Shown here piece by piece: positions 1-64,000 of a stretch of 64,000 nucleotides of DNA. The position numbers and the translations under genes are program-made. The notes under the pieces were generated by a model. That model searched no databases. It saw only the letters and a program-made list of their open reading frames with translations, and was not told the origin of the DNA. The stretch spans positions 103,003 through 167,002 of the forward strand of contig JAFEAT010000011.1 of the NCBI GenBank assembly GCA_018266255.1, given 5' to 3'. Position 1 is the first letter of the stretch. Every line of letters begins with the position of its first letter. The DNA comes from Cyanobacteria bacterium SZAS-4. GTDB taxonomy: Bacteria; Cyanobacteriota; Vampirovibrionia; Obscuribacterales; Obscuribacteraceae.

Positions 1-3000
1 GATCCTTGTTCGAATATAAACAAGGCTCCGCGCGATCGCGTTGATGAAGCCGTTTCGTCAGGCGTAGTCGCCACGAGGCTTCTGGGCAACACGATTAACG
101 CCGGTTTGACTGCGAGCTGGAATATTTTGTGCGCTTTCATGATGGCGTATTTGATGTACTTGTTTTTTGTCGGACCTGTGGTTGCCGGGCTTTGGGTCTG
201 GCCTATGAAGCAGTTGCGCGATGCGCTTCCCAATTGGATCGAGGGCACGCTCACACTTTGTCTTTGGAGCTTGTTCTGGAATACAGTTATTCTGATCATG
301 GCTTGTTTGAAAGGCGTGGATGAAACAGGCACGATTATGTTCAGCGCACTTAATTTCCTCGCGACTGCGTCAGTGAAATATGCATTCGACTTTGCCGGAT
401 TGGTGAAGGCAGCTGGTCAACAAGCCGGTCAGCAAGCGCAGAGTGGTGCAGGTGCTGGTGGCGCTGGCGGTGCTGCCGGCGCTGGTGGTGCTGCCGGTGC
501 CCATGCTTCAGCCGGAGGCGGTGCTGCCAACGCAGGAGCTTCAACACCAGGAGCTACTCCAGCACAACCAGCCGTTCCAGCCGATGGCGGCAGACACTGG
601 AATCCAGCTTCTTACAGCTGGATTCAGAGCGGAGATGGTGGACCCGGCGAAAGCGGTGATGCCAGACCCGGTGGCACGTTCAATAATGCGTCAACGGTGC
701 CTGGTGTGGCTGGTCCAGCTTCACCCGCTACCACACCCGCTGGCAATGGCAACGTTCCAGTCGATGCTGGCGTACCTCCGCTTGTTACATCACCAAATCC
801 CGAGCGCATTTTGCTGCCGAACGGCGATTTCCTTACGCTAATGCGGCAAGCCGGTTCAACTACGACGGGCGTATTGGATAGCAGCGGCCATGTGGTTGGT
901 TCATTTGAATCGGGCAGCGACGGCACTAGCTATGTACGTTTGATGAACGGAGACATGCTTCAAATTGTCAGAGACGGAAACGGCGAAAATTTCTTCTTGA
1001 ATAATGGTACAAGTACACAAGCTCTCAGACATGGCACTTTCGAAGGACACTCTCTGGTCATGCCGCACGTTGCAACAGCAGGCAGTGCCGGCAGTCATGG
1101 TTCAGCTGGCACTGCGGGTTCTGGCGGCTCTGCTGGATCTCCTCTAGCACCAGCTCCCGGCGACTCATTGTCTGTCGATCTGACACTTGCTGATGCCACA
1201 GTAGACTTGACTAGTGACACTACAGAAAGTGGCACTACCGTTGCCGCTGTTCCATCAGTGTCGACTGCCGGTGGACCAGGTTCCTCCAGTGCTGCCGCAA
1301 ATTCGACTTTGCTTGCAGCACATGCAGGTTCTGCAAACAGCGCTGCAGTTCACAGCCCTGGCGTCATCGTTCCAACGTCTGCTGGGCCAATGTTTGTTTC
1401 CAACCAGGGCGGTCATGGTACTGCCACTTTGCCTGGAAGCAATGGTGTTCCACAAACGTACGACTTCGATGAAGACCATTCTCAAACAATCAACTTGCCT
1501 GACGGTAATGTGCTCACCTTGTCGATGGCAGATGGTGTGGGCAATGTCTCTATCGCTTCGCCATCTGGTGCCACTCTCAGCTCTCTTTCACTGGGCGGCG
1601 ATACCACAGTTAACAACGCTGGGTTGTTCTACGGTAATGACGGTACTCTGCTCGGCACTAGTGCCACAACGATGGCTATGGTTAACGGAACTCCTGTTGA
1701 CACCACGGTTTATCGTGATACCGCCGGTGACATCGTTGGATATCACTCCGCCAATCACTACGGTGCTGGACAATCTGGACAACTTGGTACCTGGTATGAC
1801 GCGAACGGCGTGCAAATCAACCCAGGAGACAATCACTCGCACCTGGCACTAAATCCCGTTCTTGCCCACGCAATTGACGCTGGTGTGATCGGACCAGAGC
1901 CAACTCAAATCAATCCGGCACCACTTTCATCGAATGACCAATACACTCTAGCAATGCAAAGTGCTGGGGATGTGGTTAAACCATTGAATTCATTGCTGGA
2001 TCCGCTTTTTGCAAGTGCGCCAAATTGGCCAGGCGATGTTTCGACCACTTACAATTCTGCATTGCCGGCTGATTCTGGCACAATGCTCGCATCGATCATG
2101 ACCTTACCAGCCGAAACGCTAGCGCGTGCAAGTAGCTTCAGTCCCGATCCAAACGTGGCACCGCTTCTTAATACAACTTTGCCGCTCTCATCTGGAGCGC
2201 CAGCAATCGCGTATTCGAATTCTACTAACGTCAATCCATTCTCGAATATGCCATCAAATGGATTCGACTCGCCTGCAATTCCTTCAACTCCTTCCGTAGC
2301 TAATCATGCGGATTCTGCTGGCATGTCGATTGTGTCGAGCATGCCAGATTCTTCTTTCGCTGCATACACTGGCAGCGGTCAGTCAAATGCTCCGACCTAT
2401 GCTTATCCAGATTCGTCGAGTGTCTCGAACTACAACGCGATGAACTCTCATGCCAGCGAAATCGTTCAACCAACGCAGTCATCCTCGAATCTGAGCGCTG
2501 ATTCAATCGTTCCGACAAACTGGAGTTCAACCGATACCAACGTAAGCGGAAGTGACGTTGCTGCTCAACAGCAAGTTATGCAGTCTAAGTCGCAGCCACC
2601 TAGTTCGCTGCAGGCACAAATTTCAGCATCACCTGGTGTGGCAGCAGCTCCGTTGCCTCAACCCTATGCGTCGAGTCCGCAATCTCCACAGCAGTATGCC
2701 AAGCCGCAGTCTTCATCATCGTTTGCCGCTCCACACTACGGCGCTGACTTCTTCCAGACCGCACTTGCGGCCGCAGCGTTGCGCCGATTGGGAGCGGTGT
2801 CACGTGCCAAAGAAACTGCGGGAGAGGAACCAACGCCGAAGCCGATTGCACAAAGTGCGAAACCAATTGCACCAACACCGAAGCCGATTCCACAGACGCA
2901 AAATCCGGTTGAGCAACTCGCCAAAGGTACAACTCCAAGCACAACTGGAAACCGCCTCAACAGTGTATTAGGTGCGGCTGGATCCAGTCGCAGTCAATCA

Positions 3001-3225
3001 ATGGATGCAGCAAGAGATCTGCTTGGAAGATTGAACATAGCTGCTGAGCCAACAGCTGTGTCGCCAGTCTCGAATGAAACCGAATCAGTATCGAGCGGCT
3101 GCACCAACTGCACCGGATTGATGTGCAATTGCATGGGAGGCAACCGAACTCTAGCTCAGCGCTTCGCCAGAAAATCTAACAGCGTAGAAGTGGCCATGCC
3201 ACCCCTAACATCGGATCACAAATAA
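1..3225 (+). CDS. Membrane protein with long Ala/Gly/Ser-rich tail, 5'-truncated by window
   Basis: The frame is open to the first base, so the true start lies outside the window; the TTG at 106 is only an internal codon. The visible N-terminal part has at least two hydrophobic membrane segments (about residues 5-33 and 48-68 counted from the TTG), then a long low-complexity Ala/Gly/Ser/Pro region with short beta-rich islands such as one starting PERILLPNGDFLTLM. Near the C-terminus is a cysteine cluster of spacing C-x2-C-x4-C-x-C. The membrane part loosely resembles polytopic subunits of conjugation or type IV secretion systems, but this is weak and no neighbouring transfer gene is visible. 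Function unknown; that it is a real gene is clear from its length and protein-like composition. Confidence 0.8.
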   Translation, partial: DPCSNINKAPRDRVDEAVSSGVVATRLLGNTINAGLTASWNILCAFMMAYLMYLFFVGPVVAGLWVWPMKQLRDALPNWIEGTLTLCLWSLFWNTVILIMACLKGVDETGTIMFSALNFLATASVKYAFDFAGLVKAAGQQAGQQAQSGAGAGGAGGAAGAGGAAGAHASAGGGAANAGASTPGATPAQPAVPADGGRHWNPASYSWIQSGDGGPGESGDARPGGTFNNASTVPGVAGPASPATTPAGNGNVPVDAGVPPLVTSPNPERILLPNGDFLTLMRQAGSTTTGVLDSSGHVVGSFESGSDGTSYVRLMNGDMLQIVRDGNGENFFLNNGTSTQALRHGTFEGHSLVMPHVATAGSAGSHGSAGTAGSGGSAGSPLAPAPGDSLSVDLTLADATVDLTSDTTESGTTVAAVPSVSTAGGPGSSSAAANSTLLAAHAGSANSAAVHSPGVIVPTSAGPMFVSNQGGHGTATLPGSNGVPQTYDFDEDHSQTINLPDGNVLTLSMADGVGNVSIASPSGATLSSLSLGGDTTVNNAGLFYGNDGTLLGTSATTMAMVNGTPVDTTVYRDTAGDIVGYHSANHYGAGQSGQLGTWYDANGVQINPGDNHSHLALNPVLAHAIDAGVIGPEPTQINPAPLSSNDQYTLAMQSAGDVVKPLNSLLDPLFASAPNWPGDVSTTYNSALPADSGTMLASIMTLPAETLARASSFSPDPNVAPLLNTTLPLSSGAPAIAYSNSTNVNPFSNMPSNGFDSPAIPSTPSVANHADSAGMSIVSSMPDSSFAAYTGSGQSNAPTYAYPDSSSVSNYNAMNSHASEIVQPTQSSSNLSADSIVPTNWSSTDTNVSGSDVAAQQQVMQSKSQPPSSLQAQISASPGVAAAPLPQPYASSPQSPQQYAKPQSSSSFAAPHYGADFFQTALAAAALRRLGAVSRAKETAGEEPTPKPIAQSAKPIAPTPKPIPQTQNPVEQLAKGTTPSTTGNRLNSVLGAAGSSRSQSMDAARDLLGRLNIAAEPTAVSPVSNETESVSSGCTNCTGLMCNCMGGNRTLAQRFARKSNSVEVAMPPLTSDHK

Positions 3226-3245
3226 GACGACCTGAATACCGATGG

Positions 3246-3284
3246 AGCGCCAGCTTCAGCCGGCAGGGCTGCCAACCGGCCCAG
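3246..3284. terminator. Possible hairpin between convergent genes
   Basis: The 66-base gap between two convergent genes holds a GC-rich inverted repeat (GCCGG at 3259-3263 with CCGGC at 3276-3280, and an inner partly self-complementary loop). There is no clear T run, so intrinsic termination is uncertain. Confidence 0.3.
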
Positions 3285-3291
3285 CTAAAAC

Positions 3292-5898
3292 CTAACGCAA
3301 TGAAGAAGCAATAGAAGTCCGGTCATCCCCAACACTAATAATATAAGGCTGCTTCTTCGACCACTCAGACTCAATCTTAGCAAGTGTCTTAACGGTCTCA
3401 GGATCACTCAAAGCATGTCCAAAGATCGTAAACTTCTTGTCTAAATGCGGGGCATCACCTAGCAAAATTGAAAACGAAGTCACTGCAGAATTTGGATCAT
3501 CTCCGTGCGCCATCGACAGCGCAAATTTCTTATGCAGAACGTTGCCAGAATTTTGCGATTCGACTTCGAGCGGTAATCGCCTAAGCATCGAGTTTACGTG
3601 AGCCGATAACCTTGCGTTTCGATCTTCTTTCACGCTAGCCAATGCTGTTTGCAGAACGAAATTCGGTTCGTATCTGACAATACTCGTTCCATCAAAGGCA
3701 CCCGCCTTAAACAGCTTGTACATCTGCGAAGCATTTATTGGTGCGGCCGCCGGATCCAGAACCATGTGGATGTTTCCAGCTGAAGTTTTCATCTCGACTG
3801 TCTTAGCCGATGTGAGCAATGGACCGTCAGTTTTCTTGCTGTAAATGGGGTATGTATCGTCCACAGTCTTTTTCACCGCCACTGGTGCTTTAGTTGGTTT
3901 GATTCCACAGTAGAGGTCATCGCAAACTTCTTTGCTACTACTTTTTCCTGATAGCTGACTGAGTTGTGCAGAGGCTTCCGCGAGCATGTCAGAATTCTTG
4001 TCATTCGAGCCTTTGATATCTTTCGCACTGATGATATAAGCGTGCGATTGCTCCCAAGTTTGCATCATTTTTTTCATCGTCGCGGTGGTCACCGCGTCCG
4101 GTATCAGTCTGCCGAAGACCGTGTACTTATGATCGAGATGTGGTGCATTGTCGAGGAGAATTGAAAACGAGCTGACCGCAGAGTCTTCAGCGTGTGAACG
4201 GGCCATTGTGAGAGCCCACTTCTGATTCAGTCCACGTCCTTGCTTATGCGCTTCGACCTCTAGTGGAAGGCGGCGCAGCATGTTGGTCTGCTCAGTCGTG
4301 ACTGGCTTCTTCGGACTGTGTTTGATGTCGATTGAGCCAATTTGAAAAATGTAGCTAGGCTGATAGACAATGACATTTGTGTCATCGAATGCGCCAGCTT
4401 TGAACAGCTTATATAACTGAGTCGCATGCTGTGGCGCAATCGTTGGGTCTAGAACCATGTGGAGTTTACCGACCGATGTTGTAACTTCCATCGTTTTCGG
4501 TTGCTTCAACAGTGGACCATCGTTCTGTGCATCGAACGGACTATATCTGTCTGATCCGTTGTAATCTTCAGCAGTTGAGCCCGTGCTATCTGCGACTACT
4601 TGCGGCTCGTTTTTCCAATCAGGTTTGACAAACTTCGTGTCGTCGAAAAATATTCCTTGTGAGACCATCGAATCTTGAGTGACACCAGTTGTGTTGTCAT
4701 AGATAGAATCGATTTCGAAGTGTTTGCCTTTCGGCAACAAGACGCCGTCTTTGAAATACAAATCTCCGATGCGTGCAATTTCCAGTCCGTGATCGGTTTT
4801 AGTGCTGATATCGACAGACCAAGCGGGCGTCTTTTTTGCACCATCGCAAACCATCAATTTCACATTTTTACAAAGCGGATGTACGTGAGTCCAAACCGCG
4901 CGCACCATTCGATCTTCACTGGAGAAGCCGTAATCTCGATCTTCTGAAATCGGACATGTGTATGGCTGTATGCCTGGTGGCACACTCCAGTGCCCTGTCA
5001 CTTTTCGCTCGTTGGTATCGGTGACGACGGAACCTTTCGTCGCATTGGGGGCGTTTTCTCCAGTAGACATCACCATGCACGCTGGTCCGTGCACCTCTGG
5101 TCCTTCTAATTTCGTTTTGTCATTAAGTTGCACCGCTACATAGGGCGTGTACCAAGACAAGGGCTTCATCGCCATCTTAAGATCGGAATCTTTGACGAAA
5201 TCGAGAGTACACATGTGTTTCAAACGACGATGTTTAGTCGTGGTGCGGTTCGCTGCTTGAAATGTGATGTGCAAAAATTCGTTGCTCGAAAGCGGCACGC
5301 CGTAACCTTCAGGAAAGCGAAAGTCTGTCTGCCCTTGAGTGAGAGTGAAGAGTCGCGAGCTGCCCGTGTGAACTTCCGGAAAAACAGTGTTACGCGGATC
5401 CACATCAACGTTGTAGTGACAAATAAATTCAGCAGTCGGCAGCGGCTTATCGTTTTCATCGAGGACAATCAGCTTGACGCCCTTCGCCCAAATCAACTGC
5501 TTAGGCTCGGTCGAGTGCACGACCTTGCTCGTCGTTGTCGATGATCCGTTGCTTCCCATCATTGATGGCTGGTTGCCGTTCTCGACAAATTGCACCGCAC
5601 CTTCTCCAACCGAGATTTGTTTGGTGGCAAGCATGTCTGAAACTCTCAGCGTTTCGCTTACGTATGGTCCTTCCATCGAGCGATATTTGCGATGAATATC
5701 AAATGGACCGACCGTGACATTTACCTGATGTACTGGACCTTCAGGTGTATCAATGACACTTGGATCTTTCGTCAGCTCTGACGGAGTGCTGAGCGTCCGT
5801 GACGAAGTTGTCGAAGAACCTGGCCTGTGCATGGAGCATGAGGTCAAGACAAATGAGGTCAAGCAGAATAGGGTCAAACGAAAGAAGGTTGTGCGCAC
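3292..5898 (-). CDS. Lipoprotein with two cyclophilin-like (PPIase) domains
   Basis: An exported protein with two copies of a cyclophilin-type peptidyl-prolyl isomerase fold in its C-terminal half, about residues 470-630 and 700-868 counted from the proposed start. Each copy has the family's strand (GKLHMVLDP, GNIHMVLDP), the ALxMA segment, and the APHLDxKxTxFG segment. The preceding ~450 residues are unrecognised and beta-rich. The frame is open to an ATG at 6102, but I prefer GTG at 5898: it directly precedes a hydrophobic stretch ending in a lipobox (LTSC), and a candidate promoter at 6007-6035 lies inside the longer reading. The first domain lacks the family's catalytic Arg (it reads VIVYQPSYIFQ); the second keeps an Arg (IVRYEPNFVLQ). 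It may be a binding scaffold rather than an enzyme. Fold call fairly sure; start uncertain. Confidence 0.72.
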   Translation of the reverse strand: MRTTFFRLTLFCLTSFVLTSCSMHRPGSSTTSSRTLSTPSELTKDPSVIDTPEGPVHQVNVTVGPFDIHRKYRSMEGPYVSETLRVSDMLATKQISVGEGAVQFVENGNQPSMMGSNGSSTTTSKVVHSTEPKQLIWAKGVKLIVLDENDKPLPTAEFICHYNVDVDPRNTVFPEVHTGSSRLFTLTQGQTDFRFPEGYGVPLSSNEFLHITFQAANRTTTKHRRLKHMCTLDFVKDSDLKMAMKPLSWYTPYVAVQLNDKTKLEGPEVHGPACMVMSTGENAPNATKGSVVTDTNERKVTGHWSVPPGIQPYTCPISEDRDYGFSSEDRMVRAVWTHVHPLCKNVKLMVCDGAKKTPAWSVDISTKTDHGLEIARIGDLYFKDGVLLPKGKHFEIDSIYDNTTGVTQDSMVSQGIFFDDTKFVKPDWKNEPQVVADSTGSTAEDYNGSDRYSPFDAQNDGPLLKQPKTMEVTTSVGKLHMVLDPTIAPQHATQLYKLFKAGAFDDTNVIVYQPSYIFQIGSIDIKHSPKKPVTTEQTNMLRRLPLEVEAHKQGRGLNQKWALTMARSHAEDSAVSSFSILLDNAPHLDHKYTVFGRLIPDAVTTATMKKMMQTWEQSHAYIISAKDIKGSNDKNSDMLAEASAQLSQLSGKSSSKEVCDDLYCGIKPTKAPVAVKKTVDDTYPIYSKKTDGPLLTSAKTVEMKTSAGNIHMVLDPAAAPINASQMYKLFKAGAFDGTSIVRYEPNFVLQTALASVKEDRNARLSAHVNSMLRRLPLEVESQNSGNVLHKKFALSMAHGDDPNSAVTSFSILLGDAPHLDKKFTIFGHALSDPETVKTLAKIESEWSKKQPYIISVGDDRTSIASSLR

Positions 5899-6006
5899 CC
5901 AGTTGACCGACTGAGCTGACTTCGCTGAGCGAAGTGAAGGCGGTGAGCGAAAGGTGTGATTGTTTGACAACGCAAAAACCGCAAGCAAGGAATATCGCCT
6001 GATTTT

Positions 6007-6035
6007 ACTATACTTGCGAGGTTGCCAACGGGGAA
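6007..6035 (-). promoter_or_regulatory. Candidate sigma70 promoter for the cyclophilin-like lipoprotein
   Basis: On the minus strand TTCCCC (6030-6035) and TATAGT (6007-6012) are 17 bases apart. The -10 is good, the -35 weak. Transcription would start near 6000, giving a leader of about 100 bases to the GTG at 5898. That leader holds a perfect 7-bp hairpin (ACTTCGC/GCGAAGT, 5919-5935). Confidence 0.4.
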
Positions 6036-6139
6036 CTGGGCGCCGCCCGGTCACCATCCGTAACCACTCAGTTGCGCCACTTAGCCGACAAATGCTGAGC
6101 ACTCGTTGGCTAGGTCACACTATTTGAGAAGTAATTTAG

Positions 6140-6517
6140 TTAGCGATCCATGAACTGGAGCACGATGCGACCGCTGTCGCTAAGCGTTGCGCGAACGTCA
6201 AAATTCTGGTTGTCGCCTGAACAAACAGGTCTGGCTTCTGAGTTGAAAGCAAGCACCAGTCTTGGTCTGTCGTAGTTCAAACTGTTCAACATTTGCTCGA
6301 TTTGCGATTTGATTTGCTCGAAAGAAGTTTCGAAATCTTGAAAGCTGTTGCGGCGTAGATCGAACACCAGACAGCTAAACTGCTGATTTAGTTTGGCGAA
6401 AGCGTTCACGCAAGCGATTTTGATTGACTTTCGATCGAATCCACCGAGTGATGAGTTCGACTTCATCTGCAAACTGTTTTGACCAACTGTACCAAGATTC
6501 CAGTTACTTAACTCCAT
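6140..6517 (-). CDS. Small conserved-looking cytosolic protein, unknown function
   Basis: A protein of about 125 residues without signal peptide or membrane segment, with alternating helix and strand character. No family is recognised. The frame runs up to a TTG at 6544, but the ATG at 6517 (MELSNWNLG) is a more ordinary start. The gene lies 37 bases beyond the longest reading of the cyclophilin-like gene on the same strand and is divergent from the CvfC-like gene. The 157-base gap to that gene probably holds both promoters. That it is coding is likely from its composition; function open. Confidence 0.6.
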   Translation of the reverse strand: MELSNWNLGTVGQNSLQMKSNSSLGGFDRKSIKIACVNAFAKLNQQFSCLVFDLRRNSFQDFETSFEQIKSQIEQMLNSLNYDRPRLVLAFNSEARPVCSGDNQNFDVRATLSDSGRIVLQFMDR

Positions 6518-6674
6518 GACCGCTCTGCCCGCTCCCTCTGACAACTTTTTGACCTGGTTTTCACCAACTTAGTTGTTACGGATCGGTCCAAATAATTAGG
6601 CCAGTTTGTCAAACCCGGCGGCGATTATGAAATCGATGTTATTCTTGAACTGGGTTGCATTGCAGACGTGGCAC

Positions 6675-7793
6675 ATGGCAATTAAGTCGATCGAAACAAC
6701 GCCAAATCCGAACAGCATGAAGCTGAATCTTGTTACCTCGGTGGAAGGTCGACCGAGCACGTTTACGACCCAACAAATTGATGGTTGTCCGCTCCCTTTT
6801 ATAAAACTGTTGGAAATCGCTGGAGTGCAGAGCATTTTTGTTTGCAATGACTTTGTCACCGTCAATCGTAATCCGACTGCTGATTGGCAACCAATTCTGG
6901 ATGCCGCCAATCGCTGTCTGAGCGGAAACGACGAACTCGAGCAGGCTACATCGCAACGACAAGCTGCAGAGAAAGATGGGCAGGTGAGTGTTTTTGTTCA
7001 AACGTTTCGCAGCATTCCGATTCAGGTTAAAGTTGTTGGTGGCAACGAGGAGAGGCGCTTATCTCTGGGGGCACGATTCAACGACGCAGCGATGCGCATT
7101 CAAGATGCAACCGGAAGCGACTTTTTGAAAGAGCGTTACTGGGCAGAAGCTGGTGTGCGATACGGAACAGCTGCTGAAGTGGCGCAGGAAGTATTTGAGG
7201 AAATCACTGGCGTCATCGACGATAAATCTCTGGCTGACATGGAGCTAAAGGCTTTAGGCCAGGTAGTGCCAAATGTGGTGCCGACCTCTCAAGAGGTTTT
7301 GCGGGAGCAACTTGCTTCTTCTGACTGGAGTGTCAGGCTCAAAGCCGTGCAAGACATGGGCACTGACGAAGCTGTATTGCCGCTATTAATAACCGCATTG
7401 AATGATGATCATCATCAGGTTCGCCGATTGGCAGCCGCAGCGTTGGGTGCTAGTGGGAATAGCGCTGCTGTTGAACCACTATGTCAGGCATTGTTGAACG
7501 ATACATCTGTGGGTGTTAAGCGCACCGCTGGCGATGCCCTTTCTGATCTTGGAGATGTTGCGGCAGAGCAATCGATGTGTGAAGCGCTTTCCGACAAGAA
7601 TAAACTTGTGCGCTGGCGCGCTGCGCGTTTTCTTGCTGAGGTTGGCAGTGCCTCGTCGCTTCCGGCTCTGCAAGCGAGACAGAACGATTCAGAATTTGAA
7701 GTGCGATTAGAGATTGAAACTGCGATCCAGCGTATTAGTGGTGGTGGGCTTGGCGCAGCTCCAGCCTGGAAGAGAATTGTGGAAAATGCATAG
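6675..7793 (+). CDS. CvfC-like protein: Nfu N-terminal domain plus HEAT repeats
   Basis: The N-terminus (IETTPNPNSMKLNLV) is the hallmark of the Nfu/NifU N-terminal domain found ahead of Fe-S scaffold proteins. Here no CxxC scaffold domain follows. Instead come a middle region (about residues 110-220) and a set of HEAT repeats (about 225-350) with typical VRRLAAAALG helices. This order matches the family called conserved virulence factor C (CvfC) in staphylococci, whose biochemical role is poorly known. The frame extends to a TTG at 6606, but the family begins near ATG 6675 (MAIKSIETTPN), which I use; ATG 6627 is an alternative. The stop is 18 bases before the caspase gene on the same strand, so co-transcription is likely. 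Confidence 0.8.
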   Translation: MAIKSIETTPNPNSMKLNLVTSVEGRPSTFTTQQIDGCPLPFIKLLEIAGVQSIFVCNDFVTVNRNPTADWQPILDAANRCLSGNDELEQATSQRQAAEKDGQVSVFVQTFRSIPIQVKVVGGNEERRLSLGARFNDAAMRIQDATGSDFLKERYWAEAGVRYGTAAEVAQEVFEEITGVIDDKSLADMELKALGQVVPNVVPTSQEVLREQLASSDWSVRLKAVQDMGTDEAVLPLLITALNDDHHQVRRLAAAALGASGNSAAVEPLCQALLNDTSVGVKRTAGDALSDLGDVAAEQSMCEALSDKNKLVRWRAARFLAEVGSASSLPALQARQNDSEFEVRLEIETAIQRISGGGLGAAPAWKRIVENA

Positions 7794-7811
7794 AGCGGAA
7801 GGCGACTCAAT

Positions 7812-9392
7812 ATGAAACTTTCTCGGAGATTGACGACCATGCAACGGCTGGCGACCAGATCAATATTGGCGATGACGCTTATGCTATCCGCAGTTGGCTG
7901 CAATAGTGTTGAAGCTGCTGACGTTGCTCCTGCGCCAAATCGCCCCATTCGCGATAAGTGGGCTCTGGTCGTTGGGATTAGTAATTTTGAAAATCCAAAA
8001 TTGAATCTGAGATATTCGTCTAAAGATGCATCTGATTTTGCCAATTATTTGACACACAATGCCGGATTTGCTCCAGATCACGTCAAAATCTTGTTGAACA
8101 AAGACGCGACTCAACGCCGTATTTTGTCAGAACTTGGAAATAAGTGGTTGCCTCACGTTGCCAATCCCGATGATCTGGTGGTTATTTTTCTTTCCACTCA
8201 CGGAAGTGGTTCAGAAATGGACATCGGTGGACAGAATTATTTGATTGCATACGATACCGACATTGATGATCTCTACACATCAGCGATTCCGATGCAGCGG
8301 TTGGCGCACGATATAAAGTCTCGCGTACACTGCGATCGTGTAATCATATTTTTGGACGCTTGTCACAGTGGTGCTACCGAAAATGGTGGCAAGGGGCTGA
8401 TTAGAACTGGAGTTGACGCGGGCGAACTGAGCGCTGGCTCAGGTCAATTGGTAATCGCATCGAGCAAAGAAGATCAAATTTCGTGGGAAAGCAAGAAGCT
8501 CGCAAACGGCGTGTTCACTGCTGTCTTGCTTGACACTTTGAAAAAGCAAGGTGCTTCTACAACAATCGGTCAAATGTTTGACGGATTGAAAGATGATGTT
8601 CAAGATACCGTTTTGCGAGAGAGAGGAACTCTTCAAACTCCGGTGATGAAAAGCGAGTGGAACGGTAACGACGTTTTGATCGCAGCAAAACCGACCTCTC
8701 CCAGACCGGGATTTGATGACGGGAAAGCTGATGCTTCTGAGTCTCCGACTACAGTTGCGACGAGTGTTTCGACCACTCCAGCACCTGTGGTGAAAAAATC
8801 AACAAGTTCATCGGCTTTTCCGGTTAACCGAAACAAAGTTACAGATAAAGCGCCGGCTAAAGCTAGCGCTCGGCCCGTCGGAGCATCTGCGGGCTACGTT
8901 CCATCAGCAGTCGCTGCGACCGATGATGCTCGAACCAATAAACCAGAACCGATCAACCCTCGCATCCTGCTTGTTCCTGGGCAGTCCGTCGCTCGCATGA
9001 ACCTTGGCATGACCACTGCTGAAATCTTGACTTTGCTTGGTAAACCAACATACAGCAGCGACGATGTCGTAACTTACTGGACATCAGACCGCAAATACTT
9101 TCTGAGTGTTTTGTTGAAATCCGGTTTGGTTACCGAAATTGCATTTTCATCACCGGCTTTCAAAACAGCAAATTCGATCACACTGAGTAACTACGCGTCT
9201 CACGCCAAAGAATTCTCTAAGCCAACAGGTTCAACCGTGACACTCACAGATGGCGGATTCTCGATAACTGATCGAGGCAAGGATTTGCCTGTTGGTGTTA
9301 TCTACAAAAAGAAAACCGTTGCAGCTGCGCCCGGTTGGTGGGATGCGCATTCTAATCCACCTGCGAAACCAGCGCACGCTGCGACAAACTAA
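7812..9392 (+). CDS. Caspase-family (C14) lipoprotein with OmlA/SmpA-like C-terminal domain
   Basis: A secreted caspase-like cysteine peptidase. After a signal peptide with a lipobox (LSAVGC, Cys30) comes a caspase p20 domain (about residues 47-290) with the catalytic dyad visible: His130 in LSTHGSG and Cys184 in LDACHSGA. A Thr/Pro/Ala-rich linker (about 295-390) leads to a ~100-residue C-terminal part (GQSVARMNLGMTTAEILTLLGKPT) that resembles the SmpA/OmlA (BamE-like) fold. The start ATG has GGAAGG nine bases upstream; ATG 7839 also has a GGAG and would still leave a signal peptide. It follows the CvfC-like gene closely. Caspase assignment is secure; substrate unknown. A lipid anchor would place the protease on the periplasmic face of a membrane. 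Confidence 0.9.
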   Translation: MKLSRRLTTMQRLATRSILAMTLMLSAVGCNSVEAADVAPAPNRPIRDKWALVVGISNFENPKLNLRYSSKDASDFANYLTHNAGFAPDHVKILLNKDATQRRILSELGNKWLPHVANPDDLVVIFLSTHGSGSEMDIGGQNYLIAYDTDIDDLYTSAIPMQRLAHDIKSRVHCDRVIIFLDACHSGATENGGKGLIRTGVDAGELSAGSGQLVIASSKEDQISWESKKLANGVFTAVLLDTLKKQGASTTIGQMFDGLKDDVQDTVLRERGTLQTPVMKSEWNGNDVLIAAKPTSPRPGFDDGKADASESPTTVATSVSTTPAPVVKKSTSSSAFPVNRNKVTDKAPAKASARPVGASAGYVPSAVAATDDARTNKPEPINPRILLVPGQSVARMNLGMTTAEILTLLGKPTYSSDDVVTYWTSDRKYFLSVLLKSGLVTEIAFSSPAFKTANSITLSNYASHAKEFSKPTGSTVTLTDGGFSITDRGKDLPVGVIYKKKTVAAAPGWWDAHSNPPAKPAHAATN

Positions 9393-9408
9393 CTGTTACA
9401 GCAACCAA

Positions 9409-10065
9409 TCACCTGGCTTGCTTCATCAACGAATTCATTAGATGGAACAACTCATTTAAGTCTGCCTGTTTCACCAGAAAAGTCAGTTCAGTAAAAGTCG
9501 AAATTAGTTCCACTATGTTTACTTTGCGAACTGCCATGGCGCGCAGCAGTGCAAAATACATATTCGGCGTTTCGATATACTGCTCACCGAACTGTACAGT
9601 GAGAGCGGCGAGATTATCCAGATGTAGCTTGGGTGCAGCGGGTTTGAAATTTTTCAGCACCGGTTTTACTAATGGCATTGGCGCAAAAATTGAAATTTCG
9701 CTGGCACCATATGTGATGGTGAGGAAATCAGCCTGAGCGAATTCTTTTTCTGTGAACAGTTTTTGCGCTCTCTGTTTGTTAGCGGGTGTCTTATTGAATG
9801 TTATTTCTGCCAGGTTTGATTTGACTGCAATACTGTCAAGCTCAATGCGTGGCAGCAGCGGATCTTCGTGACTAATTTCGTTGGCAAGTCGAGAAAGTGC
9901 CACCACGATGGTGCCAAGTTGAACGGGCTTACGCGCCTTACGTTCGACTTCAGGATGAATTCGTTTGGCGTAAGCTGAAAGATTGAGTGAACCTCGCGAC
10001 ATGGTAGTCAATTCTGGCTCAGATGAATAAATCATCTCTTTAACTATGTCACTGACCTTGATCAC
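9409..10065 (-). CDS. ACT-domain protein, probable regulator
   Basis: About 218 residues. The C-terminal ~70 residues match an aspartokinase-type ACT domain (PNMYFALLRAMAVRKVNIVELISTFTEL pattern, ending in a regular helix), a fold that usually binds amino acids. The N-terminal part (SRGSLNLSAYAKRIHPEVERK) resembles the short helical region seen in stand-alone ACT proteins of archaea and some bacteria. No catalytic domain is present, so a sensory or regulatory role is likely. The frame extends to a TTG at 10104; GTG 10065 (IKVSDIVKEM) with AGG nine bases upstream fits the family better. It is convergent with the caspase gene, with 16 bases between the two stops. Confidence 0.7.
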   Translation of the reverse strand: MIKVSDIVKEMIYSSEPELTTMSRGSLNLSAYAKRIHPEVERKARKPVQLGTIVVALSRLANEISHEDPLLPRIELDSIAVKSNLAEITFNKTPANKQRAQKLFTEKEFAQADFLTITYGASEISIFAPMPLVKPVLKNFKPAAPKLHLDNLAALTVQFGEQYIETPNMYFALLRAMAVRKVNIVELISTFTELTFLVKQADLNELFHLMNSLMKQAR

Positions 10066-10183
10066 TTTGTAATACCTATTACATTTTTGTCTCAATTGTA
10101 TCAAACCTGAGAAAATTTTACTTCCTGCGCGAAGCAGTGTAGATTGCCAACTGTCCTGGGTTTGGAGACTTTTGGAGGGCGCG

Positions 10184-10666
10184 ATGGCAATTTCAATTAG
10201 AGTGGCGACACCTGCAGATTCAAATCTGCTTTATCAGATGATTCGCGAACTAGCTTGCTACGAAAATGAAGAACGCAGCGTGAAAGTTACCGCTGCGGAT
10301 CTTTGTCAGCAATTAAATCAGCCAGCGCCACCGTTCGAATGCGCTATCGCAGAACTTGATGGAAAGCCGTGTGGATTTGCTTTGTACTTCTATGCCTATT
10401 CAACCTGGGAAGGAACCAGAACTCTGTATTTGGAAGACCTGTACGTCAGCCCCGAATTTAGAGGCTCTGGCGCAGGCGCAGCACTGATGATGTTTCTCGC
10501 CCAAACCGCACGTGAACAACAATGTCGACGTTTCGAATGGTCAGTCTTAGATTGGAACCAATCCGCAATAGACTTTTACGAACGCTTAGGCGCCACACCA
10601 ATTAACGGTTGGACCCGATACCGATTAGACGCTGCAAGAATCGATCAGTTACTGAAAGCAAGTTGA
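10184..10666 (+). CDS. GNAT N-acetyltransferase, spermidine/diamine acetyltransferase-like
   Basis: A GCN5-related acetyltransferase of 160 residues, which moves an acetyl group from acetyl-CoA to an amine. Visible features are the N-terminal IRVATPADSNLLYQMIREL, the central LYLEDLYVSPEFRGSGAGAALM that forms the acetyl-CoA pyrophosphate loop, and WSVLDWNQSAIDFYERLGA, which is typical of the diamine (SSAT-like) branch. The start is ATG 10184 with GGAGG five bases upstream, rather than the TTG at 10172. Its last 18 bases overlap the end of the convergent methyltransferase gene. Family certain; substrate not. Confidence 0.88.
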   Translation: MAISIRVATPADSNLLYQMIRELACYENEERSVKVTAADLCQQLNQPAPPFECAIAELDGKPCGFALYFYAYSTWEGTRTLYLEDLYVSPEFRGSGAGAALMMFLAQTAREQQCRRFEWSVLDWNQSAIDFYERLGATPINGWTRYRLDAARIDQLLKAS

Positions 10667-11605
10667 TGGTTTCATATCCCAAATTCTCAGCCGCGGCCTT
10701 AGTCGCTCAACGACTTGCGCATGAAGCCCCAATCGTTTCAGTGAAGTGATTTGCGGTACCAAATCAACTTGATAGTGATGCTCCGCCGCAAACCCATGGT
10801 CACGAATGAACGCCTCAAGCGCTTCTTCATTTTCGAAAGCATTTTCGTAGAGCGCACGATCTGTGGTGCCACTAATCGCTCTGCGAAAGTTCTTGATCCT
10901 TTCCGGCACGTTCTCAAACACTTCACGTGTCGAAAAATCGGGCGTTATCCACGCACCATTCGAGAACATCGAGAGTATTTCTCGGACATTTTTAGCAAGC
11001 TGAGAACGCTCATCGACTGATAGATACATCAATAATCCTTCGTTGACGATAACCAGTTTGCGGTCTTTTCTGAATACTTCAGCAGCATTTTTCAACTGAG
11101 AAAGATCGAGCGCATTCGCGATCGCAATATGATAGTTCGCGGTGCTGCCGCTTGAATGTTGTGCGCTCAAAACCTCTACTAATTTGCCTTTTTCTTCTCG
11201 AATTCCTGGCAGATCCGTATCGACGTAGACTAAATCGGCCGAGTTCTGTGACATTGCCAAACCGCGCAAAGAAAATCCACTTGCCAGTTCAAGCACTTGA
11301 GTGGTGCCAGAGTTGTGAATTAGTTGAACTAAACTTTTATATCGCGTTTCGAGAATTGGACCATAAACTTTCGCATCGTCAGTCAATTCCGAGTTTGAGT
11401 CGGTGAAGCGTGCACCACTTTCGTCAAGTTGTTTAGCGATTTCGGCGACAGCGTCTGCCGCGTGCACATATTCAGCTACTTCCTTCGCGAACGGAATGTC
11501 TGAAAATTTTCGGAAGAAGGCAACCAATTTTGCAGTGATACTGATTTTGTTGTAGTCGAATTCGGTCACTTTAAGTTCGTCCCTGGTTGTCGATTCTGAT
11601 GTCAT
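10649..11605 (-). CDS. Class I SAM-dependent O-methyltransferase, Ppm1/Tcmp/leucine carboxyl methyltransferase family
   Basis: A 318-residue methyltransferase. The SAM-binding segment is VLELASGFSLRGL, followed by acidic strand end LVYVDTDLPGI, and the family motif VIVNEGLLMYL appears about 60 residues later, as in Tcmp/Ppm1-type enzymes that methylate carboxyl or polyketide hydroxyl groups. There is no polyketide gene nearby, so the substrate is unknown. ATG 11605 has AGGG directly adjacent, a poor ribosome site. The gene is divergent from the N6-adenine methyltransferase-like gene and overlaps the GNAT gene by 18 bases tail to tail. Confidence 0.82.
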   Translation of the reverse strand: MTSESTTRDELKVTEFDYNKISITAKLVAFFRKFSDIPFAKEVAEYVHAADAVAEIAKQLDESGARFTDSNSELTDDAKVYGPILETRYKSLVQLIHNSGTTQVLELASGFSLRGLAMSQNSADLVYVDTDLPGIREEKGKLVEVLSAQHSSGSTANYHIAIANALDLSQLKNAAEVFRKDRKLVIVNEGLLMYLSVDERSQLAKNVREILSMFSNGAWITPDFSTREVFENVPERIKNFRRAISGTTDRALYENAFENEEALEAFIRDHGFAAEHHYQVDLVPQITSLKRLGLHAQVVERLRPRLRIWDMKPSTCFQ

Positions 11606-11690
11606 CCCTGCGTCTGAGCGAACTCCTGACCAAACTCCTTACCAAACAGCTGAGTCGCTGTCATTGCTTCTAACATCACATTGTCGCCGC

Positions 11691-11696
11691 TATAAT
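11691..11696 (+). promoter_or_regulatory. Consensus -10 (TATAAT) immediately before a start codon
   Basis: TATAAT ends six bases before ATG 11703, so transcription would begin at or next to the start codon, giving a leaderless message. No clear -35 at the proper distance and no Shine-Dalgarno before the ATG were seen. Confidence 0.4.
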
Positions 11697-11702
11697 AGCG
11701 CT

Positions 11703-12224
11703 ATGCAAGAACTTCACGAGAACGAGCAGTATTTTTTCAGTGAGCACACTCTCAAGCAATTTTTCGAATTGCTGGAGCCGTTTCTAAACCCGTGCATTTT
11801 GTGTGCGCCGACTCTTGCACAAACACTCCAACGTAGTGCCGGATCTCAGAGAGCGATTCGTGCACTAGACATTGATACACGTTTTGAACATTCGCTTCCC
11901 GGATTTCGATTGTGGAATTTGTACAAACCTACCCGAATAGACGAACAATTTGACGTCATATTTTGCGATCCACCGTTCTTCAACTGTTCGTTATCTCAGC
12001 TGTTCTCGGCAATACGCTTGTTGTCCAACTTCGATTATGCGCAGCCGATTATGATCTGTTATTTGCGCCGACGCGAACAGGCTCTTTTAGGCACTTTCGC
12101 AAAGTTTCACCTGCAACCGACTGGAATTTTTGCGTCGTACAAGACCGTTCAGAATTCCGAACGAAATGAAATACAGCTCTACTCCAATTTGAATTCGAAA
12201 CAAGCAGATTCAAATAATTGTTGA
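11703..12224 (+). CDS. N6-adenine-type methyltransferase-like protein (EEF1AKMT1/DPPF family)
   Basis: About 173 residues. The strand FDVIFCDPPFFN carries the DPPF catalytic motif of amino-methyltransferases (N6-adenine or lysine), and the whole looks like the small family named N6-adenineMlase, whose eukaryotic members methylate lysine of elongation factor 1A. The N-terminal FFSEHTLKQFFELLEP and an SAM-site region (ALDIDTRFEH) fit. The glycine-rich SAM loop is weak. The start at ATG 11703 is preferred to the TTG at 11664. Substrate (protein, RNA or DNA) cannot be told from sequence. There is no restriction enzyme nearby, so a restriction-modification role is unlikely. Confidence 0.65.
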   Translation: MQELHENEQYFFSEHTLKQFFELLEPFLNPCILCAPTLAQTLQRSAGSQRAIRALDIDTRFEHSLPGFRLWNLYKPTRIDEQFDVIFCDPPFFNCSLSQLFSAIRLLSNFDYAQPIMICYLRRREQALLGTFAKFHLQPTGIFASYKTVQNSERNEIQLYSNLNSKQADSNNC

Positions 12225-12363
12225 ATTTCCTCTCACAGCGCCGCTTCGCATCTTATATTCCCAAGTCAAGTGCTGTACGCTCAGTTCGTCAGCGTACTGT
12301 GTTTATGCGCAGTGCAGCTTGTATCGATGAATGCCCGTGGCAGCGGCAAAATAGGAGTTGTGT

Positions 12364-13017
12364 ATGGATTTGCAGAAGTTGTTGAGAGCTGGGATTTGTG
12401 TAGCAGGAATTGGCGTCACCATGAGTGCATGCACACCAAACGCGACTGAAACGACTACTGCCACCACTGCGCCGAAAGCCGAGGTTGCAGTTGAGCAAGC
12501 CATTTGGCAGAAGTTGACCTCAGATGGCGACGCGGCTAAAGCTGCCGGTGACCTGAAAAAAGCTGAAGCGAGTTATCAAGCTGCCATCGAAGAAGCGAAG
12601 AAACTTGGTGAGACCGATCCGGCATTTGCTAGAACCACTGCTAACTTAGCCGACTTCTACTACGCCCAGGGCGATGGTGCCCAAGCCGATCGTCTTTACA
12701 AGCAGAGCCTGTCCATTCATGAGAAAGCGTTAGGATTGGAGCACGCCGACCTGGTGCAATCGATTCTCGGCTTAGCGCGTGTGACAGCGTCCGAGAAAAA
12801 TTATGCTGAATCAGTTGCGCATTACGAAAGAGCGATTGCGATCTTGAATAAGAACAAAATGCCGGTCTCTGCTGAAGTGCAAGCTGAATACACCAAAGCG
12901 AAAGAGAGCGCCGCGACAAGCAAGGGCTCCACGAAGGAAGACTCCGCATCAAAAGAGTCAAACAAAGACGCTTCTGCCAAAGATGCAAAAGCCAAAGACG
13001 ATAAAAAGAAATCGTAG
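12364..13017 (+). CDS. TPR lipoprotein with lysine-rich tail
   Basis: An exported lipoprotein: hydrophobic N-terminus with lipobox MSAC, then two to three TPR helical repeats (SYQAAIEEAKKLG, TTANLADFYYAQGDGAQADRLYKQSLSI, YAESVAHYERAIAIL), the middle ones of the kinesin-light-chain type. The last ~45 residues are almost entirely Lys, Ser, Asp and Ala and probably disordered. ATG 12364 has AGGAG six bases upstream, better than the TTG at 12358. The gene is convergent with the following one; the two stops are one base apart. Probably a periplasmic protein-interaction module; partner unknown. Confidence 0.78.
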   Translation: MDLQKLLRAGICVAGIGVTMSACTPNATETTTATTAPKAEVAVEQAIWQKLTSDGDAAKAAGDLKKAEASYQAAIEEAKKLGETDPAFARTTANLADFYYAQGDGAQADRLYKQSLSIHEKALGLEHADLVQSILGLARVTASEKNYAESVAHYERAIAILNKNKMPVSAEVQAEYTKAKESAATSKGSTKEDSASKESNKDASAKDAKAKDDKKKS

Positions 13018-13018
13018 C

Positions 13019-13654
13019 TTAATGGGCTTCGACTTTTGGCTCGGTGCCACTATCTGTGGTGACGGGTGAAAAGGCGAACGAATTCAAGACTTCTGTTATT
13101 ACTGGCATGAATGCGTCGTATGCGCCTTCTATGGCTGTGTAATTGAACGCGTATGCTCGATGGTTGGCGACAACCAGATACTGCAGCATTTTGGCAGAGG
13201 CGCCTTCTGCATCCAGCTTCAGCTTATAGATTGACTTGTGGGCATCAACTGAGCCGAGTTTGGTTGCCGACTCTTCCACTCGCGTCAGCAGTGAACCCTC
13301 GAGCGGATACTGTTTTTCTAGTTCCTGGTTAACAGTTTTGGCGTACTCTTCAGCCGTCATGTCTGCGAGAAGTTTTTCAACGCTGACGCGATAGCTGACG
13401 AGTCCGTTGTCTGTGAGAAACCGGCAGATAAGGGGATCTTGACCTTCCGCTTTTTCCCAGTTCTTGGGGTACTTGAGGCTAAATCCATTTTTAGGGCTTT
13501 GATAATCGGCCATTTGGGTGAGCGCCAGTTCGGCTTCGGCCTTCATCTGCTTCAGCGGTGGCACTTCTGCGGCGATGGCTGCGCTATTCATGGTTGCAGA
13601 TGCAGCCAGGCTCGAGCACAAAAAAAGTATTTGCATTACCTTCGAAAGATTCAT
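13019..13654 (-). CDS. Secreted protein with PsbP/DcrB-like domain
   Basis: About 211 residues with an N-terminal signal peptide (hydrophobic core MQILFLCSSLAASA, cleavage probably after AAIAA). The mature part has YQSPKNGFSLKYPKNWEK, the pattern that opens PsbP-like and DcrB-like domains, followed by strands and a closing helix (DAFMPVITEVLNSFAF), again typical of that fold. Such proteins are small periplasmic or extracytoplasmic factors, mostly of unknown role. The start is ATG 13654, which has GGAG four bases upstream; the ATG at 13669 would put that ribosome site inside the gene. Confidence 0.68.
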   Translation of the reverse strand: MNLSKVMQILFLCSSLAASATMNSAAIAAEVPPLKQMKAEAELALTQMADYQSPKNGFSLKYPKNWEKAEGQDPLICRFLTDNGLVSYRVSVEKLLADMTAEEYAKTVNQELEKQYPLEGSLLTRVEESATKLGSVDAHKSIYKLKLDAEGASAKMLQYLVVANHRAYAFNYTAIEGAYDAFMPVITEVLNSFAFSPVTTDSGTEPKVEAH

Positions 13655-13708
13655 GTCACTCCAATCCATCGCGACGCGTTTTCAGCGACTCCCGCTGATT
13701 AACCACGT

Positions 13709-13732
13709 GATTTTAACACCGGGATTTTAACA
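13709..13732. repeat. Two direct copies of GATTTTAACA upstream of the PsbP-like gene
   Basis: GATTTTAACA occurs at 13709-13718 and again at 13723-13732, a 14-base period. On the minus strand these lie about 55-80 bases before the start codon at 13654, where a promoter or operator would sit. Confidence 0.4.
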
Positions 13733-13813
13733 TCGCAGCCTGTTACTCAAGAAGTCGACACCTAGCTTGATACCAAACCAGGTGTGCTTCTTCGCGGCAA
13801 ATTTTAGTAATGA

Positions 13814-14002
13814 TTAGTTTCTGCAACCAGACAGCGGATAATCGAACTTCGCAGGTCCGAGGCTGGCGACTGGCTTTACTTGTTGTTTGCGCATGTAGTC
13901 ATCTTTCATTTCTTTGTATTCTTGAGCGAAATTGCGCTGAGCAAACGAGTAGTTCTTGGGCGGACTCATGGGGGTTAAGAGGGCCATAATCAAATCTCGC
14001 AT
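13814..14002 (-). CDS. Small protein of 62 residues, unknown function
   Basis: A short open frame with an excellent ribosome site, AAGGAG eight bases before ATG 14002. The product is hydrophilic after a short hydrophobic start, with a likely helix (NFAQEYKEMKDDYMRKQQ) and a C-terminal FDYPLSGCRN. The composition is protein-like. It stands alone between the PsbP-like gene and the divergent corA gene. No family recognised. Confidence 0.6.
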   Translation of the reverse strand: MRDLIMALLTPMSPPKNYSFAQRNFAQEYKEMKDDYMRKQQVKPVASLGPAKFDYPLSGCRN

Positions 14003-14202
14003 TATGCAGTCTCCTTAATATTTGAGTCGTCCGCCACCTTGTGCCAAAAGCGTTTCGAGCTTTGGTCAAATCTGTGACCGGGTCAAACCAAACTGGGTGC
14101 TGGTTATTCACTAACATTGACAGGCAAGTGTGATCTTTTGGTGCCCCATGAAAACCCCCGATGTTCTAAAATAGGTTGCCGTAATCCATTTTTGAGACGT
14201 GT

Positions 14203-15321
14203 ATGAGTTCTGACATAAAAGCCAAACGCCGCTCACAGCGCATCACCGCCGAATTCGCCCTGCCAGGGGTGATGGATCTGAACCAGGCGTCGACGACTGA
14301 ATCGCCGATTATGCATGTCATGGCGTACAGCGAACACGCTTATGTGGAGCAGGCCGTTCGCGATCCAGCCGGGCTGATCGAGTTTTTGGCTAAATGGCCC
14401 GTTACATGGATTAACATCGACCCGGTCGGATATGGTCCGCACGCGCAAGCGTTTATGGAAAGACTCGGCAAGCTATTCAACCTGCACGAATTGGAATTGG
14501 AAGACATCATCAACGTGCATCAGCGCGCCAAAGTTGAAGAGTACGAAGAGCATATTTTCGTCGTGACTCGCATGTTGGTAAATCGCGACACTGCGGAAAG
14601 CGAGCAGTTGAGTCTTTTTCTTGGAAAGTCGTATGTGCTGACCTTCCGCGAAATGGCAGCCGATTGTTTGGATCCTGTGCGCGACAAAATCAGAAAATCT
14701 CGCGGCAGAATTCGCGCAGAGAAATCTGACTACTTGATGTATGCGATCATTGACGCCGTTGTGGACAGCTACTTTCCGTTGCTGACAAAACTCGCTGATC
14801 GTTTAGACAATATTGAAGAAGAGATCTTGGAGAAGAGTGAGAAGAACACTCCAGAGGATGTTTACGAGGTGCGTCGGGATATTCTCTCGATTCGTAAGTC
14901 TGTCTGGCCGACTCGCGAAGCATTAAGCACTTTGTATCGTGATACCAATCCTCTCGTATCAGAGGCAACGCGACTTTATCTGCGTGATTGCTACGACCAC
15001 GCGGTGCGCATTATCGATTTCGTCGAGATGTATCGTGAAGTCGCATCGGCACTGATGGAATTGCACTACACGCGCGTAAGCAATCGTTTGAACGAAGTTA
15101 TGAAAGTTCTGACGATCATCACGACATTGTTCATCGGTCCAAGTTTTGTAGCCAGTCTTTATGGAATGAATTTCAACACCGAAAAGTCGCCGTTGAATAT
15201 GCCTGAGCTTAGTTGGTATTTTGGATACCCTCTGGCTTTGTTTCTGATGTTCACTTTTTCAATGAGCATCTTGATGTACCTGTATTTCCGAGGTTTCCTG
15301 GGACCGCAAAGACGCGGATAG
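14203..15321 (+). CDS. corA: CorA-family magnesium/cobalt transporter
   Basis: A 372-residue inner-membrane ion channel of the CorA family. The large N-terminal cytosolic domain is followed by a long helix and two C-terminal membrane segments. The signature YGMNF is at the end of the first segment and is followed by the acidic-loop region (NTEKSPLNMPE). The second segment ends with basic residues (RGFLGPQRRG), as usual. Length and order are normal. It has its own upstream region of 200 bases and no obvious Mg-responsive leader was seen. Substrate Mg2+ most likely; Co2+/Ni2+ possible. Confidence 0.93.
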   Translation: MSSDIKAKRRSQRITAEFALPGVMDLNQASTTESPIMHVMAYSEHAYVEQAVRDPAGLIEFLAKWPVTWINIDPVGYGPHAQAFMERLGKLFNLHELELEDIINVHQRAKVEEYEEHIFVVTRMLVNRDTAESEQLSLFLGKSYVLTFREMAADCLDPVRDKIRKSRGRIRAEKSDYLMYAIIDAVVDSYFPLLTKLADRLDNIEEEILEKSEKNTPEDVYEVRRDILSIRKSVWPTREALSTLYRDTNPLVSEATRLYLRDCYDHAVRIIDFVEMYREVASALMELHYTRVSNRLNEVMKVLTIITTLFIGPSFVASLYGMNFNTEKSPLNMPELSWYFGYPLALFLMFTFSMSILMYLYFRGFLGPQRRG

Positions 15322-15436
15322 CAACTTATGCGTACCGCCCCGTTTAAGGAACCGAATTTCGAAGGGTAGTATCATGGGCGCCTTGGAACAGGTGGTGAGC
15401 AGTAGTTCGCCCGTTTGTGCTTTGAAGGAGAAGAAA

Positions 15437-15934
15437 ATGTCTGGCAAGGTTAAACCAATTCCCGATGGATACCACACAGCGACCCCTTATCTGATCTGCA
15501 AAGGTGCAGCGAAAGCGATTGATTTTTACAAGAAAGCTTTTGGTGCCGTTGAACTTATGCGCATGGGCGACAACGATAAAATTCACCACGCCGAAATCAA
15601 AATCGGAAATTCACCGATCATGCTTGCTGATGAATTTCCTGAGATGAAGGCTCTCAGTCCATTGACTCTCGGCGGCAGCCCCATCACGATCATGTTGTAT
15701 GTTGAAGATGTTGACTCACTCTTCAAGTCAGCTGTCGATGCGGGCGCAACCGTTGATAAGCCTCTAGAAAATCAATTCTACGGTGACAGAACTGGCGGTG
15801 TCACCGACCCGTTCGGTCACAAGTGGTATCTAGCCACTCACATCGAAGATGTCTCGCACGAAGAATTGGAAAAGCGCGCATCTGCTGCAACTAAGAAGAA
15901 TATGAAAGAAACGCTTCCAGCTGGCGCTAAATAA
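15437..15934 (+). CDS. VOC-family (glyoxalase/PhnB-like) protein
   Basis: A 165-residue protein of the vicinal oxygen chelate fold. It has the two beta-alpha-beta-beta-beta halves: TPYLICKGAAKAIDFYKKAFGAVELMRM and ITIMLYVEDVDSLFKSAVDAGATV, and ends in the typical GDRTGGVTDPFGHKWYLATH. PhnB-like and related proteins carry this pattern; a few are enzymes acting on glutathione or antibiotics, most are unassigned. ATG 15437 has AAGGAG seven bases upstream, so the longer reading from 15374 is rejected. Transcription is closed by a strong hairpin at 15961-15999. Confidence 0.88.
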   Translation: MSGKVKPIPDGYHTATPYLICKGAAKAIDFYKKAFGAVELMRMGDNDKIHHAEIKIGNSPIMLADEFPEMKALSPLTLGGSPITIMLYVEDVDSLFKSAVDAGATVDKPLENQFYGDRTGGVTDPFGHKWYLATHIEDVSHEELEKRASAATKKNMKETLPAGAK

Positions 15935-15960
15935 CAGCGAAGCCTCTCTCTCCATAATTC

Positions 15961-15999
15961 AATGGAACCGTGCTTAAATGCTCGGTTCCATTTTATTTC
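15961..15999 (+). terminator. Rho-independent terminator after the VOC gene
   Basis: A perfect 10-bp stem, AATGGAACCG (15961-15970) with CGGTTCCATT (15983-15992), 12-base loop, then a T-rich stretch. It probably ends the VOC transcript just before the convergent lipoprotein gene. Confidence 0.8.
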
Positions 16000-16000
16000 C

Positions 16001-16420
16001 CTAGTTCTCGTTCGTCTCGATGTTGGCGAATGGCGTCTTCACCTGAACTTTGCCGCTGCTGTCCTTCTTTACTTTCACGAAAGGAACGTTGATGTCTACT
16101 TTTCCATCACCATCGGCAGAATCAATTTTGATGCCCGGCCCACGCACATGCACTTCGTCGGCACTGTCATCGGTGCCTTTACCGATTGAGAAGTTGATTT
16201 TTGCATGAGTCGAATCTGTATCGTCTACTGCGGATGGCGCTGGTGTCTGGGTGACAGTTGTTTTTGTGTTGAAGCCCTTCTGTTCAGTCACGGTCGTCGT
16301 CTGACTGCCATCAGGGTTGTTTTGAGTGGTTGATGTAGTCTTTTCGCCACATGCAGTCAGACTTACGGCTGATGCTGCCACCAAGATGCAATAAGTCAAT
16401 ATTCGATGTTGATTGAGCAT
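16001..16420 (-). CDS. Small lipoprotein, unknown function
   Basis: A 139-residue lipoprotein with a signal peptide and a clear lipobox (LTAC). After it come about 40 Thr/Gln/Asn-rich residues and a polar, beta-prone C-terminal part (KVDINVPFVKVKKDSSGKV). No family recognised. ATG 16420 has AGGA nine bases upstream. It follows the broken release-factor gene on the same strand after a 28-base gap, so it may be transcribed with it. Confidence 0.7.
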   Translation of the reverse strand: MLNQHRILTYCILVAASAVSLTACGEKTTSTTQNNPDGSQTTTVTEQKGFNTKTTVTQTPAPSAVDDTDSTHAKINFSIGKGTDDSADEVHVRGPGIKIDSADGDGKVDINVPFVKVKKDSSGKVQVKTPFANIETNEN

Positions 16421-16448
16421 GCTGACGGTTCCTGTTGATTTGTGCTGA

Positions 16449-17801
16449 CTAGGTATCCATAGAAGCTTGAACGGTGCGAGGATCGACCTTGCTCAATTCG
16501 ATGTCTGGATTGACTTCTCTAAATTTGTTCAAGTCCCATTTTGTTTTGAACAGCAGCACGGGATCTTCAAACTTATCCGTTGCGATTGTATAGCCAGAGC
16601 GGCTCGTCGCAGTCTTCATCGTCTCCCATGCGCCAACCGGCCAGAGCGCGGTATGCATGTCTACCGTTCGAAGAATGGTGGCAACACCATACTCAGACTG
16701 CAGTCGGAATTGAACGACTTCGAATTGCAGTGGACCCACAGCAGCTAGCAATGGTATGCGAGTATCTCGCTCTGTCATCCAGAGAATTTGGATGGCACCT
16801 TCGTCTTGCAGTGCCGTAATTCCCTTGTGGAATTGTTTATATCGGCTCGGTTCCTTGTTTTCGAGAAATGCGAAAAGTTCTGGTGCGAATGTTGGAATGC
16901 CTGGAAAGTTTATCTTCTTGCCACTACTTATGGTATCGCCTATGGCAAATGCGCCGGGATTGCTGAAGCCGACAATGTCGCCAGGAAATGCTTCTTCGAT
17001 CGATTGACGTTCTTTTGCAAATAGTTTCTTTGGTTGACTGAGCTGAATCGTTCGACCGCTTCGGCTATTTGTCACGTCCATATCTTTTACGAACATGCCT
17101 GAGCAAACTCGAACGAAGGCGATGCGGTCTCTGTGCCGTGGGTCCATGTTTGCTTGCAACTTGAAAACAAAACCTGTGAAGTCAGGAAATGTGGTTGGCA
17201 CAATTCCCTCTGCTGACGAAAAGGCGCCTGGTCTGAGAGACAGTTCGATGAATGAACGCAGGAATAATTCAACACCGAAATTGTTCATCGCGCTGCCGAA
17301 ATAAATTGGCGTCAAAGTGCCGTTGTGTATCTTCTCTAAATCGAGAGGGTGCGCGGCTGCATCGAGAATTTCCAGCTCTTCCATCAACTGCTCGTACAAA
17401 TGCGTCGGAATTAATTCCTTCACTTTTGGATCGTCGAGCTCGTACGTTGCTACTTCTGCTTTTGTACGCCCTCCAACTGAGCGCTCGAACAAATAAACGA
17501 CCTTCGATCCTCTGTCTACAACGCCTTTGAATTGGTCGCCCGTGCCGATTGGCCAATTGACAGGGTAGGTCGCAAGATTGAATTCCTTTTCCACTTCGTC
17601 TATCAGTTCCAGTGGTTCACGACTGGGTCGATCTAATTTGTTTATGAAAGTGAAGAGGGGAATTTTTCGCAGCCGACACACTTCGAACAATTTGCGCGTT
17701 TGCGGCTCCAGTCCCTTAGCTGCGTCAATCAGCATGACCGCGTTGTCTGCAGCGGCGAGGGTTCTATAAGTGTCTTCGCTGAAGTCCTGGTGACCAGGAG
17801 T
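16449..17801 (-). pseudogene. prfC: Peptide chain release factor 3, N-terminus missing
   Basis: RF3 is the GTPase that releases class I release factors from the ribosome. The frame matches RF3 from the G3 motif onward (TPGHQDFSEDTYRTLAAAD at the very upstream end), then NKLD (G4), the RF3 hallmark FTGFVFKLQANMDPRHRDRIAF, PGDIVGFSNPG and the C-terminal domain to the normal end. The first ~85 residues, with the GTP-binding P-loop and switch I, are absent: upstream of 17801 the frame stays open but no longer resembles RF3. The first in-frame ATG (17735) would give 428 residues instead of the usual ~530. Without a P-loop it cannot bind GTP normally. The break adjoins a broken antiporter gene, so this is a deletion or an assembly join. 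Confidence 0.85.
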
Positions 17802-18754
17802 AATGCGCTCAAGGTTCCGAGCAAACTCTTTCCGATGATCAACGCCAGGACGAATATAAAAACTTCTGCGATGTGATTTCCAATGAAACGTGGATCCAGA
17901 AGCATTCCAATCGAGACGAAAAATACCGTGGCAAACAAATCGCGCAGCGGCAGCACGTCAGTTAGTGCCTGATGAATGTAGGGAGATTCGCTCAGCATTA
18001 TGCCAGCCAAAAACGCTCCCAGCGCAATTGATAATCCAAGACTCTGGCTTAACAGCGCAACTGAGAGACACAAAACAATCAAGGTGAGCAGGAATAATTC
18101 TCTGCTGTTCGACTTGGCTGAAAATTTCACAACATGAGGCACCACTTTTGTGGCACCGACAATGATCAATAGTAAGAACAAGACAGCTTTACCTGCCGAC
18201 ATCAGAAAGTCGGTGTAATTCGCATTTGCGGTTTCCTGAAGCACTGGCAGAAACGGAATGATCAGCACGAGGCTCAGGTCTTGAACTAGAGCCAGAGGAA
18301 TCAAAATTTGACCGTGGATTGAGTCTGTCTCACCCCGTTCGCTCAGCACCTTCGAGATGATCACGCTACTGGAGATGGCGCAAACACAACCGAACAGAAA
18401 TCCTGCTGCCACGGTTGGTGCCAGACCTATAGTCGATGCAAGCCACCACGCAGCAGCGATAGTGAGCACCATCTGTGTGCTGCCGGCTAAAAGAATCTTC
18501 TTGGCGGAAGACATGATTTGTTTGAGCGACAGGTCGACGCCGAGCGCGAAGAGCAGCATGGCTACTCCAAACTCGCTGATCACTTTGATTTGTTCGACCT
18601 GATTGATCAGCTTCAGCCCGTGTGGGCCGATTGCGATTCCCGCCAACATATATCCAGCCATAACCGGCTGCTTAGCTGCGATACAGATGTATCCGGCGAT
18701 TAATGCGGCGCACCAGATGATCGCCAGATCAGCGATCAATTGAAATTCATTCAT
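17729..18754 (-). pseudogene. CPA2-family (KefB/YbaL-like) cation/proton antiporter, C-terminus missing
   Basis: An inner-membrane Na+(K+)/H+ antiporter of the CPA2 family. Ten or so hydrophobic segments are visible from MNEFQLIADLAIIW through FGVAMLLFALGVDLS, a VQDLSLVLIIP segment with the conserved Asp, and SLGLSIALGAFLAGIMLSES. Similarity stops at about 17800, just after FVLALIIGKSLLGT. The family would continue with more helices and often a cytosolic TrkA-N domain; here the frame enters the release-factor sequence in another phase and stops at 17729. The start is ATG 18754 with GAGG seven bases upstream. It lacks about a third or more of the usual protein and is probably inactive, unless the join is an assembly error. 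Confidence 0.8.
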
Positions 18755-18833
18755 ACTTGGTCCTCGATGAGAATCGCTCGCGCCTGGCTTCAAGCTTCGG
18801 CGCAAGTTATCTGGGGTATATTCGAGGATGAAT

Positions 18834-19181
18834 TTAAATCAAAAGTGCACAGTAAATCAGCCACAGTGAGCGGGCACTTTGCTGGCTGCTTTGTGTGCTC
18901 AAGTTCGCAGCAGCGCGGATTATCGCGATGGCTGGGTCGTGGCACCAGTGCTTGCACGCACTCGCATCTGTGTCGCCGTTCTGTTCGATGCGCGGCTTCG
19001 ATTTAACAAAACAAAACTCTGCGTCAGCGGCTATACAAGCGGAAAATAGCCGTTCAGTCTGCTCTACCTTGGTTTCCGAGAGTGTACTCGCCGACGAATG
19101 TGCTGGCGCCGAGAACGGAATTAACTGCGCAAAGGCAACAACAATCAGGAAAAATATGCTTTTGACTATGTGTTTCGTCAT
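18834..19181 (-). CDS. Small secreted cysteine-containing protein, unknown function
   Basis: About 115 residues. A strong signal peptide (MTKHIVKSIFFLIVVAFAQLIPFSAPA) is followed by a mature part with several Cys (ACIAADAEFCF, ACKHWCHD), which could form disulfides. The start is ATG 19181 with AGGAG five bases upstream, not the codon at 19214. No family recognised. It is divergent from the alpha/beta hydrolase gene. Confidence 0.55.
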   Translation of the reverse strand: MTKHIVKSIFFLIVVAFAQLIPFSAPAHSSASTLSETKVEQTERLFSACIAADAEFCFVKSKPRIEQNGDTDASACKHWCHDPAIAIIRAAANLSTQSSQQSARSLWLIYCALLI

Positions 19182-19363
19182 AGCGTCTCCTGCGAGTGCG
19201 CACGTGTTCCTCATAGCTATGAGGTGGCTCTTGTATGAGTTTAACCTTTAAACCTGTCATTTACCTTTCAAAAACGCGCTATCCTTACGTGTCGCTTGTT
19301 TTGCAGGATCTACTCTGTAGAGCTTTTTGCCAAAATTGCGGCGTTTTCGCCAGTTATTCTGTT

Positions 19364-19377
19364 TTATCCCAGGATAA
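19364..19377. promoter_or_regulatory. Palindrome TTATCCCAGGATAA upstream of the hydrolase gene
   Basis: A 6-bp inverted repeat with a two-base centre, 75 bases before ATG 19452, in a 270-base gap between divergent genes. It has the form of an operator. No regulator is identified. Confidence 0.3.
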
Positions 19378-19451
19378 TTCTGTGTGGCAATCTGCCCGAT
19401 TTATCCGCCAGTGGGTATTTCATTAGTAGCGACGGTTAAGGATGTGTTGAG

Positions 19452-20750
19452 ATGCCTCTTGTGTTTGTGCACGGCGTGAATGTGCGCTTGGGACCGAAAT
19501 ACGAAAAGGAGATGCAGCAGCGCAACCAGTATTTCGTCAACATTTTTTACAAGTTATTGGGAAGACAGTTTAGTGCAGATCGAGTGATTAGTCCCTATTG
19601 GGGAGATCTTGCTACTAACACGACGAGTGGAAATCCGTTTCTTCCGACGCGCAAGCATGATGCCGCACCGGCGAAAGAGCGCCCCCACTCCGGGCGTGGA
19701 GAAATGGTCGGAGATCAGCTGCACGATCATGATTTTGATGGTGGGTCGCTCATCGATATGGCGCGCACCGAATCAATTTCTAAAGTCGTTGATATAGTAA
19801 TCGCGACTGCATCGGAGCAGGCTCTCGATGCATCACTCGAGCATGCGGAAGCTTTGTCTGAACTGGCATTTAGCGCACTCGATCTGAGTCGTCGTTTCAA
19901 GTCGCTCGACGAACAAGTTGAATGGCTCGAAGGCGTCGTTGATGATGCTCAATTGTTATTGAAGATTGAAGACGAATTGATGAAAGATTCGGCCGTTGAT
20001 ATGAAGAGGCGCAAGCTCAGTCTCGAGCATATGAAACTAGCCGGTACATGGCTGCAGGCGCGCTACGACAAAGCGAGTACTTTGACGAAAGACAGACTGA
20101 TGTTGCGAACTAAACAATTGCAAGCTCGCATCAATCAGCTCAGAATTACCGCCAAGCACAGCGTCAAGCAAGTGCGCGAGGTAAGGCGGCGAACAACCAC
20201 GCATGTAGCCGCAGCCACGCTTACGTCGCCTGTGCGGAAGTTATTTCACGATAGATTGTTTCTGTTTCTCGGTGATTCATTCCTTTACTTTGGGCAACGC
20301 GGAACACCTGAAGCACCGGGCCCGATTGTCAAAAAAATTTCCGATGCCCTTACACAAGGGTGGGAAAAACGAACGGAGCAAGATCCCGATCTGATAGTGG
20401 TGGCACACAGCATGGGCGCAAATATTATGTGTGATATTGCTTCTTATTTTCGTCCTGATCAAGAGATCGATTTATTGATCACTGTTGCCGGGCAATTTCC
20501 GTTGTTTGCTGATTTGCACATGTTTCCTGGTCTGGATTCGCGTCACAGACCCATTCCAAAACCTCCTAACGTGAAGCGATGGATTAACGTCTACGACATG
20601 AATGACATTTTTGGATTCACTGCTCAACCAATGTTCGAAGATATTGAGGATTTGGAATTTGCCAGCGGCAGGCTTGGTATAACAACACATGCTGATTGCT
20701 TCAAATTTGTATCGCTCTACGAACAATTAGCTAAGGCGGTGAAACCATGA
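19452..20750 (+). CDS. Alpha/beta-hydrolase-fold protein with helical insert
   Basis: A 432-residue cytosolic protein. The N-terminus MPLVFVHGVNVR is the oxyanion-strand HG motif of lipase-like hydrolases, and near residue 320 is VVAHSMGAN, a nucleophile elbow (H-S-M-G). Between them lies a charged helical insert of about 200 residues (from the GRGEMVGDQ region to about 265) that is likely coiled-coil. No lid or signal peptide is present. Such proteins include acyl hydrolases and bacterial effector or immunity-type enzymes. It overlaps the next gene by four bases (ATGA), so the two are translationally coupled and probably work together. Confidence 0.7.
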   Translation: MPLVFVHGVNVRLGPKYEKEMQQRNQYFVNIFYKLLGRQFSADRVISPYWGDLATNTTSGNPFLPTRKHDAAPAKERPHSGRGEMVGDQLHDHDFDGGSLIDMARTESISKVVDIVIATASEQALDASLEHAEALSELAFSALDLSRRFKSLDEQVEWLEGVVDDAQLLLKIEDELMKDSAVDMKRRKLSLEHMKLAGTWLQARYDKASTLTKDRLMLRTKQLQARINQLRITAKHSVKQVREVRRRTTTHVAAATLTSPVRKLFHDRLFLFLGDSFLYFGQRGTPEAPGPIVKKISDALTQGWEKRTEQDPDLIVVAHSMGANIMCDIASYFRPDQEIDLLITVAGQFPLFADLHMFPGLDSRHRPIPKPPNVKRWINVYDMNDIFGFTAQPMFEDIEDLEFASGRLGITTHADCFKFVSLYEQLAKAVKP

Positions 20751-21178
20751 GCGAAAAGGAGCCCGACAAATTTGATAAAGTGTTTGAGAACGTCAATGCT
20801 TCGCCTGCTGATGCAGATAAACGAAAACTGGAGCGGGTTTACAACGAAGAGCGAAGCAACCTGATTAAGCTGCGTCAAGATGTTGGCAGTGCGATTACGA
20901 TCGATAAACAACTGGAACAACAATTGAAGATTCTCAAACGCAAGAATTTTGAGAATGGTGGCACTGAACTTGAAATTGCAAATTTAGAGCATCGGCTCAG
21001 TGAACATCGTAAGGTCAAAGATGAATTGAAATCTCAACTTGCTGAACGTGAATTGCAGTTACAGAAAGTCTATGACGAAAAGCCGGGAATAGTGGCTGCG
21101 CTAATTACAGAACCGAAAAATATCTTCGCGTTTATCGTGTTGCTTGTGATTGCCGCGGCTCTCACAAAGCTCCTTTGA
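20747..21178 (+). CDS. Coiled-coil protein with C-terminal membrane anchor
   Basis: A 143-residue protein consisting of long charged helices (NLIKLRQDVGSAITIDKQLEQQ, and a stretch from EIANLEHRLSE to ELQLQKVY) followed by one membrane segment at the very C-terminus (NIFAFIVLLVIAAALTKLL). This is a tail-anchored arrangement. The overlap of start and upstream stop suggests it recruits the hydrolase to the inner membrane; that role is inference. Confidence 0.72.
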   Translation: MSEKEPDKFDKVFENVNASPADADKRKLERVYNEERSNLIKLRQDVGSAITIDKQLEQQLKILKRKNFENGGTELEIANLEHRLSEHRKVKDELKSQLAERELQLQKVYDEKPGIVAALITEPKNIFAFIVLLVIAAALTKLL

Positions 21179-21229
21179 GGATTCTTAAGTAACACATGGA
21201 TAATAGCTACGTTGCTTCGTTGAGTCCAG

Positions 21230-21982
21230 ATGATAGATTTAGCCGACCAAATTTTAAAAGCCTTCGCTTCGATGTCTATCGAGCAGGCGGCGTTTTGGTT
21301 GGTCGTTCAAAACTTCCTTCAATTTGCAATTTGCATTGCAGTCGGGCAATTGTTCGTGATCCAATTTCAAAAGTATCCTATCGGTGACCGGCCACTCGCT
21401 CTTGAGCGCCGCGAAGTCTTGCTAGCTCTTACGTGCGTTTTTTTGAATTCTGTCGTTGCTGTCATGGGCTGGCTAATGTGGAAGCACGGCATTATCCAGA
21501 TTCATAACGATGTTGGCTGGTCGGCAATGGTGGATGTTGTCGTTTTGCTTTTGCTGATGGATTTTCTCATGTACGTCACGCACCGAATTTGCCACCACAA
21601 ACTTTTCTTTTCATGGGTGCACGGTACGCATCATTTGTATTCTCGTCCTCGACCGCTTTCGTTGTTTGTCTTGAATCCGCTCGAGGTTTTTGGATTCGGA
21701 TTTCTCTGGTTGCTCGTTTTGAGTCTCTATCATTCTTCCTGGTTGGCGATAGTCGTTTATCTGCTTTTGAACGCGGCTTGGGGTACTATTGGACACATAG
21801 GTGTGGAACCTATGCCGAGGTCCTGGCCAAAAATCCCAATTTTAGGAAGACTGAGTACGAGCACTTTTCACGCACAACATCATCAGCTTCAAAACAAGAA
21901 CTTTGGTTTTTACACCGATGTGTGGGATCGTTTATTTGGAACAGTCCATCCGCCTTACAGAGATTCACTGGATTCAAAATAG
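21230..21982 (+). CDS. Sterol desaturase/fatty acid hydroxylase family membrane enzyme
   Basis: A 250-residue integral membrane di-iron enzyme. Hydrophobic segments surround the three histidine clusters that bind the iron: HRICHH, HGTHH and HAQHH. The family includes sterol C5-desaturases, carotenoid and fatty-acid hydroxylases and alkylglycerol monooxygenase-like proteins. It starts at ATG 21230 and ends at 21982, with the downstream recombinase remnant beginning on the last base of its stop codon. Substrate unknown; the di-iron chemistry needs oxygen, in agreement with an aerobic lifestyle. Confidence 0.87.
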   Translation: MIDLADQILKAFASMSIEQAAFWLVVQNFLQFAICIAVGQLFVIQFQKYPIGDRPLALERREVLLALTCVFLNSVVAVMGWLMWKHGIIQIHNDVGWSAMVDVVVLLLLMDFLMYVTHRICHHKLFFSWVHGTHHLYSRPRPLSLFVLNPLEVFGFGFLWLLVLSLYHSSWLAIVVYLLLNAAWGTIGHIGVEPMPRSWPKIPILGRLSTSTFHAQHHQLQNKNFGFYTDVWDRLFGTVHPPYRDSLDSK

Positions 21983-22494
21983 TGACGAAGCCGAAGAAAT
22001 TATCGAATAAGTCGAAACCAGTAAAACGTCTAAAAGACTCAACCGCTCGCGAGCGGGAGTATCTCACAGCAGAAGAAGTTGATCGGTTGATTACGGCAGC
22101 ACGGCGGCACGAGGCATTTGGTTTGCGCAATGCGACTATGATTGCTTTCGCTTACAAGCACTCTCTGCGTGCCACCGAAGTGTTGGACTTGCAGTGGGAA
22201 CAAGTCGATTTCCAAACACGAACAGTTTCATTGAAGCGCGCGCGAAGCGGTGCTGAATCTCAAAATTTGGAGTTACATCTTGATGACGATGAATTGAATG
22301 CGTTGTTGGAGTTGAGAGAAATAAGTCACAGTTTGAAAAAATCCAGTTTTGTCTTCGTTGGGCCGCGCGGCTCTCTATTTGTGGATTCGTTCGAGTTGGT
22401 CGTCAAGAAAGCTGGTGAGTCTGCCAAGATTGGCTTTCCGGTTCATTCTCACATGCTTCGACATGCGAAGGGCAGTTCTTCTAAATCAGATTAG
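21982..22494 (+). pseudogene. Tyrosine recombinase catalytic-domain fragment
   Basis: About 170 residues of a phage-integrase-type recombinase: a core start (YLTAEEVDRLITAARR), the first catalytic arginine in SLRATEVLDL, and the HxLR box as HSHMLRHA. Right after that the frame ends. The second active-site His and the nucleophilic Tyr, normally 20-60 residues further on, are missing, and no core-binding N-terminal domain is present. The first codon of similarity is a GTG that overlaps the upstream stop by one base. The opposite-strand L,D-transpeptidase gene ends 13 bases later, leaving no room for the rest. It looks like a decayed copy. Confidence 0.75.
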
Positions 22495-22506
22495 GTTTGC
22501 TCCCAA

Positions 22507-23304
22507 TCAGTTTGCAAGACTGGAGCTGTCTGCGTGGTGCACATGAGCCACCACTTGCGGTTCGCTCTTGTTCAGGTATGCTACGTCAGTGCTGGAGATT
22601 TTTGTTCCAGCAAATTTTTCGACGATGTACACAGGCGTTCCGACTGGAACTAATGTGAACAGTTTCTTGATGTCTTCGTTTTTGTGTCTGATGCAACCGT
22701 GGCTTGCGTTGCGTCCGATCATTGATGGCATGTTGGTTCCGTGCATTCCGACGAATCCGGTATTCAATCCTAACCAGGCTACACCTAGAGGATTGTGGTG
22801 TGTTTTAGTCCAGCTTTCGACCTTTCTTTGTTGTGGGTCGATGCTGACTGGAGGAGTCCATTCCGGATCCCAGCGCTTGTTTGCCACCATCATTCTTCCG
22901 TTTGGTGTGGGGGTGGATTTTTTTCCAGTTGTGTTGGCGGCGCTGAAAATTTCTTTCAACTTGCCATCATGATTTTGCAAAACGTGCGTGATGTGTCGTT
23001 CCTTCTCGACGACTACAACCATCGGTCCTTTCTCTGGGCGATCGGTTTCGATTATGTTGGAGAGCACGATCACTTCTTGCGGCGGATTTGATTCGTTTGA
23101 TTGGTTCGCTTCGTTTTGAACGTCTTCCGTCGATTTAGATTTGTTTTCTGTCGAGCGCAGTTCGGCTGTTTTCGAATCGTCCTTCGCCGCTTCTACTCTA
23201 ATTGGTGTTAATGGGGCGCGTACAAGCTCAACCGATTTGGCTGGTGTATCCCATCCCATCATCACCGACAAAACCGCGACACAAAACAAACTTCTAGTTT
23301 GCAT
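22507..23304 (-). CDS. Exported L,D-transpeptidase (YkuD family)
   Basis: A periplasmic enzyme that forms 3-3 peptidoglycan cross-links or attaches proteins to peptidoglycan. A signal peptide (MQTRSLFCVAVLSVMMG) and a ~75-residue polar linker precede the YkuD domain (about residues 90-235). The active site is complete: HGTNMPSMIGRNASHGCIRH, with the Cys in SHGC and its partner His residues. The length of 265 is ordinary. ATG 23304 has AGGAGG close upstream. It is divergent from the sulfur operon; the 267-base gap holds both promoters. Confidence 0.92.
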   Translation of the reverse strand: MQTRSLFCVAVLSVMMGWDTPAKSVELVRAPLTPIRVEAAKDDSKTAELRSTENKSKSTEDVQNEANQSNESNPPQEVIVLSNIIETDRPEKGPMVVVVEKERHITHVLQNHDGKLKEIFSAANTTGKKSTPTPNGRMMVANKRWDPEWTPPVSIDPQQRKVESWTKTHHNPLGVAWLGLNTGFVGMHGTNMPSMIGRNASHGCIRHKNEDIKKLFTLVPVGTPVYIVEKFAGTKISSTDVAYLNKSEPQVVAHVHHADSSSLAN

Positions 23305-23571
23305 AGAAGCATCCTCCTTTTAGTTTTTAATAGACTCGAAAGCCGCGGCTCAACCAGACACCTGGCGATCGCGTTATTTCTTTCTTGCTATTAAGATAAG
23401 CCATACCTGTAATACGCAAATGTTCCAGCTGTTAGTCGGTTGTCACACTATTGTTAAATCGTTGCTAACAAAGCCGGATATCCGCAGCCAGTGGCTGATT
23501 TAGAGTTGTCAGTCTTATAAAATGGTGCGACAGCGTTGAAAAATTCGCTGTTTTAATCTGGAGGACAACCG

Positions 23572-25164
23572 ATGCGTCTGTTAAAAGGGTTCGCGCTGAG
23601 TGTTTTGTTGCTCGGTGCCTTGCAGCAGTTCCAATCGCCGGCAGTTGCCGAGGTTAGCTGTGTCGCTGAGATCAAAGATTCCCCTACGGTTGCACCTGCG
23701 CATCCTGGCATTGTTTTTCACCAGTATTATTTGGGGTGTTTATCGCACGCATCCTATTTAATCGGCGATGAGGCTACCAAGACAGCTGTGGTTATTGACC
23801 CGCAGCGCGATGTCGACCAGTACATTGAAGACGCTAAGAAGAATGGCATGAAGATCACGCACGTGTTTTTGACCCACGTGCATGCAGACTTCGTCGCTGG
23901 TCACCTGGAGCTCGAGCGCAAGACCGGCGCCAAGATTTGTTTGGGCGCGAAGACTAACGCCAGTTACAAATTCACTGGCTTCAAAGACGGCGATACGCTT
24001 GAATTCGGCAATATTCGTTTCAAAACGCTCGAAACGCCGGGGCACACGCCCGAGGCAATTTCCATCCTTGTATATGATTTGAAGAAGGATGCGAAGACGC
24101 CATACGCAGTTCTAACCGGCGATTGTCTTTTCATCGGCGATGTCGGTCGCCCGGATCTGTTGTCGTCGCAAGGCATTACAGCTAAGCAATTGGCTGGACT
24201 GATGTACGATTCGCTGCACAACAAACTCATGGTTTTGCCAGATGAAACGCTGGTCTACCCCGCTCACGGCGCTGGATCTTTGTGCGGAAAAAATATGAGT
24301 TCGGAAACTGTTTCGACAATTGGTGAGCAAAAACGCACTAATTACGCGCTGCAACCGATGAGCAAGGAAAAGTTGGTTGAGCTCCTCACAAAAGATTTGC
24401 CACCCGCTCCTAAATATTTTGCCTATGATGCGGCGTTCAATTGTAAGGCGCATCCACCATTAGAAGAGTTGCTGAGCAATTTGAAACCACTTTCGATCGA
24501 CGAAGCGTTGAAATTGAAAAATTCTGGTGCCTATTTGTTGGATGGTCGCAACTCCGACCAATATGCTAAACAGCATGTCGTCGACAGCATAAATATTCCT
24601 CTCAAAGGAAGATACGCAACGTGGGCGGGAACGTTTATCGATCACGATAAACCAGTTGTCGTCATTGCTGATGCGGGGCAAGAACGCGAAGCTGCAATGC
24701 GTCTTGGTCGCATCGGTTTGGATTCAGTTGCTGGATACGTTGGTGGTGGCATCAAGGCATTCGACGGCAGAACCGATTTGGTACGTAGCAACGAGCGGGT
24801 CGATGCTAAAACCCTGGCGAAGCAATTGCAATCGGATAAACCGCCTTACGTTATCGATGTGCGCAACGATGGAGAATGGCAAGCAGCGCATCTGGAGAAA
24901 ACGCACCATCTGCCTTTGAATGACATTTTGGATCACGTCGATAGTTTGCCGAAAGACCAAGATCTCGTCATCATGTGCGCATCAGGTAATCGTTCGTCCA
25001 CGGCAGCGAGCTTGCTCAGCCAACGCGGCGTAAAGCATTTGACCGACCTGGCAGGCGGCATCGAGGGCTGGCAGGCAGAAAAACTTCCAGTGATTTCGCA
25101 AGGTTCGTGCTCGACAAAACCACTGGACAAAGAACCATCTAGCTCGACCGCGAAGCCACAATAG
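23572..25164 (+). CDS. Exported MBL-fold persulfide dioxygenase-like protein with two rhodanese domains
   Basis: A fusion of a metallo-beta-lactamase-fold domain (about residues 45-265) and two rhodanese domains (about 300-400 and 415-510), after a signal peptide (LLGALQQFQSPAVAEV). The MBL metal ligands read THVHADFVAGH, ETPGHTPE and GDCLFIGDVGR, as in ETHE1-type persulfide dioxygenases, which oxidise glutathione persulfide to sulfite with O2. The second rhodanese has the active-site loop CASGNRSS with Cys; the first has ADAGQE without Cys and is probably inactive. GGAGG lies seven bases before the ATG. It is the first gene of the sulfur/respiration operon, so it may deliver sulfite to the next enzyme. 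Export of such a protein is unusual. Confidence 0.87.
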   Translation: MRLLKGFALSVLLLGALQQFQSPAVAEVSCVAEIKDSPTVAPAHPGIVFHQYYLGCLSHASYLIGDEATKTAVVIDPQRDVDQYIEDAKKNGMKITHVFLTHVHADFVAGHLELERKTGAKICLGAKTNASYKFTGFKDGDTLEFGNIRFKTLETPGHTPEAISILVYDLKKDAKTPYAVLTGDCLFIGDVGRPDLLSSQGITAKQLAGLMYDSLHNKLMVLPDETLVYPAHGAGSLCGKNMSSETVSTIGEQKRTNYALQPMSKEKLVELLTKDLPPAPKYFAYDAAFNCKAHPPLEELLSNLKPLSIDEALKLKNSGAYLLDGRNSDQYAKQHVVDSINIPLKGRYATWAGTFIDHDKPVVVIADAGQEREAAMRLGRIGLDSVAGYVGGGIKAFDGRTDLVRSNERVDAKTLAKQLQSDKPPYVIDVRNDGEWQAAHLEKTHHLPLNDILDHVDSLPKDQDLVIMCASGNRSSTAASLLSQRGVKHLTDLAGGIEGWQAEKLPVISQGSCSTKPLDKEPSSSTAKPQ

Positions 25165-25177
25165 TCGATCTTCCTTG

Positions 25178-26431
25178 ATGATTTTGAAACCAGAAGAACT
25201 GCAAGATCCAAAACCAGAAGGTGATGCCGTCAGCCGCAGGCGATTTCTTCAACTGGCTTCGGCTGCTGCAATGTCTGGCGCGTTCAGTGCGTGTCACTCT
25301 CAATATACGAATACCAGTTTCATTAGCGTGCCGCCGGGTCAAACGGTGGCACGTTTTCCTGAAAAGGCTGAATTGTTGTTGTTGACGGACAGACCGCCAC
25401 AATTAGAGACGCCGATACATTATTTTCGAGAAGATTTAACTCCTAACGAAGCATTCTTCGTGCGGTGGCACTATGAGGGAATTCCTACTTACATAGACTT
25501 GCGTACGTTCCGATTGAAGGTGGGCGGTCACGTGGATAAACCACTGACATTGACTCTGGACGAATTGAAACATCAGTTCGACGCGACAAGTATTGTTGCT
25601 GTCAATCAATGTTCAGGCAACTCACGCAGCCTTTTCCTGCCGCGAGTTCCAGGTGGGCAATGGAAGAATGGCGCGATGGGAAATGCGCGATGGACAGGCG
25701 TTCGCCTGAAGGATTTGTTGCAACGCGCTGGTGTTAAATCTGGTGCTGTAGATGTGAGCTTCGGAGGGCTCGACGAAGCACCGCTCTTCAACATGAGTAA
25801 ATTCGTCAAAGCGTTGGGCATCGAACATGCGCTCAGCGATGAAGTGCTGGTGGCATATTCGATGAATGATAAACCGCTTCCGATGCTTAATGGATTCCCA
25901 CTGCGTCTGGTGGTGCCGGGCTGGTATGCCACTTACTGGGTTAAATCTCTTGCCTCTATTAAGGTACTGCCAGAGAAATTCCATGGATTTTGGATGGACA
26001 AAGCTTATCTGATTCCAAAAAATGCAGATGCCGTAGAAACACCCGAAAATCTTGCCACTGATACCGTTCCGATCAATAAGATGAATGTCAGATCGCTGAT
26101 TGTCAGCCCTGATCTTCCCGATCTGGTAAGAGCTGGTGCAACCGCTGAAATTCAAGGCATCGCGTTTGATTCTGGATCTGGTATCAGCAAGGTTGAAGTT
26201 TCAATTGATGGTGGCAAAAATTGGCAAGCGGCGACACTCGATTCTGATGCGTTAGGAAAGTATTCTTTTCGCAGATTTCGCTTGCCCTGGACGCCGCAAA
26301 GTTCTGGTGCATATCAATTGGCGTCTCGTGCTTACACCAATGATGGAAAATTTCAGCGCGTATTCGATCAATGGAACAAGAGTGGCTATATGAGAAATGT
26401 AATAGAGCAGCGGGAAGTGACGGTAATTTAG
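25178..26431 (+). CDS. SorA/SoxC-like molybdenum sulfite dehydrogenase
   Basis: A Tat-exported molybdopterin enzyme of the sulfite-oxidase family. The twin-arginine motif is SRRRFLQLA. The Moco domain has the Cys that ligates Mo in VAVNQCSGNSRS (Cys145), followed by GGQWKNGAMGNARWTG. The C-terminal ~110 residues form the Ig-like dimerisation domain (GIAFDSGSGISKVEVSIDGGKNW). Length near 417 is typical. The reaction expected is sulfite to sulfate with electrons to cytochrome c, and a cytochrome c gene follows without a gap. A SoxC role (sulfur dehydrogenase in the Sox complex) is possible, but no soxXYZAB genes are here. ATG 25178 is chosen over TTG 25175. Confidence 0.88.
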   Translation: MILKPEELQDPKPEGDAVSRRRFLQLASAAAMSGAFSACHSQYTNTSFISVPPGQTVARFPEKAELLLLTDRPPQLETPIHYFREDLTPNEAFFVRWHYEGIPTYIDLRTFRLKVGGHVDKPLTLTLDELKHQFDATSIVAVNQCSGNSRSLFLPRVPGGQWKNGAMGNARWTGVRLKDLLQRAGVKSGAVDVSFGGLDEAPLFNMSKFVKALGIEHALSDEVLVAYSMNDKPLPMLNGFPLRLVVPGWYATYWVKSLASIKVLPEKFHGFWMDKAYLIPKNADAVETPENLATDTVPINKMNVRSLIVSPDLPDLVRAGATAEIQGIAFDSGSGISKVEVSIDGGKNWQAATLDSDALGKYSFRRFRLPWTPQSSGAYQLASRAYTNDGKFQRVFDQWNKSGYMRNVIEQREVTVI

Positions 26432-26860
26432 ATGATAACGAGGAAACAGCTTTTAGCTTTAGTTGGATTTGTGATTCTGGGGGCGATCATCATTTGGATT
26501 GGTCGTGATGATCCATCGCAACGTCCCAAAATTGAAGAGCAACCGCCTGTACAAACACCAGTGACGCAGCCATCGACGCAATCTGACTTCAATCAAATCA
26601 CGCTGCCTCACGACGACCCAGAATTTCCACCAGGACCTGGACGCGAGTTGTTCTTAGCCCGCTGCACAGTGTGTCATTCACTGCGCTACATCACAATGCA
26701 ACCAAACTTTTCGAAGAAGGTGTGGGCGAAAGAAGTAGCAAAAATGATCAACACATACAAGGCACACATCACTGGCGAAGAAGCAAGAGAAATAATCAAC
26801 TACCTGGCCACTGTAAAAGGCACCGACCAAGATGGAGCATCAAATAGCAAGCTGAAATGA
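26432..26860 (+). CDS. Membrane-anchored cytochrome c, SorB-like partner of the sulfite dehydrogenase
   Basis: A 142-residue protein with an N-terminal membrane anchor (LLALVGFVILGAIIIWIG), a Pro/Gln-rich linker and a single heme-c domain: CTVCH, with a candidate distal Met in TMQPNF. It begins at the base after the preceding stop codon and its own stop overlaps the oxidase start (ATGA), so the three are coupled. It resembles the SorB/SoxD type that takes electrons from the molybdenum enzyme. Here it would pass them straight to the oxidase encoded next. Confidence 0.85.
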   Translation: MITRKQLLALVGFVILGAIIIWIGRDDPSQRPKIEEQPPVQTPVTQPSTQSDFNQITLPHDDPEFPPGPGRELFLARCTVCHSLRYITMQPNFSKKVWAKEVAKMINTYKAHITGEEAREIINYLATVKGTDQDGASNSKLK

Positions 26861-29577
26861 CCGAGTTCCCCGCAGCTCCGACTAACACCGCCAAGCCGCA
26901 AATTCTAAGCGGCTTGATAAAAGCTCACGGTCTGGCCGCGCTAGTTACATTGCTAATTTCCGCATTTTTCGGTTTGCTAGTTTCCATCAAAATGCATCAT
27001 CCCGACTTCGCCGGAAACGACTCATGGTTGACGTGGGGGCGCTTGCGTTACAACCACACGCAAGGAATATTTTTCGGATGGCTCGGAAATGCATTTTTGA
27101 TGTTCTTGTACTATGCAGTGCCGAAGTTATCACTCCGCTCCGTCACCAACAAGCAACTCGGATGGTGTCTGTTCGCATTGTGGAATTTTGCTGTAGTCCT
27201 TCCAGGCTGGCTCCTGGTGCTGGCTGGGTTCAGTCAACCACTGGAGTGGGGTGAATTTCCACTGATAGTAGATGCATTTGTCGTTGTTGCATTTATTATG
27301 ATGATCGTTCAATTTGCATTTCCACTATTGAAAGGAAAACTTTCGCACCTCTATGTATCGGGTTGGTACATCATAGGCTCACTCTTTTTTACAGCTTTAG
27401 CTTATCCTGTAGGAAATATCGCGCCGCAGCTGCTTCCAGGTGCTCAGGGAGCCGCTTTTAGCGGGCTGTGGATTCATGATGCGATTGGTCTCTACGTCAC
27501 TCCGCTGGCGGTAGCGATTGCATATTTTGTGATTCCAGTGGCAACGCGTCGGCCAATTAACAGTCATTTCCTTTCGATGATCGGCTTTTGGATTTTGTTC
27601 TTCACTTATCCACTAAACGGAACGCACCACTATATCTTCTCCGCTATTCCAATGGATGCGCAGAGTGGTGCCATCGCCGCGTCCGTCTACTTAGGACTGG
27701 ATGTAGTGCTTGTTGTGACCAATCTGCTTCTCTCGCTCCGCGGCTCCGGCGAGTCAATCAAGAATGATGTATCGCTTCGGTTTGTTTGGATGGGTGTCAT
27801 CCTCTATTTGATTGTCAGCTTGCAAGGTTCGCTGCAAGCCTTGATGCCGCTCAATAAACTCGTGCACTTTAGCGATTGGGTGATCGGACATTCTCATCTT
27901 GCGATGCTGGGATTTGCCTCTTTTATCGCAGTTGGTGGCATGTCTCACGTTTGGCAACGAATCCCGGGACTGCGCTTCAACGCCAGGGCTTTGACGTGGT
28001 GCTACTGGCTAATGCTCAGCGGAATGGTCACGATGGTGGCAGTGCTGACACTGGCTGGTCTTGTCGAATCACATCTCTGGCAAAGTTCGTTGCCGTGGTT
28101 AGATTCTGTGCGCACAGTTAAGCACTATTGGGTGGCGCGCACGTTTGCTGCAATTCCGGTTTTGGCTGGTTTCGTGTGTCTCTGGATTTCTTTGACGTCG
28201 GGACCTGTAACTTCAGATGAGAATGCGGAAAAGGCAGGCGGATTGTCTTTCGAGCAACCGACATTTCGCGATGCTGCGTCGGTAGCTGCAACGCCGGCGG
28301 CATCATCGGCAACATCCACAGACAAGTCAGTCACAGGTGATGGCGGTGCGAAATGGCTGAACATGGCATATCTATCTGCGTCTCTCGCTGGTTTTGGTTT
28401 CTTCATTTTTTCATTTGCGGTTCTCGGAATTATTCCTGGAATGGCCTTAGAAAAAGAAGTTGCACGAACAAAACCTGCAGTGATGTTGCCACCTACTCCA
28501 CAACAACAAGCAGGAAGAATAGTTTATGCCCGCGAGGGTTGTGCCTACTGCCACACTCAACAAGTGCGAGTAGTGACCTCTGATGTACAGCGATTCGGAG
28601 CTCCCACCAAAGCTTGGGAGACTCAGTACGAGTATCCGCAGCTTTGGGGCACCAGACGCGTAGGTCCAGACCTTGCTCGCGAGAGTGGTATCAGATCAGA
28701 CGATTGGCAGTTGACCCATTTGTATAATCCACGCCTTGTTGTGGCAGATTCTATGATGCCAGGCTACCCATGGTTGTTTGATGGATCAGCAGCTAAACCT
28801 AGCAAAGATGCAGCTGATCTTCTTCAGTACGTTAAGTCACTTGGACATGCCAGACAACTGGCGGGCAACGGGGCCGATCAGTTTACTTTGGCCGTCAATT
28901 GCGCTTGCCCGGACGATGTAAAAAAGCTCGAAACGGAACAAACTGCGATAGATGCAAGTGCCTCCATGCCGAGACGCTCACACAGCGGTCTGGCAGTTGA
29001 ATTGCCCACCGACCCAACTCAACTTGCTACTGATGCGCGACGGGGGCAAAAAATATACGCTCAGAATTGTGCCACCTGTCATGGTGCCACTGGCGGTGGC
29101 GATGGCGTTGCAGCAGCGACGCTGCTTCCCAAACCTGCTGATCTGACTGCGAGCAAAATTTCTGTTGCAGGACTCAGCTCGATCATCATGAACGGTATGC
29201 CCGGTACCGCCATGCCTGCTTGGCGTGATATGCCCCAGCGTGATGTTGAGGGGCTGATCGCTTACCTCACCACATTGCCTAAAGCTGAGACGCCAGTGGA
29301 GGTTTCTGCTGCAGATTTGGAGAGTGGAAAGCGGTTGTTTGCTCAACAATGTGTTTCATGCCATGGCACTACTGGTAATGGCAGTGGTCCAGCCTCTGGC
29401 AATTTGGCTAGATGTCCTACGAATTTTATCGAAGAACAACCTTCAACTCAGGATGCAATGAACGCGCTCGAAAATGGTGTTGCTGGAACGTCCATGCCAC
29501 CATGGCGCTTGCAACTTTCAGAGGAAGAACGCAGACAGCTCACTGCATATGTTCGCACCCTGTATCGAGGGATGTAA
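26857..29577 (+). CDS. cbb3-type cytochrome c oxidase, CcoN-CcoO-CcoP fused in one chain
   Basis: A 906-residue terminal oxidase. Residues ~20-450 are the twelve-helix heme-copper subunit (CcoN): heme-b His in RLRYNHTQGIFFGW, the CuB/His region LWIHDAIGLYVTP, GTHHYIFSA, and the double-His helix VIGHSHLAMLG. Then comes a Ser/Ala-rich linker, one membrane helix (~500-535) and a CcoO-like mono-heme domain with GCAYCHTQQV (heme Cys562). The remaining ~190 residues hold two more heme-c domains, CATCHG (Cys738) and CVSCHG (Cys832), matching the di-heme part of CcoP. Normally these are three proteins. It reduces O2 with high affinity and pumps protons. CcoP's own membrane helix is not seen. Confidence 0.9.
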   Translation: MTEFPAAPTNTAKPQILSGLIKAHGLAALVTLLISAFFGLLVSIKMHHPDFAGNDSWLTWGRLRYNHTQGIFFGWLGNAFLMFLYYAVPKLSLRSVTNKQLGWCLFALWNFAVVLPGWLLVLAGFSQPLEWGEFPLIVDAFVVVAFIMMIVQFAFPLLKGKLSHLYVSGWYIIGSLFFTALAYPVGNIAPQLLPGAQGAAFSGLWIHDAIGLYVTPLAVAIAYFVIPVATRRPINSHFLSMIGFWILFFTYPLNGTHHYIFSAIPMDAQSGAIAASVYLGLDVVLVVTNLLLSLRGSGESIKNDVSLRFVWMGVILYLIVSLQGSLQALMPLNKLVHFSDWVIGHSHLAMLGFASFIAVGGMSHVWQRIPGLRFNARALTWCYWLMLSGMVTMVAVLTLAGLVESHLWQSSLPWLDSVRTVKHYWVARTFAAIPVLAGFVCLWISLTSGPVTSDENAEKAGGLSFEQPTFRDAASVAATPAASSATSTDKSVTGDGGAKWLNMAYLSASLAGFGFFIFSFAVLGIIPGMALEKEVARTKPAVMLPPTPQQQAGRIVYAREGCAYCHTQQVRVVTSDVQRFGAPTKAWETQYEYPQLWGTRRVGPDLARESGIRSDDWQLTHLYNPRLVVADSMMPGYPWLFDGSAAKPSKDAADLLQYVKSLGHARQLAGNGADQFTLAVNCACPDDVKKLETEQTAIDASASMPRRSHSGLAVELPTDPTQLATDARRGQKIYAQNCATCHGATGGGDGVAAATLLPKPADLTASKISVAGLSSIIMNGMPGTAMPAWRDMPQRDVEGLIAYLTTLPKAETPVEVSAADLESGKRLFAQQCVSCHGTTGNGSGPASGNLARCPTNFIEEQPSTQDAMNALENGVAGTSMPPWRLQLSEEERRQLTAYVRTLYRGM

Positions 29578-29582
29578 ACACT

Positions 29583-29726
29583 ATGTTGCTGCAGGTTGCT
29601 CTCCTTCTAATCACCGCGATTATTCTTGCATTCCTTGTGGCGTGGATTCTTTCTCCGCGGTTGCGCCAGGTGCTGGAGGAACCTAAATACGCATTATTCG
29701 ATGAAGCTAACCAAGACGATATGTAA
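29583..29726 (+). CDS. 47-residue single-span membrane peptide of the cbb3 operon
   Basis: A short gene five bases after the oxidase stop, in the same direction. The product has one membrane helix (VALLLITAIILAFLVAWIL) and an acidic cytosolic tail ending YALFDEANQDDM. By size, place and layout it resembles CcoQ or CcoS, small proteins that stabilise or mature cbb3 oxidases; similarity is too short to choose between them. GAGGG lies 11 bases upstream. Confidence 0.72.
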   Translation: MLLQVALLLITAIILAFLVAWILSPRLRQVLEEPKYALFDEANQDDM

Positions 29727-29871
29727 AGCACCTTGAAATGTGATTTTTGAAGCTGAGCTGTGGGCGGCTTCGAAAATACAACTTCTATAATAGTCGACAA
29801 TTTTCGGAAGCAAATAAATGCCAGCGAATGCACAATTTTTAGATTACATTTGCCATTGTGTGGGAAAATAA

Positions 29872-29892
29872 CCCTCATATCTATATCGAGGG
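29872..29892 (+). promoter_or_regulatory. Hairpin that encloses the ribosome binding site
   Basis: CCCTC (29872-29876) pairs with GAGGG (29888-29892), with a further ATA/TAT pairing inside. GAGGG is the only Shine-Dalgarno candidate for ATG 29899, seven bases away, so folding would hide it. Confidence 0.45.
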
Positions 29893-29898
29893 CTAAGT

Positions 29899-30543
29899 AT
29901 GAGTAACAACTCAGCAGTTGTGGCGATTTTATCGCTATTATTCGGAATCATGTGTTCACCTGCCGCATTGGCACAAGCTTCTTCACAGTTAACGACTTGC
30001 GGAAACGGAACCGCATCGTACGTAAACATATTGGTTCCCAAAACTGAAGATCGCCACAGGCGCAAACTGGTTAGCTCCGTTTCAACACCAGCCGGTCAAG
30101 GCTATAACACTTCGCAGGCGGGAATTTTCGTTAGTGGGATAACAGGGGGTGTGACAACCACTGTTGGTATCTCATACAAAGTGAAGCCTCTGAATGGTAG
30201 TACGATTGGCTGTCTGCAGGGTCCACTGCTTCGAGATTCTGGCACTGCCTCTGCATATGGTGCGTTTTCGGCACTCAATTCGCCAGGACTCTATAGCACC
30301 ATTACTGGACCAGATGCAGATGGTTTCTATACTGTGACTTTCACGAATGGACCCAATTCATTCAACTCGCCTAGCATTACATTCAATTTGCTTGGATTGG
30401 TTGCCACCAATGGTGGTTCATTCTTGATCAGTGATTTCAAGATTGGCAATGACATCGTTCCTCTCGGCACAGATCACTCCGTCTCCTGCGCGTTAGGTCA
30501 ACTGTCAGACGCCACATTCAGCACTTATTGCGGTGGACCTTAG
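29899..30543 (+). CDS. Secreted beta-rich protein, unknown function
   Basis: A 214-residue exported protein with a signal peptide ending near ALAQASS. The mature part is rich in Gly, Ser, Thr and Asn with a few Cys (TTCGNG, IGCLQG, VSCALG, STYCGG), suggesting an extracellular beta-sheet domain stabilised by disulfides. No family recognised. It is convergent with the TonB-C gene. The presence of a ribosome-site hairpin just before the start hints at regulated translation. Confidence 0.65.
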   Translation: MSNNSAVVAILSLLFGIMCSPAALAQASSQLTTCGNGTASYVNILVPKTEDRHRRKLVSSVSTPAGQGYNTSQAGIFVSGITGGVTTTVGISYKVKPLNGSTIGCLQGPLLRDSGTASAYGAFSALNSPGLYSTITGPDADGFYTVTFTNGPNSFNSPSITFNLLGLVATNGGSFLISDFKIGNDIVPLGTDHSVSCALGQLSDATFSTYCGGP

Positions 30544-30561
30544 AGTTCGCTGATTGCACAA

Positions 30562-31080
30562 TCACGGATTCTTGACCGAACCATGCGCGGTGGTACTGGA
30601 CGAAGTGCCATCGAAAGTGAGTTCTACTAGCACAGGTTTTGTTCGAGACTTCGGCATGGCGCCAAATGGACCAGCGGCTTTAGCCGCTGCCATTGCGGCG
30701 GTGTCGATTTGTGGCATCTGGGAAGATTTGACGACCTTCACGTCTTGCACGTTACCAGTCTTGTTAACTACGAACGAGACAACTACCTGTCCCAGAAATT
30801 TCTTTGGACCTTGAACTGTCGATAATTTTCTTTCCAGATTGTCCACATAGCTGTGGTAATCAGCTTCGTTCGAAGCAGCGCTGCTCTTAGTCAATGATTG
30901 AGAGCCGTACTCTCGCACTGATTCAGTCTGTTTAACTGCAGTCGGCACAGACGTCTTTTTAACCAAAGTCGTACGCCCATACTCTCGATTTGCAGGGTTG
31001 GAGGATTGCGCATCTACGCATGCTGCCAGCGCGCACCATGAGATTAGAGCAAGCAGAACAGCTGCACTATAAACCTTCAT
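30562..31080 (-). CDS. TonB C-terminal-domain protein, probable lipoprotein
   Basis: About 172 residues. The last ~80 match the TonB_C fold: VVSFVVNKTGNVQDVKVVKSSQMPQID, then AAKAAGPFGAMPKSRTKPVLVELTF. The N-terminus is a signal peptide with a possible lipobox (LAAC), and there is no TonB-type membrane anchor plus Pro-rich spacer. So it is unlikely to be the energy transducer itself; stand-alone TonB_C proteins are common and poorly understood. The start is ATG 31080 with GGAGGAG upstream; the codon at 31119 is rejected. Confidence 0.78.
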   Translation of the reverse strand: MKVYSAAVLLALISWCALAACVDAQSSNPANREYGRTTLVKKTSVPTAVKQTESVREYGSQSLTKSSAASNEADYHSYVDNLERKLSTVQGPKKFLGQVVVSFVVNKTGNVQDVKVVKSSQMPQIDTAAMAAAKAAGPFGAMPKSRTKPVLVELTFDGTSSSTTAHGSVKNP

Positions 31081-31128
31081 ACCCGGCTCCTCCATCAGAG
31101 ACAAGAGCCAGCATAGCATTAGTCGAAC

Positions 31129-31701
31129 TTATGTGGTAACGAATTCCAGTAACTCTGGAAACTCGATAGTGCCCGTATCTTCGACGCAGAAGTGTCCGTA
31201 ATTGTGGAACTCGCGATACTGAATGTGGTGCACCGTCGACATGATGCGTTCGACGCTAGTGTGAATACTTCGCCCGTCATTGTCCGAGTTGAAGAGCGCG
31301 GTTCCACGTGTGCGTGTTGGAAATTCAGGATCGAGGTGAAAGTTGAAAAACTCAGTCGTTCTGGTTCTTTCGATGTCGATCCACGGTGCCACTAATGCAA
31401 CTTTTCCAACAGTAACGTGAGGATGGTCGCAGAGCCAACGCACCAAAAATCCTCCGCCGCAACTGTGTCCAACGAGAATACTTTCTTCGTTAATTTCGTA
31501 TCTCTCGAACTCTCTTTTCCACGTTGGATAATGCGGTTCGTGTGGATTCGGAATTTCAGGTGTGTGTGCTTCATAACCGCGCACTATCAGTTGTTTCTGC
31601 AGCCATGGCAGCCAGTGGTGATTGCTCGGCGAGGGCACGTGTCCGTTGTAGACCTCGTCTCCGTTAGGCGCGCCGTGAATGATAATTGCTGTTCTTCGCA
31701 T
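31129..31701 (-). CDS. Small serine hydrolase of the RBBP9/YdeN type
   Basis: A 190-residue alpha/beta hydrolase without signal peptide. The first strand ends in IIHGAPNGDE, the nucleophile elbow is VGHSCGGGF, and the C-terminal YREFHNYGHF supplies the candidate catalytic His. Size and motif spacing fit the RBBP9/YdeN family of small esterase-like proteins. It precedes the TonB-C gene on the same strand, 48 bases from that gene's start, so they may share a transcript. Confidence 0.82.
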   Translation of the reverse strand: MRRTAIIIHGAPNGDEVYNGHVPSPSNHHWLPWLQKQLIVRGYEAHTPEIPNPHEPHYPTWKREFERYEINEESILVGHSCGGGFLVRWLCDHPHVTVGKVALVAPWIDIERTRTTEFFNFHLDPEFPTRTRGTALFNSDNDGRSIHTSVERIMSTVHHIQYREFHNYGHFCVEDTGTIEFPELLEFVTT

Positions 31702-31819
31702 GGGAATCCATCATTGATATGCGCGTTCTATTATCCGCTTGCTAAACCAAATAATCTAGCTAAAACACGTTGTTGTGAAGGGACGTAGCTCAGGTCGCCA
31801 ACGCTTGTTCAGGCTTGTA

Positions 31820-32359
31820 TCAAGCCGTTCTAGTACGAATGTATATACAACTGACTCCAGCATCCGAGATGCAGTCCGAATCTAATTTGCGCGCTTCTTT
31901 CAAGGAAAATCCTGCCTTCTCCAGTGCGCGGCATGACGCTTTGTTGTCTTGTTGTGGCGCGGAGACGACCACATCAACATCGGGATACAGTTTAAATGCC
32001 TGCTTCACCATTTCTTGAATGATCAGCGGACCTATACCTTGCCCGACAAATTCCAAGTTGCCAATTAAGTAGTCGATGCCGGCAGCTTTCTCGATTGCAA
32101 CGGTTGCGTTCCAGTCGGGATAATTAGCGTGTCGATAGCACTGGATCATGCCAATTGGAACGTCGTTCACATTGGCGATGAACACGTGAGTTTTTGTATC
32201 GGCTTTGACGCGCGGTCCATACTTTTTCGTGACGTCCGCGAGATCGGTCTGTCCGTCCCAAAAACGTGCGACGTGCGGTGCATTGATCCAATCCACAAGT
32301 GTAGAAAAGTCATCAATTTGCAGCGGACGCAGCGAGATCTTTCGTGTCGTGCTTGACAT
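31820..32359 (-). CDS. GNAT acetyltransferase, AAC(6')-like
   Basis: A 179-residue acetyltransferase. It opens with ISLRPLQIDDFSTLVDWINAPHVARFWDG, the form seen in aminoglycoside 6'-N-acetyltransferases and the related lysine-acylating siderophore enzymes, then DYLIGNLEFVGQGIGPLIIQEM (acetyl-CoA loop with Q-x-x-G-x-G) and NKASCRALEKAGF. Whether it acts on an antibiotic or a metabolite cannot be decided. It is divergent from the aldo/keto reductase gene with 65 bases between the starts. Confidence 0.82.
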   Translation of the reverse strand: MSSTTRKISLRPLQIDDFSTLVDWINAPHVARFWDGQTDLADVTKKYGPRVKADTKTHVFIANVNDVPIGMIQCYRHANYPDWNATVAIEKAAGIDYLIGNLEFVGQGIGPLIIQEMVKQAFKLYPDVDVVVSAPQQDNKASCRALEKAGFSLKEARKLDSDCISDAGVSCIYIRTRTA

Positions 32360-32424
32360 GTCGGTACTTAATTACTTGCGTCTAGTCTACAATGTTTAAT
32401 TCGTTATCAAGTTCGGAGAACGAT

Positions 32425-33276
32425 ATGTCAATGATGACCTACAACCAGGTATCCGTTCCATCTTTCATGTACGGCACTGCCTGGAAAAAAGACGCTACTG
32501 CCAAGCTTGTGGAGGAAGCCGTCGATGCAGGTTTCAGATCTATCGACACCGCCAACCAACTAATTCACTACTATGAAGAAGGCGTTGGACACGCACTACA
32601 AGCTCTGGCGAAAAAAGGCGTGACTCGCGATCAATTGTTTCTGCAAACCAAATTTACTTCGACGAATGGACAAGATCATCGCACTCCATACGATGCCGAT
32701 GCTGACATAACGACGCAAGTCAATCAGTCATTTGAGAGTTCTCTCAAGCACTTGCACACAGATCATTTGGATAGCTATGTTTTGCACGGACCTTACTCAC
32801 GCCGCGGTTTGGGGCGAGAGGATTGGGAAGTTTGGAAAGCAATCGAAGCACATTATGCTGCCGGTAAAACTCGCATGATTGGTATCAGTAATGTGAACGC
32901 CGATCAATTAAGTGAGTTGTGCAACAAGGCAACTACCAAACCAATGATGGTGCAAAACAGATGTTACGCGTCTGCCGGGTGGGACATGGAAGTGCGTCAG
33001 ATCTGTCTGGACAACGACATCATCTATCAGGGATTTTCGCTGCTCACTGCCAACCCCCAGGTGCTGGCTGATTCTGCAGTGCGCGCTCTGGCGAAAAAAT
33101 ACAATACGGGTGTTGCACAAATTGTCTTCCGCTTCTCTATGCAAGTAGGCATGTTGCCGTTGACTGGAACTACTAATGGCAAACACATGCGAGAAGATCT
33201 GACATCAGAAAGCTTCACGCTAGACGCATCAGAAGTTAGACAAATTGAATTGATTGCTGTGCACGCAGGTCGCTGA
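32425..33276 (+). CDS. Aldo/keto reductase
   Basis: An NADPH-dependent carbonyl reductase of 283 residues with a TIM-barrel fold. The usual catalytic residues can be placed: Asp in FRSIDTANQ, Tyr in HYYEEGVG, Lys in LQTKF and His in YVLHGP. Cofactor-site features AQIVFRFSMQ and LPLTGTTNGKHMREDL follow in order. ATG 32425 has GGAG six bases upstream; the codon at 32392 lies too close to the promoter. A -10-like TACAAT lies about 30 bases upstream. Convergent with the thioredoxin gene, 12 bases apart. Substrate unknown. Confidence 0.9.
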   Translation: MSMMTYNQVSVPSFMYGTAWKKDATAKLVEEAVDAGFRSIDTANQLIHYYEEGVGHALQALAKKGVTRDQLFLQTKFTSTNGQDHRTPYDADADITTQVNQSFESSLKHLHTDHLDSYVLHGPYSRRGLGREDWEVWKAIEAHYAAGKTRMIGISNVNADQLSELCNKATTKPMMVQNRCYASAGWDMEVRQICLDNDIIYQGFSLLTANPQVLADSAVRALAKKYNTGVAQIVFRFSMQVGMLPLTGTTNGKHMREDLTSESFTLDASEVRQIELIAVHAGR

Positions 33277-33288
33277 GCAAGCCAGCAA

Positions 33289-33975
33289 CTAACGCTTCGG
33301 ATTGTTCAGTTCTTTGATCATACTTTCGAAGTCTTCCAGCGAATTCGGAGCACCGGCTTCGTTTTTCAAAACCTTTCCTGATCCATCTAGATAAACAAGC
33401 GTAGGATACGCTGAGACATTGTATTTCTCTTTCATCGCCGCGTTGGCTGCATCATCACCATCAAGGCTGACGAAAGATATGTCTTTAAAATGATTTTTGG
33501 CTTCTTCGAAATGTGGTTTAAAAGCTTGGCACGGGCCGCACCACGTGGTGGAGAAATCAATAATTTTCTTCACTATTCCACTGCCGGTTGTCGCTACTGC
33601 TGCTTTCGCAGGAGCTGCAGCGGCAGTCGCTGCTACAGCGGTGGTTGATGGACCCGACGTATGTAACTTGTCGAGATTAGCTAACCCTTTCTGGGCATAA
33701 CTTCGCAGAGGTTCTTGGCCGTTTGAGATGACCCAGTTGTACTCTGCCTTAGCCTCAGTCATGCGATTTAAATTTTGTGCGCACAATGCGATGTAGTAAT
33801 GTGCTGTGGCATTGTTTTTGAGATTCAGTGCTTGCAATTTCTGTAAACAGGAAAGATATTTCCCTGAGTTATAGTCGTTGATCGCCTCTTGCGCTGTGGG
33901 AGCTGCTATGGCGAACGAACCGACAATGACGGCGCTCACCAGAGCCAAGATGGAGCAAAATATTGGTCTAGTCAT
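33289..33975 (-). CDS. Exported thioredoxin-like protein with TPR-like N-terminal part
   Basis: A 228-residue periplasmic protein. A signal peptide (ILALVSAVIVGSFAIAAPT) is followed by two TPR-like helical pairs (YLSCLQKLQALNLKNNATAHYYIALCAQNLNRMTEAKAEY region, about residues 30-100), an Ala-rich linker, and a thioredoxin domain (about 130-225) with active site WCGPC and the cis-proline segment SAYPTLVYL. It probably reduces or exchanges disulfides outside the cytoplasm. GGAAG lies six bases before the ATG. Confidence 0.88.
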   Translation of the reverse strand: MTRPIFCSILALVSAVIVGSFAIAAPTAQEAINDYNSGKYLSCLQKLQALNLKNNATAHYYIALCAQNLNRMTEAKAEYNWVISNGQEPLRSYAQKGLANLDKLHTSGPSTTAVAATAAAAPAKAAVATTGSGIVKKIIDFSTTWCGPCQAFKPHFEEAKNHFKDISFVSLDGDDAANAAMKEKYNVSAYPTLVYLDGSGKVLKNEAGAPNSLEDFESMIKELNNPKR

Positions 33976-34053
33976 TTCACACTTCCACGCAGCTAAATCT
34001 CAACACCCATCATATACTCTAGCGCCCTCGACAACCTTAAAAGCCGGGCTCTG

Positions 34054-35742
34054 TTATGTCGCGTCGCGAAGATCCTGCAAGAAATTCTTCGCTGTTTCAT
34101 TTTCTGGGTCGAGCGCAATCGCGTTCAATAGCAATTTTTCGATTATTTCCGCTAGCTTGTCATCAACTTCGCCTTTTGCCACATTCAAGTGACAAGCGGC
34201 CATCGCCGTGTATGACTCGCTGCTGGTTGGATACTTGTCGATGCAGACCTGGCAAATGAAATTGCCAAGCCACGGGAATGGCTCTGTGCATCCGTGTATA
34301 ACGGCAACATTGAGCAGTGCCGTCAGTTGATCTTGATCCTCTGCGAATTCGACAATTACATTTTTGACTGCTTCTTCGTTTCCGCTGTCTAGCAAAAGCG
34401 CAAGACGTCGTGCAAGTGCATCGACGGCGAAGCTCTCTTCATCAAGTTCTTCAGCGACATCTGTTTGGTAACCGTCTTCAATATCCCAGAGAAACACTTT
34501 GTACGCTAGAGGAATAGTGTCCATGTCTGGATAGTAAGTGCGCAGGACTAAGTCTTTTCCAAGGTCGCTGTAGAACACGTGCAGATCGACTGCCGAGATC
34601 TCCGCTAATTCTCCACACTGAGGACAAATAGCGGTTAAATCATCGAAGTCAACATGCGACAACAGGTGCAGCCAATTGATCATATCAGCCCAGCCGGTGT
34701 AGGCTACTTTGGGAAGATGTTTGATTACGGTGGCGGTAAAATCTCGACCGCAGCTGTCGCACAGATAGTGCGCCAGTCGAGAGTCCATCGAGAGAACACC
34801 AAATTCTTTGGTTAGCTTTGCTCGCCCGGCCAAGATTGTGTCATCTATGTATGACTCGAACGGTAGTATCGCATGTAGTGCCGTTTCTGACGGTGGTGCC
34901 ATGTCGAGCCAATCATCAATTTCGAATTTTTCTTTGAAGTCAGCAGTCGGTTTTCGTTCGTGGTTCAGATCGACAAGCCATTTACTTGCTTCGATTAGAT
35001 TCTGCTGCGCGGCCCATTCAATATAGCGAGCGCCTCGTTCAACGTCGCGAACAGTGCCGTCTCCCAACCAGTGCATGGTGCCGCAGACAAACGTTCCATC
35101 GAGATGACCCTGGTCAGCCAACTCTTCGCATATGATTAGCGCCGCGACAGGGTCGATGTCACATCCAATTCCGTTGCGCAACATTTGCGCCAGGTGAAAT
35201 TTTGCATCGTCGTTTTCTGACGCCGCCAAACTGATCCACTTGAACGCCTCGGCATAGTTTTTGCCAATCGTTTTATCGTACTCATACAAGTTGCCCAGCT
35301 GGAATTGCGATGAGCTGAAGCCTAGCTCGGCAGCTTCGTGAAGCAACTCGATCGCATCATCCAGGCGACCTTCATCCATGTGGTACAAAGCGAGTTCATG
35401 CATCGCCGGTGGTGCATGCTGTAATGCTGCTTTTTGAAACCACTTTTTCGCTTCGCTTCGGCTCGTTTCAACACCTTCGCCATCGCGATAGTGTTGACCG
35501 ACTAAAATTTGCGCAAAGGGCAAGCCCTGCTCGGCCGCCTTGACGTAACACTCAACGCCTTTCGACAGATCCTTTTGAACATCAACTCCAATCAGATATT
35601 TCGAACCGAGCGCCAGTAAGGCGTAGGGTTCACCTTCGTCGGCTAATTCTTTTAACTCAACTTGCCCCAGCTCCAGCATGGCGGCAAGTGCGTGTTCGTT
35701 ATGAAGATAGTGGGGATGATGCGCCGATGAGTCAGTTGTCAA
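34054..35742 (-). CDS. Sel1-repeat protein with C-terminal zinc-binding region
   Basis: A 562-residue cytosolic protein. Residues ~30-270 contain six to seven Sel1-like repeats of ~36 residues (AEQGLPFAQILVGQHYRDGEGV; AELGFSSSQFQLGNLYE), an alpha-solenoid that binds other proteins. The second half has two CxxC pairs (YLCDSCGRDF and AICPQCGEL) about 50 residues apart that could bind one zinc, and a final helical part with TPR character. The stated start is a TTG without a good ribosome site; a later ATG at 35679 is possible. Function unknown; one of three Sel1 genes in the window. Confidence 0.8.
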   Translation of the reverse strand: MTTDSSAHHPHYLHNEHALAAMLELGQVELKELADEGEPYALLALGSKYLIGVDVQKDLSKGVECYVKAAEQGLPFAQILVGQHYRDGEGVETSRSEAKKWFQKAALQHAPPAMHELALYHMDEGRLDDAIELLHEAAELGFSSSQFQLGNLYEYDKTIGKNYAEAFKWISLAASENDDAKFHLAQMLRNGIGCDIDPVAALIICEELADQGHLDGTFVCGTMHWLGDGTVRDVERGARYIEWAAQQNLIEASKWLVDLNHERKPTADFKEKFEIDDWLDMAPPSETALHAILPFESYIDDTILAGRAKLTKEFGVLSMDSRLAHYLCDSCGRDFTATVIKHLPKVAYTGWADMINWLHLLSHVDFDDLTAICPQCGELAEISAVDLHVFYSDLGKDLVLRTYYPDMDTIPLAYKVFLWDIEDGYQTDVAEELDEESFAVDALARRLALLLDSGNEEAVKNVIVEFAEDQDQLTALLNVAVIHGCTEPFPWLGNFICQVCIDKYPTSSESYTAMAACHLNVAKGEVDDKLAEIIEKLLLNAIALDPENETAKNFLQDLRDAT

Positions 35743-35820
35743 ACCAAAATCCCAGTTGAGGAATGCAACTCAACACTTTAGCAGGATTGACGCAATTGAG
35801 ACAGTGCGGGCGACTTAAGC

Positions 35821-36393
35821 CTAGTGAATCTGCTCTTGAATACGTTGAGAACTAATCACTTTTCCGTTCTTGTCGTATTTGATTTCGATTACCCAATCAA
35901 ACACGCTCGCGGGCCACTTACCGTTTGGCAGTACTGTACTGCTATCCACGCCCAAGCCGTTAATCAATTCGGGTATGTGACCGTGATGCCATGAGATTAA
36001 TACGTGCTTACCATGCGGTTCTGTGCGCAAAGATTGAACTAGAAACGAAACGTCATAGTTGCCAAAACGCGTGTCAATCGGCAGTTTCGTTGCCTGGCTC
36101 AACGGAGTCAGTGTCAGCTTGGGACGAGCGCTCTTAGTTGTGTCTGATGTGGCATAGAGTGCATCGACATTGAACGATTCTTTGCCATCGTTGAACGGCT
36201 CGAAATACTTGGCATAAGCGTTGGCTCGAGCCTGACCTTCGGGGGTGAGACCGTCGCCAGATGGAGGCTTCTCTGCGTGCCGAATCACCAGAACAGTGGC
36301 ATTACTGAGCCCGGAAGTAGACTGCGCGCTGGCAACAGTTGCGACCGTAGATAAACAACATATCACTGACGCAACCACGGATTTTCCGGTCAT
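35821..36393 (-). CDS. Exported histidine-phosphatase-family protein
   Basis: A 190-residue protein of the phosphoglycerate-mutase-like superfamily. After a signal peptide (VVASVICCLSTVATVASAQ) comes the RHAEKP motif with the phosphorylated His, and the second catalytic His lies in LISWHHGHIPEL. The domain is short compared with 6-phytases and lacks an obvious substrate cap. It probably hydrolyses a phosphoester in the periplasm. ATG 36393 has AGAGG nine bases upstream, so the TTG at 36414 is rejected. It starts 13 bases after the RND gene on the same strand and may belong to that operon. Confidence 0.82.
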   Translation of the reverse strand: MTGKSVVASVICCLSTVATVASAQSTSGLSNATVLVIRHAEKPPSGDGLTPEGQARANAYAKYFEPFNDGKESFNVDALYATSDTTKSARPKLTLTPLSQATKLPIDTRFGNYDVSFLVQSLRTEPHGKHVLISWHHGHIPELINGLGVDSSTVLPNGKWPASVFDWVIEIKYDKNGKVISSQRIQEQIH

Positions 36394-36406
36394 CAAGATA
36401 CGCCTC

Positions 36407-39400
36407 TTAATCAACTGCGTGCGCTACGGGTCTTGGAGTCGAAAAGCTCTTGTTCTTGTTTCGGTGCATGACACTAAATATAAGTGGTACCCACACTAGC
36501 GTAAAGAAGGTTGCGACGACCAGTCCCCCGATCACCGCTCGACCCAAAGGCGCATTTTGTGCGCCACCTGAGCCGCTTCCGATTGCCATTGGCACCATAC
36601 CGATAATCATCGCCGCTGCTGTCATCAGTACTGGTCGCAAGCGAGTGGTGCCAGCTTCCAGAGCCGCTTTTATAGGGTCCATACCTTCCGCTAGTTTTTC
36701 ACGAGCAAAACTGACGACCAGAATACTGTTTGCAGACGCCACGCCGATGCTCATGATTGCGCCCATCAATGCCGGCACGCTGAAAGGAGTTTGCGTCAGG
36801 AACAACGCCCACACGATTCCGCACAACGCACCTGGAATTGCCATCAAAATAATGAGAGGGTCAACCCACGATTGGAAATTTACAACAAGCAGTAAATAAA
36901 CAAGCACAAGCGCGAACAACATGCCGGTAAGAAGCCCTGAGTAAGCCGCTTGCATGCTCACCATTTGCCCGCGCAGATCGAGGAACACGCCGTGCTCGAG
37001 TTTGCCTTTGTATGAGGCGACGATGCCCTGCACCTTCTGTGCGACTGAGTTCAAATCAGTTCCGTCAACGTTGGCGAGAATGTCGATCACCGGTTGCACG
37101 TTATAGTGATTGATCACAGTTGGTGCTATCGAACGGTCAAAGCTGGCAAGGTTGCCCAGAAGCTGGCTTTTACTACCATCTGCGTTCGTCACGACTGTAT
37201 TGGACAAGTCAGACATCGATGAGACCAGTCGCTGTGGTGTTTGCACAGCCAAACTGTAGTTGACACCATTTTTCGGATTGACCCAAAAGTTAGGCGCTGT
37301 TTGGAAGCTGGAGCTGAGTGATACCAACATCGAACCAGCAATGTCTTTCTGTGTAAAGCCCAGTTGTGCTGCCTTCTGTCGGTCGACATTGACGTTGATT
37401 ACCGGGCCGTTGATCGCCTGCTTGATGTGAACATCAACCGCTCCTGGAATTTTTTGGATCTGGTCTCGAATTTTTTCCGCAAGGGCGAAGTTGGTATTCA
37501 TGTTCAGCCCACGAACTTGCACGTCGATTGGCGCTGCCAATCCGGCGTTGAGGATCTGCGTGACGATGTCGGCTGGCTGAAAGAAGAAGACACATTCAGG
37601 GTAAAGCTTCGGCAGCTTTTCCCTGAGCATCTTTCTGTAATAAGCACTTGATTGAGTGTGCTTCGGAATGAGCGTGATGAGAATTTCGCCGTCAGCTTCC
37701 GTGTAGTTGACGCTGTCGCTCGAAGACAAGTTTAATCCCGAGTTTGGAATACCCATGATGTCTGCAACGTTATCTACTTCTTTGGCCGGAATCCATTCAG
37801 CGATACTGGCTTCGATTCTTTTGATCAACCGTTCAGTTTCTTCCACGCGCATGCCTCGTGGTGCCCCCACGTGCATACGAAGTACTCCTCCGTCGATCGA
37901 GGGGAAGAAATCCTCTCCAAGAAAAGGAACGAATGAGAAACTGACGATCATGAAAACAAGCGTGCATCCTACAACTATTAGTTTACGCAGTAGAATCCAG
38001 GTGAGAAATGAGTGGTAAACGCCGCGAACTCGCTCGAAGCCTTGATCGATTTTTCCAGTTATTCCGGCGAGCAAACCTGACAGACCGTGCTTGGCTCGCG
38101 TTGTGTGATGCAGCTGGGCGTGACCTGAGAGCATGTATTTCGCCATGACCGGCACGACCGTTCTTGAAAGAAAGTAAGAGGCGATCATCGATCCGCAAAC
38201 TGCAAGTGCAAGTGGATAGAACAGTGAGCGCGCTGGTTCAGTCAATAAAAAGACAGGAGTGAAAACAATACAGATAGATATGGTCGACACAAAGGCTGGT
38301 GCTGCAATTTCGGCAGCAGCGTCTAAAATGGCGCTCCGCATCCACTTCGCCGTGTTTTCTTTGTCGTCAACGATGCCATCAACGACGCCCGCATCATGAG
38401 CGGCCAGTCGCTGGGAGCGAACCATGTCTAAATGCCTATGAATGTTTTCTACTTCCACTGTCGCGTCGTCGACTAACATTCCAACTGCCAGGGCAAATCC
38501 ACCTAGCGTCATGGTATTGAGCGTTTGTCCCGTTACTTTTAAAATGATCAATCCGGCAAGAACAGATAGTGGAATTGATATGGCCACGATAACCGTGCTT
38601 TGCCAGTCACCTAGCAAAAGCAGCATCAAAAGCGCCGTCAGGCCAGCTGCAGTCAATCCTTCTTTGACGACGTCATCGACCGATTCTTGCACGAAGATGG
38701 ATTGGTCGTTGAGAATGCGAAGGTTCACACCTTCTGGCAAAATATTTTCGATCGCGGGAATTTGCGCCTTTACTCTATTGACCACGTCAATCGTCGATGC
38801 TGCGCCCAACTTTACGACGTTCTGAAGAATGGCGCGCCCACCGCTTTCGTTGACAACGTTGGTCTGTACAGCCAATCCGTCGTGAATTTGTGCGACGTCT
38901 TTCATCAAAATAGCAGCGTCACCAACTTGTTTTACGGGCAATTCATTCAACTGATCGACTGACGTTGGACTGCTATTAAGCAGCACGTAATATTCAGTTG
39001 TGCCAAATTTAGCCGTACCAGCCGGCAAAATGATGTTTTGTGAATTGAGTGCCAGAGCCACGTCAGCTGCAGACACTCCTTTTGATGCTAATTTCTGTGG
39101 GTCCAGGTCGACCATGATCTGGCGGGCCGCACCACCATATGGCCAGGGTAGTGAAGCGCCCTGGACAGTTGCAAGTTGTGTGCGAACGAAGTTGTTGGCG
39201 AAGTCGAACAGTTTCGTTTCCGGAATTGTCTTAGAGCTGATGCACAGCTGCATTACGGGAATGTCCGTTGCACTGAATGCGGTGACAAGTGGTGGCGTGA
39301 CGCCTGGTGGCATCTGTTTCAACATCGTCTGGCAGATCGCACCGAGTTCTGCCAGAGATTCTTGCGCGTTTGCATCTTGATGCAAATACAATTTAATAAC

Positions 39401-39670
39401 ACACACGCCAACGAGCGAAAGTGACTCTATATGCTCGATTCCGGTGACCGTCGTTGTTGCGGCGCGTTCAGTCACGTTAGTAATGCGCCGTTCCATTTCC
39501 ACCGGTATCAAACCGGTGTAGTTCCAAACGCAAGTTAGAACCGGAATGTTGATGCGCGGAAAAATGTCGACCGACATCTGTTTGATCGAGATCGATCCAA
39601 ACAACGCGATCAATATCGCCACGACAACAAATGTGTAGGGTCTGTCTAAGGCGAGTCGGACTATCCACAT
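36407..39670 (-). CDS. RND efflux transporter, inner-membrane pump (system 1)
   Basis: A proton-driven pump of 1087 residues. It has the RND layout: an N-terminal helix (YTFVVVAILIALFGSISIKQM), a large periplasmic loop starting PRINIPVLTCVWNYTG, six helices including GMLVDDATVEVENI with the two proton-relay Asp, a second loop and a mirrored second half ending in GSGGAQNAPLGRAVIGGLV. This pattern is that of HAE1/MdtB-like drug pumps rather than metal pumps. ATG 39670 is used; the TTG at 39697 lies in the promoter. The adaptor that probably serves it is encoded divergently at 40634, after the GntR regulator. Two palindromic operators lie between. Confidence 0.92.
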   Translation of the reverse strand: MWIVRLALDRPYTFVVVAILIALFGSISIKQMSVDIFPRINIPVLTCVWNYTGLIPVEMERRITNVTERAATTTVTGIEHIESLSLVGVCVIKLYLHQDANAQESLAELGAICQTMLKQMPPGVTPPLVTAFSATDIPVMQLCISSKTIPETKLFDFANNFVRTQLATVQGASLPWPYGGAARQIMVDLDPQKLASKGVSAADVALALNSQNIILPAGTAKFGTTEYYVLLNSSPTSVDQLNELPVKQVGDAAILMKDVAQIHDGLAVQTNVVNESGGRAILQNVVKLGAASTIDVVNRVKAQIPAIENILPEGVNLRILNDQSIFVQESVDDVVKEGLTAAGLTALLMLLLLGDWQSTVIVAISIPLSVLAGLIILKVTGQTLNTMTLGGFALAVGMLVDDATVEVENIHRHLDMVRSQRLAAHDAGVVDGIVDDKENTAKWMRSAILDAAAEIAAPAFVSTISICIVFTPVFLLTEPARSLFYPLALAVCGSMIASYFLSRTVVPVMAKYMLSGHAQLHHTTRAKHGLSGLLAGITGKIDQGFERVRGVYHSFLTWILLRKLIVVGCTLVFMIVSFSFVPFLGEDFFPSIDGGVLRMHVGAPRGMRVEETERLIKRIEASIAEWIPAKEVDNVADIMGIPNSGLNLSSSDSVNYTEADGEILITLIPKHTQSSAYYRKMLREKLPKLYPECVFFFQPADIVTQILNAGLAAPIDVQVRGLNMNTNFALAEKIRDQIQKIPGAVDVHIKQAINGPVINVNVDRQKAAQLGFTQKDIAGSMLVSLSSSFQTAPNFWVNPKNGVNYSLAVQTPQRLVSSMSDLSNTVVTNADGSKSQLLGNLASFDRSIAPTVINHYNVQPVIDILANVDGTDLNSVAQKVQGIVASYKGKLEHGVFLDLRGQMVSMQAAYSGLLTGMLFALVLVYLLLVVNFQSWVDPLIILMAIPGALCGIVWALFLTQTPFSVPALMGAIMSIGVASANSILVVSFAREKLAEGMDPIKAALEAGTTRLRPVLMTAAAMIIGMVPMAIGSGSGGAQNAPLGRAVIGGLVVATFFTLVWVPLIFSVMHRNKNKSFSTPRPVAHAVD

Positions 39671-39696
39671 AAACTTTTTGCCCTCGAGTCTAATCA

Positions 39697-39725
39697 ATTA
39701 TATCCGGATTATCGATAATTCCGCT
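39697..39725 (-). promoter_or_regulatory. Candidate promoter of the RND pump with operator in its spacer
   Basis: On the minus strand a perfect -10 TATAAT (39697-39702) lies 27 bases before ATG 39670. A 17-base spacer (39703-39719) contains the palindrome ATTATCGATAAT. The -35 position (AGCGGA) is weak, suggesting a promoter that depends on or is blocked by the regulator. Confidence 0.45.
39708..39719. promoter_or_regulatory. Operator copy 1: ATTATCGATAAT
   Basis: A perfect 12-bp palindrome that recurs identically at 39820-39831. It sits between the -35 and -10 of the pump promoter, where a bound repressor would block RNA polymerase. GntR-family proteins bind short palindromes of this type as dimers. 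Confidence 0.55.
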
Positions 39726-39792
39726 ATAATTGCTAAGGGATAATTCCATAAAAAATGCTGGAATGGCTTAACTGAATTGATGACACCGGTGC

Positions 39793-39821
39793 TTGACAAG
39801 ATCGGGCTAAATCTTCAGAAT
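39793..39821 (+). promoter_or_regulatory. Promoter of the gntR gene
   Basis: A perfect -35 TTGACA (39793-39798), 17-base spacer and -10 CAGAAT (39816-39821). Transcription would begin near 39828, within the second operator, leaving a leader of about 20 bases with GGAG at 39836-39839. Confidence 0.55.
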
Positions 39822-39831
39822 TATCGATAAT
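39820..39831. promoter_or_regulatory. Operator copy 2: ATTATCGATAAT
   Basis: The second copy of the 12-bp palindrome overlaps the end of the gntR -10 and the expected transcription start. This is the arrangement of an autorepressor. Confidence 0.55.
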
Positions 39832-39846
39832 TATCGGAGATGCAGA

Positions 39847-40509
39847 TTGCAGTCTACAGACAAAACTACTCCCGAAAAGTCTAAAAATTGCGCCAGCGAT
39901 CGTATCAAAGACGTCATTCTGCAGCGCATCTGTGATGGTACATATCAGCCGGGTCAAAAACTGGTCGAACTTCAAATCGCTAAGGAGTTTGCAACGAGTC
40001 AGGCTCCGATTCGCGAGGCTCTTTCTCAGTTGGAAGCGATGCGAGTCGTCGAGACGCAACCATATAAAGGTACGCGTGTTCGCGAGGTCACAAGTCGCGA
40101 AATGCAGGAGTGTCTTGAGATTCGGGGCGTTCTCGAACAATTGGCGGCCGAAAAAATGGGCGAAAGGTTGAAGCCGCGAATGGATGAGCTACGGCAGAAG
40201 GCGATGGAGACCGTGGCCGCTGCTCGAGAGAAAAATGCGCAGAAATATGGATTTGCGAACATCGAATTCCACCGCATCATAGTTGAGGCGTCAGCCAACG
40301 ACACTTTGATGATGGTTTGGCAAACGATTGCGCCTGAAATTAGAATGTTGTCGCTCGCGCATGCGAATTTGATAAATCTTGAAGAATGCGCCAACGAGCA
40401 TCTGGAAATTATCGAAGCGTTTGCGGAGAGCGATAATCGTTATGCAGGCAAACTTTTGAAGTTACACACGGAGACCGTTTTAGTTGGCGTCGACACGCCA
40501 ACAACGTAA
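39847..40509 (+). CDS. GntR-family (FadR/FCD subfamily) transcriptional regulator
   Basis: A 220-residue regulator. The N-terminal winged helix-turn-helix reads RIKDVILQRICDGTYQPGQKL then AKEFATSQAPIREALSQLEAMRVV, typical of GntR. The all-helical C-terminal FCD domain has ECLEIRGVLEQLAAEKM, the metal-ligand-like FHRIIVEASAN and AHANLINLEECANEHLEIIEAF. FCD domains sense organic acids or similar small molecules, often with a metal. The start is a TTG with GGAG seven bases before it. It lies between the divergent pump and the adaptor, so it most likely controls both and itself. Confidence 0.88.
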   Translation: MQSTDKTTPEKSKNCASDRIKDVILQRICDGTYQPGQKLVELQIAKEFATSQAPIREALSQLEAMRVVETQPYKGTRVREVTSREMQECLEIRGVLEQLAAEKMGERLKPRMDELRQKAMETVAAAREKNAQKYGFANIEFHRIIVEASANDTLMMVWQTIAPEIRMLSLAHANLINLEECANEHLEIIEAFAESDNRYAGKLLKLHTETVLVGVDTPTT

Positions 40510-40556
40510 AGATCATGCAAGGGAATCGAGATACAGCAATTACGCACACCAATTAT

Positions 40557-40590
40557 CGCAACAACAATAACCGCGACAACAATTACCGCA
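40557..40590. repeat. Short imperfect tandem repeat before the adaptor gene
   Basis: Two 15-base units, CGCAACAACAATAAC and CGCGACAACAATTAC, followed by a third CGCA. They lie in the 124-base gap between gntR and the adaptor. The role is unknown; they could be part of a leader. Confidence 0.35.
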
Positions 40591-40633
40591 CAGAGATCAT
40601 GGCCTAGCCGATCAACGGAAAGAGGAATCATTA

Positions 40634-42040
40634 ATGGAGCCCACAAGCGAAACAAGCACAACCACGGCTTTCCCTGAAAGCCAGAATGCTGCGCCGCCTG
40701 TTACTCCAATCGCTAAGCGATCCAACATGCCATGGGCGTTGGGCGTAATTGTAGTGGTTGTGTTGATCGGATTGATTGCATTCGGTGCGCTGCCAAGAAT
40801 TTTTCAACAGCAATCGTTGATTCAAGATACGAAAAAGCAAAATAGTGAGTTTCCCAGTGTCTCAGTTGTAGTCGCTCAACCAGGCGCAGCCATCGAAGAA
40901 TTTGTTTTGCCGGGCTCGACACAAGCGATTCAAGTCGCATCGATTTACGCTCGCGTAAATGGTTATCTGGATCAGCGATACGCGAACATCGGTGACAATG
41001 TTTCTGCCGGTCAAGTACTCGCCACTATCGACACGCCTGAAATCGATCAGCAGGTACAAGCAGCAGAAAGCGCTGTGCAACAGGCTAGCGCGCAAGTAGA
41101 GAATGCGAAAGAAACACAGCTGAAAGCACAAGCCGATATGCGCACCGTCGCGGCCAATGTGCGCAAGGGGCAAACCGATCTGCAGTTTTACACAGCAGAA
41201 GTGAAGCGTTACACGGGGCTGGCGAAGCAAGGTGCTGTCAGTCTGGAAGATCGTGATTCTCACATACAGCAATACAATGGTGCGGTGGCAACACTCGAAT
41301 CATTGACTGAAGCAGAACGGTCTGCGAAAGCTACATACAATTCTGCTGCCGCTGCTGTGAAAGCTGCGCAGAGTGCGCTTGATACCGCGAAGGCTCAGGC
41401 CAAGCAAGTGTCGGCAACACGTTCATTTAAAAAGGTGACCGCACCATTTTCTGGCATTGTCACCAAGCGGAACGTTGATGCAGGAGCTTTGATCACATCC
41501 GGCAGTAACAATTCCAACGCTATTCTATTTGAAGTCGCTAAGACAGACATGCTGCGTGTCTTCGTCTACGTGCCAGAGCAATACGTGCCTTACGTTCATA
41601 CTAACGAGAAGGCATTTTTGACGTTCCCTGAATATCCTCGACAAGAGTTCGAAGGCACAGTCACCAATGTCTCTGGTGGATTGGACGAAACGTCGAAAAC
41701 TCTGCAAGTAGAAATTCATGTGCCCAATGATAATCATGTGCTCATGCCTGGTATGTACGCAAAAGTACGCTTTCAAGCACCGGCAAAAATACGACTACCT
41801 GTGGTGCCTGCGTCTACATTGCAAACTCGAGCAGATGGAAGCTTTGTCTATATAGTAGATAACAACAACGTTGTTCACATGCACAAGCTTGACGTCGGTC
41901 GCGATCTTGGCGGACAATTCGAGGTGGCAAATGGTGTCAATAGTGGTGACAAAGTAATCATCAGTCCTCCAGATACAATCCGCGATGGAATAAAGGTTGA
42001 GCCAGTGTTAGCGCCGGTTCCAAAGCTGGATGGAAAATAG
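40634..42040 (+). CDS. RND periplasmic adaptor (membrane fusion protein), system 1
   Basis: A 468-residue adaptor that links an RND pump to an outer-membrane channel. It has one N-terminal membrane segment (WALGVIVVVVLIGLIAFGAL), a lipoyl half-motif (ASIYARVNGYLDQRYANIGDNVSAGQVLATID), a long alpha-hairpin coiled coil (QVQAAESAVQQASAQVENAKE and onward), a second lipoyl half (KKVTAPFSGIVTKRNVDAGALI) and beta-barrel and membrane-proximal domains. AGAGG lies eight bases before the ATG. It follows gntR and probably works with the divergent pump at 36407-39670. Confidence 0.9.
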   Translation: MEPTSETSTTTAFPESQNAAPPVTPIAKRSNMPWALGVIVVVVLIGLIAFGALPRIFQQQSLIQDTKKQNSEFPSVSVVVAQPGAAIEEFVLPGSTQAIQVASIYARVNGYLDQRYANIGDNVSAGQVLATIDTPEIDQQVQAAESAVQQASAQVENAKETQLKAQADMRTVAANVRKGQTDLQFYTAEVKRYTGLAKQGAVSLEDRDSHIQQYNGAVATLESLTEAERSAKATYNSAAAAVKAAQSALDTAKAQAKQVSATRSFKKVTAPFSGIVTKRNVDAGALITSGSNNSNAILFEVAKTDMLRVFVYVPEQYVPYVHTNEKAFLTFPEYPRQEFEGTVTNVSGGLDETSKTLQVEIHVPNDNHVLMPGMYAKVRFQAPAKIRLPVVPASTLQTRADGSFVYIVDNNNVVHMHKLDVGRDLGGQFEVANGVNSGDKVIISPPDTIRDGIKVEPVLAPVPKLDGK

Positions 42041-42043
42041 TGC

Positions 42044-42850
42044 TTAAGGCTTGACCTTCGCATCATGCAAATAGTGAGACGGTGTATCTGGAGCCGTCAT
42101 AACCGAATCGCGCACGAGTTCAAACATCGCTGGCTTGATTTTTAATTCCCCGCTATATGGCGTTGAATATGCGGCCAGAAGCCAGATGTTTAGCGCCATC
42201 GCTGCTGCTACTAGCGTAGTCATCGCACCCTGCACGTGGTGAAATTGCGAAGCGAAAACATAAGTGAATGCCACCGTAATTAGTGCACCGGCTAAGACAA
42301 TCAGCCAGAGAGCATGTGGCATTTCAGTAGAAGCTAGAAGTATTCTGGCTCTGCGTTGTTCTCCAAGCGCCTGCATGGATGCGATCATTCCCTGTTGCAA
42401 ATTGCTCTGTCTGTCATTTTCAGGAACAGTCGCAACTACCGCTTCCCACAAGTCTTGATAGGTCACCCATCCATGATTGATTTTTTCTCGCCGTTCCATC
42501 ATCGGCCACTCATTGTTGATCACGTCGTTGACATAAGCTCGACACATTTGCCTGAGTCTCGGGCGATCGATATCCGACATTCCGCGAGCTACTCGAAACA
42601 CGCTCGCGACGTTGCTGGCTTCGAGCTGTCCATACATTTGTGCGTCCTGGTACTTCGACATCGCACTGGCAATCATGAAGCCAAGCAACACTGAGAAAAG
42701 CGTTCCCACAACGCCCATCATTGCTTCGCCGGCGCTATGGTGCTGTTCCAGAACATCTATTTTGACAAATCGATTGACTACAAATTGGCCGACAAGTGCC
42801 ACTCCAACGAATCCAAAAACTAATAGAACTGCGTCGCCGAATGTGTTCAT
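42044..42850 (-). CDS. DUF4239 (bestrophin-like) membrane protein
   Basis: A 268-residue integral membrane protein. Two hydrophobic segments near the N-terminus (AVLLVFGFVGVALVGQFVV; GVVGTLFSVLLGFMIASAM) and two near the C-terminus (LWLIVLAGALITVAFTYVF; MTTLVAAAMALNIWLLAAY) enclose a helical soluble part. This is the layout of the DUF4239 family, sometimes called bestrophin-like and suspected to be channels. Its ATG shares one base with the stop of the upstream RND gene, so it belongs to the second efflux operon. Confidence 0.8.
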   Translation of the reverse strand: MNTFGDAVLLVFGFVGVALVGQFVVNRFVKIDVLEQHHSAGEAMMGVVGTLFSVLLGFMIASAMSKYQDAQMYGQLEASNVASVFRVARGMSDIDRPRLRQMCRAYVNDVINNEWPMMERREKINHGWVTYQDLWEAVVATVPENDRQSNLQQGMIASMQALGEQRRARILLASTEMPHALWLIVLAGALITVAFTYVFASQFHHVQGAMTTLVAAAMALNIWLLAAYSTPYSGELKIKPAMFELVRDSVMTAPDTPSHYLHDAKVKP

Positions 42851-45800
42851 TATTTGCTCTTGTTTGTCAACTTTGGTGGAGTGAGTCGAGCGCTTTCGTC
42901 TGTGGATTCCGTTACGAATATATTAGTGCTTTCATCCCCATGTTGTCTGCTCTTAAAGACTTTGAAAATCCAATTTTGCAGATCGTCCATGTAAGTGAAG
43001 ACCACTGGCACGACCACTAGAGTTAGCAGGGTCGACATAAAAAGTCCGCCGACAACGGCGATCGCCATCGGTGCTCGTGCTTCCGATCCTGCGCCTAAAC
43101 CCACAGCGATGGGCAACATGCCTGCAATCATGGCTGTAGTAGTCATCAAAATTGGTCGCATGCGTGTTCGACCTGCGCTGAATATCGCGTCACGACGATT
43201 CATTCCACTCGACATCGCAGACAGACAATATTCGACAAGAAGAATTGCATTCTTGGTAACGAGACCCATCAACATGACGATACCAATGAGGGCATACATA
43301 TCGATAGGCTTGTTGAAAAGAACTAATCCGATCAACGCGCCGCCCAGAGACAGAGGCAGCGACATCATAATTGTGAATGGCTGCAAGAAGCCTCTGAACA
43401 GCAAAACTAGCACTGCATATATGAGCAGCACGCCGGTAACGATTGCATAGCCGAATCCGCCAAAGATATCGCCTTGTATTTCTGCGTCTCCGGTTTTGTG
43501 CTCTTTCAATGACGACGGCATATTTTTGTATGCGGGCAAATTGTGGATGGTTTCTAACGCCTGGCCTAACGTGTAGTTCGCGCCGAACTTCGCGTTGATG
43601 GAAACCTGACGCGCGCGGTCGTGGCGGTCTATTTTGAAGAGTCCGCTGTCCAGGCTGACCTTTGCCACACTTGAGAGTGGCACCAATCTTCCGTCGTTGC
43701 CGGCCACTCGAAGGTTGCCGATCACCGACATTTTGTGTCTGAATTTTGGATCGATTTGAACAACTATTGGAATTTGTCTGTCAGCTAAGTCGAACTTTGG
43801 TCGGTTGGCTTCGGTATCGCCAACGGTGGCAACCAGTGCTGTGCGCGCAATCGACTCTACTGATACGCCTTGCTCAGCGGCACGGGCGAAGTCGGGGCGA
43901 ACAACGATTTCGGGGCGTAACGCCGAAGCGGTCGATTGAACATCTGTCAATTCTGGAATCGTGCGAACCTGCTTGGTCAGTTCCTGCGCCGTCTGCTCTA
44001 ATGCAGCAGTGTCATAACTAGTGAGCAGAATTTGCACGTTGCCTGAACCCCATCCACCGTTGAATGTGACACGAGCTCCAGGAACGGCGGACAGTTGCGG
44101 GCGAAGCGCATCTTCGAATTCATCTTGAGATAACTTTCGCTCCCCCTTCGGTTTGAGAATGATCTGAATGCGTCCTTGATTTACCTCACCGCCCTTGCCG
44201 ATCGTGGAAAAAACCGTTACTACTTCGTCGTGTTTCTTGACAATATCCGTCAATCGTTCCACTACTTGCAGTGTGTCTGGCAGTTGAGAGCCAGGTGGTA
44301 GTTCGACAGTAATTGTCGATTCGCCTCGGTCGATGCGCGACACGAGAGAAGTGGGCAAGGCTTTGAATAGCGCGATACTGGCGGCGAAAAATATTATTCC
44401 AGCAACTGCGGTGATTAATCTGTGTTTGAGCGCAACATTCAGAGCGTGATCGTAAATCTGGTTGAGCATGCCAGTTTCATGCACTTCTTTGTGAGGTTTG
44501 AGCCAATAAGCTGCCATCACAGGAGTGATCAAGCGCGCTACTAGCAGTGAACAGAAAACTGCTACTGAAACAGTTAATCCGAACTGTCGGAAAAATTGAC
44601 CGGGAATACCGCCCATGAACGCGACTGGAAGAAAGACTACAACTGCGGCCATCGTTGTTGCCACCACGGCCAATCCGATTTCGTCAGCAGCATCGATAGC
44701 CGCGAAAAATGGCTTCTTTCCTTGATTCATGTGACGCACGATATTTTCGATTTCTACAATCGCATCGTCAACGAGAATTCCGATAACCAACGCCATTCCC
44801 AGAAGCGACATATCGTTTAGTGTAAAGTCTGCAAGTTTCATGAAGCCGAACGTCGGTATCACAGACAGTGGCATAGCAACTGCGGCGATCAACGCCGCTC
44901 TGCCGTCACGCAGAAACGCCCAGATTACTATAACGGCGAGGATAGCACCGAGGAAGAGCGATTCGAATGTGGAATCACACGATTCGCGCACATATTTTGC
45001 ATCGCTGAAAATTCTGGTGAACTTGATGTCTGGTCCCAATCGCTTTTGCAGATCATCTAAAATGCGTTCTGATTCTTTCTCGACCGCGACAATGTTCTTT
45101 CCGCGGCGTCGGATGATTTCAAAGCTTACGACCGACTTTCCATCGAGCATCGCTTTGTGCCGCTGCTCCGAAATTCCCTCATAGACATCTCCTAACGCTC
45201 TCAGTTCGACCCAGCGCTTGCCGGGCAGCATGATTCTTGTCGAGCCTAACGCAGCTACGCTTGGCGCACTGCCCAAGGTGCGGATGGATTCTTCTGCCGC
45301 ACCGACTGTTCCGCGACCGCCAGGTAAGTTGATGTTCAGTGCGCGCAGTTGAGTGTTGACCATGTCGGCCGTGACACCGTGCGCTTCTAATCTAATCGGG
45401 TCGAGGTTAACGCTGATCTGCCGGTCGACGCCGCCAAACCTGTAGACTTGTCCGATATTTGTATTCGCCATCAGCGCACGAGAAACATCGTTGTCGACGA
45501 GCCAACTCAGTTCGATTGTGGGGCGATTTTTCGATGACGATATCGTGTATGTGATGGAAGAGCCGCTGACATAATCTTGCCGTTGAACGATCGGTTCTTC
45601 GATGCCGCGCGGCAGCTGTTGCCTGATTCGTGACATTGCTTCACGCACGTCATTGGTCGCTCTGTCGCTATTCGTTCCTAATTCGAATTCAATATTCGTG
45701 TTGCTGTAGCCAGTATTCACGTCAGAGTAAATGTGTTTAACGTTTGCAACACTGGCGATAGCATCTTCGACTTTTCTGGTCACTTGCGTTTCAAGTTCGA

Positions 45801-45975
45801 CTGGTGCAGCACCGCTTTGCGTGACCCCCACTGAAACCCAGGGCATGTCGATATTCGGTTCTTCCTCTATGCCGAGCTGCGCCAGCGATGTTAATCCAAA
45901 GACTGTGAGCAAGACAAACAATATGATGGGCGGAATCGGATTACGAATGCACCATGCGGAAATATTCCAATTCAT
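42850..45975 (-). CDS. RND efflux transporter, inner-membrane pump (system 2)
   Basis: A 1041-residue HAE1-type proton-driven pump: N-terminal helix IPPIILFVLLTVFGLTSLAQ, first loop opening NIDMPWVSVGVTQSGAAPVELE, proton-relay GILVDDAIVEIENI, and second-half motifs FNKPIDMYALIGIVMLMGLV and GLGAGSEARAPMAIAVVGGL. The length is standard. It lies 38 bases after the adaptor gene on the same strand and overlaps the DUF4239 gene by one base. It differs clearly from pump 1 and is not a recent duplicate. Substrates unknown, probably lipophilic drugs. Confidence 0.93.
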   Translation of the reverse strand: MNWNISAWCIRNPIPPIILFVLLTVFGLTSLAQLGIEEEPNIDMPWVSVGVTQSGAAPVELETQVTRKVEDAIASVANVKHIYSDVNTGYSNTNIEFELGTNSDRATNDVREAMSRIRQQLPRGIEEPIVQRQDYVSGSSITYTISSSKNRPTIELSWLVDNDVSRALMANTNIGQVYRFGGVDRQISVNLDPIRLEAHGVTADMVNTQLRALNINLPGGRGTVGAAEESIRTLGSAPSVAALGSTRIMLPGKRWVELRALGDVYEGISEQRHKAMLDGKSVVSFEIIRRRGKNIVAVEKESERILDDLQKRLGPDIKFTRIFSDAKYVRESCDSTFESLFLGAILAVIVIWAFLRDGRAALIAAVAMPLSVIPTFGFMKLADFTLNDMSLLGMALVIGILVDDAIVEIENIVRHMNQGKKPFFAAIDAADEIGLAVVATTMAAVVVFLPVAFMGGIPGQFFRQFGLTVSVAVFCSLLVARLITPVMAAYWLKPHKEVHETGMLNQIYDHALNVALKHRLITAVAGIIFFAASIALFKALPTSLVSRIDRGESTITVELPPGSQLPDTLQVVERLTDIVKKHDEVVTVFSTIGKGGEVNQGRIQIILKPKGERKLSQDEFEDALRPQLSAVPGARVTFNGGWGSGNVQILLTSYDTAALEQTAQELTKQVRTIPELTDVQSTASALRPEIVVRPDFARAAEQGVSVESIARTALVATVGDTEANRPKFDLADRQIPIVVQIDPKFRHKMSVIGNLRVAGNDGRLVPLSSVAKVSLDSGLFKIDRHDRARQVSINAKFGANYTLGQALETIHNLPAYKNMPSSLKEHKTGDAEIQGDIFGGFGYAIVTGVLLIYAVLVLLFRGFLQPFTIMMSLPLSLGGALIGLVLFNKPIDMYALIGIVMLMGLVTKNAILLVEYCLSAMSSGMNRRDAIFSAGRTRMRPILMTTTAMIAGMLPIAVGLGAGSEARAPMAIAVVGGLFMSTLLTLVVVPVVFTYMDDLQNWIFKVFKSRQHGDESTNIFVTESTDESARLTPPKLTNKSK

Positions 45976-46013
45976 GCCTTAGCACCTGCGCCACGAATCA
46001 GCCGCCGGGAAGA

Positions 46014-47525
46014 TCATTGCGATACTCGCACGATATCTCGATCCGAAAGGAACCTTGCACCTTGCACAACAACAGTTTGCTTATCGGCCAGTCCACTAAG
46101 AATCTCAGCATATTTGTCAGTTTGATTGCCAACTTTTACGGGGCAATTTGAAACGCGATCTCCCTCTAGTGTGAAAACGGATGCTTGACCGTTACGTGTG
46201 ATCACCGATGCTACTGGAACAGTGATTGCGCTTCTGCGACCGAACCTGACGTCTGCTCTGGCGAACATTCCAGGTTTCAACCCTGCGTTGCTAGGCAGTG
46301 AGATGCGCACAGTACCAAGTCGAGTTTGAGGATCGACTTGTGGGCTAACAAGATTGACAAATGCTTCTATAGGTTTTGATTCTTCTTCGGTAGCAGATAC
46401 GGTGACTACTTGCCCCGGCTTGAACTTAACCAGGTCCAAATCAGAAACTTGTGCTCGCAACTCCAACTTGTTCAATCGAATGATCGAAAATAGTGGCGTA
46501 CCTGCAGTTGTGATGTCACCAATATGTGCCTCGCGTTTTGAAATCAACCCATCATCTGGTGCGACTATTACAGTTTCAGCGATTTGCTCTGCCAGCTGAT
46601 TGATTTGCGCTGTTGTTTCAGCGATGGCTGCTCTTGAAATCGCAATGTCCTCGTTTCGACCACCGTGTGTCGCAGCGAGCAGCTTTTCACGCGCTTGCGC
46701 TTCCATAAATTGTGCAGCTTTGATTTTTGCTGCCGAACTTGCTACTTCTTCTTTAGCTGTTTCCGCCGCTAATTGTTTAGCCTCAGCGTCTTGTGCACTG
46801 TTTGCGCCCATCCTCGCCAGTGTTCGATATCTGCTGGCATTGACGTTGGCGTCTTTCAAATTTACTTTAGCCTGCGCCGCGTGTGCTTGTTCTTGTGCGG
46901 TATTTGCTTCTGCTTGTGCCAGTGCTGCTTGCATCGCACGGATATCTTCCGAGCGATTTGGTTGAATTGATTTTTTCAAGTTGGCTTGATTAGACGCCAG
47001 TCTTGCCTTGGCTTGTGCAAGTTGTGTTTGAAGAAGCGCTGAATTCAGCGTGACCAGAACTTGCCCCTTTTTGACGCGATCCCCTTCTTCCACATTCACG
47101 GTTTTGATGCGCAGTCCGCCCACTTCTGAACCGACACTCATCGGGTCCCATGCGCTAACTGAGCCAGTGACGATCAGATCGTCGTCGATCATGCGTCTCT
47201 CTGCCAGTGCTGTCGTCACTGTCACCGCTGGTGGTGCTGTTTTGACCGCTGCATGCTGTTGCCACGGTTTGTTGTTGTACAGGTAGGTTCCGACCATTCC
47301 CGCAACCATCAAAATAACGGCTGAAACGACTGCCAGGGTGCTCTTTGGGGATAATTTAGATTTAGTATCGATCTGAAGGACAGGGTGATTATTCGATGGT
47401 TGAAGTGCATTTGGCTCTGAGCCTCCGGTTACTTCTGGTAACTGGTCAGCTGAACCCTTCGCTGAATGATCGCCGATCACCTGTATGGCTGCACTGGTCA
47501 GGGATTCCGAAAATTCTTTCTTCAT
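46014..47525 (-). CDS. RND periplasmic adaptor (membrane fusion protein), system 2
   Basis: A 503-residue adaptor with an unusually long, polar cytosolic N-terminal extension (~55 residues) before its membrane segment (TLAVVSAVILMVAGMVGTYLY). The lipoyl halves are GGLRIKTVNVEEGDRVKKGQVLVTLN and ETVIVAPDDGLISKREAHIGD. Between them is a very Ala-rich coiled-coil hairpin of about 130 residues (AALAQAEANTAQEQAHAAQAK). The barrel and C-terminal domains follow. It heads the operon adaptor-pump-DUF4239. Confidence 0.9.
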   Translation of the reverse strand: MKKEFSESLTSAAIQVIGDHSAKGSADQLPEVTGGSEPNALQPSNNHPVLQIDTKSKLSPKSTLAVVSAVILMVAGMVGTYLYNNKPWQQHAAVKTAPPAVTVTTALAERRMIDDDLIVTGSVSAWDPMSVGSEVGGLRIKTVNVEEGDRVKKGQVLVTLNSALLQTQLAQAKARLASNQANLKKSIQPNRSEDIRAMQAALAQAEANTAQEQAHAAQAKVNLKDANVNASRYRTLARMGANSAQDAEAKQLAAETAKEEVASSAAKIKAAQFMEAQAREKLLAATHGGRNEDIAISRAAIAETTAQINQLAEQIAETVIVAPDDGLISKREAHIGDITTAGTPLFSIIRLNKLELRAQVSDLDLVKFKPGQVVTVSATEEESKPIEAFVNLVSPQVDPQTRLGTVRISLPSNAGLKPGMFARADVRFGRRSAITVPVASVITRNGQASVFTLEGDRVSNCPVKVGNQTDKYAEILSGLADKQTVVVQGARFLSDRDIVRVSQ

Positions 47526-47759
47526 TACTTCAGTCTCGCTCCGCCTGGTCTAGATTAACCAGAGCCGCCCATGGCCAGTGGATTTAAATATCGATTATGA
47601 GACTCTATCAATGCTACCGCGATGTACTCAATATTGCTTTAATTCCCGGGCGAGCCCGTGCAAATCTCGAAACCTCCAACTGGCTAAGGTTTTGAGTGTT
47701 TTTTCAACAAGGGGAACAAAGTCCGGCAAACCTATGACATTAACCACAGATCGGCGCAA

Positions 47760-49796
47760 TCAAGAATCGCCTTGAACTTTTCCTTGAAGGGCTTCGGCTT
47801 CTTTCAAATATTTTTTTGCATCCGGCGCGCGATTTGTTTGACGAAGAAGGTCGGCGTAACTGCGCAGGCTGAGAATTTGTAATTCAGGACCGACTTTGTA
47901 TTCCTTCGAGAGCTTTAACGCCTCTGCAAGTTCAGTCTCTGCCCGCGCCATGGAATTTTGATCCAAATCGAACTGTCCAATCCTGCCGAGAGCCCGTACA
48001 TATTCGACTGGGTCCGCTTTCAAATTTGCTTTGCGGATGTCCAAGGCATTTAGCAGTAGTGGGCGAACTTCGGCGAATCTACGCGTTGCAATCAATCCAT
48101 CACACAAGTTACTGTCGATTTTCGCTATCGGTGGTGCGTTTTCGCCGAGTAGTTTTTTCTCGACGATCAGTGCTTTTTGCAAGAATTCAACTTGCTCGTT
48201 ATACATACGACGTCCGAACAGCTTAGACGAAGTACCTAAGATGCTCGGGATGTCAGCCTGCGCTTTTAACTGTTCGTTTGTGTGGGCTACCGAGGAGTCG
48301 CCAGTCACTTTGTCCAGTGCGACAAGGTTTGCCATTTGTCGCTTGTATTCTTCGCGGATGCGGGCCTCTTCGACTTTCGTTACTTCGAGATTCATTTTTT
48401 CCAGCGATTCGGCGTGACCTTCCCACTTTTGATAAAGTTCCGCTTTCTGTTTTAAAGTTCCTTCTAAGCGCTGATTACCGTCCGAAAAGGTTGACGTCGC
48501 AGCTGCGGCCGTATTGAAAGAACGTTCCGCGCCAGGATAATCTCCATTCTGCAACTGGAGACTTCCCACCCACATAGCAACAGTCCATACCATTTTGTTC
48601 GCCGGTGTACCACGGTCATCCGGCGGACCTGGAAAGAGGAAGAGGAAGGCGAGTGAGCCGGCGATAAAGGCTGTAGCTACGCCTGCCACGATTTTCCAGA
48701 ATGGGTTCGGAGGCGTACATTCCGCCGCTGCCTGAGCCATCGTCGGAGTGTCGCTCAGTGTGGTCATCGGACCGCTGATGGCTGCACGTTTTTTGTTGCC
48801 GATATCGTTCAAAATCAGTGTTAGTGCCGATAAGTGATCGCGAATTTCTTCTGCCGTGTCAAATCGATCTTCAGGTTTTTTCGCCAGACATTTTTCGACA
48901 ATTTTTTCCAACTCTGGTGGCACTTTCGCTTCAGGCACCAACTCGTGAATAGGCGTGGCAATCTCTCCGACATGCTTGTTCAGTGTGTCTAAGAACGTTG
49001 GTCCCAAATGTGGTGGCGCGCCGGTGAGAGTTTCATACATCAAGCAACCAAGCGCATAGATGTCGGAGTGGCGATCGACTTCTTTACCTAAGCACTGTTC
49101 TGGACTCATGTAAATTGGACTGCCAAACACTTCTCCGGTTTTGGTCAAGCTTTGTTGTTGTTTTCCCGAGGAAGGCAACAGTTTGGCTATACCGAAGTCA
49201 ACCAGTTTTACCTGCTCGAAACCCTCGTCTTGCTTGATTAGCACAACGTTTGCGGGTTTCATGTCGCGGTGGATAATACCTTTTTTGTGCGCTGCACCGA
49301 GCCCATCACAAATTTGTTTGAAAATCGCTATCGCTCGTTCCCATGGAAGTTTCGTTTTGCGCTCCAAACATTCCGCCAAACTTTCGCCGTCAAGATAGTC
49401 CATGACGAAGAACGCTTCGCTTTGAGGAGTAACACCAAAGTCATAAACCGTAATGATGTTTTGATGATTGAGCGAGCTTGCTGCCTGTGCTTCCAGCCTG
49501 AAACGCTCGAGCGAAAGGTGATCGCTCTTGATGTTGCCATGCAACATTTTTATAGCGACCACGCGATCCATCAATCGATGTCGAGCTTTGTAAACGATGC
49601 TCATACCGCCAAGCCCAAGCACAGACTCGATTTCGTATCGCTCTGCGAAGACCTTTCCGATCAGCGGGTCATTACTTGGACCACGCAACTCTGCACCATC
49701 AGACGGACAAACGTCGATGGCGCCTTCGAACTGCCCATAACATTTTGGGCAATACTTTTGTTCAAGTTTAATGCTTTGGGTTTTGTCTTCAGGCAT
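47760..49796 (-). CDS. Ser/Thr protein kinase with N-terminal zinc ribbon, membrane helix and TPR sensor part
   Basis: A 678-residue Hanks-type (PknB-like) kinase. The N-terminus has a zinc ribbon (YCPKCYGQF ... DVCPSDG). The kinase domain (about residues 50-330) is complete: GLGGMSIVYK, VAIKML, HRDMKPANVVL, DFGIAK and GSPIYMSPEQ. One membrane helix (~365-390) follows, then a region outside the membrane with several TPR-like helices (RLYNEQVEFLQKALIVEKKLLGENA-type, kinesin-light-chain-like). So an outer helical part may sense proteins while the kinase acts inside. It is divergent from the gene at 49871, with 74 bases between start codons. Confidence 0.9.
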   Translation of the reverse strand: MPEDKTQSIKLEQKYCPKCYGQFEGAIDVCPSDGAELRGPSNDPLIGKVFAERYEIESVLGLGGMSIVYKARHRLMDRVVAIKMLHGNIKSDHLSLERFRLEAQAASSLNHQNIITVYDFGVTPQSEAFFVMDYLDGESLAECLERKTKLPWERAIAIFKQICDGLGAAHKKGIIHRDMKPANVVLIKQDEGFEQVKLVDFGIAKLLPSSGKQQQSLTKTGEVFGSPIYMSPEQCLGKEVDRHSDIYALGCLMYETLTGAPPHLGPTFLDTLNKHVGEIATPIHELVPEAKVPPELEKIVEKCLAKKPEDRFDTAEEIRDHLSALTLILNDIGNKKRAAISGPMTTLSDTPTMAQAAAECTPPNPFWKIVAGVATAFIAGSLAFLFLFPGPPDDRGTPANKMVWTVAMWVGSLQLQNGDYPGAERSFNTAAAATSTFSDGNQRLEGTLKQKAELYQKWEGHAESLEKMNLEVTKVEEARIREEYKRQMANLVALDKVTGDSSVAHTNEQLKAQADIPSILGTSSKLFGRRMYNEQVEFLQKALIVEKKLLGENAPPIAKIDSNLCDGLIATRRFAEVRPLLLNALDIRKANLKADPVEYVRALGRIGQFDLDQNSMARAETELAEALKLSKEYKVGPELQILSLRSYADLLRQTNRAPDAKKYLKEAEALQGKVQGDS

Positions 49797-49870
49797 CGGT
49801 TGTGTGTTATTCTCGCCAATTCAATTATCTCATTAAACAGCGCAAGCCGCGAGTCCGAGGGAGAAAGAAG

Positions 49871-50944
49871 ATGTCACGATTTAGAGATATGTGGGTGTCC
49901 GGGAAATATGCCATCGACCGTAAGTCAAAGGGCGAAGTCGATGTGCGTACCGAGAAAGAAGCCGTGCAGTTGATGCATCAGCTCATTCCGGAAGAATCCA
50001 AGGCCATTTATGGTGACCTCAGTGCTCGTAGAGGATCTGAAACCGGTAAATGGCTGAAAAGCCTTGCTGGTGACGCCCCTCAGGCTGCCGAAGACTGGGT
50101 GAAAGCACATTCTAACGCCGCCGACAGTTTCGAAGAGGCAAGGGTATGGATCGACGCCCTTTTCCAAGAATTTGGCAGTTTAACCTATGGGTTTAACGAG
50201 AAAGTTGTTGGTACTGATCTTTTCGTTTCTAGCGAAAAAGCTCAAATCGTTGAAACCCGTGACGAAGATCTCTGGTATCACCCTGTCGTAAAAACAATTC
50301 AAGGACGTCTCTCGACTCGTTTCTGGTGCCTTTACGTTAAAGGCAACGAGGAAAAAATCGGCATTTATGTTTTCCCTAGTGAATTGACGATCGGCTTTAA
50401 AGCCGGACAAGTTAGTGACGAGGAAGCGCCACCATTTTTGGTAGCAGAACATAAGACCGTAGGCGGCAGAAACATCTGGGCAATTCAAGGTGAAGAGGCT
50501 TCATTGGCGATGCTTCCCGCTCTGGCTAAGGAGTTGTTCGGTGATTTGATCCGCATGGCGTCAGGCAAAATGGATAAGTCAGAATTGTTCTCCAGGAGCG
50601 CTGAACAGCCAAAGTTAGGTGAGAATGTTGCCGTGGGCTACGAACAGAAGTCTGTGCAGCCAGCAGCTGCACCAGCACCAGCTGCAGTGACTCTGAACAT
50701 TGACGAAGCTCAGATGCACGAAGCTTGTGATGTGTTGGATAAAGTAATCGAAAAGGAGCTGCAGAAGCTCTATCAGGCTACTTCCAGCGTGCAACCAGGT
50801 TCTGCACAGGCCGATCAAGTTCGTCGAAAAATTTCTGCGGTCACTACTTTTCGTAGCAAGATAGTTGATGCTTTCGAAAACTTCTCCAAGGAGAGTCACG
50901 ACATCACCAGTGATGAACCATCTTTCGTTGCTGCGAAGAGTTAG
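49871..50944 (+). CDS. Unknown 357-residue soluble protein
   Basis: A cytosolic protein without recognised family. The N-terminal ~90 residues are helical and charged. The middle (about 95-245) is a mixed alpha/beta domain with several Trp and Tyr (TRDEDLWYHPVVKTIQGRLS; RFWCLYVKGNEEKIGIYVFP). An Ala/Pro linker leads to a C-terminal helical pair (DEAQMHEACDVLDKVIEKELQKLYQ). The start is ATG 49871 with GAGGGAG seven bases upstream. Its position back-to-back with the Ser/Thr kinase makes it a possible partner or substrate, which is inference only. Transcription ends at the perfect hairpin 50983-51013. Confidence 0.7.
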   Translation: MSRFRDMWVSGKYAIDRKSKGEVDVRTEKEAVQLMHQLIPEESKAIYGDLSARRGSETGKWLKSLAGDAPQAAEDWVKAHSNAADSFEEARVWIDALFQEFGSLTYGFNEKVVGTDLFVSSEKAQIVETRDEDLWYHPVVKTIQGRLSTRFWCLYVKGNEEKIGIYVFPSELTIGFKAGQVSDEEAPPFLVAEHKTVGGRNIWAIQGEEASLAMLPALAKELFGDLIRMASGKMDKSELFSRSAEQPKLGENVAVGYEQKSVQPAAAPAPAAVTLNIDEAQMHEACDVLDKVIEKELQKLYQATSSVQPGSAQADQVRRKISAVTTFRSKIVDAFENFSKESHDITSDEPSFVAAKS

Positions 50945-50982
50945 ATAGTTCAAGACTTAAATCTAAGTCTAAGTCAAAACTT

Positions 50983-51013
50983 AAAAGCTAAGAACTACGA
51001 GTTCTTAGCTTTT
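50983..51013. terminator. Bidirectional terminator, perfect 14-bp stem
   Basis: AAAAGCTAAGAACT (50983-50996) and AGTTCTTAGCTTTT (51000-51013) form a perfect stem with a three-base loop and A/T runs on both sides, so it can end transcripts from both strands. Its right arm includes the stop codon and last codons of the convergent AlkD-like gene. Confidence 0.85.
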
Positions 51014-51712
51014 CGCTTTTCGCTCCAATTGCTTAGCGCCTTCTTTCAAGCTTAGCGGTGATAACACATTCTGGTTTTTGTCCAGAAACTTCCTCACCGC
51101 ATTTGGTGCTGCATAGCTGTACTCGCGCAACGCCCAACCGATCGCTTTGCGAATGAAAAATTCTTTCTCGTGCGCGCGTTGCAGGCAATGCTCGAAAAGC
51201 ACTTCCTCATTGGTATCAGCCTTGTGCCGGTTCTGCGACAAAATTGCTGTGCGTCGAATCCACATATTGTCGTCGTCAATCCATTTGTTCATTTTCGGTT
51301 CCAGCCTGGCTCGGTCTTTCTTCAGAGCAATGCCAACTAGTGCGATGGCAATAGGATCGACAAAGTCCCACCATTGACCTTCACGCACCAGGCGCTCGTA
51401 GAGCGAGAGCGATTTGTACGTAATGAATTTATCGAAAAACATGGCGTACTCGATAGCCGCGTACTTCTCTTCGCGATGAGGTAGGTTCCACAGTGCCAGG
51501 ACGCAAGCTTCATATTCTTCTTGCGATGTTGGTGCGTACTCCTTTTTTAGCGTTTTGTAGACGGGAATGCGTAACGGTTTTGGAATGCCGTAAAACGGCA
51601 TTTCCGTCTTCATATAAGCTGCCATCGGAACGGCATTTACCGGGTCTGCAAGCGCCTTGAACTGGCTCTGCACAAATTTGACTATGCGTTGATCGAGCGA
51701 TTGATGTGGCAC
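51005..51712 (-). CDS. AlkD-like DNA alkylation repair protein
   Basis: A 235-residue all-helical HEAT-like protein of the AlkC/AlkD DNA glycosylase family, which removes alkylated bases. Family segments are clear: WNLPHREEKYAAIEYA, WWDFVDPIAIALVG, the catalytic-site helix DDNMWIRRTAILSQ, and FIRKAIGWALREYSY. The start is a GTG six bases after the stop of the papain-like gene, without an obvious ribosome site, so translation probably depends on the upstream gene. This makes it the third gene of the metacaspase operon. Its end lies inside the terminator. Confidence 0.88.
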   Translation of the reverse strand: MPHQSLDQRIVKFVQSQFKALADPVNAVPMAAYMKTEMPFYGIPKPLRIPVYKTLKKEYAPTSQEEYEACVLALWNLPHREEKYAAIEYAMFFDKFITYKSLSLYERLVREGQWWDFVDPIAIALVGIALKKDRARLEPKMNKWIDDDNMWIRRTAILSQNRHKADTNEEVLFEHCLQRAHEKEFFIRKAIGWALREYSYAAPNAVRKFLDKNQNVLSPLSLKEGAKQLERKAKS

Positions 51713-51718
51713 GATTTA

Positions 51719-53272
51719 TTAGCCAGGCATTTTCACTGTCTGATCACCGTTGGCGTTTGTATACATATCTACGAAGCGTTTTGCTTGTACCGCCGGTCTC
51801 ATGAATGCGTCAATTTTGATGATTGTGGTGACATTGCATGTGTTGTGCGAACCCTGATTGATGTGGTCGGGATTGGCTGAGTCATGCAAGAGTGCGACCA
51901 GTGCGCGATTTCGGTCGCCCTGATCGAGCCCCTGTGCATATATTTGCTTCGAGCGCGTAAAGAGCCGGTTAGCCTGATGCAACAAAGCAGCTTTGTCTTT
52001 ATCTGAGATCGGATATAGCCGGGCGACGCCTTTGTCATTTTCATTGGTCAGAATTTGCGTGATCGCTTCGTTGACCAATGTTTTCTCTTCGGCGGTGAAT
52101 CCCTCAGCTGCCGCATCGACGTGTTGTTTGAGTTCGTCGGCTTCACTGTCTGCAGTATTCAAACCTCTGTCGCCATCTTCGTCTTCTAGATCTCGCCCAG
52201 TCGAAGTGTCTTGCACACCGCTGCCGTGATTCCAGTCCACAGACTTCGCATCGAAGTTCAATGACAGACCATCGTTTCCTCTGGCTAATTTGTTGTGACC
52301 TGGCTTAGGCAGACCATCCGCACTGACCGCTCGAGTTGGTTGTCGCGAGAGGTCTGATTGATTTGGCTCTGCGCAATAATTCATCGCTGATACGAGTTCG
52401 TCTGCACCTACCCAGCCGTTTCGTGGTGCGCCTGTGTCATCGCATCCCCATGAATTGAGAAGTTTGTATTCGTGTTGCGAGGTTTTGCCTTTATCTTCCT
52501 TTCGATCGCGGCGTTCGCTGATGATTACAACGTGTCCACCCATGAAATTGTTTTCTGCGTGCATGGCTTTGATATCTTCGTCAGCCATGAACATATGAGT
52601 GACTGCGTTGACAGCGACAATCAGCGGTTGCCCGCCAAAGTCGTCCCAAGCTTTGTCTAAATCAGCGCCAGTGGCTACCATTGGTACGCCTTCATTTTGG
52701 TACGGCATCAACTTCCCAAGTTCCTGTCCAACGACGAGGTACGGTTTACCGTTCAAACTTTCTTCCATGAACGCGATACCGTCAATGGTGGCAGCTAGTC
52801 CAGGTCCGTCACCACCAAAATCTGGTCCCGTAAATTTGTTGATGTGCACTTTCTCGCCGTTGCTCTGCGCGTGACCTGCCCAGATCGCTCTCGGTCCTTG
52901 AGTGTAGAAGCAATTGGCGAGACGCTGATTCACATCGTTTGCGTAAAGGTGGCTCAGTCCCGCGACATACTGATCTCTCAACCCTTTATTGACGCCGGCC
53001 ATCTCGAACTTGTCGCTCTTTGCAAGTGCCCACATTACTTCGGCTGACTTTTCTTTGGAAGATGTTCCGTCGTTGTGTAAGCTGCGAACGTCATATGAAA
53101 CTTTTACTTTGCTTCCTTTGGCACCATGAGCGCCATCGGAAGTTGGTTTGTCTAGTGCGCTGGAACTCAATTGGCTCGTACCAATCGCACCCAGTGTGGC
53201 TAGTAGGCACGCTGCAATAGCGCGACGATTGAGATTGTATTTTGAGAGTGAAAGAGAAAATGAGACTCGCAA
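51719..53272 (-). CDS. Secreted papain-like protein with permuted catalytic motifs
   Basis: About 517 residues with a signal peptide (RRAIAACLLATLGAIGTSQLSSSA). Residues ~200-295 resemble the second half of a papain-fold peptidase: GQPLIVAVNA, then GGHVVIISERRD (His247) and YKLLNSWG (Asn273), in the usual His-Asn spacing. The usual glutamine/cysteine segment does not precede them. Instead HINQGSHNTCNVTT (Gln473, Cys479) lies close to the C-terminus, after ~170 acidic residues. I infer a circularly permuted or domain-swapped papain fold; Cys in ANCFYTQG is another candidate nucleophile. The start is TTG 53272 with GGAG six bases upstream, ten bases after the metacaspase stop. The longer reading from 53323 would overlap that gene. 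Confidence 0.62.
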   Translation of the reverse strand: MRVSFSLSLSKYNLNRRAIAACLLATLGAIGTSQLSSSALDKPTSDGAHGAKGSKVKVSYDVRSLHNDGTSSKEKSAEVMWALAKSDKFEMAGVNKGLRDQYVAGLSHLYANDVNQRLANCFYTQGPRAIWAGHAQSNGEKVHINKFTGPDFGGDGPGLAATIDGIAFMEESLNGKPYLVVGQELGKLMPYQNEGVPMVATGADLDKAWDDFGGQPLIVAVNAVTHMFMADEDIKAMHAENNFMGGHVVIISERRDRKEDKGKTSQHEYKLLNSWGCDDTGAPRNGWVGADELVSAMNYCAEPNQSDLSRQPTRAVSADGLPKPGHNKLARGNDGLSLNFDAKSVDWNHGSGVQDTSTGRDLEDEDGDRGLNTADSEADELKQHVDAAAEGFTAEEKTLVNEAITQILTNENDKGVARLYPISDKDKAALLHQANRLFTRSKQIYAQGLDQGDRNRALVALLHDSANPDHINQGSHNTCNVTTIIKIDAFMRPAVQAKRFVDMYTNANGDQTVKMPG

Positions 53273-53282
53273 TTTTATACTC

Positions 53283-55481
53283 CTACTTGTTAGTGGCAAC
53301 GGCTGCACGATCTTTGATGACATAATCCAAGTTAGCGGCTGTCCAGTCGTCGAGATTAAGCTGTGCCGCCTCTGGAGCTTGATCTTTGGTTAAGTCACGC
53401 AAACGACTCAGACTGTGGCTGACCACATCTTGAAGCGCTGCATTACCCTTGGGCGCCGGCGTAGGGTCACGTAGAGCGCTCGCTTGCTCAAGAACGCTAA
53501 AGTCTGCAGGCTTAGTTGTTGCTATTACTTTCAAAGTTTCGGTGCCGAGCGGATAGCCAACGTTCATGACGTCTGTCTTGACAGTGTCTCCGGGTGCCAA
53601 CGATTTAGATGGGTCCGTATACATTGTCGCAATTGCACCACTTGTGCCAATGGTCAGTACATTTATATACAGCGGCACATCAGATGTGTTTTGCACAGCC
53701 AGCTTAAACTTGTCTCCTACCCGGAAATTCGGCGCTCCAAGCTGGTCTTCTTTTAAAGGTGGTGCTTCGATTGGAGTCTTCGCCGCGTTATTTTCGTAGC
53801 CTTTCACCCTAATGATTGACAATTTCAATTTGTCATTTAGAGGTGAAAGCTGGTTACTCAAAGAGCGGATAAACGCTTGTTGACTTTTCTTGCGGATGGC
53901 GTTCACTATTTTCTTCGACGCTGATTGATCGTTCTGGCTGACAAAGAAGTTGAAAAGCGGGGTGCCCGCTGTATTGGTGATGAAGTAAACTGGCGTATCA
54001 CCTGGAGGCGCGTCCTTTAATTTCATTCCAGTGTCGAACTTGTCGAATGTGTTGCTTGCTAGAACGACGTCACATGCCGCGGCCCGCGCTTTGAACGGGT
54101 TGGATTCTTTGCCCGTAATTTTGATTACAGGGTCGCTTTTAACAGCCTCTTCGAACGTTTCTAAAATTTCCTTTGCTGCATCTGTGTTCAATTTCGAGTC
54201 TGATGGAACCTGAACTATTACACGTTGTGGTTCTGCTTTCAGTTTCGTGCATGCCACTACTGCTTTTGCTGACGATACTTCGTCATCTTTCACATTTTCT
54301 GGAATCGTCACTTCGCACGAGAGTGGCATCACTTTCGTTACCAGTCCCTTGCCAAGCAAATCTTTCTCTCCGACTAACTTGAGAGTGTTGGATTTGTAGA
54401 AAGCTATGACACTGCCCTCGGTTATGCCAAGATTGCTGCCACCATCGATAGTCAAAACTTTGTTTGCCTTGTCTAACTTGGACACTCTTAGAGATGCATC
54501 TGAACGCTGTGCAGCCGATCCAAACACAACCCGATCCAGGTCTCCGTCAAATTGAGGAATCTGTTCTTGCGGCATGTTTGCTCGTATCATGGCGAGCAAT
54601 TGTCGATAGGTGGTATCAGGCTTGGCCTTGCGTAGCGCTGCGATCAAGTTGCGTGTCATCAATCCATTTTTGTCGCTGTCAGACGCGTCTTCTGTCTCTT
54701 GCGCTGTTTGTGTCGGTAAGCACGCCGACATGCAGATGTAACTGTCTCTGCGAGGAGCGAAACCTGCTCCGGCATCGAGTGCGCGTTTCTTGGCGCTCAA
54801 TGATGCAGGCATCGCCCGCGAGTCGTCTTTTACAGCGCGACGACCTTTTATTTTGATATCACTGTCGCGATTGATATTGCCGGAGTGACAACTGTCGAAT
54901 GTCAGAATGGCATTTTTTGTGTATTGAGTCAGTTCGGCAATCAGTGGTGCGATCTCTTTGTCGAGCAAATCATAGTGATCGGGTGTACGAGAATCTGCAG
55001 GCACGATTGTCTCATCGTAGCCGTCTTCATCACCACCGGTTGGATCTTTCATTCGAGAGCCGTGACCACTGTATTGAAAGTAGAAGAACGCGTCTGGATG
55101 TTTCTTTGCATTTTCAACAAGCTGACTTCTAAAACCATCGACGATCGCTTGTTTTGTTGCAGCTTTGTTGGAGAGAACCTTGATGTGTTCGGCGTCTTTA
55201 GGGAAACCGTTCTTAACCAGAACTTCCTGGATGTCTCTGATGTCTTTGTTACAACCGTTCAGTGTGTTGATATCTGGTGAAATATATTCGTCGATTGCCA
55301 CGAGGAATGCATAGTTACCACCAGAAGCTTTTCCCGCTTCCGAGGCTGCTGAAGTTGCTGAAGCTGGTTGATCGGCGCTTCGAGCTGCAATTGGAAATGA
55401 GTTTGCCAATATTACAAATCCACCTGCGATGACAGACGTCAACGCACGAGTGTTGAAAAATTTGATTCTTGATGAACTCAT
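53283..55481 (-). CDS. Secreted metacaspase with DUF4384-like C-terminal domain
   Basis: A 732-residue exported caspase-family protease. After a signal peptide and a short Ala/Ser-rich stretch, the p20 domain (about 55-310) has the dyad His140 in YSGHGSR and Cys198 in FDSCHSG, and between them GGDEDGYDETIVPAD (151-163), the acidic calcium-site segment of metacaspases. A middle region (320-560) has SH3-like and mixed parts. The C-terminal part (580-690) with FKLAVQNTSDVPLYINVLTIG and SLAPGDT is DUF4384-like, common behind bacterial caspases. Metacaspases cut after Lys or Arg. GGAG lies six bases before the ATG. It heads an operon with the papain-like and AlkD-like genes. Confidence 0.9.
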   Translation of the reverse strand: MSSSRIKFFNTRALTSVIAGGFVILANSFPIAARSADQPASATSAASEAGKASGGNYAFLVAIDEYISPDINTLNGCNKDIRDIQEVLVKNGFPKDAEHIKVLSNKAATKQAIVDGFRSQLVENAKKHPDAFFYFQYSGHGSRMKDPTGGDEDGYDETIVPADSRTPDHYDLLDKEIAPLIAELTQYTKNAILTFDSCHSGNINRDSDIKIKGRRAVKDDSRAMPASLSAKKRALDAGAGFAPRRDSYICMSACLPTQTAQETEDASDSDKNGLMTRNLIAALRKAKPDTTYRQLLAMIRANMPQEQIPQFDGDLDRVVFGSAAQRSDASLRVSKLDKANKVLTIDGGSNLGITEGSVIAFYKSNTLKLVGEKDLLGKGLVTKVMPLSCEVTIPENVKDDEVSSAKAVVACTKLKAEPQRVIVQVPSDSKLNTDAAKEILETFEEAVKSDPVIKITGKESNPFKARAAACDVVLASNTFDKFDTGMKLKDAPPGDTPVYFITNTAGTPLFNFFVSQNDQSASKKIVNAIRKKSQQAFIRSLSNQLSPLNDKLKLSIIRVKGYENNAAKTPIEAPPLKEDQLGAPNFRVGDKFKLAVQNTSDVPLYINVLTIGTSGAIATMYTDPSKSLAPGDTVKTDVMNVGYPLGTETLKVIATTKPADFSVLEQASALRDPTPAPKGNAALQDVVSHSLSRLRDLTKDQAPEAAQLNLDDWTAANLDYVIKDRAAVATNK

Positions 55482-55829
55482 TTCTTACTCCAAAAACTTT
55501 GATCTGATTGAAATTCCAGGTTGCCGAATAATAGTGTCAATGGTTGGAAAAAAAACTTTATTGCGTTGAATTCAAATTCTATACGGGCTTACAAAATGGC
55601 GCTTGAATACCAGAGCGCAAGGCCACTAAAAAATCCGAAGGACCACAATATCACTTCGAATAGGAAAGATCTTAAAATGGTTTTTCCACCTGTTAATGTT
55701 CGCGCAAAAGATTTAGTAAAACTCTGGGAGCACCGATTTGTGTGACTTTAATCACTTGCCAAGGTGGCAGCAGCCGATCGCGCGTGTGCAAGTAAGCTAG
55801 AATTTCCTCTGGTGTGTTGGGGAGGCTTT
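55482..55829. other. AT-rich divergent intergenic region
   Basis: 348 bases between the metacaspase and metzincin genes, which are divergent, so both promoters should lie here. A 74-codon frame (55521-55745) starts with TTG, has no ribosome site and has an uneven composition; I do not accept it. I saw no strong operator. Confidence 0.5.
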
Positions 55830-57290
55830 GTGTCAGTCTACGTCGAGCGAGTCAGTCTTTCGTTTCTAATTGTTGCGAGTGCAATTTTTGCGAACTCTCC
55901 CTGCGCGTGGTCATCAACTATTTTCAGTGACTTCGATATGACGAAGGTAGTTCAGGTGTTGCCAGAAGGCAACACGCGCGACGTCGCTGCGAAATCTGCC
56001 CAGTCTGTGGAAGGTTGGAAGAAGTTAGATGCGAAAAATTTTGACGGAGCATTGACTGATTTTGATACGGCAATCGATGCGAACAAAGAAGATGTTCATG
56101 CGCTCTCAGGACGCGCCGTTGCTAACTCGGCGAAACAAGATTTCAGCCAGGCTCTGACGGATGTCAATTACGCCCTCTACCTCAAGCCGAGTGATACGCA
56201 GTCACAGTGGGTGCGCGGCAAGATTTATCTTGATCTGAATCGATACAAAGATGCTGCTAATGACTTTAAAGCAGTTTTACAGGTCGATCCAAATTTCAAA
56301 CCGGCGCACATTTTGTTGGCGCAGGCTCTTGCCTACCTTGGCGACCGCTCGAAAGCTGCCAGTGAATTTCACACAGCGTCACATCTTTATGCGCACGACG
56401 AGCCTAATCTCGCGAAGCAGCTTGACCAGGCCGCCAGAGTATTCGAAGTTGGTCGGGACCTGGGTGATGACGCCGATCGATCTGTAGTAGTCGAAAATTT
56501 GGCTCAGATGTATCAACACACTCCGATGGAAGAGAGTGGTCGCGCCATATTTATCAAAACAGTTAAGTGGGAAAACGCTCGCACACTAAAGGTCGCTTTC
56601 CTTGGCGGTGATGCGACTGCTCGCAAATTTATTGCCGATAAAGCAGTTGAATGGTGCAAGTATGCCAATCTGAAACTGGATTTTATCGATTCTGCCACGG
56701 GGAAATTTCGAGAGTGGACCGTGAGAGATACCTCGTACAAAGCAGACATCAGGATTGCCTTCAACCATGATGGATACTGGTCTGTTCTCGGTCAGGAAAG
56801 TATTACCGCGATTCCTCCGAACCAGCAATCGATGAATCTAGATTTGACGAAATGGTCTCAGCTTAAAGACGAATTTGGCGGTACAGTTTTGCACGAATTT
56901 GGACACGCGCTAGGATTCATGCACGAACACGAGCATCCCGGCGCAGCTTGTAGCACTGAGTTTCGTTGGCAAGACGACCCCGGCTACCAGGCCACATTCG
57001 ACAACACGCAGACTTACATGGCCGATGCTGCGGGAAGGCAACCCGGCCTTCTCACATATTATGTTTCGACGCAGAAATGGACTCCGCTCAAAACTTATTC
57101 GCAGTTAGCTTCATTCGAGCACTCATCAGATTTTGCTATGGGTCCTGTTGATACCAGTTCGATCATGCAATATCCGATGGACGCCTTCCTTTTGAAAACG
57201 GGCAAAGCGAGCCCGTGTTATGCCGAGCGTAACAACGTTTTGTCGAACGGTGACAAGTTGATGGCAAAGAGTCAGTATCCCGGCAAATGA
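55830..57290 (+). CDS. Secreted TPR-metzincin zinc protease
   Basis: About 486 residues with a signal peptide (SLSFLIVASAIFANSPCAWS). TPR repeats (about 60-200: GWKKLDAKNFDGALTDFDTAI; ALTDVNYALYLKPSDTQ; AANDFKAVLQVDP) come first, then a metzincin catalytic domain (about 240-480). The zinc site is HEFGHALGFMHEHEHP: His355, Glu356, His359 and His365, a pattern shared by matrixin and astacin-like enzymes. The Met-turn is probably SSIMQYPMD. The order TPR then protease is uncommon. The start is GTG 55830 with GGAGG upstream. Its stop overlaps the next ATG (ATGA), so the TPR gene is its coupled partner. Confidence 0.84.
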   Translation: MSVYVERVSLSFLIVASAIFANSPCAWSSTIFSDFDMTKVVQVLPEGNTRDVAAKSAQSVEGWKKLDAKNFDGALTDFDTAIDANKEDVHALSGRAVANSAKQDFSQALTDVNYALYLKPSDTQSQWVRGKIYLDLNRYKDAANDFKAVLQVDPNFKPAHILLAQALAYLGDRSKAASEFHTASHLYAHDEPNLAKQLDQAARVFEVGRDLGDDADRSVVVENLAQMYQHTPMEESGRAIFIKTVKWENARTLKVAFLGGDATARKFIADKAVEWCKYANLKLDFIDSATGKFREWTVRDTSYKADIRIAFNHDGYWSVLGQESITAIPPNQQSMNLDLTKWSQLKDEFGGTVLHEFGHALGFMHEHEHPGAACSTEFRWQDDPGYQATFDNTQTYMADAAGRQPGLLTYYVSTQKWTPLKTYSQLASFEHSSDFAMGPVDTSSIMQYPMDAFLLKTGKASPCYAERNNVLSNGDKLMAKSQYPGK

Positions 57291-58123
57291 AAAACAAGTC
57301 GAATTACCTGAATAGACTCTATCTGGCTCTCGTTTGTGCGCTCATTCCTGCTTGCGCTTTAGCTGATGAAGAGATTTCGGTCCGCGGCGGTTTATCTAAC
57401 ATCAAGCAAAAACTGATTCTCGCACCACAAGCTGGTTCAATGGATGATTTGAATCGAGGTTTAGCCAGGTACGATAAAGGTGACTTTAGGGGGGCCCTCG
57501 CTGATATCAACAAGGCGATTTTGAAAGATCCGCTTAATTCTCAGGCGCTTTTCTACAGAGGCCTGGTGCGCGAAAACCTCGGTGATTACGTAAATGCTGT
57601 GTCTGACTTCGAACAAAATAGAGTTGCCGCATTCGATCCAATCGTTCTCAGTGAAAAGGCATACTGCCAGACTAATATGTATGAGTTGAACGCTGCCATG
57701 CTGAGTTTGAATAGAGCGTTGGCTCAGGATCATTCAAGTAGCGATGCAGCCATCGCATTTTCCAGACGTGCGATAGTGAAACGTTTACTTCATAATGCCC
57801 CTGACGCAATCAACGACTGCAATCAAGCCCTGAAGCTCGTGCCTGACAGTGTGGAAACTAAATGGCAGCGCGGTATTACATATTGCTCCATGCGGAAATA
57901 TCCTGATGCCATCCTCGATTTGCAATTTGTCGTGCAGTCGGCGCCGCGTTTTGCCGACGGACATTACACTCTGGCTGAGTGTTTTCGTGTGACTGGGCGC
58001 GGAAGTGATGCCCTGAGCGAATACAAGAAGGCGCTAGCGCTCTTTAACGAGCAAAACAATGCGCATGGAAAACAATCTGCTCAAACTAAAATTGCGGAAC
58101 TGTCTAAATCTGGTATTAAGTAG
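57287..58123 (+). CDS. Secreted TPR protein
   Basis: A 278-residue protein with a signal peptide (LYLALVCALIPACALADE) and about six TPR units covering nearly all of the rest: GLARYDKGDFRGALADINKAILKDP, ALFYRGLVRENLGDYVNAVSDFEQ, CNQALKLVPDSVETKWQRGITYCSM, and DGHYTLAECFRVTGRGSDALSEYKKAL. It has no catalytic domain. Coupled to the TPR-metzincin gene by a four-base overlap, it may be a partner, inhibitor or substrate adaptor for that protease; this is inferred from position. Confidence 0.85.
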   Translation: MKNKSNYLNRLYLALVCALIPACALADEEISVRGGLSNIKQKLILAPQAGSMDDLNRGLARYDKGDFRGALADINKAILKDPLNSQALFYRGLVRENLGDYVNAVSDFEQNRVAAFDPIVLSEKAYCQTNMYELNAAMLSLNRALAQDHSSSDAAIAFSRRAIVKRLLHNAPDAINDCNQALKLVPDSVETKWQRGITYCSMRKYPDAILDLQFVVQSAPRFADGHYTLAECFRVTGRGSDALSEYKKALALFNEQNNAHGKQSAQTKIAELSKSGIK

Positions 58124-58130
58124 GTTCTTG

Positions 58131-59105
58131 ATGTTTCGAATAGAGCACGCGCTGCTTATGGTGGCACTTTCACTCCTCATTACGACACCATGCAACAGTG
58201 CCGATTCTGGCAAATCTGTAGATGTAGTAGCCGGAAAAAAACAGGGCAGCACGCTCGGCCCATTCAGCACTCACAGCCAAGATATCTCGCACAATCAAAT
58301 CGGCACACGAGTTGGTTTGGTGCTGGCATACAGCGGCGAATGGGTTTTAGAAAATGGAAAAAGCAAAAGACGTATCAAGGAGCGAGGCTTCTCTGTCTAC
58401 GAAGGAGAGCGACCTCTGCGCACAAGCAAAGATGGCTCGTTGACAGTTGCGTGTGTGAACAACACGACGGCAATTTGCCCCGGCAATCATAAAATAGGTG
58501 AGCCATTCCTGTTGAGCGAAGTCGAACAAGTGGATGACTGGTGGGCACAGCTATTACCTTTTTTGTCTAACTACGGCACCTGGATTTATCCTGCTAACAG
58601 GAACCTGGGCGGAACCGCATCGCTCAGCGACACTGTCATCTGTGTGGCGTCGGCAGGAAAAGCGTTAGATATTTCCGATATTGTCACGAGCCTTCCTGAT
58701 GGTGCTTACAAAGTTGAAATCGCCAAGTTCTCAGAGAGCGAAGGCGTGGGAAAGACTGGCGTTAAGTTAGACGCTGTAAAAAAAGATGGTGCTGCCCTTG
58801 TCACGAAATCAGGTCAAGCTGCCGCACCAGTACTACTGCCTGGAGCATACACTTTTAAAATATTGAATGGACCGGCAGATTCGAAAATTGATTGGACGTC
58901 CTTAGATCCTGCTTTGATCGAAATTGCTGATTCTGGGGGATACAGAGACCATAAGACAACTTTGCAAGTGGCGTTGAAGAAGACCGAGTCCTGGAAAGAT
59001 TCGAAGCAGGCGAAAGCAAAAATCGAGCTGATTAGAGCGTTGATTGTAGCTCAGAGTAAGGCGCCCGAATCTGCATATCCGCAGGTTTTTAAGACTAAGC
59101 CTTGA
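58131..59105 (+). CDS. Secreted protein of unknown function in the metzincin operon
   Basis: About 324 residues with a signal peptide (HALLMVALSLLITTPCNS). The mature part begins polar, then has a region with Trp and Cys (TVACVNNTTAICPGNH; WWAQLLPFLSNYGTWIYP) followed by beta-rich sequence (YKVEIAKFSESEGVG; GAYTFKILNGPADSKIDW) and a short C-terminal helix. A CHAT-like or FecR-like accessory role cannot be shown. ATG 58131, seven bases after the previous stop, is chosen because the codon at 58059 lies inside the upstream gene. It overlaps the convergent kinase by 11 bases. Confidence 0.68.
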   Translation: MFRIEHALLMVALSLLITTPCNSADSGKSVDVVAGKKQGSTLGPFSTHSQDISHNQIGTRVGLVLAYSGEWVLENGKSKRRIKERGFSVYEGERPLRTSKDGSLTVACVNNTTAICPGNHKIGEPFLLSEVEQVDDWWAQLLPFLSNYGTWIYPANRNLGGTASLSDTVICVASAGKALDISDIVTSLPDGAYKVEIAKFSESEGVGKTGVKLDAVKKDGAALVTKSGQAAAPVLLPGAYTFKILNGPADSKIDWTSLDPALIEIADSGGYRDHKTTLQVALKKTESWKDSKQAKAKIELIRALIVAQSKAPESAYPQVFKTKP

Positions 59106-61038
59106 TTGAATCGGTGTTGAGTGAATCGGATGGAATTGTTAGCACCACATCGGTGCCTTTCCCTGCGAAAACCACAGATGGTGACACCCATTTTATTTGC
59201 GCACCGATCAGTGTGGCTCGGCTTCGCATTGTTTCCAGGCCGCGAGAATCTTCGCGACCAGCACCGAGCCCTTGACCGTCGTCTGAGATGCTCAGTGTCA
59301 AATTCGTGTCGAGTGATTTCAGTGTCAGTTTTACATTGCTCGCTTTGGCGTGTTTGATAATGTTGGTTAGCGCCTCTTGCGTGATGCGATACACCGCAAG
59401 GCGGTTCGCTTCTTTCAGATTGTTTATTCGTCCATTCGATTCATCGGTGAGCTCTGCTTCCAGTTTCGCCACTTCTGCGCGTTTTACAAGGCGTTCGATA
59501 TTTTCAATCATCGTGAACTTTTCAAACTGCGCTGGATACAAGTCTTGCGTTATTTCGCGCACATTGCGTTGTGCTTCAGTTAGCAGTTCCATGGCTTGAT
59601 TAACGTGCTTTTCGGTTTCACCTTGCTCCTTGAGCACCCTGGCGATTGACATTGACGCCTGTCTGAACAGCGAGCTGGTATCATCGTGAAGTTCTTCGGC
59701 TATTCTTCTGCGCTCTTGTTCTGTACCTACATCCACAGCCCGTACTAATTTTTTCTCGGCGTTTAAAAGTTCGACCGTTCGTCGGCGAAACTCTCGCATG
59801 TGTTCGTAGATGAAATATCCTTGCACAGCCAGCACCACGGGAATGAAATCGAACCACATCGAAAATGTCGTAAACGACGCCCAACTAGTTGCGCCCAGTA
59901 CCACCAAAATCAGGACAGTCGAAGCAACGGGAATTTTGCTGTCGATGCTTGAAAATTTGGTGTTGATGAAGGCAAGCAAAATGCCGACCAACACCTCGAT
60001 AAGGAAGAGAAAGATTTCGCTTGAAGGAACTAATCCGGCTTGCTGCAACTCAGTCTCGATGATTGATGCGGTAATGAGCAGTCCTGGCATTCTTCCCAGC
60101 GGAGTTATGTATGTATCGTTCGGCGCGTGATAGGTTCCACCCAATACAACTATCTTCGGATCTGAGCCGCCAAAAAATGTTTTCCAACCTTCCGTATCGT
60201 GCAATTTCATCACTGAGTCGCAATTCATTTCAGCGTCGATAGTTGATGATGCGGCGAAATTTAGATTCTCTCGCGCATACGTCTCGCTGACTTTTACTGC
60301 ATGAACGGGTCGCGAAGGTTTGATGAAACGCAGCATGATTTCGTTGGCATCGGGGCTGCGCACAGGCAGACCTGTTTTCTGCAGTGCCGCCCACGGCAGA
60401 CTATCCAACTGCCGATGCGTCTGGCTAATTCGTCCGGATAGGCGCCTCAAATAGTGACGCACCACTCCGTCAGGATCTTCACGTAATGCCGCCACGCCAA
60501 CTGTTATGTCTTTCCCGATCTTTTCTATTGGTGTTCCGAGAACATAAAGTGTTTGTTCGTGATTTTTTTCGGTCGGCCCAGTTGCTGGCACGGCGGCCCA
60601 AACAATCGGAACGTCTGTAGTGAAATTCTGCAGAGTTTTGAATTCATCTTTCGATGTGTCCAGATCTACGACGATTTCGCGCGGATGTCCCTCGGCTATT
60701 GCCAGAATCACTTTCTTAAGCGTCTCCGGTGTCAGTTGCCAATTGAACAGTGACTTGTTCTGGAAATCAGATTCGTCGATTGCGACCACGAAAACATGTT
60801 CGGGCGCCAACGGGCGCAAGCGGAGAAAAATGTCGAGGGCAGGATCAGCGAGACCGTTCAGCGCCCCAAATTTGTGAGCCAGGGTACACGCCAGACTCAC
60901 GATCAAGATCATGGGAATGGACTTGAGAACGCCTCGTAAGATTGGATGTTGAGCGAGCATTCCGCTTACTGTTGGCTCGATTGCAGGATTTAAGTGCAGG
61001 TCCATAATAGCAGAGTTGTTAATTGGCCTTTTCGCCAT
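59095..61038 (-). CDS. CHASE2-domain sensor histidine kinase (NarL-type)
   Basis: A 647-residue membrane kinase. An N-terminal helix (IPMILIVSLACTLAHKFG) is followed by a CHASE2 extracellular domain (about 60-330: LDIFLRLRPLAPEHVFVVAIDESDF opens it), three closing membrane helices (~335-410), and a cytosolic HisKA_3 part with the phosphorylated His in IAEELHDD. The ATPase domain has YRITQEALTNIIKHAKASNVKL and DDGQGLG. This layout signals to NarL/FixJ-type regulators, and one is encoded divergently 66 bases away. CHASE2 ligands are unknown. Confidence 0.92.
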   Translation of the reverse strand: MAKRPINNSAIMDLHLNPAIEPTVSGMLAQHPILRGVLKSIPMILIVSLACTLAHKFGALNGLADPALDIFLRLRPLAPEHVFVVAIDESDFQNKSLFNWQLTPETLKKVILAIAEGHPREIVVDLDTSKDEFKTLQNFTTDVPIVWAAVPATGPTEKNHEQTLYVLGTPIEKIGKDITVGVAALREDPDGVVRHYLRRLSGRISQTHRQLDSLPWAALQKTGLPVRSPDANEIMLRFIKPSRPVHAVKVSETYARENLNFAASSTIDAEMNCDSVMKLHDTEGWKTFFGGSDPKIVVLGGTYHAPNDTYITPLGRMPGLLITASIIETELQQAGLVPSSEIFLFLIEVLVGILLAFINTKFSSIDSKIPVASTVLILVVLGATSWASFTTFSMWFDFIPVVLAVQGYFIYEHMREFRRRTVELLNAEKKLVRAVDVGTEQERRRIAEELHDDTSSLFRQASMSIARVLKEQGETEKHVNQAMELLTEAQRNVREITQDLYPAQFEKFTMIENIERLVKRAEVAKLEAELTDESNGRINNLKEANRLAVYRITQEALTNIIKHAKASNVKLTLKSLDTNLTLSISDDGQGLGAGREDSRGLETMRSRATLIGAQIKWVSPSVVFAGKGTDVVLTIPSDSLNTDSIKA

Positions 61039-61104
61039 GGACAGGTTTGGGCAATTTGCTCCATGATTGCCTTATAGTTACGTGAATTAGGACGGAGATA
61101 TTTT

Positions 61105-61893
61105 ATGGATCTTGCTCCCACATCAGAAACGGTCGCACTCAGTTCGAGAGAACTGACTGTTTTGATTGCCGACGACAAAGAATTTTGGCGTCAGTGGTTA
61201 AAAGAAGAAATGGAAAAGCTGTTTCCAAACATGCAGCGCGTCACTGTCGTAGAGATGGCAGCCGAAGCAATTGCGCGCGCGTCGACGGAAAAGCCGACTC
61301 TTATTTTTCTAGACATCGAGTTCAGAAAAGAAACTGAGGATGGAATTCACGCAGCCGAGCAGATCTGGAAGAACAATCCGCAAGCATCGATCATTATCGT
61401 GTCGAATCACAGTGAAGAGGCCTTCGTAAAACGTTTGTACAAGGTGACACCAGAAACTGGTGCATACGGATATTTGTTGAAAGATAACGCTGGAATGTAT
61501 TTGCAGAAGGCAATTTCGGGAGTCTTGGCTGGCGACTGCTGGATCGATCCTGAAGTTGCTCGCGTTGTCAGTCGGATGAGCAAGCAAGAGCATACTCTCA
61601 GCGAAGGCGAATTCGAAGCATTAGTTTGCATTGCACTGGGTTACACCGATACAACTGCTGGAAAAGTTTTGCATGTCACAGAGCGAGCAGTTCAGGCTCG
61701 ACTTCGTTCGCTCTATTCAAAATTTGCGATACCAGCTAAAGACCATGAAGACGCTGGAATTCTCAGTCCGCGCTGTCGGGCCGTTTGGTTGGCAACACAA
61801 CGCGGTTTATTAACAGAAGCTGATCTGAAAAAATGGAGCGAAAAGTTGGCAAAAATTGGAAAAGATTCTGGTATCAAACTAGATTTGCGCTAA
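61105..61893 (+). CDS. NarL/FixJ-like response regulator
   Basis: A 262-residue regulator. The receiver domain (about 14-140) has the acidic pair in LIADDKE, the phosphoacceptor Asp in LIFLDIEF, a Ser in IIVSNHS and Lys in YLLKDNA. A LuxR-type helix-turn-helix follows (LSEGEFEALVCIALGYTDTTAGKVLHVTERAVQARLRSLYSKF). A ~60-residue extra C-terminal part with AVWLATQRGLLTEADLKKW is unusual. GGAG lies seven bases before the ATG. It pairs with the divergent CHASE2 kinase. Confidence 0.9.
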   Translation: MDLAPTSETVALSSRELTVLIADDKEFWRQWLKEEMEKLFPNMQRVTVVEMAAEAIARASTEKPTLIFLDIEFRKETEDGIHAAEQIWKNNPQASIIIVSNHSEEAFVKRLYKVTPETGAYGYLLKDNAGMYLQKAISGVLAGDCWIDPEVARVVSRMSKQEHTLSEGEFEALVCIALGYTDTTAGKVLHVTERAVQARLRSLYSKFAIPAKDHEDAGILSPRCRAVWLATQRGLLTEADLKKWSEKLAKIGKDSGIKLDLR

Positions 61894-61920
61894 ACTTATG
61901 GAGCGAATCAAAACAAACAC

Positions 61921-61960
61921 AAACAAAAAGCGCAGTCTCATCGACCGCGCTTTTTTGTTT
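61921..61960 (+). terminator. Rho-independent terminator after the response regulator
   Basis: AAACAAAAAGCGC and GCGCTTTTTTGTTT pair on the two sides of an inner stem (GTC/GAC) with small mismatches and a T run. It is almost symmetric, so it could also stop transcripts from the Sel1 gene on the other strand. Confidence 0.8.
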
Positions 61961-62066
61961 GGTATTCCGGAGCAAACATTTGCACGTTGAGGAGAATGCA
62001 ATATTTGCTCGGCGCTATGGGCGGTGCCCGGATCGCGAGAGATTGACTGTCGACCCAGTTAGACAT
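61938..62066 (-). CDS. Possible 42-residue peptide, doubtful
   Basis: On the minus strand GGAG stands eight bases before ATG 62066, which overlaps the end of the Sel1 gene. The product would begin MSNWVDSQSLAIRAPP. Its last codons lie inside the terminator hairpin, which argues against it, but the ribosome site is good. Confidence 0.25.
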   Translation of the reverse strand: MSNWVDSQSLAIRAPPIAPSKYCILLNVQMFAPEYQTKKRGR

Positions 62067-62964
62067 GATACTTGCTCCTGTGTTCGACTTGAGTTTTTGA
62101 TCTTCTGACTTTGGCAGCTGGTGTCGGCATTGTGGATGAACGTTGAACTTTGCCCGTCTTTCTCTTTTCAAGTAAGCACAGCATGGCCAGGTCGCTCATC
62201 TTGCCACCACCTTGAGCTGCAGCGCGCTCCATCCACTTCACTGCTTTCCGTCGATCTTGTGGAACTCCGTTACCTCGACAATAGCGGAGGGCTAATTGAA
62301 GTTGCGCCTGGGCGTCTGCGTTTTTTGCCGCAGCGACGTAGAACTTTTCTGACTTGCGTACATCCTGCACCACATTGTCACCGCGCTCATACATCTGAGC
62401 TAATGCGATCAACGCCTGGTTGTGATTCTGATTGGCCGCCATACGCAACCAGTAAATGCCGAGAAAGACATCGTGAATCGGATAGTCGCTATCAAGGTAC
62501 ATTAGCGCTAGATTATATTGCGACTGGGCAATACCACTTGCTGCGGCGCGTTGATACCACTGAAATGCCTCTTTCAAATTGCGTTCTACACCGAGTCCGA
62601 ATTCATGCATAACACCCAGTTCATTTTCGGCTTCGTTTACGCCGTCGGTTGCTGCTTCCAAAAGCAATTCATGCGCCCGCTTCATTACTTCTGGAATACC
62701 GGATGCGACATGAATCTGCGCTAAAAACAATTTTGCATGTGGATCTCCACCCTTCGCGGCCTGGTTGAACCAGACTGCTGCCTTGTCATAGTTTTTTGTG
62801 TCTGGTGTCACAAATAGCAATCCCGCTTGATAGTGCAAGGCAGGGTCGCTGCTGGTGAGTGCTTTCTCTAGTACATGATTTTTTAGTGTTGATATGTGCT
62901 GCTTCGCGAGTTCTCGACGCATCTGCGATTCTCGCGCTTTTAGTCCGCCGTTTTCTCTAAACAT
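62059..62964 (-). CDS. Sel1-repeat protein
   Basis: A 301-residue protein made of about six Sel1 repeats of 36 residues (LHYQAGLLFVTPDTKNYDKAAVWFNQAAKGGDPHAKLFLAQ; EAFQWYQRAAASGIAQSQYNLALMYLD; KAVKWMERAAAQGGGKMSDLAML), ending in a basic tail (KVRRSKTQVEHRSKYHV). There is no signal peptide. ATG 62964 has GGAGGAG upstream, so the codon at 63030 is rejected. It is divergent from another Sel1 gene with related sequence, suggesting an old duplication with inversion. Confidence 0.85.
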   Translation of the reverse strand: MFRENGGLKARESQMRRELAKQHISTLKNHVLEKALTSSDPALHYQAGLLFVTPDTKNYDKAAVWFNQAAKGGDPHAKLFLAQIHVASGIPEVMKRAHELLLEAATDGVNEAENELGVMHEFGLGVERNLKEAFQWYQRAAASGIAQSQYNLALMYLDSDYPIHDVFLGIYWLRMAANQNHNQALIALAQMYERGDNVVQDVRKSEKFYVAAAKNADAQAQLQLALRYCRGNGVPQDRRKAVKWMERAAAQGGGKMSDLAMLCLLEKRKTGKVQRSSTMPTPAAKVRRSKTQVEHRSKYHV

Positions 62965-63289
62965 TGCTACTCCTCCTTGCTCGTTTCCGATGATGCTATT
63001 TTGCGCTTCACCACAAGTAGTGGCGCCCACATATTCGTCAATCGAATGATGTGGTTTTCGCCAATTGGATTCGTTGTAACGAGGATTTGCTTCGATTGGG
63101 TTTATTCCAATCGGACCGCTTCGACGGGTTTATGTTAATCGGGTTGTCCAATCCTTTATAGGCAGGTTCAATTTCAATTCAAAATTCGTAGATGGCGAAA
63201 ACACCAATCGAACTGTGGCAATTCTGGCGTATTGAGAATCTCCGCCGTATCGGAAGCTGAGATAGGAAATACTTTTGGAGGACTGGAAT
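62965..63289. other. Divergent promoter region between two Sel1 genes
   Basis: 325 bases with no accepted gene. It contains a perfect 7-bp inverted repeat, CGATTGG (63093-63099) with CCAATCG (63107-63113), plus several further copies of the CCAAT/ATTGG core nearby. It could be an operator shared by both genes. Confidence 0.45.
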
Positions 63290-64000
63290 ATGTCAATGCA
63301 AACCTTAATCGGAAACGATCATTCGGATCCGGAAACAAAAATAGTTGGAAATTTGCCGCGCTGTAAAAGCAAACTGTACTCGGGAAAGCCTGATGCTCTT
63401 CGTCGACGCACCATTTTGAGAGCATTAGCAGAGAAGGACGACAACGTTCAATTTCAAGCTGGACTGTTGTATCTGAACCCTTCTTTGATGAGACCAAATC
63501 ATGCGAAAGCTGCAACTTGGTTTCAGAAGTCGGCTCGCAATGGCAATGCGCAAGCTCAGTACAATTTGGGTCTGTTGCACATGTCAGGTAAGGGCGTAAA
63601 AAAGGATCTAAGTATTGCTCTGCACTGGTTTACGCTTGCTGCCAAAGGCGGAGTCGTTGAAGCGCAAAACAATTTAGGTGTCATGTATGAACGCGGTCTG
63701 GGCGTCGAAGCCGATACGAGCAAAGCTTTTTATTGGTTTGAATCTGCTGCGTTGAATGGATTGCCGAAGGCGCAATTCAACCTAGGCTCGATGTACTGCA
63801 TCGGAAAAGATGTGCAGCAAGATTCCGAATACGCCTTTATGTGGTTTCTCAAAGCCGCTAAACAAGGGCATCGAAAGGCTCAATTCAACGTCGCATACGC
63901 GTATGCCAACGGTGTTGGAGTGGCTGCGAATCCTTGGCAAGCCGAGCACTGGTTTGAACAACTGGCCAAAGAAGGAGATGCCAATTTCCAAATTGAACTA
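63290..64000 (+). CDS. Sel1-repeat protein, 3'-truncated by window
   Basis: An open frame from ATG 63290, preceded by GGAGG eight bases upstream, to the end of the window (237 codons seen, no stop). After a ~50-residue polar start come at least five Sel1 repeats, for example AATWFQKSARNGNAQAQYNLGLLHMS, AKGGVVEAQNNLGVMYERG and AALNGLPKAQFNLGSMY. There is no signal peptide. Sel1 solenoids bind proteins. The repeats are close in sequence to those of the divergent neighbour. Confidence 0.88.
   Translation, partial: MSMQTLIGNDHSDPETKIVGNLPRCKSKLYSGKPDALRRRTILRALAEKDDNVQFQAGLLYLNPSLMRPNHAKAATWFQKSARNGNAQAQYNLGLLHMSGKGVKKDLSIALHWFTLAAKGGVVEAQNNLGVMYERGLGVEADTSKAFYWFESAALNGLPKAQFNLGSMYCIGKDVQQDSEYAFMWFLKAAKQGHRKAQFNVAYAYANGVGVAANPWQAEHWFEQLAKEGDANFQIEL

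What the first reader, a model, noticed from the sequence alone, without database searches (positions are those of the whole stretch)
17729..17830. Antiporter 5' part joined to release factor 3 3' part
On the minus strand a CPA2 antiporter loses similarity at about 17800-17810 and, within a few bases and in a different phase, RF3 similarity begins at its G3 motif. The lost pieces are the antiporter C-terminal third and the RF3 P-loop region. Both genes are cut by a single event, so this is a clean deletion of a segment, or an assembly join. If real, the cell has lost RF3 GTPase function and one antiporter.
Basis: partly seen in the sequence, partly recalled or inferred. Interest (0 to 1): 0.72.

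Follow-up and report, generated by a model that had tools for sequence, protein, structure and literature searches.

The report
Deletion fusing antiporter and RF3 remnants
In this uncultured relative of cyanobacteria, a single gap of about 1.3 kb relative to its closest held relative has removed the end of an ion-transporter gene and the start of the neighbouring release factor 3 gene; it is an ordinary, apparently very recent gene loss, unless it is an assembly error, which sequence alone cannot exclude.

Summary
On the minus strand a CPA2 (Kef-type) cation/proton antiporter is intact up to about window 17802. From 17801 the sequence is prfC (release factor 3), in another frame, starting at the second residue of the G3 motif DTPGH. 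A congener (G002) carries the two intact genes in the same order with 122 bp between them. Against it the window lacks 1281 bp: antiporter residues 318-601, the spacer, and RF3 residues 1-102 (P-loop, switch I, the G3 aspartate). Gene order is conserved on both sides. The missing pieces are nowhere else in the 41-contig genome. The two parent sites in G002 share no long repeat, only words of chance length, so neither repeat-mediated recombination nor a repeat-driven assembler misjoin is indicated. The remnants show no relaxed selection (11 lineage-specific RF3 changes against 15 and 17 in the sisters), so the event is either very recent or not real. RF3 is patchy in this family (15 of 36 genomes), so losing it is unremarkable. 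Best explanation: a recent illegitimate deletion inactivating both genes. Rival: an assembly or minority-strain artefact, which needs reads. Interest is low.

The parts
17802..18754 (-). 5' part of a CPA2 (KefB/KefC/YbaL-like) monovalent cation:proton antiporter, residues 1 to about 317 of about 600; C-terminal membrane segments and TrkA-N domain missing
   Evidence: PF00999 4-312/375 and TIGR00932; 88% identical to G002 residues 1-309; no PF02254
17801..17802 (-). Deletion junction: antiporter ...GAGCGCATT | ACTCCTGGTCACCAGG... prfC; 1281 bp missing against G002
   Evidence: base-level comparison with G002 and G001
16449..17801 (-). 3' part of prfC (peptide chain release factor 3), from Thr of the G3 motif (G002 residue 103) to its stop; no frameshift or internal stop
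   Evidence: TIGR00503 87-524/527, RF3_C PF16658, 92% identity to G002
17729..17801 (-). Out-of-frame tail of the antiporter ORF read through prfC sequence, ending in a TGA at 17731-17729 that overlaps the first ATG left in the RF3 frame (17735; an internal Met in intact RF3)
   Evidence: ORF list and three-frame translation

Best explanation
A single illegitimate deletion of about 1.28 kb joined the 5' half of a Kef-type antiporter gene to the 3' four fifths of its downstream neighbour prfC, leaving two non-functional remnants. Shown: one junction, conserved gene order on both sides, intact ancestral-type arrangement in a congener, and no second copy of the lost pieces. Inferred: the molecular process (end joining or replication slippage with at most 1-2 bp of shared sequence), the recency, and loss of function. 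The RF3 remnant lacks the P-loop, switch I and the G3 Asp, so it should not bind GTP. The antiporter remnant lacks its last membrane segments and its regulatory TrkA-N domain.
For: G002 carries antiporter (601 aa), 122 bp, prfC (558 aa) at the syntenic place and orientation. The window is collinear with G002 C31 across most of its 64 kb, on both sides of the junction. Protein and DNA searches with the lost segment find only paralogues in G000. The two parental breakpoint sequences have no shared word longer than 8 bp within 60 bp, which is chance level, so a k-mer repeat misjoin by a short-read assembler has no obvious cause. Other window genes with G002 orthologues are essentially full length, with no clear frameshift. 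RF3 loss is tolerated: only 15 of 36 family genomes pass the prfC cut-off, 72 of 191 bacterial genomes lacked it and E. coli survives its inactivation (PMC1780047).
Against: The remnants show no sign of decay: lineage-specific RF3 changes are 11 (window), 15 and 17 (intact sisters), with no frameshift. A real lesion must therefore be very young (my rough bound: the last couple of percent of the branch) or present in only part of the population. The genome is a draft that looks like a MAG (88% complete, 41 contigs), and no reads are held. The ancestral arrangement rests on one congener, since G001 lacks the antiporter at this place.
Confidence: 0.7

Rival explanations
1. Assembly or consensus artefact: the organism has both genes intact, and an assembler, polisher or chimeric read collapsed the 1.28 kb segment, or picked a minority strain carrying the deletion.
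For: No relaxation of selection in either remnant; draft multi-contig genome; no read data.
Against: No N gap, no long repeat at the breakpoints in the relative, synteny otherwise clean over the window, and the missing segment does not appear on any other contig or contig end.
Confidence: 0.25
2. A functional rearrangement: the truncated RF3, started from Met125 (G002 numbering) and coupled to the antiporter stop by the ATGCTGA overlap, is still expressed and retained for a GTP-independent role.
For: The remnant frame is open and still conserved; a start codon overlaps the upstream stop.
Against: That ATG is simply the conserved internal Met of intact RF3 (same residue in the G001 and G002 translations). 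The remnant lacks the P-loop, switch I and the G3 Asp. Conservation is equally explained by a recent event.
Confidence: 0.05

Closest known systems
Peptide chain release factor 3 (prfC, TIGR00503 / NF001964)
   Same: Domain 2, RF3_C and the GTPase domain from G3 onwards; above the family cut-off
   Different: Lacks residues 1-102 (G1 P-loop, G2/switch I, first residue of G3)
CPA2 antiporters KefB/KefC/YbaL (PF00999 + PF02254)
   Same: First about 317 residues, 88% identical to the congener's full-length protein
   Different: No C-terminal end of the membrane domain and no TrkA-N domain; ends in about 23 out-of-frame residues
Ordinary deletion pseudogenes / patchy loss of RF3 in bacteria (PMC1780047)
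   Same: RF3 is absent from many bacterial groups and dispensable in E. coli
   Different: Here the loss would be caught early, with most of the gene still in place and undecayed

Membership tests
Functional RF3 (TIGR00503) | Sequence above the curated cut-off | tested here: met
   560 bits against a cut-off of 466.95, over positions 87-524
Functional RF3 (TIGR00503) | Complete GTPase domain with P-loop, switch I and DTPGH | tested here: not met
   PF00009 matched only from position 76; the first 102 residues of the congener's protein are absent
Functional CPA2/Kef antiporter | Full membrane domain (PF00999 1-375) | tested here: not met
   PF00999 4-312 only
Functional CPA2/Kef antiporter | C-terminal TrkA-N domain, present in the congener | tested here: not met
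   absent in the window, present in the G002 homologue; elsewhere in G000 only paralogues at 29-34% identity
Single deletion event | Intact genes in the same order and orientation in a close relative, with conserved flanks | tested here: met
   G002 C31
Real (biological) junction | Reads span the junction | not testable with these tools
   no reads held

The most novel reading that the evidence does not exclude
A lineage caught just after losing RF3 by deletion, with most of the gene still undecayed: a natural before/after pair with its congeners for asking how termination adapts (for example in RF1/RF2 or stop-codon context) when RF3 disappears, in a family where the gene is patchy.
Probability: 0.4. 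Interest if true: 0.3.

Novelty: new member of a known kind. Interest (0 to 1): 0.16.

Why it matters
If real, it is one recent instance of RF3 loss in an Obscuribacterales-type family, where the gene is patchy, and could serve as a comparison for studying life without RF3. If it is an assembly error, it is a warning that the absence of RF3 or the antiporter should not be inferred from this genome.

Tried and rejected
Lost pieces moved elsewhere in the genome: rejected, since three searches with protein and DNA found only translational-GTPase and TrkA-type paralogues. Repeat-mediated deletion: the perfect 15-base inverted repeat TCCTGGTCACCAGGA next to the junction looked suggestive, but it is codon choice for TPGHQD within prfC and also occurs in the intact prfC locus L018; the 8-bp CACCAGGA shared by both parent sites in G002 is of chance length and lies downstream of the observed crossover. 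Older pseudogene: rejected, because there is no excess of amino-acid changes. An apparent second frameshift near 32400 is, on my reading, a spurious N-terminal ORF extension antisense to a conserved neighbouring gene. dN/dS by Bio.codonalign failed because dS was saturated, so codon-position and lineage-specific counts were used instead. A first outgroup comparison used wrongly oriented loci and was replaced.

Full report
What is there. On the minus strand the ORF running from 18754 to 17729 begins as a CPA2 cation:proton antiporter (TIGR00932, PF00999 positions 4-312 of 375). It follows its relatives to ...GKSLLGTLSAL and then runs out of frame to a TGA at 17729. Overlapping this tail, in another phase, the sequence is prfC from TPGHQDFSEDTYRTL onwards to its stop at 16449 (TIGR00503 87-524 of 527). 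I place the junction at 17801/17802.

What it was. The search covered 60 genomes including the window's own, and only two congeners are held. The named records closest by RF3 (63-83% identical) are mostly Candidatus Obscuribacter, Obscuribacterales and other Melainabacteria/Cyanobacteriota MAGs, so the organism is an Obscuribacterales-type bacterium (inference). Congener G002 has the antiporter (601 aa, with TrkA_N) followed after 122 bp by prfC (558 aa) on the same strand and in the same neighbourhood. Against G002 the window lacks 1281 bp: antiporter residues 318-601, the spacer and RF3 residues 1-102. The other congener, G001, has an intact prfC at the syntenic place but no antiporter there, so the antiporter is itself a variable gene.

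Nothing was moved. The antiporter C-terminal half, the RF3 N-terminus and the intervening DNA were each searched in G000. Only paralogues were found, at 29-34% identity for the TrkA-type domains and 33-46% for the translational GTPases.

How it arose. The parental sequences, judged from G002, share no repeat at the breakpoints beyond words of chance length, and at the crossover itself at most 1-2 bases. That fits illegitimate joining and gives a repeat-collapsing assembler no obvious reason to make the join. The perfect inverted repeat TCCTGGTCACCAGGA beside the junction is part of the prfC coding sequence for TPGHQD and occurs in an intact prfC too, so I give it no role. The true ancestor of the window's own lineage is not known, so a slightly longer microhomology cannot be excluded.

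When. The retained 447 RF3 codons carry 11 window-specific amino-acid changes, against 15 and 17 specific to the intact sisters. Only 1 of the 11 is at a site invariant in nine outgroups, differences concentrate at third codon positions, and there is no frameshift. With about half of third positions different between the species, a gene free of selection for even a few percent of that time should show a visible excess; my rough hand estimate is an upper bound near 2% of the branch. The lesion is therefore very young, restricted to some strains, or not real. The genome is a 41-contig draft, 88% complete, and no reads are held, so this cannot be settled here. Clean synteny and full-length genes elsewhere in the window, the absence of Ns, and the absence of a repeat make a real deletion more likely than not.

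Consequences. The RF3 remnant has no P-loop, no switch I and no G3 Asp. Restarted at the conserved internal Met at 17735 it would lack most of the nucleotide site. The antiporter remnant lacks the last part of its membrane domain and its TrkA-N domain. Both are presumed non-functional (inference). RF3 is dispensable and patchy in bacteria (119 of 191 genomes had it; PMC1780047), and in this family 15 of 36 genomes pass the prfC cut-off (my count, including G000 itself and contig-split cases; many are incomplete drafts). Loss of RF3 here is therefore ordinary.

Verdict.

Noticed in passing
23572-29577 (+): A block with no DNA match at the syntenic place in G002: a metallo-beta-lactamase/rhodanese protein (persulfide dioxygenase-like), a molybdopterin sulfite-oxidase-like protein, a small cytochrome c, and a 906-aa protein that looks like a fused cbb3 oxidase CcoN-CcoO with extra cytochrome c domains (named by eye from the translation, not by a search).
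   Followed up: no
17785-17799: Perfect 7-bp inverted repeat with a 1-nt centre (TCCTGGTCACCAGGA) in the prfC G3 codons; also in the intact prfC locus L018.
   Followed up: yes
L037 / L038 upstream of prfC: The antiporter gene next to prfC is present in G002 and the window but absent there in G001, so it is gained or lost within the genus.
   Followed up: partly
whole family: prfC is patchy: 15 of 36 family genomes pass the cut-off, suggesting repeated loss.
   Followed up: partly
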